From Cyanobacteriota bacterium (GTDB lineage: Bacteria > Cyanobacteriota > Cyanobacteriia > PCC-6307 > Cyanobiaceae): DNA of 39,590 nt. Both the position numbers and the translations under genes were made by a program. The notes beneath the pieces were generated by a model. The model was given only the letters and a program-made list of their open reading frames with translations. It ran no database searches and was not told the origin of the DNA. This document shows, piece after piece, positions 1 to 39,590 of the stretch (position 1 is the first letter of the stretch; each line of letters opens with the position of its first letter). The stretch lies in the NCBI GenBank assembly GCA_026389335.1, contig JAPLIB010000004.1:1-39590 (forward strand), written 5' to 3'.

Positions 1-1084
1 CACCGCGATGGCGTAATGCCTTCTTTACTACCGGATACCTGAGTTCAGCAGCAAGAGCAGCACGGCTTCTTTGACCGCTCGGCGTTGAGCGATCAGGCGT
101 GCATTCGCGCGGCGGTACGTCCCGACCCCTGAATGGGTACAGGCGCTGACTGGACACAACGCCCACCTTGAGCCGAATCTCACTGGTCAGCAGCCAATTA
201 ATCGCAGCTGAGAAATTTGGCCTCGTTTGCCTCATGCGCGGTAAATGTTCCACCAACCAGGGGGCGTGATTTTGGTCCCGACATTAAGGGGGCCACCGGA
301 ACTCGGAACGCACTCTTCAGACCTGACGGGGGAGTTCCCTGTGCCGACTTGAAAATTGACCTAAAGCTGGACGCAGACCCCGGAGTTTGCCTGGGTTCAG
401 CTGCTGCAGTCGTTCTCAGCGAAGGTGGTGCTGGCTGTCGGCAGAGATGGCATCGCACTGGTGCATGACCTGCCGTCCTCAGAGGCCGTATGGCCCAAAG
501 GATTGCATCGGATCCTATGCAACCCGCTCCTGGATGAGCAGCGGATCAAGATGGCACTAGGCCGAGGAATAGCTGAAGCAATGCGGCTGAATCGTTCATG
601 CCCAACACTTCTTCCTTCATCCCTTGCCCAGGCTCGGTCAAGAAACCAGTCAGGAGTGCGGTCAGCCTGGGCGGGAGCCGATCTGAGGTAGCGGACGTTT
701 TGCCCACTCCCTTGCAGGGCTTGCCTGCACTACCAGGGACTGGGACTGGGACTGATCGTGACCCAGAGCTGAAAGTCCCAGGCCGTTGCGCCCTTCACCT
801 GCCCCGACTGCGTTCTCTGGCCAGCAACCGGCTCCGCAGCAATGGATGGCGCTCGATACTGGCTGGATTGCTGGCCGTTGCCCGCGGCATCACGGGGCTT
901 GTCGGTTGGATCTGGATCCAGTTGGCGTGGCACGGCTGATCAGACTCTCCCGCAACCCCGGGGCACCCCCCATGCGAGACAGGGACTGGCCCTGTTTTGT
1001 ATCAGATACTACCAAAATTCCTGCTCGCCTCGTCCAACTGAGGGAGATCGGGGACGCTGGCCCCTTACGCCTCTAGGGGAGTGA
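1..1084. other. Stretch without a supportable gene, possibly decayed
   Basis: No reading frame here looks like a protein family I recognise. Open frames are short, overlap one another on both strands, and are broken by stops. A stretch around 55-210 reads as protein-like in two successive forward frames (a short segment ending in a stop near 132, continued in another frame to a TGA near 212), which would fit a decayed gene, but I cannot name it. A small 6-bp tandem repeat (gggact, about three copies) lies near 735-753. The right end carries the strong Shine-Dalgarno sequence AGGGGAG that serves the gene starting at 1085. Confidence 0.5.
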
Positions 1085-1594
1085 ATGAAACTGAGTTGGT
1101 CCTCATCTTTTCTCGGGTCACCACTCATGAAACGCTTGCTACTTCTGTCGATTGGCTGTAGCGCTTGTTTGATCACTGGGGCGACAACAGGTGCCAAAGC
1201 GGATGTTTCTGCGACTATCAATGCAGCGGGCAAGGTTCCCAGTGCTTGCTTCGTGACTGGCACATCACTGCCCTTGGAGATGTCAGGTCCAAACGACTTG
1301 AGTGCCACTGGCGCTACGGTTATGCAATCCAGCGGTCCAGCCATCTTTGCTTTAGACACCGTTTCAATATCTGGTCCGGAATTAGCAATGGCTGGCGGCT
1401 TGTCGGCAACAGTGCTGCTCAAGTCTTCCCAGGGCGAACTAACGGCAAGCACTTCATCCGGTGAAAAGCTGGAAGTCAAAGAGTTTCTATCCGACGAAAA
1501 AACATCGGCAACCGTTAGTGTCGCCTCCAAAACTGGTGTCCTTCCGGCCGGCATTTACGAATTAAAAACCACCCTGACTTGCGTTAGCAATTAA
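1085..1594 (+). CDS. Secreted small protein, fimbrial-subunit-like
   Basis: This encodes 169 residues. ATG 1085 is chosen because AGGGGAG lies about six bases upstream; a second ATG at 1127 begins a cleaner signal peptide (MKRLLLLSIG, then a hydrophobic stretch ending in an AKA-type cleavage site), so either start would give a secreted protein. The mature part is small, rich in Ser, Thr, Ala and Gly, predicted beta-rich, and has one cysteine near its start (SACFV) and one near its end (LTCVSN), which could pair as in pilin or spore-coat-U-like domains. It precedes a PapD-like protein and another secreted protein on the same strand. The family assignment is inference; secretion is well supported. 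Confidence 0.7.
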   Translation: MKLSWSSSFLGSPLMKRLLLLSIGCSACLITGATTGAKADVSATINAAGKVPSACFVTGTSLPLEMSGPNDLSATGATVMQSSGPAIFALDTVSISGPELAMAGGLSATVLLKSSQGELTASTSSGEKLEVKEFLSDEKTSATVSVASKTGVLPAGIYELKTTLTCVSN

Positions 1595-1646
1595 CCGTCA
1601 ACACTGATCAGTTCTGTCTCCAGCATGGGGCTCGACCTCTTTCCTG

Positions 1647-2003
1647 ATGTTTGTCCTTCCCTCCCTGCTGGCGGTGGCGGTTTGGTTCGCCAAGCCGCCC
1701 CTGGGCTCCCAAGCCCGCATCACAGTGAACAACCCTGCTGCCAACACCATCTTCCAGATCGTGGGCATCAACAAAGATGGGGTTGAGCTCGGTCCAGGCA
1801 GTTTTAGCGCCAACCCTGAGCAGCTCACCGTGGGCCGCAACCGCCCCCGCCAGGCTTTTATCCGCTTCGACCCCGATTCTCTCTGGGCCGTCTGCGCCGT
1901 TTCGATCAGCAAAGATGAGGCTAAGGCCTTGAACACCACCGGTGCCATCGGCCAGCTTTCCATGCGCGTGCGGGCATGTAAGCGCTATTTCCTCACTCCC
2001 TGA
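1647..2003 (+). CDS. Exported protein resembling the N-terminal domain of pilus chaperones
   Basis: This encodes 118 residues. The N-terminus has a hydrophobic export segment (about residues 1-22). The body follows the pattern of the first immunoglobulin-like domain of PapD/FimC-type periplasmic chaperones: an ITVNNP strand at the start, a segment ending NPEQLTVGRNRPRQAFIRF that resembles the 'P-x-x-x-x-L-x-x-G-x-x-x-x-x-R' edge strand, then a WAVCAVSIS strand. Two-domain chaperones are about 220-240 residues, so this is one domain only. It sits 52 bp after the fimbrial-like gene and its stop is 7 bp before the next start, so co-transcription is likely. The chaperone assignment is by pattern only. 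Confidence 0.65.
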   Translation: MFVLPSLLAVAVWFAKPPLGSQARITVNNPAANTIFQIVGINKDGVELGPGSFSANPEQLTVGRNRPRQAFIRFDPDSLWAVCAVSISKDEAKALNTTGAIGQLSMRVRACKRYFLTP

Positions 2004-2010
2004 TTCGGCC

Positions 2011-2703
2011 ATGGCCATCCGCTCGGGCCTGCGCCAGCGTTGCTGCGAAGGGCTGTTCGTGGCCTGCCTGGCTCCGGCCCTTGGTCTGAGCCTGGCGGCC
2101 GATCCTGCCTCCGCTCAGCAGCTTCAGGTGTGGCCCGGCTTTCGGGATACCAACGGCCCCACCATTGAGATCGAAACGGAAGACAACGTGCGCTGTCGCT
2201 ACAGCCAAGGGGCCCGGCCCAGCTTCAGCGTGGCGGGCCTCAGCGCCAATCCCAGCACCAGTGCGCAGGCCAGCAGCGGCAATGCCAGCAGCAGTGCCAT
2301 GGTCTCCCAGCTCGGCGGTGGCTTGATGCTCACGATTCCCTTCGGCGGAAGGTCCGTGAATGGCTGCGGCCGCCTTTCGGCCTTGCAGGAGCAACGCAGC
2401 AAACTTGCCCTCGGTGCCGCCCTACTGGAACAGGGCCTGATCACCCAGGAACAGTTTCAGCAGCTGGGCGCCTCCATTGCCCGCGACCTGGGCATTCCAG
2501 GCGCCAATTCAGCCGCCAGCGCCTCGAACCAGGCGCCAAGGCCGGTCTACGAACCGCCGCCGCCGTTCAAGACCGGCGGGGCCACCAGCGCCACTCCCTT
2601 CAAGCCCCGATTTTCCCCCGTGGACACCGGCAGTGGAGCGGCCTCTCCTCCAGCGGCGCCTGGAGAACGGCCTGTGGCCCCCACGAAACGAGCCCCGGGC
2701 TGA
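2011..2703 (+). CDS. Secreted protein of unknown function with Pro-rich C-terminus
   Basis: This encodes 230 residues. ATG 2011 is 7 bp after the previous stop and starts a typical signal peptide ending near DPASAQQ (residue about 36). The mature protein has a short N-terminal beta-like region with a lone cysteine (NVRCRYS), a Ser/Ala-rich linker, a GG-containing hydrophobic segment, a helical segment around residues 125-165 (QEQRSKLALGAALLEQ...), and a low-complexity Pro/Ala/Thr tail. No catalytic motif is visible. Its place after a fimbrial-like protein and a chaperone-like domain suggests a role in the same surface or secretion system, but nothing in the sequence proves it. Confidence 0.65.
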   Translation: MAIRSGLRQRCCEGLFVACLAPALGLSLAADPASAQQLQVWPGFRDTNGPTIEIETEDNVRCRYSQGARPSFSVAGLSANPSTSAQASSGNASSSAMVSQLGGGLMLTIPFGGRSVNGCGRLSALQEQRSKLALGAALLEQGLITQEQFQQLGASIARDLGIPGANSAASASNQAPRPVYEPPPPFKTGGATSATPFKPRFSPVDTGSGAASPPAAPGERPVAPTKRAPG

Positions 2704-2843
2704 TTGCACGCGCTGGAGAGTGGATCGCCTGCCCCGAACACCAGCTTTCCCCTGCCACCAACGCCCGCGGCTCGGGGATCAGCAGCCCTTTCCACCGACA
2801 GGACAGCGCCCAGGCACCGAAGGGCTCGCCACGTTCGGAGAGA

Positions 2844-3197
2844 ATGATCCCCAACCACGGCAAAGCGTTGAGCGAAACCCCCACTTTTTTGATCACGGCC
2901 AGCCTCAAGGGCACCAGCCACGCCTTCCCCTGCCGCCCCGACCAGACCGTGCTGGCGGCTGCGGAGGCGGCGGGGGTGCCGTTGCCCAGTTCCTGCTGCT
3001 CGGGGGTGTGCACCACCTGCGCGGCGAAATTGGTGAGTGGCACGGTGCACCAGCCCGATGCCATGGGCGTCAGGGCGGAACTTCGGGAACAGGGCTACGC
3101 GCTGCTGTGCGTGTCCTATCCCCGCAGCGATCTGGAGTTGCTGGCCGGCCAGGAAGATGCCCTCTATGAAGCCCAGTTCGGCCAATACCAGAAGTGA
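2844..3197 (+). CDS. Plant-type [2Fe-2S] ferredoxin
   Basis: This encodes 117 residues. Cysteines at about residues 51, 56, 59 and 89 give C-x4-C-x2-C-x29-C, the exact spacing of plant/cyanobacterial [2Fe-2S] ferredoxins; an extra cysteine at 52 sits beside the first ligand. The fold signature is clear (FPCRPDQTVLAAAEAAGV before the cluster loop, then YALLCVSYPRSDLEL). Such ferredoxins carry single electrons at low potential to soluble acceptors; this is one of the divergent paralogues rather than canonical photosynthetic PetF, because the N-terminus is extended and the C-terminus runs past the usual end. Its TGA overlaps the GTG start of the next gene (GTGA), so the two are translationally coupled. 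Confidence 0.9.
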   Translation: MIPNHGKALSETPTFLITASLKGTSHAFPCRPDQTVLAAAEAAGVPLPSSCCSGVCTTCAAKLVSGTVHQPDAMGVRAELREQGYALLCVSYPRSDLELLAGQEDALYEAQFGQYQK

Positions 3198-3571
3198 GGC
3201 TGGAGCCTCTGCAGGCCTGGTTCCAGCCGCGGCCGGGGCCGCTGTTGCCCCAGCTGCGGCCCGCTCTGCTGGCCCGCGCCCAGGCGCAGGCCGGGCCCGG
3301 GGCGCAACTGTTGCGCTGGGCGATCACCGCCGCTGAAGCGGAGCGGGGCCTACGGATTGAAGCGGTGGTGCTGGTGGGGGTGCTGGCGGAGCAGCCGGCC
3401 GGACAACGGCTGGAGCAACCGGCACTCGACACCCAGGCCAACGGCCTGCCCGAATGCGGTGCCGACAGCCTCCAGCCTCCTCGGCTGCCTGGACCAGGGA
3501 ACAAAGGCAGCAGGCCTGTGGCACCGGCACCCACTGCCGACCGGGCCGCCACTGCAGCCTCGGCACCGTGA
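3194..3571 (+). CDS. Small hypothetical protein coupled to ferredoxin
   Basis: This encodes 125 residues from GTG 3194, whose GTGA overlaps the ferredoxin stop by four bases. The first half is Pro/Leu/Ala/Arg-rich and probably helical (about residues 10-60, ending in IEAVVLVGVL); the second half is low-complexity and unlikely to be folded. I do not recognise a family. The tight overlap with the ferredoxin upstream and the 10-bp spacing to the DUF3326 gene downstream argue that it is a real gene in a three-gene operon. The first half may be the conserved part; the C-terminal half may be lineage-specific. Confidence 0.55.
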   Translation: MRLEPLQAWFQPRPGPLLPQLRPALLARAQAQAGPGAQLLRWAITAAEAERGLRIEAVVLVGVLAEQPAGQRLEQPALDTQANGLPECGADSLQPPRLPGPGNKGSRPVAPAPTADRAATAASAP

Positions 3572-3581
3572 GCGCGGGACC

Positions 3582-4745
3582 ATGAGCCCTGACCAGCCAC
3601 CCCTGCCCACCTTGCTGGTGATCCCCACCGGTGTGGGCTGCACCGTGGGCGGCTATGCGGGCGATGGCCTGCCGGCGGCCCGGTTGCTGGCGGCGGCCAG
3701 CGGCTGCCTGATCACCCATCCCAATGTGATGAATGGCGCCTCCCTCTACTGGAGCGATCGCCGCATCCACTACGTGGAGGGCTGGGCCCTCGATCGCTTT
3801 GCGGGCGGCGAACTGGCCCTGGCGCCGGTGGCCGGTCGCAAGGTGGGGCTGCTGCTGGATGCGGGCATCGAGCCGGAGCTGCGCCAGCGCCAGCTTCAGG
3901 CGGCGGCTGCCTGTCGGGCCACCCTGGGCCTGGCGATCGGCCCGATGGTCACGACCGACGTGCCCCTGGGGGTGGGCCTGAGCCTGGGCCCCAGCGGGGC
4001 CAGCTGGGGCACCCTGGGGCGCCCTGATGCCTTGCTGCGCGCCGGCGAGCAGCTGGTGGCCGCAGGCGCCAACGCCATTGCCGTGGTGGCTCGCTTCCCC
4101 GATGATCCTGGCAGCGAGGCCCTGGCCGCCTACCGCCATGGCGACGGCGTCGATGCCCTGGCAGGCGCCGAGGCGGTGATCAGCCATCTGCTGGTGCAGC
4201 ACCTGGGCATCCCCTGTGCCCATGCGCCGGCCCTGGCACCCTTGCCCTTGGATCCCGATCTCGATCCCAGGGCAGCGGCCGAGGAACTAGGCCATACCTT
4301 TTTGCCCTGCGTGCTGGTGGGATTGAGCCGGGCGCCGGATCTGGTACCGCTGGCTGGGGCCCCGTTGGCTGGTGCCGGCTGGTCATCGGCCCAGCGTTTC
4401 GCCGCCGCGACAGGGGCGCGGGGGAGCGGCCCCCTGCTGCTGGCCTCAGACCTCGGCGCCGTGGTGGCTCCCGCCGCTGCCCTCGGCGGCGAAGCCGTGC
4501 TGGCCTGCGCTGAGCGGGGGGTGCCCCTGATTGCGGTGCAGAATTCCTGCCTGCTGCAGGTGTCGGCGGCGGCCCTGGGCCTGGAGGTGCTGACAGCGGC
4601 CAGCTATGCCGAGGCCGCCGGGTTGGTGCTGGCCCTGCGGGAAGGGATCGATCCGGCGGCGCTGCGGCGACCGTTGCTGCCTTGGATCGAGCTCCCGAGC
4701 CGCTCAGCTACCCCAGCAGGATCCGATGCATCAGCGGCAAAGTGA
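3582..4745 (+). CDS. DUF3326 family protein
   Basis: This encodes 387 residues. ATG 3582 is 10 bp after the previous stop and gives an N-terminus typical of the family (LLVIPTGVGCTVGGYAGD). Other family-like segments are LITHPNVMNGASLYW, the Gly-rich LGVGLSLGPSGASWGTLGRP, and AVQNSCLLQV near the C-terminus. The family is widespread in cyanobacteria and plant chloroplasts; its biochemical function is not established as far as I know. No transmembrane segment or signal peptide is seen, so it is probably cytoplasmic. The 3' end overlaps the convergent AEC transporter gene by 38 bp (4708-4745). Confidence 0.85.
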   Translation: MSPDQPPLPTLLVIPTGVGCTVGGYAGDGLPAARLLAAASGCLITHPNVMNGASLYWSDRRIHYVEGWALDRFAGGELALAPVAGRKVGLLLDAGIEPELRQRQLQAAAACRATLGLAIGPMVTTDVPLGVGLSLGPSGASWGTLGRPDALLRAGEQLVAAGANAIAVVARFPDDPGSEALAAYRHGDGVDALAGAEAVISHLLVQHLGIPCAHAPALAPLPLDPDLDPRAAAEELGHTFLPCVLVGLSRAPDLVPLAGAPLAGAGWSSAQRFAAATGARGSGPLLLASDLGAVVAPAAALGGEAVLACAERGVPLIAVQNSCLLQVSAAALGLEVLTAASYAEAAGLVLALREGIDPAALRRPLLPWIELPSRSATPAGSDASAAK

Positions 4746-5658
4746 GAAAGGAGACCCCGGTGCTGATCAGGATCGCCAGGGCGAGTCGTTCGCCATTCAG
4801 GCCGAGGCGCTCCGCGATCACAACAGTGAGCAACTGGCTCGGCATCGCCCCCTCCATCACCACCGCCTCGAGATAGGGCGGTGCCAGCTGCACCAGCCTG
4901 GCGATCGCCAGGATCAGCACCGGTGAGAGCACCAGCTTCACCGCCGCCGCCAGCAGCAGGGGGCCCGGGCGTGCCAGGGCCCTGAAGCGCAGCCCCAGCC
5001 CCAGGCTCAGCATCATCAAGCCGGAAACCGCCTGGCCCAGCAGGTTGGTGGCCTGCAGCAGGAAGGCCGGCACCGCCAGACCACTGCCACGCCAGATCAG
5101 GCCGATGAGCAGAGCCCACAGGGCCGGCATCTGTCCAATCTCGCGGGCCATCCGCCAGGCCGGCGCCAGCACCGCACTCAGGCCTGGGGGCGCTGGCGTT
5201 GACGCCCTCAGATAGCGGGCGCCTGTACTCAGACCCACGCTCAGATTCAACGGCGTGGTGGTCACTTCACAGAGCACAGCCACCTTGGCGGCCTGGAGTC
5301 CCAGGGCCGGGAACAGCCCCTGCAGCACCGGCAGTCCCAGATAGGTGACATTGCCAAAACTGCTGGCCAGCACCAGGGCACCCTTCTCAGCGGGCGCCAG
5401 GGGAATGCGGCTGAAGAGGGCGATGGCCAGTCCCATGGTGGCCAGAGTGCCGAGCAGCATCGTGAGCGGAATCCGCCATAGCTCGTCGCCCGATTGCACC
5501 TGCACCACCACGCGAAAGACCAGGGCGGGCAACAGCACCTGCAGCACCAGCAGCCCGATGATCCGCCGGGCCGTAGCGCTGTCGGCCTCGCCGAGCGTGA
5601 AGCGCAGCAGGCTGCCGATGCCGATGATCAGGGCCAGGGAGAGAAAGACTGAGGTCAA
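4708..5658 (-). CDS. AEC-family (auxin efflux carrier-like) transporter
   Basis: This encodes 316 residues with about ten hydrophobic membrane segments in the five-plus-five layout of the AEC/BASS-like superfamily. The N-terminus (SLALIIGIGSLLR) and the segment SFGNVTYLGLPVLQGLFP, with its Asn/Gly/Pro-containing central crossover, are typical. Such carriers export or import small organic acids; the substrate cannot be read from sequence. It lies downstream of alanine dehydrogenase on the same strand with a 99-bp gap, so an amino- or keto-acid substrate is conceivable but only by context. The 3' end overlaps the convergent DUF3326 gene. Confidence 0.85.
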   Translation of the reverse strand: MTSVFLSLALIIGIGSLLRFTLGEADSATARRIIGLLVLQVLLPALVFRVVVQVQSGDELWRIPLTMLLGTLATMGLAIALFSRIPLAPAEKGALVLASSFGNVTYLGLPVLQGLFPALGLQAAKVAVLCEVTTTPLNLSVGLSTGARYLRASTPAPPGLSAVLAPAWRMAREIGQMPALWALLIGLIWRGSGLAVPAFLLQATNLLGQAVSGLMMLSLGLGLRFRALARPGPLLLAAAVKLVLSPVLILAIARLVQLAPPYLEAVVMEGAMPSQLLTVVIAERLGLNGERLALAILISTGVSFLTLPLMHRILLG

Positions 5659-5757
5659 TGGCCCTCTCCTGGCAGCGGCGGCAATCGCAAGCCTGGTGCC
5701 GATAGCCAGGCCATCAGCTGGTTCTCCGGGTAGCTGGAGATGGTCAACAAGCGGGGC

Positions 5758-6872
5758 TCAGCGCAGGCAGGCCATCGGATGGCGCGGGGCCACCCCCAGC
5801 GCCTTGGCCACCCCCGGATGGCAGACGGAGCCGTCCACCGTGTTGAGCCCCGAGAGCAGCTCGGGCCGGTCGGTGACCGCTTCGATCAGGCCACGGCCGG
5901 CCATGCCGACGATGTAGGGCAAGGTGACGCTCACCAGCGCCTCGGTGGAGGTGAAGGGAACGGCGCCGGGCATGTTGCCGACGGCGTAGTGCTGGATGCC
6001 GTGGATGGTCACGACCGGATCGGTGTGGGTGGTTTCGCGGCTGGTGGCGATGCAGCCGCCCTGGTCGATCGCCACATCGACGATCACCGAGCCCGGGCGC
6101 ATGCGCTGCACCAGCGCTTCGCTCACCAGGGTGGGAGCACGGCCGCCGGGCAGCAACACGGCCCCGATCAGCAGATCGGCTTCCGGCACCAGCCGCTCGA
6201 TCAGGCCGCTGCTACTCACCAGGCTCACCATGCGGCCGCGGCGGTCTGATTCCAGGGCCCGCAGGCGCTGGGGCGAGCGATCCAGCAGGAAAACACCTCC
6301 GCATCCATGGCGGCGGCGATGCGGGCCGCATGCCAGCCGACGGTGCCAGCACCCAGCACCACCACCCGGGCGGGGCGCACGCCGGTGCAGCCACCCATCA
6401 GCACGCCACGGCCGCCGTGGGGCTTCTCCAGCAGATGGGCTCCCACCTGGGCCGCGAGGCGGCCGGCCACCTCGCTCATCGGCGCCAGCAGCGGCAGGCT
6501 GCCGTCTTCCAGTTGCACTGTTTCGTAGGCCAGGGCGGTGGTGCCCGCCGCCAGCAGCGCTCTGCCCACCTCCGGATAGGCGGCCAGGTGCAGATAGGTG
6601 AACAGCACCAGATCGGGCCGCAGAAAGACGAACTCCTCCGGCTGGGGCTCCTTCACCTTCACCACCAGATGGGCGGCCCAGGCCTGCTCGCGGTCCACGA
6701 GGCGGGCGCCGCTCTCGTCGTAGGCGGCGTCGCTGATGCCGGCACCGAGGCCTGCCCCCGCCTGGATCCGCACCTCCATGCCCTGGGAGACGAGTTCACG
6801 CACCCCATCGGGAGTGAGCGCCACCCGCTGCTCATCGCGCTTGATCTCGGTGGGGACGCCGATGGTGGCCAT
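5758..6872 (-). pseudogene. ald: Alanine dehydrogenase, disrupted by a frameshift
   Basis: Alanine dehydrogenase interconverts L-alanine and pyruvate plus ammonium with NAD(H). The N-terminal half (from ATG 6872, reading MATIGVPTEIK; ATGs at 6902 and 6911 are alternatives) contains the expected substrate-site and nucleotide-binding features, including the Rossmann motif VVLGAGTVG and the AMSEVAGR segment. After ..MDAEVF near 6284-6293 the frame shifts; the homologous continuation (LLDRSPQRLRALE..., then DVAIDQGGCIATSRETTHTDP and the HYAVGNMPGAVP signature) is in another frame ending at TGA 5758. Both halves are otherwise intact and together match the usual length of about 370. The shift falls at a run of four A's on the plus strand; two A's would restore VFLLD. 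It could be a sequencing error or a recent mutation. Confidence 0.88.
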
Positions 6873-6961
6873 CGGCGATGCCAGGCGTGTGCTCTGGGCC
6901 ATAACTGCCATGACCGAAGGGGGGCTGGAGCGCCGGCGCCAACCCTAGGCGCCGCCAGCGA

Positions 6962-8986
6962 TCAAGCCGCCGCAATCGGCATTCGCCAGCCAGCTCCGAA
7001 GGACCGGCCGCTCACCTTCAGCGCCGGTGCCGCCTGACGTCGTTTGAATTCGGCGCGGCGCAGCAGCTGATGCACCCGCAGCGTCAGCTCCGGCTCGCTG
7101 CCTGCTGCGAGCAGCTGCTCCGGACTGGCCAGCCCCTCGATGTAGGCCTTCAGCAGCGGATCGAGCACGGCGTAGTCGGGCAGGGAGTCGCTGTCGCACT
7201 GATCGGGCCGCAACTCGGCGCTGGGTGGTTTGTGGCGGATCGCCGCGCCGATCAGCTCGCCGCTGGCCGGCAATCCCAGGGCGGCGCGGCAAGGGGCGGC
7301 CGCCGGGCTATCGATCCAGTCGCAGAGGCCGAACACGGTGGTTTTGTAGAGATCGCCGATCACGGCCAGGCCGCCGTTCATGTCGCCGTAGAGGGTGCAG
7401 TAGCCCACGGCCAGCTCCGATTTGTTGCCGGTGGCCAGCAGCAGCTGGCCCTGCTGGTTGGCGACGGCCATCAGCAGGGTGCCGCGGATGCGCGATTGCA
7501 GATTCTCCGCCGTCAGCCCCTGGGGAGGGCCAGCCAGGGGACCGCTGAGGGCGTTATCGAAGGCCGCCATCAGCTGGGCGATTGCCACGATGTCGGTGGT
7601 CAGGCCGAGACGGTTGGCCAGGGCCTCGGCATCGCTGAGGGAGCCGGGCGAGCTCCAGGGAGAGGGCATCAGCAGGGCGCTGACCCGCTGGGCCCCAAGG
7701 GCGGCGCTGGCGATCAGGGCCACCAGGGCCGAGTCGATGCCGCCACTGAGCCCCAGCAGGGCGCCGCGAAAGCCGCATTTGCGGGCGTAGTCGCGCACCC
7801 CCAACACCAAGACCCGCAGCAGTTGTTCCTCGGCTGAGGGCGGCTTCTGGAGGGGAGGCGGCTGGAGGAACCCCTGCCCCCGCAGGGCTGACTGGTCCTC
7901 TGGAGCCGGCTGATTCTGTGGAGCCGGCTGTTCCTTTGCTGCCGGTTGCACATCCGGGGAGGCTGGTGCCGCGGGGAAAGCTTGGTCCGCTGGGGAAGCC
8001 GCGGCCATGGCCGCTGACGGCATCGGCAGCGGCTCGGTGGTCAGCACCTCCGTGGGGAGTGGCGGCTGGGGAAGCAGCTGCTGAGCTGCGGGCTGTTGCG
8101 TGAGCAGTGGCTGTTCTGTAAGCAGTGGCTGTTGCGTAAGCAGAGCTGCCGCCGCTGGGGGCTCGCCGCCGGCGCCGTTGACGAGCCCGAACGGGCCCGG
8201 TGGCGTTGGCTCCGCATCCCACAGGCCCAGCTGCTCCTCGGAGCAGGCCAGCTGGCAGACAGCTCTGCCGGCGGCATCCACGACGAAACTGGCCCCGTCG
8301 AACACCAGATCGTCATTGCCACCCACCTGGTTGACATAGACGACCGGGCAGCCCAGCCGAACCGCGGCCCGCGCCGCCAGCTGCTGCCGCAGATTGAGCT
8401 TCCCCTGGCCGAAGGGGGAGGCCGAGAGGTTCAGCAGCAGGTCGATGCTCTGTGATTCCAGCTCAGCGATCGGATCGGCACCCACCAGCCGCTGCGCCTG
8501 CAACGCCTCCTCCACCCAGAGGTCTTCGCAGATGCTCAGCCCCAATCGCCAGCGGCGGCCGCGGCGCTCCAGTTCGAGCACGGCCGCCTGATCCCCCGGC
8601 AGGAAGTACCGGCGTTCATCGAAGACGTCGTAGCTGGGCAGCAGCTGCTTGCGCGCCACCACCCGCCAGCCGCCCCCTTCCACCAGGGCCAGGGCGTTGT
8701 AGAGGTTGGGACTGCCAGCGCCGATGGTCGGCTCCGCAACCCCCACCAGCACGGCCAGTTCGCTGGGCAGGCAGGCGGCCAGGCGCGTCAGTTCAAGCTG
8801 TTGCCGCTCCAGCAGCGCCGGCCGCAGCAGCAGGTCCCGGGGCGGATAGCCCCAGAGCGAGAGCTCGGGGGTGAGCAGCAGATCAGCGCCCCGGGCCATC
8901 GCCTCCAGGCCGGCCTGCTCGATCAGGCGGCCGTTGCCCTCCAGGTCTCCCACCAGGGGATTGAGCTGGGCCAGGGCAAGACGCAT
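6962..8986 (-). CDS. nadE: Glutamine-dependent NAD+ synthetase with expanded linker
   Basis: NadE makes NAD+ from nicotinate adenine dinucleotide, ATP and glutamine. From ATG 8986 the protein is 674 residues. Residues 1 to about 257 form the nitrilase-type glutaminase domain (LLTPELSLWGYPPRDLL with the catalytic Glu, ARKQLLPSYDVFDE with the Lys, LSICEDLW with the Cys). Residues about 383-674 form the ATP-pyrophosphatase synthetase domain (P-loop LSGGIDSA, then LLATGNKSELAVGYCTLYGD). Between them is a roughly 125-residue Pro/Gln/Ala-rich low-complexity linker with a 6-residue repeat, making the protein over 100 residues longer than typical. The ATG shares one base with the nadD stop (TGATG), so NadD and NadE, consecutive enzymes of the pathway, are translationally coupled. 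Confidence 0.95.
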   Translation of the reverse strand: MRLALAQLNPLVGDLEGNGRLIEQAGLEAMARGADLLLTPELSLWGYPPRDLLLRPALLERQQLELTRLAACLPSELAVLVGVAEPTIGAGSPNLYNALALVEGGGWRVVARKQLLPSYDVFDERRYFLPGDQAAVLELERRGRRWRLGLSICEDLWVEEALQAQRLVGADPIAELESQSIDLLLNLSASPFGQGKLNLRQQLAARAAVRLGCPVVYVNQVGGNDDLVFDGASFVVDAAGRAVCQLACSEEQLGLWDAEPTPPGPFGLVNGAGGEPPAAAALLTQQPLLTEQPLLTQQPAAQQLLPQPPLPTEVLTTEPLPMPSAAMAAASPADQAFPAAPASPDVQPAAKEQPAPQNQPAPEDQSALRGQGFLQPPPLQKPPSAEEQLLRVLVLGVRDYARKCGFRGALLGLSGGIDSALVALIASAALGAQRVSALLMPSPWSSPGSLSDAEALANRLGLTTDIVAIAQLMAAFDNALSGPLAGPPQGLTAENLQSRIRGTLLMAVANQQGQLLLATGNKSELAVGYCTLYGDMNGGLAVIGDLYKTTVFGLCDWIDSPAAAPCRAALGLPASGELIGAAIRHKPPSAELRPDQCDSDSLPDYAVLDPLLKAYIEGLASPEQLLAAGSEPELTLRVHQLLRRAEFKRRQAAPALKVSGRSFGAGWRMPIAAA
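8090..8143. repeat. 18-bp tandem repeat (3 copies) in the NadE linker
   Basis: Three near-identical 18-bp units lie in frame within nadE and encode the hexapeptide LLT(Q/E)QP on the minus strand. Units start at 8090, 8108 and 8126 and differ at only a few positions. A more diverged Ala/Pro/Gln-rich stretch continues on the synthetase side (near 7870-7935). Confidence 0.85.
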
Positions 8987-9567
8987 CAGGGCTGGGAGAG
9001 TCCGTAGGGATTGTGCTGCAGCAGCACCGGCCAAAGTTCCGCCGGCACTTCGCTGCGGTCGGGTCGCGCCCGGACGCTGGAGCTGGCACTGGCCGCAATC
9101 GTGAGCGGCAGCAGCTCCACGACCGCACCCAGGCCCCGCAGCGCCGCCAGGGTGGCTTCGCTCAGGGGCCAGCCCTGGCGGGGGGCGATCGCCAGCACGC
9201 AGCTGGCCAGCACCTGGCGGGCCTCCTTCCAGCGGGGAATCTGGGCCGCCAGATCACTGCCCACCACGAACACCAGGGGCTGTCCCGGCCAGCGCCGGTG
9301 GGCCCGCTTCAGGGTTTCGATCGTCCAGGGGCTGCTGAGCTCCTGCTCCAGGCTCAGCCGGGGATTCTCGATCGCGTCCACCAGCGCGTTCAACAGGGCG
9401 ATGCGCACCGCCAGGGGGGCGGTGTGCTGCTTGAGCGGGTTATCACTGGCCCAGGTGACCACCTGGGGATAGAGGCTCAGCAGCCCTTCCAGCAGGGCTC
9501 GATGGCCATGGGTGGGGGGATCGGCGCTGGTGCCGAACAGGGCGATGGCAGCGGGGTGAGGAGTCAC
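8986..9567 (-). CDS. nadD: Nicotinate-nucleotide adenylyltransferase
   Basis: NadD transfers AMP from ATP to nicotinate mononucleotide, giving the substrate of NadE. The 193-residue protein has the nucleotidyltransferase signature near the start (FGTSADPPTHGH, the GSFDPxHxGH equivalent with Thr for the first His), a VVGSDLAAQIPRW segment, and a C-terminal SSSVRARP that corresponds to the ISSTxIR motif. The length is normal. The GTPase gene upstream ends only 7 bp before the ATG, and the stop overlaps the nadE start by one base, so these form one transcription unit. Confidence 0.93.
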   Translation of the reverse strand: MTPHPAAIALFGTSADPPTHGHRALLEGLLSLYPQVVTWASDNPLKQHTAPLAVRIALLNALVDAIENPRLSLEQELSSPWTIETLKRAHRRWPGQPLVFVVGSDLAAQIPRWKEARQVLASCVLAIAPRQGWPLSEATLAALRGLGAVVELLPLTIAASASSSVRARPDRSEVPAELWPVLLQHNPYGLSQP

Positions 9568-9574
9568 GGGCGGC

Positions 9575-10939
9575 TCAGGGCAGCAGACCTGGGCCCACGG
9601 AACCGAGGCCCAGGGGGCCGGAGCTCACGGGACCGGAAGTGCCACCGGGCTGGACCAGTGGCCGCCACTCACCCAGCCAACGCCGTGTTTCCGGATCCTG
9701 CTCCGCCAGGCGGCGCAGCAGCGCCCCCGGCTGACCGGCCGCCAGCGTGCTGCGCAGCAGCTCGGCCGCGGCCAGCCGGCCGGTGCGGCGGGTGGTGGCC
9801 ACCGCCAGGGCCGCCTGGGCCAAGGCCACCGGCGCCGCCGGCGCCAGACTGAGGCCAGCGCTGAAGGGGGCGGCCAGCAGCAGTACCTGGCGCAGTCCGC
9901 TCAGCAGCGCCTGCAACCCCAGCTGGGCTCCCCCCAGCAGGGCGTTATGGCCGGAGAGTCGCCCCAGCAGCTGGCGAGCACTGCCGCGGGTCATCGGCAG
10001 CCCGTAGAGCTGGCAGAGCTGCAGCACCAGGGCGCTGTCGCAGGCGATGCCGCCGGCCAGATCCAGCAGCAGCAGGGGGTTGGCGGCCACCCCGGTGGCC
10101 TTGAGCGCCGCAAAGCGACCGATCAGGCCCTGGGCCTGGCGGCGACCCTGGCGCAGACGCTGTTGATGCAGGCCCTGGCTGAAGCGATCGGCGGCCCGCA
10201 GGGCATTGAGCGCCAGCAGGCGCTCGCCGTGCTGGTTCAACAGCGCCGTCAGTTGCTCACCCAGGGGCTCGATCCGGGGGGCTTCGAGGCCGCTGCGCAC
10301 CCGGCCGTCGGCCAGCAGCTGGGCCCGTCGTGGTGCAGCCGCCACGGCGATCGGCTCGAGATGGCGCGCTGCCGCCGGCAGGCGCCGGCGGATGCTGGCC
10401 ACCAGGGCTGGCAGCTCGGCAGCGGGCCAGCAGTCGCAGCGGTTGAGCACCAGCAGCAGCGGCTTGCCGCTGGCCAGCAGGATGTCCAGCGCTTCCAGTT
10501 CGCCCTGGGTGAGATCGCTGTCGATCACCAGCAGCACCAGATCGGCGCCGAGGGCCACCCGATGGGCCAGGCGGGCGCGGGCCGCCGCGGCGATTTCATC
10601 GATGCCGGGGGTGTCAACCAGATCCACCGAGGCCAGACCCCGAATCGGCTGCGACCAGGGATGCTGCTGCTGCCGCCGGGTGCAGCCGTGGGCCACATCG
10701 GTGGCGAAATGCTCGACGCCCAGCAGGGCATTGAGCAGGCTCGACTTGCCCACCCCCACCCGGCCGAAAACCGCCACCCGCAGCCGCCCTTGCTCCAGGC
10801 GCTGCAGCTGGCGATCCAGGCCCTGCAGTTCGGGTCCCAGCAGGCTGCTTTCGCGGGGACTGAGCTGCAGCTCAAGCCGCCAGCGGTGCAACAGCAGCCG
10901 GCAGCGTTCGGGGATGGCCGGGGCGGTGGCGCTGCTCAT
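9575..10939 (-). CDS. Era-like GTPase with C-terminal DUF697-type membrane domain
   Basis: This encodes 454 residues from ATG 10939. The N-terminal GTPase domain shows G1 VFGRVGVGKSSLLNAL, a conserved Thr region (ATDVAHGCT), G3 VDTPGID and G4 LNRCD (NKxD variant). The C-terminal half (about residues 260-400) is hydrophobic and helical, matching the DUF697/YcjF-like membrane module often fused to such GTPases in cyanobacteria. It probably works at the inner or thylakoid membrane; its biological role is not known. The start overlaps the CNNM-type gene stop by four bases (ATGA), so the two are translationally coupled. NRCD in place of NKxD should still read guanine. Confidence 0.85.
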   Translation of the reverse strand: MSSATAPAIPERCRLLLHRWRLELQLSPRESSLLGPELQGLDRQLQRLEQGRLRVAVFGRVGVGKSSLLNALLGVEHFATDVAHGCTRRQQQHPWSQPIRGLASVDLVDTPGIDEIAAAARARLAHRVALGADLVLLVIDSDLTQGELEALDILLASGKPLLLVLNRCDCWPAAELPALVASIRRRLPAAARHLEPIAVAAAPRRAQLLADGRVRSGLEAPRIEPLGEQLTALLNQHGERLLALNALRAADRFSQGLHQQRLRQGRRQAQGLIGRFAALKATGVAANPLLLLDLAGGIACDSALVLQLCQLYGLPMTRGSARQLLGRLSGHNALLGGAQLGLQALLSGLRQVLLLAAPFSAGLSLAPAAPVALAQAALAVATTRRTGRLAAAELLRSTLAAGQPGALLRRLAEQDPETRRWLGEWRPLVQPGGTSGPVSSGPLGLGSVGPGLLP

Positions 10940-11952
10940 GGCGCCGCGGCTTCTCCGACCCCAAGGGGTTTGCGCCACCAGCCCGCCAGCACCGCCAACA
11001 CCGCCTCCGGGCCAACCACTCCGACAAAACCGCCGAATTCATCCACCACCACCCGCACACCGGAGCCATGGCGGCGAAAGCTGGTGAGCAGACGGTCGGC
11101 ACGGATCATCTCCGGCACGAATTCCACCGGCTCGCACAGCCCCACCCCATCGGTATGGCCTTCGCCCTGCACCAGGGCCGTGAGCAGCCGCTCGCGGCTG
11201 GCAACGCCGAGCACCTCATCCACCTCTTCGCCCAGCACCACCCACCAGGGAGCGTGATTGCGCAGCAGGAGGGCCCGCTGACTCTCCAGGCTTTCGTTGC
11301 CATCGATCGTGGGCGCCGACACCCGCGGCACCATCAGATCCCGGGCGGTGAGATCGTTGAGCTGGAACACCTTGGCGATCATCGCCGCCTCATCGGCCTC
11401 GATCTGGCCCTTCTGGGAGCCAAGCCTCGCCAGCAGGCGGATCTCCTCCTCATCGGTGCTGATTTCATTTTCGGCCGTGATCGCCGGCATCAACTGCTCC
11501 AGCAGCAGCACCAAAGGCAGCAGCAGCTTCTGAAACAGCCCCACCGCCGGTGCGGTGGCCAGCGACACCGGCAGGGCCAACTTGCTGCCGATCGCCTTGG
11601 GCAGAATCTCGCCCAGCAGGATCACCAGCACCGTCAGACCGATGGAAAACAGCGGCAGAGCCGGCCCTTCAATGCCGCGTTTGTTGAAAACCTCAGCGGC
11701 GAAGCCGCCCACCATCAAGCTGCCGAAGATGTTGAAGATGTTGTTGGCGATCACCAGCACCGCCAGGGTGCGGCCCAGTTTCTGGCGTAACTGTTCCAGT
11801 CGCCGGGCTCCCCGCACCGGCCGCTCCCGGCTGGCCAGCTCATGCACCTTCACCGGGTTGACGGTGAGCAGGGCCGCCTCGATGCCGGAGCAGATGAAGG
11901 AGCCCGCCAGCATCAGGGCGACAACCACAGCCAGCAGCACGAAGTCGTTCAT
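10936..11952 (-). CDS. CNNM/CorC-type (DUF21 plus CBS pair) membrane protein
   Basis: This encodes 338 residues from ATG 11952 (MNDFVLLAVV); a longer reading to 12054 gives an unlikely His/Pro-rich leader. Residues about 1-180 form the DUF21 membrane domain with the typical AGSFICSGIEAALLTVNPVK start, the NNIFNIFGSL segment and ILLGEILPKAIG. After a linker comes the CBS pair (DLMVPRVSAPTIDG, then VVVDEFGGFVGVV). The family (CNNM, MpfA, 'hemolysin C') is linked to magnesium or sodium-coupled cation transport. The C-terminal CorC/transporter-associated domain is absent or minimal, so this is a short form. It heads the unit leading through the GTPase to nadD and nadE. Confidence 0.88.
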   Translation of the reverse strand: MNDFVLLAVVVALMLAGSFICSGIEAALLTVNPVKVHELASRERPVRGARRLEQLRQKLGRTLAVLVIANNIFNIFGSLMVGGFAAEVFNKRGIEGPALPLFSIGLTVLVILLGEILPKAIGSKLALPVSLATAPAVGLFQKLLLPLVLLLEQLMPAITAENEISTDEEEIRLLARLGSQKGQIEADEAAMIAKVFQLNDLTARDLMVPRVSAPTIDGNESLESQRALLLRNHAPWWVVLGEEVDEVLGVASRERLLTALVQGEGHTDGVGLCEPVEFVPEMIRADRLLTSFRRHGSGVRVVVDEFGGFVGVVGPEAVLAVLAGWWRKPLGVGEAAAP

Positions 11953-12095
11953 GGCTGCGGCCAGCGCTGGTGCCGGGTTGATTTCAGGGGTGGGGGACTG
12001 CCGATGGAGGTGATGGGGTGGAGGCTGATGCTGCTCATGATCCACCGCATTCAAGCGGCTGTGCCATCTTCGCGCTGTATTCCCCCGTCTCAGAG
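11953..12095. promoter_or_regulatory. Divergent intergenic region between the CNNM-type gene and pepP
   Basis: This 143-bp gap separates two divergently transcribed genes and must contain their promoters. I could not pick out convincing -35/-10 boxes for either direction. Confidence 0.4.
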
Positions 12096-13424
12096 ATGCC
12101 TGAGCCCCTGATCGATCCGCTGCTGCTGGCTGAACGGCGGGGGCGTTTCCTGCGCCAGCTCGGCGGGGCGGCGGCCGTGATCCCGGCGGCCCCGCTGGTG
12201 ACCCATCACGCCGACGTGGAGCACGCCTTTCGCCAGAACAGCGACTTCTGGTATCTCACTGGCTTTGATGAGCCTGGGGCTGTGGCCCTGTTTCTGCCGC
12301 ACCGCAGCGACAATCCCTTTGTGCTGTTCGTGGAGCCGAAGGATCCCGGTGCCGAAGTCTGGAATGGGTTCCGCTGGGGCTGTGAGGGGGCCGTCGCCGG
12401 CTTCGGTGCCGACCTGGCCCACCCCCGCAGCGAGCTGGCCGAGCGGCTCGGCGGCTATCTGGAAGGGGCCGAAGGCATCGCCTTCCGGGTGGGCCGCCAT
12501 CCGGAGGTGGAGCCCCTGGTGCTCAAGGCCTGGGCCCGCCAGCTGGATCGGGCGCCCCGCAGTGGCCATGCCGCCCTGGGTCTGGTGGCCCCCTGCCCGT
12601 TGCTGCATGAGCTGCGGCTGCGCAAGAGCCCTGAGGAGCTGGCGCGGCTGCGGGAGGCGGCCCGCATTTCCAGCGAGGCCCACGAGCTGGCCCGGCAGGT
12701 GGTGCGCCCCGGTCTCAATGAGCGCCAGATCCAGGCGGTGATCGAGCACCACTTCCTGGAGCAGGGGGCCCGCGGGCCGGCCTACGGCTCGATCGTGGCC
12801 GGCGGCGACAACGCCTGCGTGCTGCACTACACCGCCAACAACGCAGCCCTGCGCGCCGGCGATCTGGTGTTGATCGATGCCGGCTGTTCCCTCGGGGACT
12901 ACTACAACGGCGACATCACCCGCACCTTCCCGATCAACGGTCGCTTCAGCGCTGAACAACGGGCCCTCTATGACCTGGTGCTGGCGGCCCAGGAGGCGGC
13001 CGTGGCCGCCGTGGCACCCGGACAAACGGCCGAAGGCGTGCATGACACCGCCGTGCGGGTGCTGGTGGCAGGCCTGCTGGAGCTGGGGCTGTTGGTGGGC
13101 TCGGTCGATGGCGTGATCGAACAGGGGGCCTACCGCCATCTGTACATGCACCGCACCGGCCACTGGCTGGGCCTCGATGTGCACGATGTGGGCGCCTACC
13201 GGCTGGGGGAACACCACGTGGAGCTGGAGCCGGGCATGGTGCTCACGGTGGAACCTGGCCTCTATGTGAGCGACCGACTGGCGGTGCCGGAGGGCCAGCC
13301 GGCGATTGACGATCGCTGGAAAGGCATCGGCATCCGCATCGAAGACGACGTGGCCGTCCGCGAGCACGGCCACGAGAACCTCACGGCCGCGGCACTCAAG
13401 ACGCCGGTGGCGATGGAGCGCTGA
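12096..13424 (+). CDS. pepP: Xaa-Pro aminopeptidase (aminopeptidase P)
   Basis: Aminopeptidase P removes N-terminal residues before proline, using two Mn2+ ions. From ATG 12096 the protein is 442 residues, a normal length. The N-terminal creatinase-like domain shows QNSDFWYLTGFDEPGAVALF. The pita-bread catalytic domain has the five metal ligands in context: Asp in LVLIDAGCSLGDYY, Asp in NGDITRTFP, His in YMHRTGHWLGLDVHD, Glu in LTVEPGLYV and Glu in GIRIEDDV. No signal peptide is seen, so it is cytoplasmic. It is transcribed away from the CNNM-type gene and converges on the HAD-family gene with 47 bp between stops. Confidence 0.95.
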   Translation: MPEPLIDPLLLAERRGRFLRQLGGAAAVIPAAPLVTHHADVEHAFRQNSDFWYLTGFDEPGAVALFLPHRSDNPFVLFVEPKDPGAEVWNGFRWGCEGAVAGFGADLAHPRSELAERLGGYLEGAEGIAFRVGRHPEVEPLVLKAWARQLDRAPRSGHAALGLVAPCPLLHELRLRKSPEELARLREAARISSEAHELARQVVRPGLNERQIQAVIEHHFLEQGARGPAYGSIVAGGDNACVLHYTANNAALRAGDLVLIDAGCSLGDYYNGDITRTFPINGRFSAEQRALYDLVLAAQEAAVAAVAPGQTAEGVHDTAVRVLVAGLLELGLLVGSVDGVIEQGAYRHLYMHRTGHWLGLDVHDVGAYRLGEHHVELEPGMVLTVEPGLYVSDRLAVPEGQPAIDDRWKGIGIRIEDDVAVREHGHENLTAAALKTPVAMER

Positions 13425-13471
13425 ACAGCTGGCCTGTCTGTGGAGCGGTCCGCTGCCGGTGGGGGCTGGCT

Positions 13472-15175
<1,704 letters not shown>

Positions 15176-15196
15176 TCCAGCAGCGGTCCCCCTGCA

Positions 15197-15216
15197 CCCC
15201 AGGCGGCCGCCTGGGG
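15197..15216. repeat. Perfect 20-bp palindrome after PSRP-3
   Basis: CCCCAGGCGGCCGCCTGGGG is self-complementary and starts 22 bp after the PSRP-3 stop. In RNA it would form an 8-bp GC stem with a four-base loop. It lacks a T run, so it may stabilise the 3' end or assist the terminator further down. Confidence 0.7.
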
Positions 15217-15301
15217 GATGCCACCAAGGGCAGCCTGGTTTACAAGCCGATGGGCTGCAAAGGATGGTCTTCAATCCGATCAATTCAGGCTTGACAAGCC
15301 C

Positions 15302-17236
15302 TCAGGCGCCCGTTCCGGGCGCTTTTTTGTTGGACTCCGGTGGTGCCTGGGCTGGTGCCTGGGCTGCCGGCAAGGCTTGGATCAGGGCGGGGCAGGCCCC
15401 CAACAGCGAGAGGAGCTGCTGGCGTCTGGCGACACTCAGGGCCGGATCCAGGCCGATGGCAATCCAGGCCGCCAAGGGATCACGGCGGGCTTCCACCTGA
15501 AGCCAGCCTGGCTTGGGCCGCTGTAGGTGCAACTGTTGGCGCAACTGCTCGATCAGGGTGCGGCGGCGCTTCAGCTGGCGGCTGATGGTCTCCGGTGCGC
15601 TGCAGAGCTGGCGGGCCTTCTGCTGCAGGGCCTGCTGGTCCGTGGATGTCGCCAGCTTCGCCGGCTGCGAGCGGGGCCAGGGCAGCAGCAGCGCCGTGGC
15701 TCCCACCCCAACCCCAGCCAGCAGCAGGGCCAGACCGAGCACCGCAACGGCGCGTGGTTTCCTGAGCAGCGAAGGCTCCGGAGCGGATGGCTGTTGCGAG
15801 CCGGTGGGCGCGTCCTGGTGCATCGAACCAGAGCCAGAACCAGAGCCAAGGGCAGCCGGGCTTGGCGCGGCTGCACTGACCAAGACGGCACTGAACGAGG
15901 CGGCACTGACCAAGACGGCACTGACCGAGGCGGCGGCAGACCTGCCTGGAGATTCTGGGGTCGCCATCGATCCAGCGGGCTCAGGGGCAACCGCTGTTTC
16001 TGTTGCGAGGGCTGTTTCAGCGGAGAAGGCTGCCTCTGTTGTGAAAGCGGCCTCGACTGAGAGCGCTGCCTTGGTTGGCCAGGCTGTCTGGGCTGGGGTG
16101 GTGGGCTGCGTTGGAGCGCCCCTGTCGATGCCGAGGGCTGTCTCTGAGGTGATGGCTGTCTCTGAGGTGGAGGTGCGGTCAGGGGTGGCGGGCGCCGCAT
16201 CGCTGACAGCCCTTTGATCGACGACGCCCGAGCCTGCCGCTTGCGTGGACTGAGCGCCCGCCTCCGGCTTGGCTCTGGCTGCTGGCTGAGTCCTGGTCGC
16301 CGCCGCCGAGTCGGCCCATGGACTGGCCGCGGCCAACGCAGGAGCCTGCTGCTCAGGCGCGGATTCCAGCCGGCCGATCGCCACACTCACATCATCGCCA
16401 CTGCCCTCGCGGCTGATGCGATCGAGACTGGCGGCCAGCTGGGCCCCCCGGGGTGCCTCAGCGGCGTCGGGCATGCCCGCCAACCAGCTGGCCAGCAGCA
16501 GGAAATCCGGGTCGCTGGCACAGGATTTACGCAGGCCATCGGTGCTCAGCAGCAAGGCGAAGGGGGCGGCCGCTGCGGCGATCGGCCAGAGGCCGCTGCG
16601 GCCGGCGAACAGGCTGGCGGCCTCGCGCTGGCAGAGGCTGCAGGTGGCTTCGCCGGCGGCGATCTCCTGCTGTTCTTCACTCAGCAGACTGGCCTGGCCG
16701 TCGCCGTCGATCCGCACCAGATCCCAGTCCCCCAGACCGGTCTGGCCCCACCAGCGGGGTGTCATCAGCACCAGACCGAGGGTACTGCCGTACAGCAAGG
16801 GCTGGAAGGTTGGGGTGGTGGCCTCGCACGCTTGTACCGCCGGTCCTGCGGCCGCAGCGGCCTCGGGCTTGCTGGCGTTCCAATCGGCGGCGATCGCCGC
16901 CATCCAGGCGGTGGTGATCGCCGCCGGCAGCTCCCGGCTCAGCCAGGCGGCCCACTGCGCCCGGATGGCCTCGTCGTCGCCGGCGCCGAGCCGGCGCTGG
17001 GACACGGCCGCCTGCACCAGCGCCAGCGCCCGCTCGCAGGCCAGCCGGCTGCCCCGCTCGCTCAGCCGATAACGGGAGCCGCCATGGCCATCGGCCACGG
17101 CCATCACCCACACGGGCTGGCCATCGAGGCTGAGGCCCCAGCCGACGGCCGAGGCGTCCTGGCAGGGCTGCTGGCGCCGCCGGTGGGCGGCACCACGGCG
17201 GCTGCAATGGATCGGCTCCGCCCAGCTGCTCACCAC
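15302..17236 (-). CDS. Membrane-anchored PP2C-type Ser/Thr protein phosphatase
   Basis: This encodes 644 residues from GTG 17236, overlapping the vWA gene by 7 bp. Residues about 1-290 are a PP2C/PPM domain: CQDAS near residue 27, the metal-site VADGHGG at 48-52, LLLSTDGL, and GSGDDVSVAI at the end. PPM enzymes remove phosphate from Ser/Thr using two metal ions. Then come roughly 200 low-complexity residues (Ala/Thr/Glu/Ser) with 5- and 6-residue repeats, one transmembrane helix (AVAVLGLALLLAGVGVGATA), and about 120 residues with a Gln/Leu-rich helical part. The catalytic domain should face the cytoplasm. With the vWA protein and the kinase it forms the triad expected to reverse that kinase's phosphorylation. 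Confidence 0.88.
   Translation of the reverse strand: MVSSWAEPIHCSRRGAAHRRRQQPCQDASAVGWGLSLDGQPVWVMAVADGHGGSRYRLSERGSRLACERALALVQAAVSQRRLGAGDDEAIRAQWAAWLSRELPAAITTAWMAAIAADWNASKPEAAAAAGPAVQACEATTPTFQPLLYGSTLGLVLMTPRWWGQTGLGDWDLVRIDGDGQASLLSEEQQEIAAGEATCSLCQREAASLFAGRSGLWPIAAAAAPFALLLSTDGLRKSCASDPDFLLLASWLAGMPDAAEAPRGAQLAASLDRISREGSGDDVSVAIGRLESAPEQQAPALAAASPWADSAAATRTQPAARAKPEAGAQSTQAAGSGVVDQRAVSDAAPATPDRTSTSETAITSETALGIDRGAPTQPTTPAQTAWPTKAALSVEAAFTTEAAFSAETALATETAVAPEPAGSMATPESPGRSAAASVSAVLVSAASFSAVLVSAAAPSPAALGSGSGSGSMHQDAPTGSQQPSAPEPSLLRKPRAVAVLGLALLLAGVGVGATALLLPWPRSQPAKLATSTDQQALQQKARQLCSAPETISRQLKRRRTLIEQLRQQLHLQRPKPGWLQVEARRDPLAAWIAIGLDPALSVARRQQLLSLLGACPALIQALPAAQAPAQAPPESNKKAPGTGA
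15306..15328 (+). terminator. Rho-independent terminator of PSRP-3
   Basis: GCGCCC, a five-base loop (gttcc), GGGCGC, then six T's. It lies 130 bp past the PSRP-3 stop. The same bases on the other strand encode the last residues of the PP2C protein, so the 3' ends overlap. Confidence 0.85.
15873..15932. repeat. 15-bp tandem repeat (4 copies) in the PP2C linker
   Basis: Four units beginning gcactga(c/a)c alternate between two versions (ending caagacg or gaggcg). They encode SAVLV/SAASF-type pentapeptides on the minus strand, just N-terminal to the membrane helix. Confidence 0.85.
15991..16166. repeat. 18-bp degenerate tandem repeats in the PP2C linker
   Basis: From 15991 to about 16090 roughly five 18-bp units encode hexapeptides of the type A-hydrophobic-(S/T)-x-E-(A/T) on the minus strand. 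A further pair near 16131-16166 (ctgtctctgaggtg...) encodes TSETAI and TSETAL. Copies are diverged but keep frame. Confidence 0.75.
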
Positions 17237-18018
17237 ACCAGCGGCCCAACGTCGTCGCTGGGATCGAGCACGGTGGGCGGCAGATCCGGCAGGGGAATGT
17301 TGCTGCCGTCAGCGGCCTGAACCGTGCGGCTCGCCGGCATGGAGGCCGCATTCACCACCGCTGTCGAAGCCCATTGGATGTACTGGGCCAGGGAGGTGGC
17401 ATTGCTGGCCTGCAGCGGCCGTCGCGGTGAACGGCCGCTGGCGGCGGGGCGGGGCGCCAGGCCGCTGGCCCCGGCAATCTCGCCAGCCGGCAACGGTGCC
17501 GCCTGTGGTTCATTGCCGATGAACTGCTGCAGCACCTCCAGATCGGCATCGTGGCCCATGGCAATCGCCAGCCGTACCGCCTTCTGGGCCCAGGGACAAC
17601 GCATCAGGGTCGTCAGGCCGGCCTGGAAGTTGTCGGTGGGCTGGCCATCGGAGATCAGCACCAGCACCGGCGGCAGGGCCCGCTCCTCCATCGGGGGAGT
17701 GCTCAATTGGGCCGCCACCAGCTCGAGGGCTTCACCCATGGCGGTGATGCCCCCCGCCTGCAGGTCCTGCCACTGCAACTGCTCCACCGGCGTCGGCGTC
17801 GCCACGTGCCAGAGAGCCCGATCAGCGAAGCTCACCGCCCGCACCAGCACCCGGGCTTCCGGGTTGTCGCGGGCCACGGCCGCCATGCCCGGCAGCGATT
17901 GCCGAATCGCCTGATTGAGCGCCTGCATCTTGCCCTGGGCGGCCATCGAGCCGGAACAGTCGCAGAGGTAGATGAAGTGCAGGGGGCGATTGGCCAGCCG
18001 GACGTTGGGGAAGGACAT
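17230..18018 (-). CDS. TerY-like von Willebrand factor A domain protein
   Basis: This encodes 262 residues from ATG 18018. The vWA domain fills residues about 10-190 and keeps the metal-ion-dependent adhesion site: DCSGSM (DxSxS, residues 20-24), a Thr in GGITAMGEAL, and an Asp in LISDGQPTDN. MIDAS vWA domains bind a divalent cation and partner proteins. The short cytoplasmic form beside a PP2C phosphatase and a zinc-ribbon kinase matches the TerY-P triad known from comparative genomics of tellurium-resistance-type stress systems. The Pro-rich tail may be a docking segment. Its TGA lies inside the PP2C start region, so the two are coupled. The 576 bp upstream separate it from the kinase. Confidence 0.87.
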   Translation of the reverse strand: MSFPNVRLANRPLHFIYLCDCSGSMAAQGKMQALNQAIRQSLPGMAAVARDNPEARVLVRAVSFADRALWHVATPTPVEQLQWQDLQAGGITAMGEALELVAAQLSTPPMEERALPPVLVLISDGQPTDNFQAGLTTLMRCPWAQKAVRLAIAMGHDADLEVLQQFIGNEPQAAPLPAGEIAGASGLAPRPAASGRSPRRPLQASNATSLAQYIQWASTAVVNAASMPASRTVQAADGSNIPLPDLPPTVLDPSDDVGPLVW

Positions 18019-18594
18019 CAGCAGGAGAGAACGGGGCGAAAAGCGGCGGCTGGACGGGCGATCGCGACGGGGTGGCTTCGAGAGCGGGGCTGAACCGACA
18101 GCAGCCAAAGTCTGGACGCATCGTGGCCCCGAAGCAGGGCACCGCGCCAACGGGCGCCATGGGCTGAAGAGCAAAAGGCTTCTGGATGCGCCAGCAAGAT
18201 CCGCCTCGCCGGCAGGGCCGCCGGCTCCCGCCCAGCCAGATCCTCCGGCGCCGTTGAGGGAGATCGCTGGCTGGGGACACAGTCCGTACCGGTCTGGGAC
18301 ATCAAGACAGGCTGGCTTGAGGGCGCCTCGAACCATCCTGAATCGCCATCGTTGCGCTCCGCCAGATTGATGGCAGCCACTTGCTGACCCTGACCAAGGG
18401 TGAGCGCCCCAGGTGATGGTTCAGGTGCCCTGGATCAGGCAGACAACGCCGCTGCTGCTCTCGCGAATCAGGCGTCTTGAGGCGAAAGGCTGGCAAAGAC
18501 TCGGCGGGGCGGGCAGGGGCCCTGGCCCCAGTCAGCCACGGATTTCAACCCAACGGATTTCAACTCAGCGGAATTCAACTCAACGGATTTCAAC
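18019..18594. other. 576-bp gap between kinase and vWA genes
   Basis: Open frames on both strands are short and do not resemble proteins. The gap probably carries the promoter of the vWA-PP2C pair, though I could not locate clear boxes. Its kinase-proximal end (18540-18594) is a 15-bp tandem repeat. Confidence 0.45.
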
Positions 18595-18599
18595 TCAGC
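18540..18599. repeat. 15-bp tandem repeat (4 copies) at the kinase 3' end
   Basis: Four units of the form ggatttcaac(c/t)ca(a/g)c lie at 18540, 18555, 18570 and 18585, differing at one to three positions. The last copy contains the kinase stop codon (TGA, 18595-18597), so the array is otherwise untranslated in the kinase frame. Confidence 0.9.
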
Positions 18600-19962
18600 G
18601 GCTTTCGGCTTCGCCGTTGCAGAAGCCGTCGCGGGTCACCCGTTCCATAACGCCGTGGCGGCTGTTGACGCGCCGCAGGGCCACGAGGCTGCAGCTCCTG
18701 CCGGGCTCCACCGCCAGGCGGCGGCCGTCTTCCAGTTCCACCTCCCAGATGGCATCACTGAGGTTGCACAGCCCCAGCAGCGTCGGATCACTGGGATGGG
18801 CCGTGATCCGGGCCAGGGGCTGGTCCAGGGCCAGCGGCAGCAGTCGATCGAGATGGTGCGCCTGAATCTCGTTGCCGGCGGCGATCGCCACCAGGCCCCG
18901 GGGCAGCCGCAGCCAGGGGCCCTGGGGCAGTGGATTGCCGCAGCTCCAGCAGCCGGCGGCGCTCCCGATCGCCGGAAAGGCCTCCTGGCCGCAGGACGGG
19001 CAGAGCACACGCCGATCGAGGCTGGCGGCCAGGGCGGCGGTCCACTCGCCAGTGAGGGCACGCCGGCTCGGCTGTTTAAGGCCCGGGCCGAAGGTCTGCA
19101 GGAACAGCCGTTGCAGCGGTTCGGGATAGATCGGCCAGGTGATCAGGGCGGCGGCATGTTCAATCGGATCGGGCCGGTTGCGCGTGTCGATCGGATCGAA
19201 GATGAACACCGGATCTTCGCCGTAGAGGCGGCGCCGGGCCGGTTCGTCGAGGCAGCGGATCGCCTGCTCCAGGGCCCCTTTGAGCGGGTCATGGCGGGTT
19301 AGCAGCCGGAAGATCAGCACCGCCAGAGAAAACAGATCGCTGCTGGCTCCGGGCCGGGCCTGACCCAGCAGGATTTCCGGCGCCATGAAGCCCGGTGTGC
19401 CCAGCACGCTGCCGGGATCGCGGCCATCCACCGCCACGTTGTCGTTGTCGCAGATCAGGATGCGGCCGCTGCCGGGCTCGAGGAACAGGTTCCCCAGCGA
19501 GATGTCCTTGTAACAAAGGCCGCGCAGGTGCAAGGCGTGGAAGGCGTCGGCCAGGAAGAAGGCGGCCCGCAGCACGTTCTGCAGGCTGATCTCGATCCGA
19601 CCACCGGCATGGGCGCTGGCGCCCAGGAACGAGGGTGGTCGCAGCCGCATCAGGTAGCCGAAGCTCGGCTCCCGCAGGCGGATCTGGCTGCGACTGGCGG
19701 CAGTGGCACCCACCAGGGCAATCGGCCAGAGGAAGGCGCTGTTGGGGCTGGAGGCCTGGATGCTCTCCTCCAGGCGCCGCTGCAGATTCGGATCACGAGC
19801 GATGCAGGCCGGCCAATACCACTTCAGGGCCAGGCGTTCGCCACCCAGTTCCACCGCATACACCTGGCCCTGACTCCCCCCCCCGACGCCCTCCAGAATG
19901 CGCAGCTCTCGGGAGAGGCCCTCGAGCTGGAGGACGGCACCGATCGGCAGGATCCAGGTCAA
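18595..19962 (-). CDS. Ser/Thr protein kinase with C-terminal zinc ribbon (TerY-P type)
   Basis: This encodes 455 residues, apparently from TTG 19962; no ATG or GTG lies in frame between the FHA gene stop (19987) and it. Kinase motifs: Gly loop GGGSQGQVY (28-35), Lys 47 in LALKWYW, catalytic loop YKDISLGN (151-158; HRD changed to YKD, Asp 153 and Asn 158 kept), DND at 172-174 in place of DFG, and GTPGFMAPE. After the kinase domain come YGEDPVFIFDP and a four-Cys zinc ribbon (C321, C324, C338, C341), then a C-terminal domain of about 100 residues. Key catalytic residues remain, so activity is plausible despite the altered motifs. The likely partners are the FHA proteins upstream and the PP2C downstream. 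Confidence 0.9.
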   Translation of the reverse strand: MTWILPIGAVLQLEGLSRELRILEGVGGGSQGQVYAVELGGERLALKWYWPACIARDPNLQRRLEESIQASSPNSAFLWPIALVGATAASRSQIRLREPSFGYLMRLRPPSFLGASAHAGGRIEISLQNVLRAAFFLADAFHALHLRGLCYKDISLGNLFLEPGSGRILICDNDNVAVDGRDPGSVLGTPGFMAPEILLGQARPGASSDLFSLAVLIFRLLTRHDPLKGALEQAIRCLDEPARRRLYGEDPVFIFDPIDTRNRPDPIEHAAALITWPIYPEPLQRLFLQTFGPGLKQPSRRALTGEWTAALAASLDRRVLCPSCGQEAFPAIGSAAGCWSCGNPLPQGPWLRLPRGLVAIAAGNEIQAHHLDRLLPLALDQPLARITAHPSDPTLLGLCNLSDAIWEVELEDGRRLAVEPGRSCSLVALRRVNSRHGVMERVTRDGFCNGEAESR

Positions 19963-19986
19963 GGGATGGGGACGCGCCGGGCCGGA

Positions 19987-20649
19987 TCAGGGCCCCTGAC
20001 TCTGGCCGATCGCCCGGCGGATGCCATTGCGGTGAGCCAGGGCTGTGAGCCGGTTGCGGAAGCGATGGCGATGGGCCAGGCCGTCGTTGGTCACCACCTC
20101 CAGCAGGTGCTCCTTACGGGCACCCAGCAGCATCCAGCCCGCCAGGGCCAGCAGCTCCAGGGGCCAGAACAGCAGCGGCAGGGGCAGCAGCAGCAGGCCG
20201 CCCAGGCAGAGCAACAACCACCAGCTGAAGATGTGGGGATAGAGGGCGCGGCTTTCCACCCGCACGGAGCGAATCGCCGCCGCGCTCAGGCGCTGATCGC
20301 CCACATCGATGCTGAGGGGATCGGGCCCTGCCGCCTGCGCGGCGCCGCAGCGGAACACCAACACAGGTCCGCTGCTGCCGAGGCGAATCTCATCGCCGTC
20401 GCCCAGCGGGCGGCACTGGCGCACCCGCACCCCTTCCAGCCAGGTGCCATTGGCGCTGCCCAGATCGCACACCAACCACTGGTTGCCCGTGCGGGAACGG
20501 CGCACCTGGGCATGCTGACGCGACAGCCCCGCCGCCTCCGGCAGGCAGAGGCCGTTGTCCGGAGCCCGCCCGATGGTGAGGCCCTTGGCGGGGTCCAGGT
20601 TGACCCGCCGCCGCGGATTGTCCCGCAGTTCGAGGCTGGCGAACTGCAT
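19987..20649 (-). CDS. FHA-domain membrane protein
   Basis: This encodes 220 residues from ATG 20649. FHA domains bind phosphothreonine; here the N-terminal domain (about residues 20-100) has the expected GR (LTIGRAPDN), SRQH (LSRQHAQV) and NGT (GSANGTWLEG) motifs. A hydrophobic hairpin follows (FSWWLLLCLGGLLLLPLPLL and a second segment), then a basic helical tail. The ATG overlaps the stop of the gene upstream by one base (TGATG), and the kinase begins shortly after its stop in the same frame. It likely recruits a phosphorylated partner to the membrane; the kinase itself or the FHA-PBP neighbour are candidates. Confidence 0.87.
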   Translation of the reverse strand: MQFASLELRDNPRRRVNLDPAKGLTIGRAPDNGLCLPEAAGLSRQHAQVRRSRTGNQWLVCDLGSANGTWLEGVRVRQCRPLGDGDEIRLGSSGPVLVFRCGAAQAAGPDPLSIDVGDQRLSAAAIRSVRVESRALYPHIFSWWLLLCLGGLLLLPLPLLFWPLELLALAGWMLLGARKEHLLEVVTNDGLAHRHRFRNRLTALAHRNGIRRAIGQSQGP

Positions 20650-20969
20650 CAGCCCCCACCCCCAGGACCACCGCCACTACGGCGCTGCCACCCGTGGCGC
20701 CGCCACCCGTGGCCCTGCCACCAGTGACGCCAGTCGGCCGCAATCTCGGCGCGCAGGCCCGGTTCCCCTTCCCGCCAGGGCCTCACCCGGCCGGGGAACA
20801 ACAGGGCGATCGCCGCCAGCAGCAGGCCGATCAGCAGCATCAGCAGCAGCACCCAGCCCGGTAGGGCCCCGACCCAGGTGGCCGCAAAGCTGGCCCGGAT
20901 CGCGTAGACGGCCACGGTGAGGGCAATCCAGATGCGGAAGGGGGCCCAGGGATCCCGGCGACGCTCCAC
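20649..20969 (-). CDS. Small membrane protein heading the FHA-kinase operon
   Basis: This encodes 106 residues from GTG 20969. It has two hydrophobic segments (IWIALTVAVYAIRASFAA and WVLLLMLLIGLLLAAIALLF) and a Trp/Arg/Gly-rich basic tail (WRHWWQGHGW...). I do not recognise a family. Its stop is fused to the FHA gene start (TGATG) and it lies 53 bp from the divergent PBP start, so it is the first gene of the minus-strand unit and shares a promoter region with the PBP. Confidence 0.65.
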   Translation of the reverse strand: MERRRDPWAPFRIWIALTVAVYAIRASFAATWVGALPGWVLLLMLLIGLLLAAIALLFPGRVRPWREGEPGLRAEIAADWRHWWQGHGWRRHGWQRRSGGGPGGGG

Positions 20970-21022
20970 CCAGGGGCTCGTGATCGTTGTGGCTAGCGTA
21001 TCGGCTCCTCCAGATCCCAGGG
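20970..21022. promoter_or_regulatory. Shared divergent promoter region of the FHA-kinase operon and FHA-PBP
   Basis: Only 53 bp separate the GTG start of the minus-strand operon from the ATG of the PBP gene, so promoters must overlap each other or the coding ends. Boxes were not clear. The arrangement implies coordinated expression. Confidence 0.45.
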
Positions 21023-23260
21023 ATGCCCGAGCCGGTCGCGCCCGGTGCCGCCTGGTCCGCCCTTGGGCGCGCCTTGCTCAGCGGCCCTGTGGCCAGGCGG
21101 CCCCAGGCGCTGGCCAAGGCCCTGCGGCGTCTGCGCCAGCGCCGCGCCTGGTTGGAGCTCTGGCAGGGGGACATATGCCGCCAACGCCTGCCGCTGGGGG
21201 AGGGCCGCTATCGCATCGGCCGGGATCCCCAGCTGGAGCTGCCGGTTGAGGGCAACGGCATCAGCCGGGTGCACGGAATTGTCGAGAAGCAGCGACCCCA
21301 GGCCCGGGACTATCGCTTCGAGGACTTCGGCTCTGCCAATGGAGTGTTCTGGCAAGACCGACGGATCCGCAGCATCGATCTGCGCCATGGCGATCAGCTG
21401 CAGCTCGGCTCCCCTTTGCGGGCAGAGGCCCCCACCCTGCGCTACTGCCAACCGCGCAGCCCGCTGGAACAGGCCATCCACTGGGGTGGGGTGGGCCTGC
21501 TGGGGGGCTCGGCGATTGCTCTCTCGCTGCTGCTGGCGGCGACCACCGTCGCTGGTGGCTCCAGCATCCGCGCCATCGGCGGGCCCGTGCGCATCGTCGC
21601 CGACAACGGCCGCCAGATCGATGCGGCCGAGGGGGCGCCCGTGGCGCTGCCGTCCCTGGACGCCTATCCCCTGCAGTTGCGTCAGGCCTTGATGGCATCG
21701 GAGGAGGCGCGCTTCGGCTGGAACAGCGGCATCGATCTGTTCGGCACCCTGCGATCAGCCCTGCGCGGCACCGGTGGCGGCAGCGGTCTCACCCAGCAGG
21801 TGGCCCGCATGTATTACCCCGCCGTCGGCAATGACGTGAGTGTGGCCCGCAAGCTGCGGGAGCTGGGGGTGGCCTGGCAGCTGGAGGCGGGCTTCAGCAA
21901 GAACCGCATCCTCAAGATGTATCTCGATCGGGCCTATCTCGGCCTGGGAACTGAGGGTTTCGAGCAGGCGGCCCAGCTGTATTTCCGCAAGTCAGCCCGC
22001 AAGCTCGATGTCTCGGAAGCCGCTTTTCTGGTCGGTCTGCTGCCCAATCCCAATGGCTACAGCCCCTGCAACAGCAAGGATCCGACCGCCGGACGGGAGC
22101 GCCGCGATCTGGTGTTGCGGCTGATGCAGCAGGAGGGCTATCTCTCCGATCAGCAGCTGATCGATGCCCTGCGCCGCCCGCTGAACATCGACCCCTCCGC
22201 CTGCCGGGAGTCGACCCTGATCAGTTATCCCTATTTCAGCGACTACGTGCTCGGTGAACTGGAGGGGCGGCGCTTCGGCCTCAAGCTCAGGGATGAGCAG
22301 CTGGGTGGCAACTACCAGGTGGTGAGCACGATTGATCCCCGCATGCAGGCGATTGCCCAGAAACAGCTGGGCCGCTTCCTGCAGGGGCCGGCCGCCGGCG
22401 TGGGGCTCACCCAGGGAGCCCTGATCTCCCTCGATATCGCCACCGGCGAGATCCTGGCCTATGTGGGCGGCGGCGACTATGCCCGCTCCAGCTTCGATCG
22501 GGTGCAGGCGCTGCGGCAGCCAGGCTCCACCTTCAAGCTGTTCACCTATCTGGCGGCGCTCACGGCCGATCTGGATCTCAACGAACCCGTCTCCTGTGCG
22601 CCGTTGGGCTATGTGGCCGGTTGCCAGCACGGGCCGGTGGGCCCGACGGGACGGATCAGCTACGCCGATGGTCTCACCTTTTCGGAGAACGTAGTGGCCC
22701 TGCGGCTGGCCGAACGGGTGGGACTGAACAAGGTGATCGAACAGGCGCGGCGGCTGGGCATCAGCACCCCGCTCGATCCCAGTTACACCATGGTGTTGGG
22801 CGGCAAGGAGACCTACCTCTACGAGCTGGCCAGGGCCTATGCCGTGGTGGCCAACGGCGGCCGCTCGGTACCGATGCATGGTGTCCGCCGCATCTACGAC
22901 CTGGGCATCTGTCCTTCGATCGACACCCTGGCCCAATGTCCGGCCAGCGGGGTCACCACCCCGATCGGCGAGCGGTCGCGGCAGCTGCTGGAGCCGGCGG
23001 TGGCCGCCGCCATGGACCGGCAACTGCGCCGGGTTGTGAGTGAGGGCACCGGGCGGGCCGCGGCCGGCGTCGCCGATGCCCGTGGCAAGACCGGTACCAC
23101 CAACGACGGCGTTGATGTGCTGTTCATCGGCTATTCGCCGGCGCTGGGGATCCTCACCGGCATCTGGATGGGCAACGACGACAACACTCCAGCCCAGGCG
23201 GCTTCCGGCGCCCTGGTGGCCGATCTCTGGGGGCGCTACATGCGGGCTGTGGCCAGCTGA
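21023..23260 (+). CDS. Class A penicillin-binding protein with N-terminal FHA domain
   Basis: This encodes 745 residues from ATG 21023. Order: a basic N-terminal region, an FHA domain (about residues 45-135: YRIGRDPQL, ISRVHGIV, GSANGVFW), one membrane helix (GVGLLGGSAIALSLLLAATT), a GT51 glycosyltransferase domain (ASEEARFGWNSGID, GSGLTQQVARMYY, RAYLGLGTEGFEQAA), then the transpeptidase with PGSTFKLF (SxxK), SENVVAL (SxN) and GKTGTTND (KTG). It should polymerise and cross-link peptidoglycan outside the membrane, with the FHA domain in the cytoplasm as a phosphothreonine sensor. It is divergent from the FHA-kinase operon across 53 bp, so the kinase and PP2C are the obvious candidates to control it. 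Confidence 0.95.
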   Translation: MPEPVAPGAAWSALGRALLSGPVARRPQALAKALRRLRQRRAWLELWQGDICRQRLPLGEGRYRIGRDPQLELPVEGNGISRVHGIVEKQRPQARDYRFEDFGSANGVFWQDRRIRSIDLRHGDQLQLGSPLRAEAPTLRYCQPRSPLEQAIHWGGVGLLGGSAIALSLLLAATTVAGGSSIRAIGGPVRIVADNGRQIDAAEGAPVALPSLDAYPLQLRQALMASEEARFGWNSGIDLFGTLRSALRGTGGGSGLTQQVARMYYPAVGNDVSVARKLRELGVAWQLEAGFSKNRILKMYLDRAYLGLGTEGFEQAAQLYFRKSARKLDVSEAAFLVGLLPNPNGYSPCNSKDPTAGRERRDLVLRLMQQEGYLSDQQLIDALRRPLNIDPSACRESTLISYPYFSDYVLGELEGRRFGLKLRDEQLGGNYQVVSTIDPRMQAIAQKQLGRFLQGPAAGVGLTQGALISLDIATGEILAYVGGGDYARSSFDRVQALRQPGSTFKLFTYLAALTADLDLNEPVSCAPLGYVAGCQHGPVGPTGRISYADGLTFSENVVALRLAERVGLNKVIEQARRLGISTPLDPSYTMVLGGKETYLYELARAYAVVANGGRSVPMHGVRRIYDLGICPSIDTLAQCPASGVTTPIGERSRQLLEPAVAAAMDRQLRRVVSEGTGRAAAGVADARGKTGTTNDGVDVLFIGYSPALGILTGIWMGNDDNTPAQAASGALVADLWGRYMRAVAS

Positions 23261-23282
23261 GGCCTGGTGCCGCTCAGCGGGT

Positions 23283-24443
23283 TCAGCCCCCCGGCCGGAC
23301 CTTGAAGGCGGCCTCGGCCAGATCCGAGCCCCAGGTCAGCAGTCCCCAGCCCAGTCCCAGCAGCGTGCCCCACCACCAGGTGCTGCACCAGAGTCGCTCG
23401 CTCGGTCGGCTGGCATCCGTGGGCGCCGCGCGGGGCAACTGCCAGCCGAGCTGCAGCGCTCCGTACACCACCAGCAACACCCAGGCGGGGATCGATTCGG
23501 GGCCCAGGCGGAAGCCCAGTTCCTGCCAGCGCAGCAGGCTGAGGATTGCCGCCATGCTGATCAGGGCCGCGATCGCCCCCGTCGCTCCGCACCACTGCCG
23601 TTGGGCCACTCCCAGCCGCCTGGCCAACAGGGCGGCCAGGGCGTTGGTGGCCAGGCTCATGAGGCTGTAGCGCAGCACCACATCCGCCAGCGACAGGGGC
23701 GAGGGGCCCAGCAGCACCAGCAACAGCAGCACGTTGACCAGCGCTTCGGCGTGGCGGCCATGGATCCAGGGAGAGCTGAGCCAGCACCAGGCCCGGCGCG
23801 GATCGCCACTGCGGCTGAGGTTCAGCAGACCGCGCCGTCTCAGCCGCCGCAGCGGTCCGAGGCTCAGCGCCTGAACCAGGGCCAGGCTGAGGGCCAGCAC
23901 CACGCCACCACTCCAGCTCCAGCGATCGAACACGGCCTGGTCGAGTTTGCCGGCGGCCCAGGCCAGCACCAGGCTGAAGCTGGCGGCCAGGGCCAGTCCC
24001 GCTCCCAAAGCCTGGAGGTCGCGGCCAAAACCTGGCCCGAGCACCTGCCGCCAGGGGCGACGGCTGGGGGCGGGTGGCTGCTGATCAGCTGACTCCGACG
24101 CCTCAACAGCGGGCTGGGGCTGGGGGCTGGCGGCGGCGGGCGGCGTGATGCCGGTGGCGGCTTCGATCAGGTCGTGCAGTTCGGCCAGCACCGCCGGCGT
24201 GTAGGTGCGAGCCAGGTGGCTGGAGAGCGCTTCCACCGCCGTGACGCTGGGTTGGGCGCGGCGCTGCAGCAGCTGACGCAGCAGCGGCTGGCTGGCAAGA
24301 TCGCGCACGGGCCCCTTGAGGCCCTCCTCCGCCCCGAGGGCATCCACCAGCCGGTTAGCGAGGGCCTGGCCGTTGTCGAGGCCAAGATTGCCGCTCTCCA
24401 GCCAGCTGCGCAGCTTCAGGCCCAGTTCGCGCCCCGTTCCCAT
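23283..24443 (-). CDS. Rhomboid-like multi-pass membrane protein, probably not a protease
   Basis: This encodes 386 residues from ATG 24443. Residues about 1-140 are soluble and helical with a Pro/Ala/Gln-rich linker; the rest has six or more hydrophobic segments. The order of WIHGRHAEALVNVLLLLV and later WCGATGAIAALIS resembles rhomboid segments TM2 and TM4, but the catalytic Ser of GxSG is Thr (GATG) and the His four residues before the Asn is Glu. That suggests a rhomboid-like pseudoprotease, or an unrelated membrane family. It converges on the PBP gene with 22 bp between stops and lies 24 bp after the transaldolase gene start side on the same strand. Confidence 0.6.
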   Translation of the reverse strand: MGTGRELGLKLRSWLESGNLGLDNGQALANRLVDALGAEEGLKGPVRDLASQPLLRQLLQRRAQPSVTAVEALSSHLARTYTPAVLAELHDLIEAATGITPPAAASPQPQPAVEASESADQQPPAPSRRPWRQVLGPGFGRDLQALGAGLALAASFSLVLAWAAGKLDQAVFDRWSWSGGVVLALSLALVQALSLGPLRRLRRRGLLNLSRSGDPRRAWCWLSSPWIHGRHAEALVNVLLLLVLLGPSPLSLADVVLRYSLMSLATNALAALLARRLGVAQRQWCGATGAIAALISMAAILSLLRWQELGFRLGPESIPAWVLLVVYGALQLGWQLPRAAPTDASRPSERLWCSTWWWGTLLGLGWGLLTWGSDLAEAAFKVRPGG

Positions 24444-24467
24444 CCGAGCGACCGATGTGGCGTGAGC

Positions 24468-25136
24468 TTAGGAACTGGTGCCGCCGGCATCGGCGTCAAA
24501 GTGCAGGGCGGCGGCGGCGGTGGCCTCATTGGCGAACAACCCCGCGGCCAGGGCGGGACTGATCGTGAAGGTGGAGAGCCCCGCCGCCGCCAGTCGCATC
24601 AGATCAGCGGGTTGCCTGAGGCTGGCCACCAGCAGACGCACGGAGGAGCCCAGCCCCTCGAGGCAGCGCTGCATGGCCACCAGCTCCGCCTCGCCATCAC
24701 GACCCTGATCGTTGATACGACCGAGATAGGGAGCGATGTAGGCAGCACCAAGAGCCGCCGCGATCAGCACCTGGGGCACCTCGTAGCAGGCGGTGAGGGT
24801 CACCGGCACATCGGCGGCGATCAGCGCCTGGGCGGCGGCGGCTCCCGGGCGGGTCACCGGCAGTTTCACGGTGATCTGGCCGGGGGCCAGGGCGGCCAGC
24901 TGACGGCCGCAGGCCAGGTAGCTGGCGGCATCGCCGCCCCAGGCCTGCAGATGCAGCTCGCGGCAGCCCAGATCCTGGGCCCGCTGGCTGAGCTCTCGCA
25001 GGTGCTCCAAGCAGCAGGGCTGGCCGGCCTGCTTCAGCAGAGTGGGGTTGGTTGTGATTCCATGGAACAAGCCCGAGGGCAGCCACTGGCTCCAGGCCTC
25101 GGGATCAGCCGAATCGAGAAACAGGCGCAAACGCAT
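24468..25136 (-). CDS. Transaldolase / fructose-6-phosphate aldolase family protein
   Basis: This encodes 222 residues, the length of the short (TalC/FSA-type) branch. Family features are LRLFLDSADPEAW at the start, GITTNPTLLKQAG, the Schiff-base Lys in ITVKLPVT, VPVTLTACYEVPQ, and YIAPYLGRINDQGRDG. These enzymes move or cleave dihydroxyacetone units of sugar phosphates. The assignment to transaldolase or aldolase activity cannot be made from sequence alone. Its stop is 24 bp before the rhomboid-like gene start, so they may be co-transcribed. Three 16-bp repeats lie just upstream of the start. Confidence 0.88.
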   Translation of the reverse strand: MRLRLFLDSADPEAWSQWLPSGLFHGITTNPTLLKQAGQPCCLEHLRELSQRAQDLGCRELHLQAWGGDAASYLACGRQLAALAPGQITVKLPVTRPGAAAAQALIAADVPVTLTACYEVPQVLIAAALGAAYIAPYLGRINDQGRDGEAELVAMQRCLEGLGSSVRLLVASLRQPADLMRLAAAGLSTFTISPALAAGLFANEATAAAALHFDADAGGTSS

Positions 25137-25662
25137 GGGGCAAGGCCGTAGAGCATCAGTCTCAGCGAAGCGGGGTCTCAGCGAAGCGGGGTCTCAGCGA
25201 AGCAGGGCCGCAGCACGCTTCTTGCAGCCACCCAAGACCGGGCAATGACCACCTTGAAGCAACTGCTGAAAACCGGTCTTGGCCACGGTGCGCCCCTTCG
25301 CCAACCAGGGACCCAGTCAGCACCAGCCCTTCCACGGCCACCAGCAGAACAGGCAGAGCTGCCGAGGGGTTGTTCAACGCTCTCGAAAGGGGATCAGGAA
25401 GAATCGCCGCCTTCGCTCACCCTTCACCCTTGGCCAGAACAGGCAAGTTGCCGTCGCGGATCTAACCTCGCGTGACTAGTGAGATTCAGAATTGGTCGAG
25501 GCATCTTATAAATGCCGAAAACAATGCCCATCCTCGGGGAACTGCAGAGCGCCTGGTAAAAGCCAAAATAGAAGATAGCCTCGGACTCCTGGCAGGCGAT
25601 CCGGGGCTGGGGGATCCAAGACTCCAAGGCGAGGAGCAGGAGATCCGGCTGAGTGCCGCTGC
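25137..25662. other. 526-bp gap between the transaldolase and atpC genes
   Basis: No convincing gene is seen. The left part has three 16-bp repeats; the region 25470-25570 is AT-rich compared with its surroundings. A 6-bp inverted repeat (GCTGAG at 25648, CTCAGC at 25662) overlaps the atpC stop. It likely holds the transaldolase promoter and atpC 3' end. Confidence 0.45.
25160..25207. repeat. 16-bp tandem repeat (3 copies) upstream of the transaldolase gene
   Basis: tctcagcgaagcgggg occurs at 25160 and 25176 perfectly, and at 25192 with one change. It begins 24 bp upstream of the transaldolase ATG, so it is in its promoter or leader. Confidence 0.9.
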
Positions 25663-26070
25663 TCAGCTGCCGCGGACGGCCGCCACACGGGCCCGGGCCT
25701 GGGACAGGGCTTGCTGCGCTTTCACTTTGGCCGGGCTGGCGGGCTGGCCATCGAGGGCGGCAACCGCCAGTTGGGCTGCTTCGAAGGCCTTCTCAGCGGC
25801 GGCCGGATCAATGCTGCTGGCGAGTTCGGCAGCATTGACCAGCACGGTGACCTGATTGGCTTCCACTTCGGCAAAGCCACCCATCAGGGCGATCGAACTC
25901 CAGGTGGAGCCTTCACGCACCCGCAGCACACCGCTATCGAGCGCGGTGAGCAAGGAAACGTGGCCGGTGAGGATGCCCACCTGGCCGGATATGCTGGGGA
26001 GAATCACTTCGTCGGCGGTGCCGTCGAAGACACTCTGGTCGGGAGCGAGGACGCGAAGGGTGAGAGTCAT
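25663..26070 (-). CDS. atpC: ATP synthase F1 epsilon subunit
   Basis: The epsilon subunit is part of the rotor of F1 and limits ATP hydrolysis. The 135-residue protein shows the N-terminal beta-sandwich (LTLRVLAPDQSVFDGTADEV, then LPSISGQVGILTGHVSLL, GGFAEVEANQVTVLV) and the C-terminal two-helix tail (AAAEKAFEAAQLAVAAL...). The length is normal. It follows atpD by 4 bp, the usual cyanobacterial atpB-atpE (beta-epsilon) pair separate from the main atp operon. Confidence 0.96.
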   Translation of the reverse strand: MTLTLRVLAPDQSVFDGTADEVILPSISGQVGILTGHVSLLTALDSGVLRVREGSTWSSIALMGGFAEVEANQVTVLVNAAELASSIDPAAAEKAFEAAQLAVAALDGQPASPAKVKAQQALSQARARVAAVRGS

Positions 26071-26074
26071 CGGA

Positions 26075-27604
<1,530 letters not shown>

Positions 27605-27757
27605 TTAACACTGCGTCAGACCCCAGTGGACGACCGCCGCCGCAGCGGATCCAGGGGCTGCCGCGGCAGTCCCGACCCAGTGCCGATCCGCCGTGGAGCC
27701 GCGCCCCCGCAGCGCACCTGGGCGGACTGCGAGCTGGGGACCAGCTCAGGCGGGAAA

Positions 27758-27812
27758 GGTGGCCGAAAGCGGTGGGGCGAAAACGGTGGACCAAAAACGG
27801 TGGGCCGAAGCC
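27758..27812. repeat. 14-bp tandem repeat (4 copies) in the atpD-groES gap
   Basis: Units of the form ggtgg(n)c(c/g)(a)aaaac start at 27758 (13 bp), 27771, 27785 and 27799. They are noncoding and about 220-270 bp from the atpD start. Confidence 0.8.
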
Positions 27813-28035
27813 GCCACCGGAACCAGCCACCAGGCACCCGTGGCGACAACGAGTGGTGCAGACAGTTCGTGGTGCAGAAAGTGAATCCGGCAGTGAATCT
27901 GGGAGTGGCTCCGGAAACAGCGCCGACATACACGCCGGCAGGGGGCCAATCAAGGAGCGAACGGGGTGATCACGGCTACCGGTTCGGTCACCCGAACTGC
28001 AGCCCCCTGGCGACAAGAGCGTTCCGGCGCATAGG

Positions 28036-28062
28036 TTGGCAGTCGAAGGGCGCGAGTGCTAG
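28036..28062. promoter_or_regulatory. CIRCE-like operator (HrcA site) upstream of groES
   Basis: TTGGCAGTC, nine bases, GAGTGCTAG. Compared with the CIRCE consensus TTAGCACTC-N9-GAGTGCTAA the left arm matches 7 of 9 and the right arm 8 of 9, with the exact spacer. It lies 117 bp before the groES ATG. HrcA repression of groESL through CIRCE is established in cyanobacteria. Confidence 0.85.
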
Positions 28063-28178
28063 CGCGTCCTCATCGGTGGCTTCTGCCCCGCCTCCAGGCG
28101 TCGAATTCTCGACCTGAGGCCCTGGGTTCGCCGCTGGCTCCGCGTTCACCCCTTTCGCGAATACCCAACCTTTTATCC

Positions 28179-28490
28179 ATGGCAGCTGTTTCCCTCAGCG
28201 TCTCCACGGTCAAGCCGCTCGGAGATCGCGTGTTCATCAAAGTGTCTGAGTCGGAGGAGAAAACCGCCGGTGGCATCCTTCTGCCTGACACCGCCAAGGA
28301 AAAGCCCCAGGTGGGTGAGGTCGTCCAGGTCGGCCCCGGCCGCCGCAACGACGACGGCTCCCGCACCGCCCCTGAAGTGGGCATCGGCGACAAAGTTCTC
28401 TATAGCAAGTACGCCGGCACCGACATCAAGCTCGGCACCGAGGAATTCGTGCTGCTTTCCGAGAAGGACATCCTCGCCATCGTCAGCTGA
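28179..28490 (+). CDS. groES: Co-chaperonin GroES
   Basis: GroES is the heptameric lid of the GroEL folding chamber. From ATG 28179 the protein is 103 residues with [20 protein letters not shown], the mobile-loop region [17 protein letters not shown], and the C-terminal [13 protein letters not shown] longer in-frame reading begins upstream at 28056, but it would run through non-homologous sequence. groEL follows after 68 bp. Confidence 0.97.
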
Positions 28491-28534
28491 GAGCGGCGCT
28501 TCGGCCCTTCCAGGCCCTGAGCTTTCTGCCCTAA

Positions 28535-30193
<1,659 letters not shown>

Positions 30194-30242
30194 TCGCTGC
30201 AGCGACGACATCCCTCAGTGCGCTGAAGGACTTCAGCAGAAC

Positions 30243-30266
30243 GCGCCCCTTCGAGGGCGCTTTTTT
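30243..30266 (+). terminator. Rho-independent terminator of groESL
   Basis: GCGCCC, a six-base loop (cttcga), GGGCGC, six T's, 50 bp after the groEL stop. The stem has the same sequence as that of the PSRP-3 terminator. Confidence 0.9.
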
Positions 30267-30603
30267 ATGACTCCAGGGAAAAACAGCGAGCGGAGCCAGG
30301 GTTGTCTGTGGCCGTTACCCGCGTGACCGACAGGGCCGCCCCACTGCCGGCGGCCAGCGCCTTGGCCTGCAGCGGATCACCCCGCACCCCCAGGGGCAAA
30401 GACTGAGGCCCTGGGAGCCAGGGCTCCCGCCTGGAGCGTTCGCGCCAACGATCCAGCCGTTGTGCGTTTCAAGGTGCCGCCCTGGTCTGAGCCAAGGCCC
30501 GGGCGCTTGGGGTGCCGGTTGCATCAGCCCTGGCTGCGGTCTCGCGACAGGTGTGTGCCGGTTGCTCGCGCCTGCCCCCTAAGGGGGAGCGATCGGGCCC
30601 GGT
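30267..30603. other. Gap between groESL and the methyltransferase gene
   Basis: No gene is supported. It contains inverted repeats GGGAGCC-ag-GGCTCCC (30413-30428) and CCCCC-taa-GGGGG (30575-30587). The second lies about 17 bp past the methyltransferase stop and could be a weak terminator stem for that gene, but it has no T run. Confidence 0.45.
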
Positions 30604-31176
30604 TCAGGACTTGTGAACCAGAAGCTCAATCCGGATCTCCTCAATCAGGTTGTTATAGATCTCGGCAAAGTCTTCAAGGCGATCTGCGGGCGCCAGCAGC
30701 CCCTTGGCCTCCAGCAGCTGGCGGGTGTGGACATCGGCCACGTACTGCACCGCCGCCAGCTCGAAATCCACCCCCAGGATGTGGGCCCAGGGTGTCATCG
30801 GGGAGGCCACCGCCGCCGCCTGATCACATTCGGCCTGCGAGAACATCGAGAGCGTCTGGGGGGTGATCCGGCGCACATGGCTGGGATCGGTGCGGAAGTG
30901 CTCGTGCAGGGGATGGGGCACGTTGATGAAGAGGCGGGCGCCGTCGGCACACACCCGGTACAGCTCCGTCATCACCGCCAGGAAGGTGTCGGTGCTGGCG
31001 CCCAGATGCTCGAGCACATGGTTGAGCAGCACTTCCTCAGCCCCATCCGTCGGCAGCTCCCAGGGGGTGCGTTCCAGATCCATCACCCGGTCGGGCTTGA
31101 AGCTCGCCACCGAATCGATGTTGAGATAGCCGGCGATCGGCCGCGGCCCGCAGCCCAGATTCAGCTTCATTGCCAC
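30604..31176 (-). CDS. SAM-dependent methyltransferase (class I)
   Basis: This encodes 190 residues from GTG 31176, or 188 from ATG 31170 (MKLNLGCG), which I prefer slightly. Motif I is LNLGCGPRPIAGYLNID with the acidic residue after beta-2 in MDLE; the motif-II/III region is VLLNHVLEHLG, as in the Methyltransf_11 group of carbohydrate- and small-molecule methyltransferases. LYRVCADGARLFINVPHP completes the core. The substrate is unknown. No sugar-biosynthesis genes adjoin it. Confidence 0.88.
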   Translation of the reverse strand: MAMKLNLGCGPRPIAGYLNIDSVASFKPDRVMDLERTPWELPTDGAEEVLLNHVLEHLGASTDTFLAVMTELYRVCADGARLFINVPHPLHEHFRTDPSHVRRITPQTLSMFSQAECDQAAAVASPMTPWAHILGVDFELAAVQYVADVHTRQLLEAKGLLAPADRLEDFAEIYNNLIEEIRIELLVHKS

Positions 31177-31212
31177 TGCTACCGCAACCCTGGTGATGGG
31201 ATCCTAAGGACC

Positions 31213-31392
31213 ATGCCCTGGACCCCCTACGCCGACAGCATCGAGGCGGTGCTCAGCATCGGCGGCCTGCTGCTGATCGTGGCCCTGGTACTCAGGCCCC
31301 AGGCGGCCGCGCCAGGGCCGGATCCAGAGGCGGAGGCCCCGCCGCAGCCCCCGCCAGCAGATCCTCGATCTCACAGACCGGAAAGCGATTGA
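31213..31392 (+). CDS. Possible small single-pass membrane protein
   Basis: ATG 31213 starts a 59-residue frame with one hydrophobic helix (IEAVLSIGGLLLIVALVL, about residues 10-27) followed by a Pro/Ala/Glu-rich tail. The gene is divergent from the methyltransferase with 36-42 bp between starts. Its last 101 bp overlap the 3' end of the convergent helicase, so either the tail is dispensable or one of the ends is extended. Small single-helix proteins are common in cyanobacteria but I cannot name this one. Confidence 0.45.
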   Translation: MPWTPYADSIEAVLSIGGLLLIVALVLRPQAAAPGPDPEAEAPPQPPPADPRSHRPESD

Positions 31393-34069
31393 TCGCCTTG
31401 AGCGCCTTGCGTGAATTGGTGCGCAGCTGCTCGCTGATCGCTTCGCCGTAGGGAACCTGGGCCAGCAGATCCACCGTGCGGCGCAGGATCCGCACCACAT
31501 CGCCCTCGTCGAGGGAGGTGTTGGCGATCAGTTCACTCCAGCTGGCGCCCTTGGCCCAGGCATGCACCAGGCCGGTGAGTTCCGGCTCCCACCACACCGG
31601 CACCACTACGGAACGCCGTTCCTGCTGGCGCTGCAGCTCGCGCCGCAGACCACGCAGATCATGCAGGGCCTCCTCCACCAGCGGCGGCGGCGGCCAGCCG
31701 CACCAGAGATCGGGGCGATTCACCTCGGTGGAGATCGCCTCCAGCACGGCGGCCAGTTCGGCCGGATCGAGGCCATCGAGATGGCCGCTCATCAGGGCCA
31801 GACCCAGCCACAGCTCGTTGTCACCGCGCAGGGAGGCGACGGTGCGTCCCACTTCGGTCGGCTGCAGGCCGTCCTCGCCGTCCATGGCGCCGAAGAAGCC
31901 GAGGATCTCGATCAGGTGCAGGAAGGTGTCCCAGTGGCGGTTGGCCCGGTGATGCAGGATGCGGCGCCGTTCGTCGATCTCCAGCTCCAGCTCCTCCATG
32001 CGACGGCGATGCTTCTTGAGCTGCTTGCGATCGCCGAAGCGATGGGCCGCATGGAGCTCCAGCTCTGCTTCCAACTGCTGCACCAGGCCGGCCTGGTGCA
32101 GCACCTCGCCGGCCAGGTCGTAGCGGGGGGTGTGCATGTCATAGCGACGGGCCATGGAGGCCACCGCCAGAGCCAGACCGGCACTGAGATCGTTGCCGTG
32201 GCGCAGTTCGCCGGGATGATGCAGCTCGGGCGGCTGCAGCTGCTCCACCTGCAGGCAGCTGAGTTCGGCATGCAGGCTCACCACCGCCGCGCAGGGCAGC
32301 AAAATCCAGACGTTCTCGTCGGTGAGGCAGAGCAGTAGCGGGAACTGGCCCGAACCGACCAGCTTGGCGACGATCACCGCCGGGGTCACCCGGCTCTTGA
32401 GCTGGGGCGCCTTGACACTCACCAGCGTGCCTTCGCTGGCGAACTGCAGGGCCAGGGTGAGTTCGTGGGCCAGGGTCTCCTCGGCCTGCTGTTGCAGAAT
32501 CCGCAGCAGGCGCCGCTCTTCGAGCAAACGACCGCGCTGCTTCTCGTAGTCCTCGAATTCATCCCAGTGCACATCGGCATCTCCGGCGGCCAGCAGCTCC
32601 AGCTGGCTGGTGAGTTCGGCGATACGGGCCTCGTCGTCGGCCAGATCGAGGCTGGCCAGGTAGCGGCCGAAACTGCGATCCACCAGCTCGCGGGCCTTGG
32701 CCAGGTCGTAGCGCTGCAGCAGGTTGAGCACCATGCCGTAGCTGGGGGTGAACTGGCTCACCAGTGGATCGGCGGGGCTGGTGGCCAGGGCGCCGGCCTC
32801 GCGCACGCCTTCAAAGCGGCTCTGCACCGTCACCACATAACCCTGGGTATCCAGACCCCGCCGGCCGGCCCGACCCGCCATCTGCAGGAACTCACTGCCC
32901 ATCAGCGGCCTGTGGCCCCGCTCAGTGCGCTTGGAGAGCGCCGAGATCACCGTGGTGCGGGCGGGCATGTTGATGCCGGCCGCCAGGGTTTCGGTGGCGA
33001 ACACCACCTTGATCAGACCTTGCTGGAACAGCTCTTCAATCAGTTCTTTCCAGGCCGGCAACACACCGGCATGGTGGGCGGCGATGCCGCGCAGCAGGGC
33101 ATCGGCGTGGCCGCCATCGCGCACCGCCTCGGGGGCTGCCGCCACGTAGGCATCGAGGCGGGCGCGGATGCGGGCCTGCTCCTCGGGCGTCACCAGGCAG
33201 ACCTTGCTGAGATCGCGCAGCGACTTGTCACAGCCGCGGCGACTGAAAATGAAATAGATGGCCGGCAGCATCTGGCGCTCCGCCATCTGGGCCACCACGA
33301 AACCGATCGGCGGCGCCTCCGGCTGGGGTGGGCGCGCCTCCTTGGGCCCTTTGCGGCGGGTGGTTTTTGGAGGCCGCCACACCTTGCAATTGGGATGGAG
33401 CGCCGTGCCCTCGTCATTGAGCAGGGGATGGAGTCCCTTGGCACTGCAGAAACTGAATGCCAGGGGCACGGGTCGGAAATCGCTGTGCACCAGCCGGGTG
33501 GGCCCATGCACCTTCTCAATCCAGTCGGTGAGTTGACCGGCATTGGCCACCGTGGCCGAGAGGGCCACCAGCTGCACCCGGCTCGGACAATGAATGATCG
33601 ATTCCTCCCAGACAGTGCCGCGCTGGGAATCGTTCATGTAGTGGCACTCATCGAGCACCACGGCCTCGACATCAGCCAGGGGATCATCGCCTTCGCGATC
33701 GATCTCCGCATACAGCATGTTGCGGAAGATCTCGGTGGTCATCACCACGATCCGGGCCTCGCGGTTGAGGCTCAGGTCACCGGTGAGCAGGCCGACATTG
33801 TGATCGCCGAACTGGTGGCGGAAATCGCGCAGCTTCTGATTCGAGAGGGCCTTGAGCGGGGTGGTGTAAAAAACTTTCTGGCCGTGGGCCAGGGCCCGGT
33901 GGATGGCGTACTCCCCCACCAGCGTCTTGCCTGAGCCGGTAGGGGCGCTCACCACCACCGAGTGCCCCTGGCTGAGCGCATCGATCGCCTCCAGCTGAAA
34001 GGGATCCAGTGGAAAGGGGAACAGCTCGCCCAGGGGCGGCACGGAGCCGGTGATGGGGCGATCAGGCAT
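31292..34069 (-). CDS. Ski2-like DEAD/DEAH-box RNA helicase (Mtr4/ISE2 type)
   Basis: This encodes 925 residues. Motif I is SAPTGSGKT (41-49), motif II DECH in VVLDECHYMND, motif III LSATVAN, and motif VI QMAGRAGRRG. The long C-terminal half includes the winged-helix/DSHCT region of the Ski2/Mtr4 family. In plants the close relative ISE2 acts on chloroplast RNA; a role in RNA processing or degradation here is by analogy. No fused accessory domain is seen. A 254-bp gap separates it from the DUF2252 gene upstream. Confidence 0.93.
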   Translation of the reverse strand: MPDRPITGSVPPLGELFPFPLDPFQLEAIDALSQGHSVVVSAPTGSGKTLVGEYAIHRALAHGQKVFYTTPLKALSNQKLRDFRHQFGDHNVGLLTGDLSLNREARIVVMTTEIFRNMLYAEIDREGDDPLADVEAVVLDECHYMNDSQRGTVWEESIIHCPSRVQLVALSATVANAGQLTDWIEKVHGPTRLVHSDFRPVPLAFSFCSAKGLHPLLNDEGTALHPNCKVWRPPKTTRRKGPKEARPPQPEAPPIGFVVAQMAERQMLPAIYFIFSRRGCDKSLRDLSKVCLVTPEEQARIRARLDAYVAAAPEAVRDGGHADALLRGIAAHHAGVLPAWKELIEELFQQGLIKVVFATETLAAGINMPARTTVISALSKRTERGHRPLMGSEFLQMAGRAGRRGLDTQGYVVTVQSRFEGVREAGALATSPADPLVSQFTPSYGMVLNLLQRYDLAKARELVDRSFGRYLASLDLADDEARIAELTSQLELLAAGDADVHWDEFEDYEKQRGRLLEERRLLRILQQQAEETLAHELTLALQFASEGTLVSVKAPQLKSRVTPAVIVAKLVGSGQFPLLLCLTDENVWILLPCAAVVSLHAELSCLQVEQLQPPELHHPGELRHGNDLSAGLALAVASMARRYDMHTPRYDLAGEVLHQAGLVQQLEAELELHAAHRFGDRKQLKKHRRRMEELELEIDERRRILHHRANRHWDTFLHLIEILGFFGAMDGEDGLQPTEVGRTVASLRGDNELWLGLALMSGHLDGLDPAELAAVLEAISTEVNRPDLWCGWPPPPLVEEALHDLRGLRRELQRQQERRSVVVPVWWEPELTGLVHAWAKGASWSELIANTSLDEGDVVRILRRTVDLLAQVPYGEAISEQLRTNSRKALKAINRFPVCEIEDLLAGAAAGPPPLDPALARPPGA

Positions 34070-34323
34070 ACCCCAATCCTATGGGGTGGGGTCGGCCCGA
34101 TGAGATGGTGGCGGCCCGGGTCGGGGGCTGCAGGCCGGAAGCAGGGGTGCGGGGCGGCGCTGACCAAGCCGGCAAGCCAGCGGAATCGATCAGCGCCCGC
34201 CAGCGCGACAACACCGGGACATCGCCAGCGGCAGCCCGATGGCACAAAGCGCCGCCCCTGGGAGCAGCCCGAACGTGACGGGCTGGAGGCATACCGAGCA
34301 GAAGAACTGGCCGAGCAGAAGCA

Positions 34324-35715
34324 TCAGCCTTCTTCCAGCAGCGCCGCGACTCGCCCCGTGCTGACAGCTGTAACCAGGGCGGCGTGATCGCGAGCCGTCT
34401 GATCGGCATACGCCAGGGCAAACTGACCCAGGGCTCGATCGAATTTCCCCCCCTTGCCGAGATAGCCGCTGATCCTGGCGCCGTCCCCCGATTTGGCATG
34501 GGCGCGAGCCAGGGTCCAGCCGCAGTATTCGCTGTAGCGCGAGAGCTCAACGGCTGAAATCCCTTCAAGCGGAAAGGACATCTTCATATCGCGCAACTGG
34601 CGCACATAAAAATCACGACCATGGCGCCCGCGCACCCAGCCCAGGAAGATGTCACTGGAGGACTGGGTCAGGCGTTGTCCCATGACTACCCGCTGACCCT
34701 GATTGTCATAGTGACTGACTTCGGTGTAGGGCTCAAGCACGGAACGCCGAACCTCCTTGACCTGCAGGATCAGCGGATGGTTGTCCTCCGAAAAGAACAG
34801 CCCGATCATACAGCGGGTGCCGACACTGCCGATGCCGACCACCTTGAGGGCCGCATCTTCAAAGCGATAGCGATCAAATAGAACGCGGCGCTCATCCGAC
34901 AGCGTCTGACGATAATCCTCCAACCCCTCACGCACGAGCGCTTCGAAATCTCCGATCGCCGGATGGAAGAGAACTGGCGGTTGATCGAGAATGCGGGGTC
35001 GACCGCCAACGCTGGTGACAATCCGGGGGAACAGATTGTCGATCACCCGCCCGCGGGCCTTGCGCGCTAACGCCTCACGGTGCTCTTTGGCTTTGGCATC
35101 AGGAGCCATGGCAATGATGCTCTGCATATCTAGGCAGTTGTACCAGACTTCCAGCGGACTCATGTGCGAATACTCGCGCAGATGCTGGCGATAGGAGCGC
35201 ACGCAATCGCGAACGGCCGCCACTGACGCCTCGTCGTCCAGATGATTCTCGCGACCGGCGACGACCACACTGGTGACCAGACGCTTGAGATCCCACTCCC
35301 ACGGTGCTGGGTGGCTTTCATCGAAATCGTTGAGATCAAACACCAGATTGCGCTCGGGGGTGGCGAACAACCCGAAGTTCAGCAGATGGCAGTCACCGCA
35401 GGCCTGCACCTGGACGCCGATGTTGGGCGTGGTCGCCAGGTCGTAAGCCATCAGGGCGGCAGAACCGCGCAGAAAAGCGAAGGGACTGCGGAGCATGCGT
35501 CCGTAGCGAATCGGGATCAACTCGGACAGTCGATCGTGATTAGAGTCTTCCAGTACAGCAATCGGATCGCGCCGATCACTGTGGGGCTGCCAGACCGCAT
35601 GGCGTTCACGGGGAATCTGCTGCCGCAGCGCTTTACCGATCACAATCCGTTCCTCTCTGGTCCGGAATTGAGCCTGGGAAGCGCCGCGAAGGCTGGTCTG
35701 CGGTTGAGCGTTCAT
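34324..35715 (-). CDS. DUF2252 family protein
   Basis: This encodes 463 residues. The family has a kinase-like (aminoglycoside phosphotransferase-type) fold signature: GDCHLLNFGLF and FDLNDFDESHPAPWEWDLKR are the diagnostic segments, corresponding to the catalytic-loop and metal-binding regions. Other conserved pieces are MLRSPFAFLRGSA and GVGSVGT-like VVGIGSVGTRC. Substrate and reaction are unknown. It is a common accessory gene in bacteria and here borders the decayed region that runs to psbA. Confidence 0.9.
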   Translation of the reverse strand: MNAQPQTSLRGASQAQFRTREERIVIGKALRQQIPRERHAVWQPHSDRRDPIAVLEDSNHDRLSELIPIRYGRMLRSPFAFLRGSAALMAYDLATTPNIGVQVQACGDCHLLNFGLFATPERNLVFDLNDFDESHPAPWEWDLKRLVTSVVVAGRENHLDDEASVAAVRDCVRSYRQHLREYSHMSPLEVWYNCLDMQSIIAMAPDAKAKEHREALARKARGRVIDNLFPRIVTSVGGRPRILDQPPVLFHPAIGDFEALVREGLEDYRQTLSDERRVLFDRYRFEDAALKVVGIGSVGTRCMIGLFFSEDNHPLILQVKEVRRSVLEPYTEVSHYDNQGQRVVMGQRLTQSSSDIFLGWVRGRHGRDFYVRQLRDMKMSFPLEGISAVELSRYSEYCGWTLARAHAKSGDGARISGYLGKGGKFDRALGQFALAYADQTARDHAALVTAVSTGRVAALLEEG

Positions 35716-35943
35716 GATGAATCCCCTCTGGATTGCGCTGAGTGGAGGCTACAGCCGCTGCAGTGGCGCCTCTCATGCAGCCCCAGCCCTACTCAACAAG
35801 GTGGAAACGGCAAGAGTTCGCTCACTCCATAGCGTCGAGTCGAGGGGCAATCATGCTGCACACGCCAATCATCAAGCGGCATGGATTAGAATCATGGCGC
35901 GACAAAGAAATGCAAAGCAACATTCACACCTTCCACTCGGAAG
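35716..35943. other. Intergenic stretch before the porin remnant
   Basis: This 228-bp gap holds the promoter side of the DUF2252 gene and the missing 5' part of the porin-like gene; no start or signal peptide of a porin is found. Confidence 0.35.
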
Positions 35944-36204
35944 CTGCGCCCTCATCTTCGACACCAGTTTCAACGTCAACGGCAAGGATCTCCTGCGGAC
36001 AATCCTCGGCGGCGGCAACTGTGCCGACAGCTGCTTCGGTGGCTCCGGCCCCGTGCAGATCGGCTACAGCCAGCAGCACTGGGACCTGGCCCCATCTATT
36101 CTTACATCCAGAATGCCAACAATCTGACTACTTACGGCACCAACTTTGCTCTGAAAAGCTACACCAACTCTGACAGCACCTCGGCCGTGGGCTTCAGCGT
36201 CTGA
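35944..36204 (+). pseudogene. Remnant of a SomA/OprB-type porin
   Basis: A frame ending at 36127 reads LIFDTSFNVNGKDLLRTIL, matching the first barrel strands (FDTSFxGKDLLRT) of cyanobacterial outer-membrane porins. Near 36088 the homology moves to another frame, reading PIYSYIQNANNLTTYGTNF, ALKSYTNSDSTSAVGFSV and a TGA at 36202-36204, which resembles a later barrel segment. Porins of this family run to about 500 residues with an S-layer homology domain at the N-terminus, all of which is missing. The sequence is therefore a remnant with an internal deletion and a frameshift. It cannot make a functional channel. Confidence 0.6.
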
Positions 36205-36315
36205 ACCGGTCGCGACCGGCATGCGGTGGTCAGGCAGCCAGAGCCTGCAGCTGGGCCAACGGGCTCAACGGCTGATAATCAAGGCTACACCCGATTGATC
36301 CATTCCCTGTCTGCC

Positions 36316-36846
36316 ATGGGCCGCCCCTATCAACCCTCCCTGCTGCGACTGCTGCATAGCGCCATGGCACTACTGGTGCCGTTGGCCTGGCTGAGCGGGC
36401 TGATCGTCTACAGCCGCTACGACGGCAGCTGGGGCCGCCTGATCTGGCAGCCTGCAGGCAACTGGATCGACATCCACGGCAGCATCGGTGTGCTGTTGTG
36501 GCCCCTGGCCCTGCTCTTCGGCCTCTATGCCCTCAGCCTGGGTCGCGCTCGCCTGAAACAACCCGCCAATGCCACGGCCCTTGGGGCCTTGGCCCTGGCG
36601 GTGGGCAGCGGCAAGTTGATGCAGGAAGACTGGCTGCGGCAAGGGGAGCTGCAGCACCTCGTCTACCACATCCACCTGCTGGCCTGGCTGCTGATCGCCC
36701 TGGCCCTGCTGTGGCATCTGGTCGGCGTGCTGCGCCGAGGCGGCCCGGCACTGGCCACGTCGATGTTCCAGATCAGCGTGCAACGTCACGATCAACCAAA
36801 GCACTGGCCGGAGCAGCTGAACCGCTGGTTCAGGCGATCGAACTGA
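36316..36846 (+). CDS. Cytochrome b561-like membrane protein
   Basis: This encodes 176 residues from ATG 36316. There are four hydrophobic helices. Histidines sit where a di-heme b561 would need them: LLRLLHSAMALLVP in helix 1, WIDIHGSIGVLLW in helix 2, and VYHIHLLAWLL plus ALLWHLVGV in helices 3-4. Such proteins carry electrons across or within the membrane, often from quinol. The donor and acceptor are unknown. It is intact while genes on both sides are broken. Confidence 0.78.
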   Translation: MGRPYQPSLLRLLHSAMALLVPLAWLSGLIVYSRYDGSWGRLIWQPAGNWIDIHGSIGVLLWPLALLFGLYALSLGRARLKQPANATALGALALAVGSGKLMQEDWLRQGELQHLVYHIHLLAWLLIALALLWHLVGVLRRGGPALATSMFQISVQRHDQPKHWPEQLNRWFRRSN

Positions 36847-36901
36847 AGCGGTCATCACCGCTGCAGCGCTTCCGGCCAAATGGATGCGGCAGGATGGCGT
36901 G

Positions 36902-37090
36902 TCATGAGCGATTCCACGCCGCTGGATCGGGACAATCTCTCGCCCTCCAGCAGCGGAGGGCTTCTGCACTCAGGCCTGACGGCCGATAGCTGAACATGAA
37001 CTCCTCCCCAGCCACAAAGGCCAGAAAGAAGATCATGATGGCCATGGCGTGGGCGGACAAACAGTAAAACCATAACCCCTCAATAATCAT
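36902..37090 (-). CDS. Possible small membrane protein
   Basis: ATG 37090 opens a 62-residue frame with one hydrophobic stretch (FYCLSAHAMAIMIFFLAFVA) and a Cys/Arg/Trp-rich tail that does not look folded. It could be a short membrane peptide or part of a decayed gene. I do not recognise it. Confidence 0.25.
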   Translation of the reverse strand: MIIEGLWFYCLSAHAMAIMIFFLAFVAGEEFMFSYRPSGLSAEALRCWRARDCPDPAAWNRS

Positions 37091-37098
37091 TGGTGGCT

Positions 37099-37142
37099 TG
37101 CCTGGCTGCTTGGCGCTGACCTGCTTGCCAAGCAGCCAGGCA
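37099..37142. repeat. 16-bp perfect inverted repeat with 12-base loop
   Basis: Arms 37099-37114 and 37127-37142 are exact reverse complements (TGCCTGGCTGCTTGGC and its complement). There is no T run on either side. It ends two bases before the ATG of the PstS remnant, so it may mark the breakpoint that removed the start of that gene, or be a transcript-end hairpin of a lost neighbour. Confidence 0.85.
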
Positions 37143-37144
37143 GC

Positions 37145-37375
37145 ATGGATGCCCCGATCCGGATCGATGGCTCCAGCACCGTCTCCCCGATGCTGTCCGC
37201 AGCGATCCAGACTTACGTGCGGAAGTCAATCGCACGGAGACTGGATCTTCACGGAACAGGCACGACAGATGGATTCAGGTGCTTCTGCGCAGGACAGCCC
37301 AACATTGCCAACGACTCCCGCCCGATCAATAGCAAGGAGCTCAAGGCCTGCGCTAACAACGATTCGCTCATCTGA
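37145..37375 (+). pseudogene. Remnant of a phosphate ABC transporter binding protein (PstS-like)
   Basis: The 76-residue frame matches the start of the mature PstS domain: IRIDGSSTVSPM, then a degenerate GTGTTDGFRCFCAG, NIANDSRPINSKEL and an ACANN segment. In intact PstS these are the phosphate-loop and neighbouring strands; usual length is about 320 residues plus a signal peptide. Here the signal peptide is missing and a TGA follows at 37373-37375, so the product could neither be exported nor bind phosphate. The G-x-G-G segment is also altered. Confidence 0.78.
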
Positions 37376-37503
37376 GGATCAGGTCCGCCTTTCCCCATCG
37401 CTCACCAGCACGTCTTTTGAACGCAGCAGTATGAAGTGGTTTGGTGCCAGCCCCTGAAGGCCGACCCTGGGAGGCCAAACCCCCATCCCTCATGCAGTTA
37501 CGA

Positions 37504-37509
37504 TATAAT
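37504..37509 (+). promoter_or_regulatory. -10 box (TATAAT) before the RiPP-like precursor gene
   Basis: A perfect TATAAT lies 28 bp before the ATG at 37537, in an AT-rich patch. A good -35 at the usual distance is not apparent, so an activator might be needed. Transcription would start near 37516. Confidence 0.5.
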
Positions 37510-37536
37510 CAGGGTTCCATTTCCCCAATTCAGATC

Positions 37537-37656
37537 ATGACCAGTGAAGTCACCTCTCCCGACCCCACCGGCTACGAGCCCCCCTGCATCGAGAAGCTGC
37601 TGGAAGCCAAGGATCTCGAGCGCGAAGTGCTTTACGCAGGCGGCCCCTCTCGCTAA
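37537..37656 (+). CDS. Putative RiPP precursor peptide (39 residues)
   Basis: The frame reads MTSEVTSPDPTGYEPP, then an acidic/Leu-rich helical stretch (IEKLLEAKDLEREVLY) and ends AGGPSR. The YEPPxI segment resembles the YxxP leader motif bound by PqqD-like recognition elements in lasso-type precursors, and the terminal GG could be a cleavage point, leaving a very short core. It follows a perfect -10 box and precedes a PqqD-like gene by 73 bp. No close homologue is known to me. It could also be a truncated remnant of a longer precursor. Confidence 0.55.
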   Translation: MTSEVTSPDPTGYEPPCIEKLLEAKDLEREVLYAGGPSR

Positions 37657-37729
37657 ACACAACCCGACGATCGCAGCAGGGGCGATGGCTGCAGCGGATC
37701 GCCGCTCCAACACCCAAACAGGGAGTGCC

Positions 37730-37999
37730 ATGCCCCTTTTTCAGCAAGACCCACAGGCCCAGTCCACGGTCGTGGGCGATCGGGTGGTGCTGCTCCATCG
37801 CCTCACCCAGACCACCATCATCATCAACCCCACGGGCTCCAGGCTCTGGGAGTTGCTCGCTGAACCGCACAGCGTGGCGGATCTCGCCGCTGCACTGCAA
37901 GAAATCCATGAGGGCCTTACGCCCGAGCGAGCCGGGGTGGACGCCACAGCTTTCCTGGACAGCCTGCTGGCTCAAGGTCTCCTGATCCGCCATGGCTGA
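37730..37999 (+). CDS. PqqD-like RiPP recognition protein
   Basis: This encodes 89 residues from ATG 37730, with GGGAG as ribosome-binding site. The PqqD/RRE pattern is present: a beta-sheet with VVLLHRLTQTTIIINPTGSR, the conserved LWELL, then a winged helix (SVADLAAALQEIHEG) and a hydrophobic C-terminal helix (FLDSLLAQGLLI). Such proteins bind the leader peptide of a RiPP precursor and present it to the modifying enzyme. The 3' end overlaps the HPr-kinase-like gene by 8 bp. Confidence 0.83.
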   Translation: MPLFQQDPQAQSTVVGDRVVLLHRLTQTTIIINPTGSRLWELLAEPHSVADLAAALQEIHEGLTPERAGVDATAFLDSLLAQGLLIRHG

Positions 38000-38963
38000 G
38001 GCTTTCGGAGCTACGGTTTCAGACCGAACGGTTTCTATGTCCGCAGCGGGAGTTCTCCGCTGGCAGATCAGCGGCAGAAGCTGTGAACTCCGCAGCCCCA
38101 GCGCCGCGATCCTTGAGATCGGCCGGCTGGTGCTGACCCATGGCCGAGATGCAACTGCCGCGTCGCCGTCTGCCGGTGAGCGGGTCTGGGAGGTCGACAA
38201 CCATCCCACCCATACAAACGCCTGGCAAGTGCGTGGACCTGCCGCAGATCACACTCAAGTTTTCGCCACGCCAGCGGATGCCATTCGCGCCGTTGAGTTT
38301 GCCACCATGGAGCATTTGCTGGCGACCGGTCCCTCGACGATCAGCCTTCACGCCGCCCTTCTCGGTCGCGGTCGGGCCGGACTGCTGATCGTGGGGCCCT
38401 CTGAGTCGGGAAAGAGCACCCTGGCCACCGCGCTCTGGCGACAGGGGCTTGCCTTCTGGGGCGATGACGTGGCCCTGGTCGCCCCCGATTCCGCGTTCCT
38501 CTCGGCCTATCCCCGGCGAGTGTTACTACGCCATGGCAGCCGTGCTCTCCTCGGCGAGGCGCTCTGGCACCACCTCGCCGCCACCCCGTCGTTCATGGCC
38601 ACGTCCGAGGGCTGTCTGTTCCACCCCCATGAGCTGCCGGGGTCGTCGCTCCCGGCGGCGGACCTCGCGCCCGCCGGGATCGTTTTTCTCGCCCGGCGCG
38701 GGGTGAGCCTCGGACCGGCCGAACTGCGACCGATCCCGCCGGCCCAGGCGCTGCTGGCCCTGGCCCCTTATTCGAACATCGTCAGAAACGAAGGCATGGG
38801 GCCCGCGCTGGAGCGCCTGCAGCCGTTGCTGGCCCGCACTCCCGCTCACGACCTGGGCCGAGCGCCGCTCCCCGCCATGCTCGCCGCCGTGGAGCGCCTG
38901 CTCCCAAGAGACCCTGACGCCCCATGCGCACCCCCACCAATCCCAACGTCGGCAGGCTGCTAG
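37992..38963 (+). CDS. HPr kinase-like protein (HprK-related, RiPP-linked)
   Basis: This encodes 323 residues. The C-terminal half is an HprK-type P-loop kinase: SLHAALLGRG (118-127), Walker A GPSESGKST (135-143), Walker B-like WGDDVALV (156-163). The N-terminal half has no known domain. HprK-related proteins occur next to PqqD-like and radical SAM genes in RiPP-like clusters, including lasso-peptide clusters where related kinases modify the peptide; the phosphate acceptor here is unknown. The frame is intact, with no sign of decay. The start overlaps the PqqD-like gene and the stop is inside the radical SAM remnant. Confidence 0.85.
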   Translation: MAEAFGATVSDRTVSMSAAGVLRWQISGRSCELRSPSAAILEIGRLVLTHGRDATAASPSAGERVWEVDNHPTHTNAWQVRGPAADHTQVFATPADAIRAVEFATMEHLLATGPSTISLHAALLGRGRAGLLIVGPSESGKSTLATALWRQGLAFWGDDVALVAPDSAFLSAYPRRVLLRHGSRALLGEALWHHLAATPSFMATSEGCLFHPHELPGSSLPAADLAPAGIVFLARRGVSLGPAELRPIPPAQALLALAPYSNIVRNEGMGPALERLQPLLARTPAHDLGRAPLPAMLAAVERLLPRDPDAPCAPPPIPTSAGC

Positions 38964-39307
38964 CGCTCATGCTGACGCTCTACTGAAACATCGCCTGCGA
39001 CAGCTGCAGTGTCGAATCAAGCCCCACTGTCAAGGACCCGCCGTTGCAGGAGCGGCTCCTCGAGATTCTGAGGCAGACCGCAACCGCGGGAGTGCAGCCG
39101 ATCCAGTTCTCGGGCAGCGAACCGATGTTGCGCGAAAAGCTGGTAATGCGGCTGATGCACGACACATGGCGGCTGGGGATGCAACCCATGCTTTCATCCA
39201 AAAGCTTCTGCCCCCCAGTGGCGAGCACTGCCACCCTGAAGCCTTGGCGTCGAGCTGCTGCCGAGCCCCGACTGAGCGGGCCAGAGCGCCTGCCAGCACA
39301 GCTCTGA
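38924..39307 (+). pseudogene. Radical SAM enzyme remnant with in-frame TGA at the first cluster cysteine
   Basis: From ATG 38924 the frame reads MRTPTNPNVGRLLALMLTLY, TGA (38984-38986), NIACDSC. Radical SAM enzymes hold a 4Fe-4S cluster with CxxxCxxC, and the TGA is exactly where the first Cys belongs. The frame then stays open for about 106 codons with family-like sequence (QERLLEILRQTATAGVQPIQ, FSGSEPMLREKLV, where the usual GGEP is GSEP), then loses resemblance after SSKSF and stops at 39305-39307. Full enzymes are 300-400 residues, so the gene is truncated as well. A nonsense mutation in a decaying gene is the simplest reading. Confidence 0.75.
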
Positions 39308-39323
39308 TCAGCGCAGCTGATCA
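39305..39323. repeat. Inverted repeat between the radical SAM remnant and psbA
   Basis: TGATCAGC-gca-GCTGATCA gives an 8-bp stem with a three-base loop. It includes the final stop of the remnant. It has no T run after it; it could be a hairpin or a binding site. Confidence 0.6.
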
Positions 39324-39390
39324 CTCTCATCCGATCCGCTGATAGTCCCTGGGCTGCCTAATGCCCGCACAACCGAAAGATTCCGTTACG

Positions 39391-39420
39391 TTGAGTGGGT
39401 CGGATCCCCGGCCATACATT
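39391..39420 (+). promoter_or_regulatory. Possible psbA promoter
   Basis: TTGAGT (39391-39396) and TACATT (39415-39420) are separated by 18 bp, and the psbA ATG is 32 bp downstream. The fit to sigma-70-type boxes is moderate; other placements are possible. Confidence 0.35.
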
Positions 39421-39452
39421 CCGCTCTCACGAGCACCCCTAAAACCGTTCTC

Positions 39453-39590
39453 ATGACCGCCACAATCCAACAGCGCTCCGGCGCCTCGGCGTGGAATCAG
39501 TTCTGCGAGTGGGTCACCTCCACCAACAACCGCCTCTATGTGGGCTGGTTCGGTGTGCTGATGATCCCCACGCTGCTGGCCGCGACCATC
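39453..39590 (+). CDS. psbA: Photosystem II D1 protein, N-terminal part (runs off the window)
   Basis: D1 binds the reaction-centre pigments and the manganese cluster of photosystem II in the thylakoid membrane. The 46 residues present read [10 protein letters not shown]..., then [20 protein letters not shown] and [10 protein letters not shown], the conserved N-terminal surface helix and start of the first membrane helix. The full protein is about 360 residues, so most lies beyond 39590. Which light-responsive D1 isoform it is cannot be told from this fragment; residue 130 is outside it. Confidence 0.97.

Follow-up and report, generated by a model that had tools for sequence, protein, structure and literature searches.

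Background

In actinobacteria the kinase PknB, the PP2C phosphatase PstP and an FHA reader are tied to peptidoglycan synthesis, and the PpkA, PppA and Fha pathway of type VI secretion is likewise a kinase, PP2C and FHA set. PpkA and PppA are treated in parts of PMC6213207, which in part also covers the Rv1747-type ABC transporter, a membrane effector with FHA domains served by a kinase. A third kind of set is the TerY-P triad of vWA protein, PP2C phosphatase and kinase with a zinc ribbon (sections of PMC11090510). According to sections of PMC11090510 and PMC4978471, TerY-P triads have restriction genes and further DNA-processing genes as neighbours, and modules resembling TerY-P act in defence; a nucleic-acid role for the zinc ribbon is suggested in a section of the former.

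We have analysed a block of six genes in a 39,590-nucleotide stretch of contig JAPLIB010000004.1 from a cyanobacterium of the Cyanobiaceae (referred to as the window). The block has the same three kinds of enzyme as the TerY-P triad, with a C-terminal zinc ribbon on the kinase in both, but its linked genes encode a class A PBP and FHA membrane proteins and are not of the Ter or DNA-processing kind, and its phosphatase has a membrane helix and a tail domain. As in the actinobacterial system, a kinase, a PP2C phosphatase and an FHA reader are found together at peptidoglycan synthesis. Unlike PknB, however, the kinase of the block is soluble and without PASTA repeats, the phosphatase carries a possible outer domain, and the reader forms part of the PBP itself. 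An FHA-bearing membrane effector is shared with the Rv1747-type transporter, the effector of the block being a wall synthase. The kinase, PP2C and FHA set resembles that of type VI secretion, but no secretion gene was noted in the block. A literature search returned no paper, by title or abstract, on a TerY-P triad with a PBP; the paper that founded TerY-P (Anantharaman 2012), which lies outside that search, may mention the neighbourhood.

Results

Layout of the gene block

The first-pass annotation had described five genes on the minus strand and a divergent PBP with its own FHA domain, and all six lie at the positions it gave. Not noted there were the membrane helix and tail domain of the phosphatase, the FHA-fold domain of the kinase and the motif in the vWA tail. 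The PP2C phosphatase (15302..17236, minus strand, GTG start; PP2C_2 match in ORF 15305-17236, E 9.5e-24) consists of an N-terminal catalytic domain, a long linker, a hydrophobic segment (residues 499-517, 15686..15742, minus strand, hydropathy 2.32) and a tail domain (15305..15685, minus strand). Next to it lies the TerY-like vWA protein (17230..18018, minus strand; VWA match in ORF 17233-18336, E 1.7e-5). Its start is probably the ATG at 18018 rather than position 18336, to judge from relatives, whose vWA ORFs start at the corresponding point (for example at locus L091). With this start, a 576-bp gap lies downstream of the kinase. The Ser/Thr kinase (18595..19962, minus strand, TTG start; Pkinase match in ORF 18598-19962, E 6.1e-13) has a zinc ribbon and a C-terminal domain of predicted FHA fold. 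The FHA membrane protein (19987..20649, minus strand; FHA match in ORF 19990-20649, E 3.3e-17) carries its FHA domain at 20377-20577 and a hydrophobic segment at residues 143-161. The small membrane protein (20649..20969, minus strand, GTG start) has a hydrophobic segment at residues 40-58 (3.21), and the sole Pfam match of its reading frame 20652-20969 is below the cut-off (E 0.085).

The class A PBP is encoded on the plus strand (21023..23260) with an N-terminal FHA domain (21209-21409), one hydrophobic segment, a transglycosylase and a transpeptidase domain (ORF 20987-23257: FHA 4e-12, Transgly 2.7e-41, Transpeptidase 1e-21). With the ATG at 21023 and the GTG of the small protein at 20969 as starts, the gap of 53 bp between the divergent genes (20970..21022) given earlier is correct. 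Pfam finds three FHA domains in the genome, two in the block and the third in another FHA-PBP. The rhomboid-like gene at 23283-24443 was rejected as a member of the block, as it was not found adjoining it at loci L092, L094 and L098.

Kinship to TerY-P triads

The assignment of kinase and vWA protein to TerY-P holds, since both have homologues in a plasmid TerY-P triad that encloses a TerD gene. Against the Klebsiella plasmid triad, the models of the locus family scored 110.9 bits for the kinase, 63.4 for the best vWA protein and 12.5 for the PP2C, and against a Prevotella triad 134.6 bits for the vWA protein and 73.9 for the PP2C. For the vWA protein, tblastn gave an E-value of 5e-23. The absence of TerD from the window extends to its whole assembly, and none of the six block genes is a Ter or DNA-processing gene.

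Such kinship raises the question of whether the block is a stress or anti-phage module, with the PBP as an effector that alters or halts the wall under attack and has no housekeeping role. The company of restriction and DNA-processing genes kept by TerY-P triads and the defence role of like modules (sections of PMC11090510 and PMC4978471) point that way, as does the presence of the block in only 37 of 201 family genomes and in more than one genomic context. We nevertheless regard this explanation as improbable: the assembly is without TerD, the flanks are common to most close loci, unlike those of a defence island, and PADLOC gave only a weak TerY match (E 0.025) and generic kinase matches, which led us to reject a known defence system.

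Conservation of the block

The first-pass annotation would have been refuted by a neighbourhood confined to this strain, but conservation reaches far beyond it: the complete six-gene set, including the small membrane protein, is kept in 49 of the 55 close loci (named records). Of the six incomplete loci, four are truncated where their contig stops, and two belong to Prochlorococcus. Among the cultured cyanobacteria that carry the block are Synechococcus sp. WH 5701 (L164) and Vulcanococcus limneticus (L136). An orthologue of the PBP occurs in 35 of 201 family genomes, all of them among the 37 having a strong kinase match; the two remaining genomes belong to one genus, matching Prochlorococcus. 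No PBP orthologue without the kinase was found among the 201 genomes. A general Pkinase search of the family genomes, which mixes in weak matches and from which we conclude nothing, gave matches in 178 of 201 at E 0.001 and in 98 above the cut-off.

The same chromosomal flanks are found in most close loci, so that the linkage is partly plain synteny, and the six genes could have been inherited together with no joint function. We find this highly improbable: the order of the block is intact without any of five flanking genes of the window at loci L092, L094, L098, L140, L151, L152 and L156 (L155 is on the same contig as L094), and no orthologue of the PBP is found without the kinase. A chance neighbourhood was rejected on the co-occurrence together with the gene order that is stable where flanks change.

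Outside the close loci, distant triads of the TerY-P kind, identified with the locus-family models, mostly have no FHA gene (23 of 25 loci), and Pfam gave no FHA match anywhere in the genome of L178, where a triad is present. At L175 an FHA domain with an ABC transporter lies near the triad according to Pfam, and L148 has a similar protein.

Phosphatase and its tail

The metal residues of the PP2C domain (D27, D49, D233, D281, D282) are present in 53 of 53 aligned rows. In the tail domain the cysteines C545 and C615 are invariant (22/22 rows), and a DPLGALIA-like motif occurs in 45 of 52 close loci and in none of 17 scored distant loci; all 45 motif-bearing close loci have a Cys on either side of it. 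The phosphatase tails of the two Prochlorococcus triads without PBP are just 8 and 16 residues long. The phosphatases of PBP-linked triads have a predicted membrane helix and a two-cysteine tail, both of which are missing in triads without PBP. The tail domain probably lies outside the membrane. The phosphatase of the window has a second hydrophobic stretch at residues 435-453 (hydropathy 2.01), and a topology in which both this and the segment at 499-517 span the membrane would put the tail on the inner side.

vWA protein and its tail motif

The metal-site residues D19, S21, S23, T91 and D123 of the vWA protein (numbered from codon 18015) are present in 53 of 53 rows. Its tail carries LPPT in 52/52 close loci and in 0/19 distant loci, with Asp at position +3 from the threonine in 48 of the 52; TxxD by itself is found in 6 of 19 distant vWA tails, and LPPT also in both Prochlorococcus triads without PBP. 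The LPPT of the tail is a candidate FHA ligand, and within the LPPTxxD of the window the residues TVLD (17263..17274, minus strand) are the candidate phosphothreonine ligand.

Kinase and its C-terminal domain

The kinase residues K47, D153, N158 and D172, as well as all four cysteines of the zinc ribbon (C321, C324, C338, C341; 18940..19002, minus strand), are invariant in 38 of 38 rows. The kinase has DND where DFG is expected and YKD where HRD is expected, which makes its activity less certain; the structure model has a pLDDT of 91.8. Hydropathy gave no hydrophobic segment and Pfam no PASTA match, so the kinase was not counted among PASTA kinases of the PknB type.

According to the structure model, the kinase ends in a domain with a divergent FHA fold (about residues 346-445, 18628..18927, minus strand; pLDDT 90.1). 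The eight best Foldseek matches were all FHA domains, with a best E-value of 0.025 and none below 0.001. VIA gave Z-scores up to 9.0, with 12 of 999 chains reaching a Z of at least 8; values under 8, by the tool's own warning, can reflect no more than a common arrangement. An FHA assignment by sequence was rejected: hhalign against FHA gave probabilities of 0.7 and 2.4%, compared with 0.1 to 0.5% for shuffled and reversed controls, and Pfam FHA was absent among the 25 of 31 families shown. In the window sequence the tail has none of the pocket motifs GR, SxxH and NG. A phosphothreonine of the activation loop was also rejected as the dock of an FHA domain, as only T189 (GTPGF) of the four conserved kinase threonines is near the loop, and this residue probably has a structural role.

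With a zinc ribbon and an FHA-fold domain on the kinase, and with a transglycosylase, a transpeptidase and a cytoplasmic FHA domain on the PBP, signals could also run in the opposite direction. The PBP would then be the sensor: its FHA domain would relay the binding of substrate or antibiotic outside, and the kinase would respond by acting on other targets as a wall-stress alarm, perhaps via the zinc ribbon, whose suggested nucleic-acid role (a section of PMC11090510) fits such a function. We consider this rather unlikely, as the outer domain of the phosphatase would become a second sensor and the block yielded no gene for a target.

PBP and FHA readers

Two FHA readers had been proposed for the block; the phosphothreonine pocket of such a reader is intact in the PBP but not uniformly in the separate FHA protein. 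In the PBP, the pocket residues R79, S93, R94, H96 and N118 (numbered from the TTG at 20987) are found in 54 of 54 rows. Residues E239, S514, K517, S566, N568 and K701, which we take to be catalytic, are each missing from at most one row having a letter. The FHA membrane protein has an intact pocket in the window (Arg, Ser, Asn and the structural His). Among its relatives, where one of the rows is the L148 transporter, Arg is kept in 47/54, Ser in 46/54 and Asn in 25/55, Asp replacing Asn in 21.

Sequences matching the FHA region of the PBP occur in 149 of 386 cyanobacterial genomes. A second type of FHA-PBP shows the same domain order as the locus PBP, keeps the pocket residues R, S, H and N in 22 of 22 sequences, and has no triad genes nearby at any of 22 loci (11-12 kb each). 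In a tree confined to 13 locus PBPs and 22 second-type PBPs among the FHA-PBP paralogues of the phylum, the two types formed separate clades (support 100/100), and a recent copying of the locus PBP from the second type was not supported. FHA-PBPs are thus common in cyanobacteria, and because those of the second type are without a nearby triad, the unusual part is the coupling to the triad.

The pocket variation in the FHA membrane protein, together with the missing motifs of the kinase FHA-fold domain, would suit a role in which the FHA domains merely position proteins, gathering the synthase by phosphorylation-free binding of partners while the triad acts elsewhere. The invariant pocket of the PBP, kept as R, S, H and N in the 22 second-type PBPs too, argues against this, and we judge it to be improbable as well.

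Discussion

Our main reading, to which we assign a probability of roughly 0.45, is that the block is a TerY-P-type triad coupled to a class A peptidoglycan synthase dedicated to it. From the gene linkage we infer that the triad would control peptidoglycan synthesis; phosphorylation, binding, topology, sensing and the effect on wall synthesis are predicted as follows. Acting with the vWA protein, the soluble kinase would phosphorylate a threonine, most likely in the LPPTxxD of the vWA tail, and the cytoplasmic FHA domain of the PBP would bind this phosphothreonine, thereby joining switch and synthase. The joining may alter the activity or the placement of the synthase. The membrane-held phosphatase with its putative outer two-cysteine domain would reset the switch according to the state of periplasm or wall, and the FHA membrane protein and the small membrane protein would form a platform at the membrane.

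Several observations count against this wiring of triad to synthase. These are the degenerate pocket of the FHA membrane protein in many relatives, LPPT in the two Prochlorococcus triads without PBP together with TxxD in 6/19 distant tails, the kinase motifs DND and YKD, the triads without an FHA gene (23/25 distant loci, and L178), the hydrophobic stretch 435-453 of the phosphatase, and the FHA-PBPs without a nearby triad in other cyanobacteria.

More tentatively, and with doubts outweighing our confidence, TerY-P could be seen as a plug-in switch working by phosphorylation, with the output depending on which membrane enzyme bears the FHA domain. In this block the enzyme would be a wall synthase; in Prochlorococcus MIT 0701 and Chamaesiphon it would be an ABC transporter, and in Pegethrix an intramembrane protease. 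The wall version would have its outer sensor on the phosphatase, not on the kinase, and a conserved threonine of the vWA tail as its phospho-dock.

Known TerY-P triads stand beside tellurite, restriction and defence genes, whereas the likely output here is an enzyme whose polymerising and cross-linking of peptidoglycan can be followed by a standard assay, which makes the chemistry of the triad testable. If the main reading is true, the small cyanobacteria that carry the block would have a route from Ser/Thr phosphorylation to the wall, with a phospho-reader on a class A PBP and possibly an outer domain on the phosphatase in place of the kinase. The widespread second FHA-PBP raises the same question throughout the phylum, namely which phosphothreonine is read. 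The triad beside a wall synthase suggests that phosphorylation may govern wall growth in an unfamiliar way.

Gene block

The block lies at 15302-23260 of the window, contig C130 in a 4.05-Mb cyanobacterial assembly made up of 171 contigs; the linkage, motifs and domain make-up of the block are observed. Five genes run on the minus strand, in the transcription order small membrane protein (20969-20649), FHA membrane protein (20649-19987), kinase with zinc ribbon (19962-18595), vWA protein (18018-17230) and PP2C phosphatase (17236-15302). The sixth gene, on the plus strand at 21023-23260 and 53 bp from the others, encodes a class A PBP whose N-terminal region bears an FHA domain. Kinase, vWA protein and PP2C are referred to as the triad.

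The 576 bp between the kinase and vWA genes (18019-18594) carry short repeats of the GTTGAAATCCGTTGA kind; most relatives have a few dozen bases here, and two (L113, L114) about 370. The PP2C linker (approximately 15750-16300) is long, repetitive and rich in Ala, Thr, Glu and Ser, with repeated ETALATETA-like words, and is far shorter in most relatives than in the window. A rhomboid-like membrane protein (23283-24443, minus strand; Pfam Rhomboid, E 4.2e-7) is encoded between the PBP and transaldolase genes in most close loci.

Conservation of the block

A sample of 201 family genomes, evenly drawn out of a larger group, was searched with the kinase at E 0.001. Matches were found in 38 genomes, 37 strong and one weak (G171, E 3.9e-8), the latter being excluded from the kinase-PBP pairing. 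In that blockless genome the weak kinase match (27%) is near a vWA match (29%), perhaps another triad (L100, G171:C58). The first-pass annotation had tied the triad to the PBP, and the two do co-occur: searching with the N-terminal portion of the PBP gave strong matches (E < 1e-50) in 35 of the 201 genomes, all among the 37 with a strong kinase. The only two genomes with a strong kinase and no strong PBP match, G029 and G120, belong to one common genus, probably Prochlorococcus. No FHA protein, small protein or PBP was found on the 20-kb stretch around the G029 triad, and the G120 kinase is close to a contig end. Across a phylum sample of 386 genomes, a kinase match at E 1e-30 was obtained in 9, all within this family.

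In a scan of named genomes the best 80 of 156 confirmed stretches were used and divided by kinase identity into 55 close loci (at least 57%; L112-L165 and L167) and 25 distant loci (37 to 43%). The close loci are not independent, as L144 and L150 stand under one MAG name and others are closely related. The neighbourhood is conserved beyond one strain: by component models, 49 of the 55 close loci among these best 80 of 156 stretches hold all six genes, with matching order and strand in 48, the exception (L126) deviating only by an over-long FHA ORF. Four of the incomplete loci (L112, L113, L157, L159) are truncated by a contig end; the small-protein gene missed by the ORF model in L157 was recovered by tblastn in its counterpart L097. 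The remaining two are Prochlorococcus (L148, sp. MIT 0701; L146, AG-412-I05), and the L146 stretch is too short for judgement.

The window and most close loci share flanking genes for an ATP synthase subunit, a rhomboid-like protein, PSRP-3, a HAD protein and transaldolase. None of these five was found in L092, L094 (the same contig as L155), L098, L140, L151, L152 and L156, where the six genes keep their order despite different flanks. L121, L128 and L159 likewise lack them, on short stretches. One locus titled Bifidobacterium breve MAG (L114, CALPNT020000002.1) has this cyanobacterial block, its kinase being 91% identical; the title or the bin is therefore probably wrong.

Triad identity and other triads

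As defined in PMC11090510, a TerY-P triad consists of a TerY-like vWA protein, a PP2C and a kinase fused to a zinc ribbon. By tblastn, homologues of the kinase and vWA protein occur on many Klebsiella-type plasmids, one region of which reads vWA, TerD, vWA, TerY-C protein, PP2C, kinase. Scores of the locus-family models, quoted as bits since the search set held only eight proteins, were 110.9 (kinase), 63.4 (best vWA) and 12.5 (PP2C) for a Klebsiella plasmid triad and 265.3, 134.6 and 73.9, respectively, for a Prevotella one. The proposed TerY-P assignment stands for the kinase and vWA protein, judged by these model matches; the tie of the PP2C to the plasmid form appears weak. The assembly yielded no TerD gene.

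Within the stretches examined, the 25 distant loci (of the best 80 of 156) hold the kinase in all cases, vWA in 19 and PP2C in 19; component models detect an FHA gene in two. FHA domains were present in 25 of 26 triad genomes checked, with none in the L178 genome. Pfam domains in 20 chosen triad neighbours included LRR, WD40, ankyrin, TPR, MORN, YARHG, peptidase M20, PHP and DNA polymerase III delta, and cyanobacterial neighbours had FHA, FHA with PrsW protease and RDD (L169), or FHA with an ABC transporter (L175). Seven distant triads (L166, L168, L171, L172, L173, L176, L181) adjoin LRR, ankyrin, WD40 or TPR proteins, as if each had its own repeat-protein partner. After the triad kinase of L168, L171 and L176 comes a second, larger ORF also matching the kinase model. 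ORFs of about 250 residues matching the PBP model, perhaps monofunctional transglycosylases, lie some 6-10 kb from the triad kinases in L173 (13135-13887, E 4e-17) and L178 (10795-11544, E 7e-18).

About 5 kb from its triad, Prochlorococcus sp. MIT 0701 (L148, 2852-5209) encodes a transporter-like protein, so called by eye, with two FHA domains detected by model; it resembles the L175 protein. Trypsin-like and TPR proteins surround it, and no FHA-PBP is present there.

Kinase

All 38 kinase rows (18 close, including the window, and 20 of the 25 distant) retain Lys47, Asp153, Asn158, Asp172 and the four ribbon cysteines. The kinase has YKD for HRD and DND for DFG. The predicted structure (pLDDT 91.8) resembles protein kinases. 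The ribbon is followed by a beta domain about 100 residues long, which neither hhalign nor Pfam linked to the locus FHA domains. For a model of tail and ribbon (pLDDT 90.1), the eight best PDB matches of the tail all come from the FHA domains of APLF and PNK (E 0.025 to 0.13), and FHA domains make up most of the 50 listed VIA matches (best Z 9.0 over 92 residues at 3.3 A; Z 7.9 for mycobacterial FhaA). The GR, SxxH and NG motifs are absent from the tail sequence; this FHA-fold domain is therefore probably not an ordinary phosphothreonine reader.

FHA domains and PBPs

The Pfam model finds three FHA domains in the genome, two in the block and one in a second type of FHA-PBP on contig C3. Among the best 80 of 156 stretches, the phosphothreonine pocket of the block PBP is intact: all 54 rows preserve R79, S93, R94, H96 and N118 (numbering from TTG 20987), the L148 transporter caught by the same model supplying one of these rows. 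The FHA membrane protein, suggested earlier as a second reader, has a canonical pocket in the window that relatives do not consistently share (Arg 47/54, Ser 46/54, Asn 25/55, Asp taking its place in 21; L148 again supplies one row).

The PBP FHA region has matches at E 1e-5 in 149 of the 386 phylum genomes; most fall in open frames 700 to 820 residues long, PBP identity being checked for part of them. At 22 second-type loci (L102 and L103 plus 20 others) a PBP was found in each and triad genes in none, over 11-12 kb per locus. When 13 locus PBPs and 22 of the second type were placed in one tree, the locus PBPs formed a single clade with support 100/100. FHA-bearing synthases are thus common among cyanobacteria, and coupling to the triad marks a divergent paralogue.

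Phosphatase and vWA tails

The phosphatase consists of a catalytic domain, linker, hydrophobic segment and two-cysteine tail, with both cysteines shared by all 22 rows of the alignment (L160 excluded, wrong frame). Among the best 80 of 156 stretches, a DPLGALIA-like motif was found in 45 of 52 close phosphatases, flanked by a cysteine on both sides in all 45; 41 of these have a 19-residue stretch of hydropathy of at least 1.5. Three of the seven without the motif stop at a contig end (L120, L127, L139). In two more (L126, L130) the frame continues as transaldolase-like sequence and the PP2C model also matches a second ORF, which makes a frame change likely. The last two, from Prochlorococcus, have tails of 8 and 16 residues. 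The same pattern matched none of 17 scored distant phosphatases (best 80 of 156 stretches); two unscored ones stop soon past the catalytic motif, and five distant phosphatases have longer tails (88-188 residues), with a strong hydrophobic stretch in L175. Being found in close phosphatases and not in distant or Prochlorococcus ones, the two-cysteine tail goes with the PBP. The tail would lie outside the membrane; a second hydrophobic stretch in the window phosphatase (residues 435-453), if membrane-crossing, would place it inside.

The vWA protein ends in PLP(D/E)LPPTxxD, followed shortly by a terminal Trp. Among the best 80 of 156 stretches, all 52 close loci, those of Prochlorococcus among them, carry LPPT, and none of 19 distant ones does; TxxD alone also occurs in six of these 19 tails. 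The residue at +3 from the threonine is Asp in 48 close loci and Gly in four. Asp at +3 is preferred by some FHA domains. Of the conserved threonines, the one in LPPT is the best candidate for a dock.

Proposed mechanism

TerY-P triads, FHA domains on membrane effectors and kinase control of wall synthesis are each already known. The triad-PBP combination, the phosphatase tail and the kinase FHA-fold domain were not found in the literature searched, whose coverage excluded most subscription journals. The main rival reading makes the PBP a wall sensor, which we consider improbable. In our preferred reading, that the triad acts on the PBP, the signal would run the other way, through phosphorylation and binding, with an effect on the wall. 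With a probability of roughly 0.45, a TerY-P switch would act on a peptidoglycan synthase via the PBP FHA domain, and a membrane-bound phosphatase bearing an outer domain would reset it.
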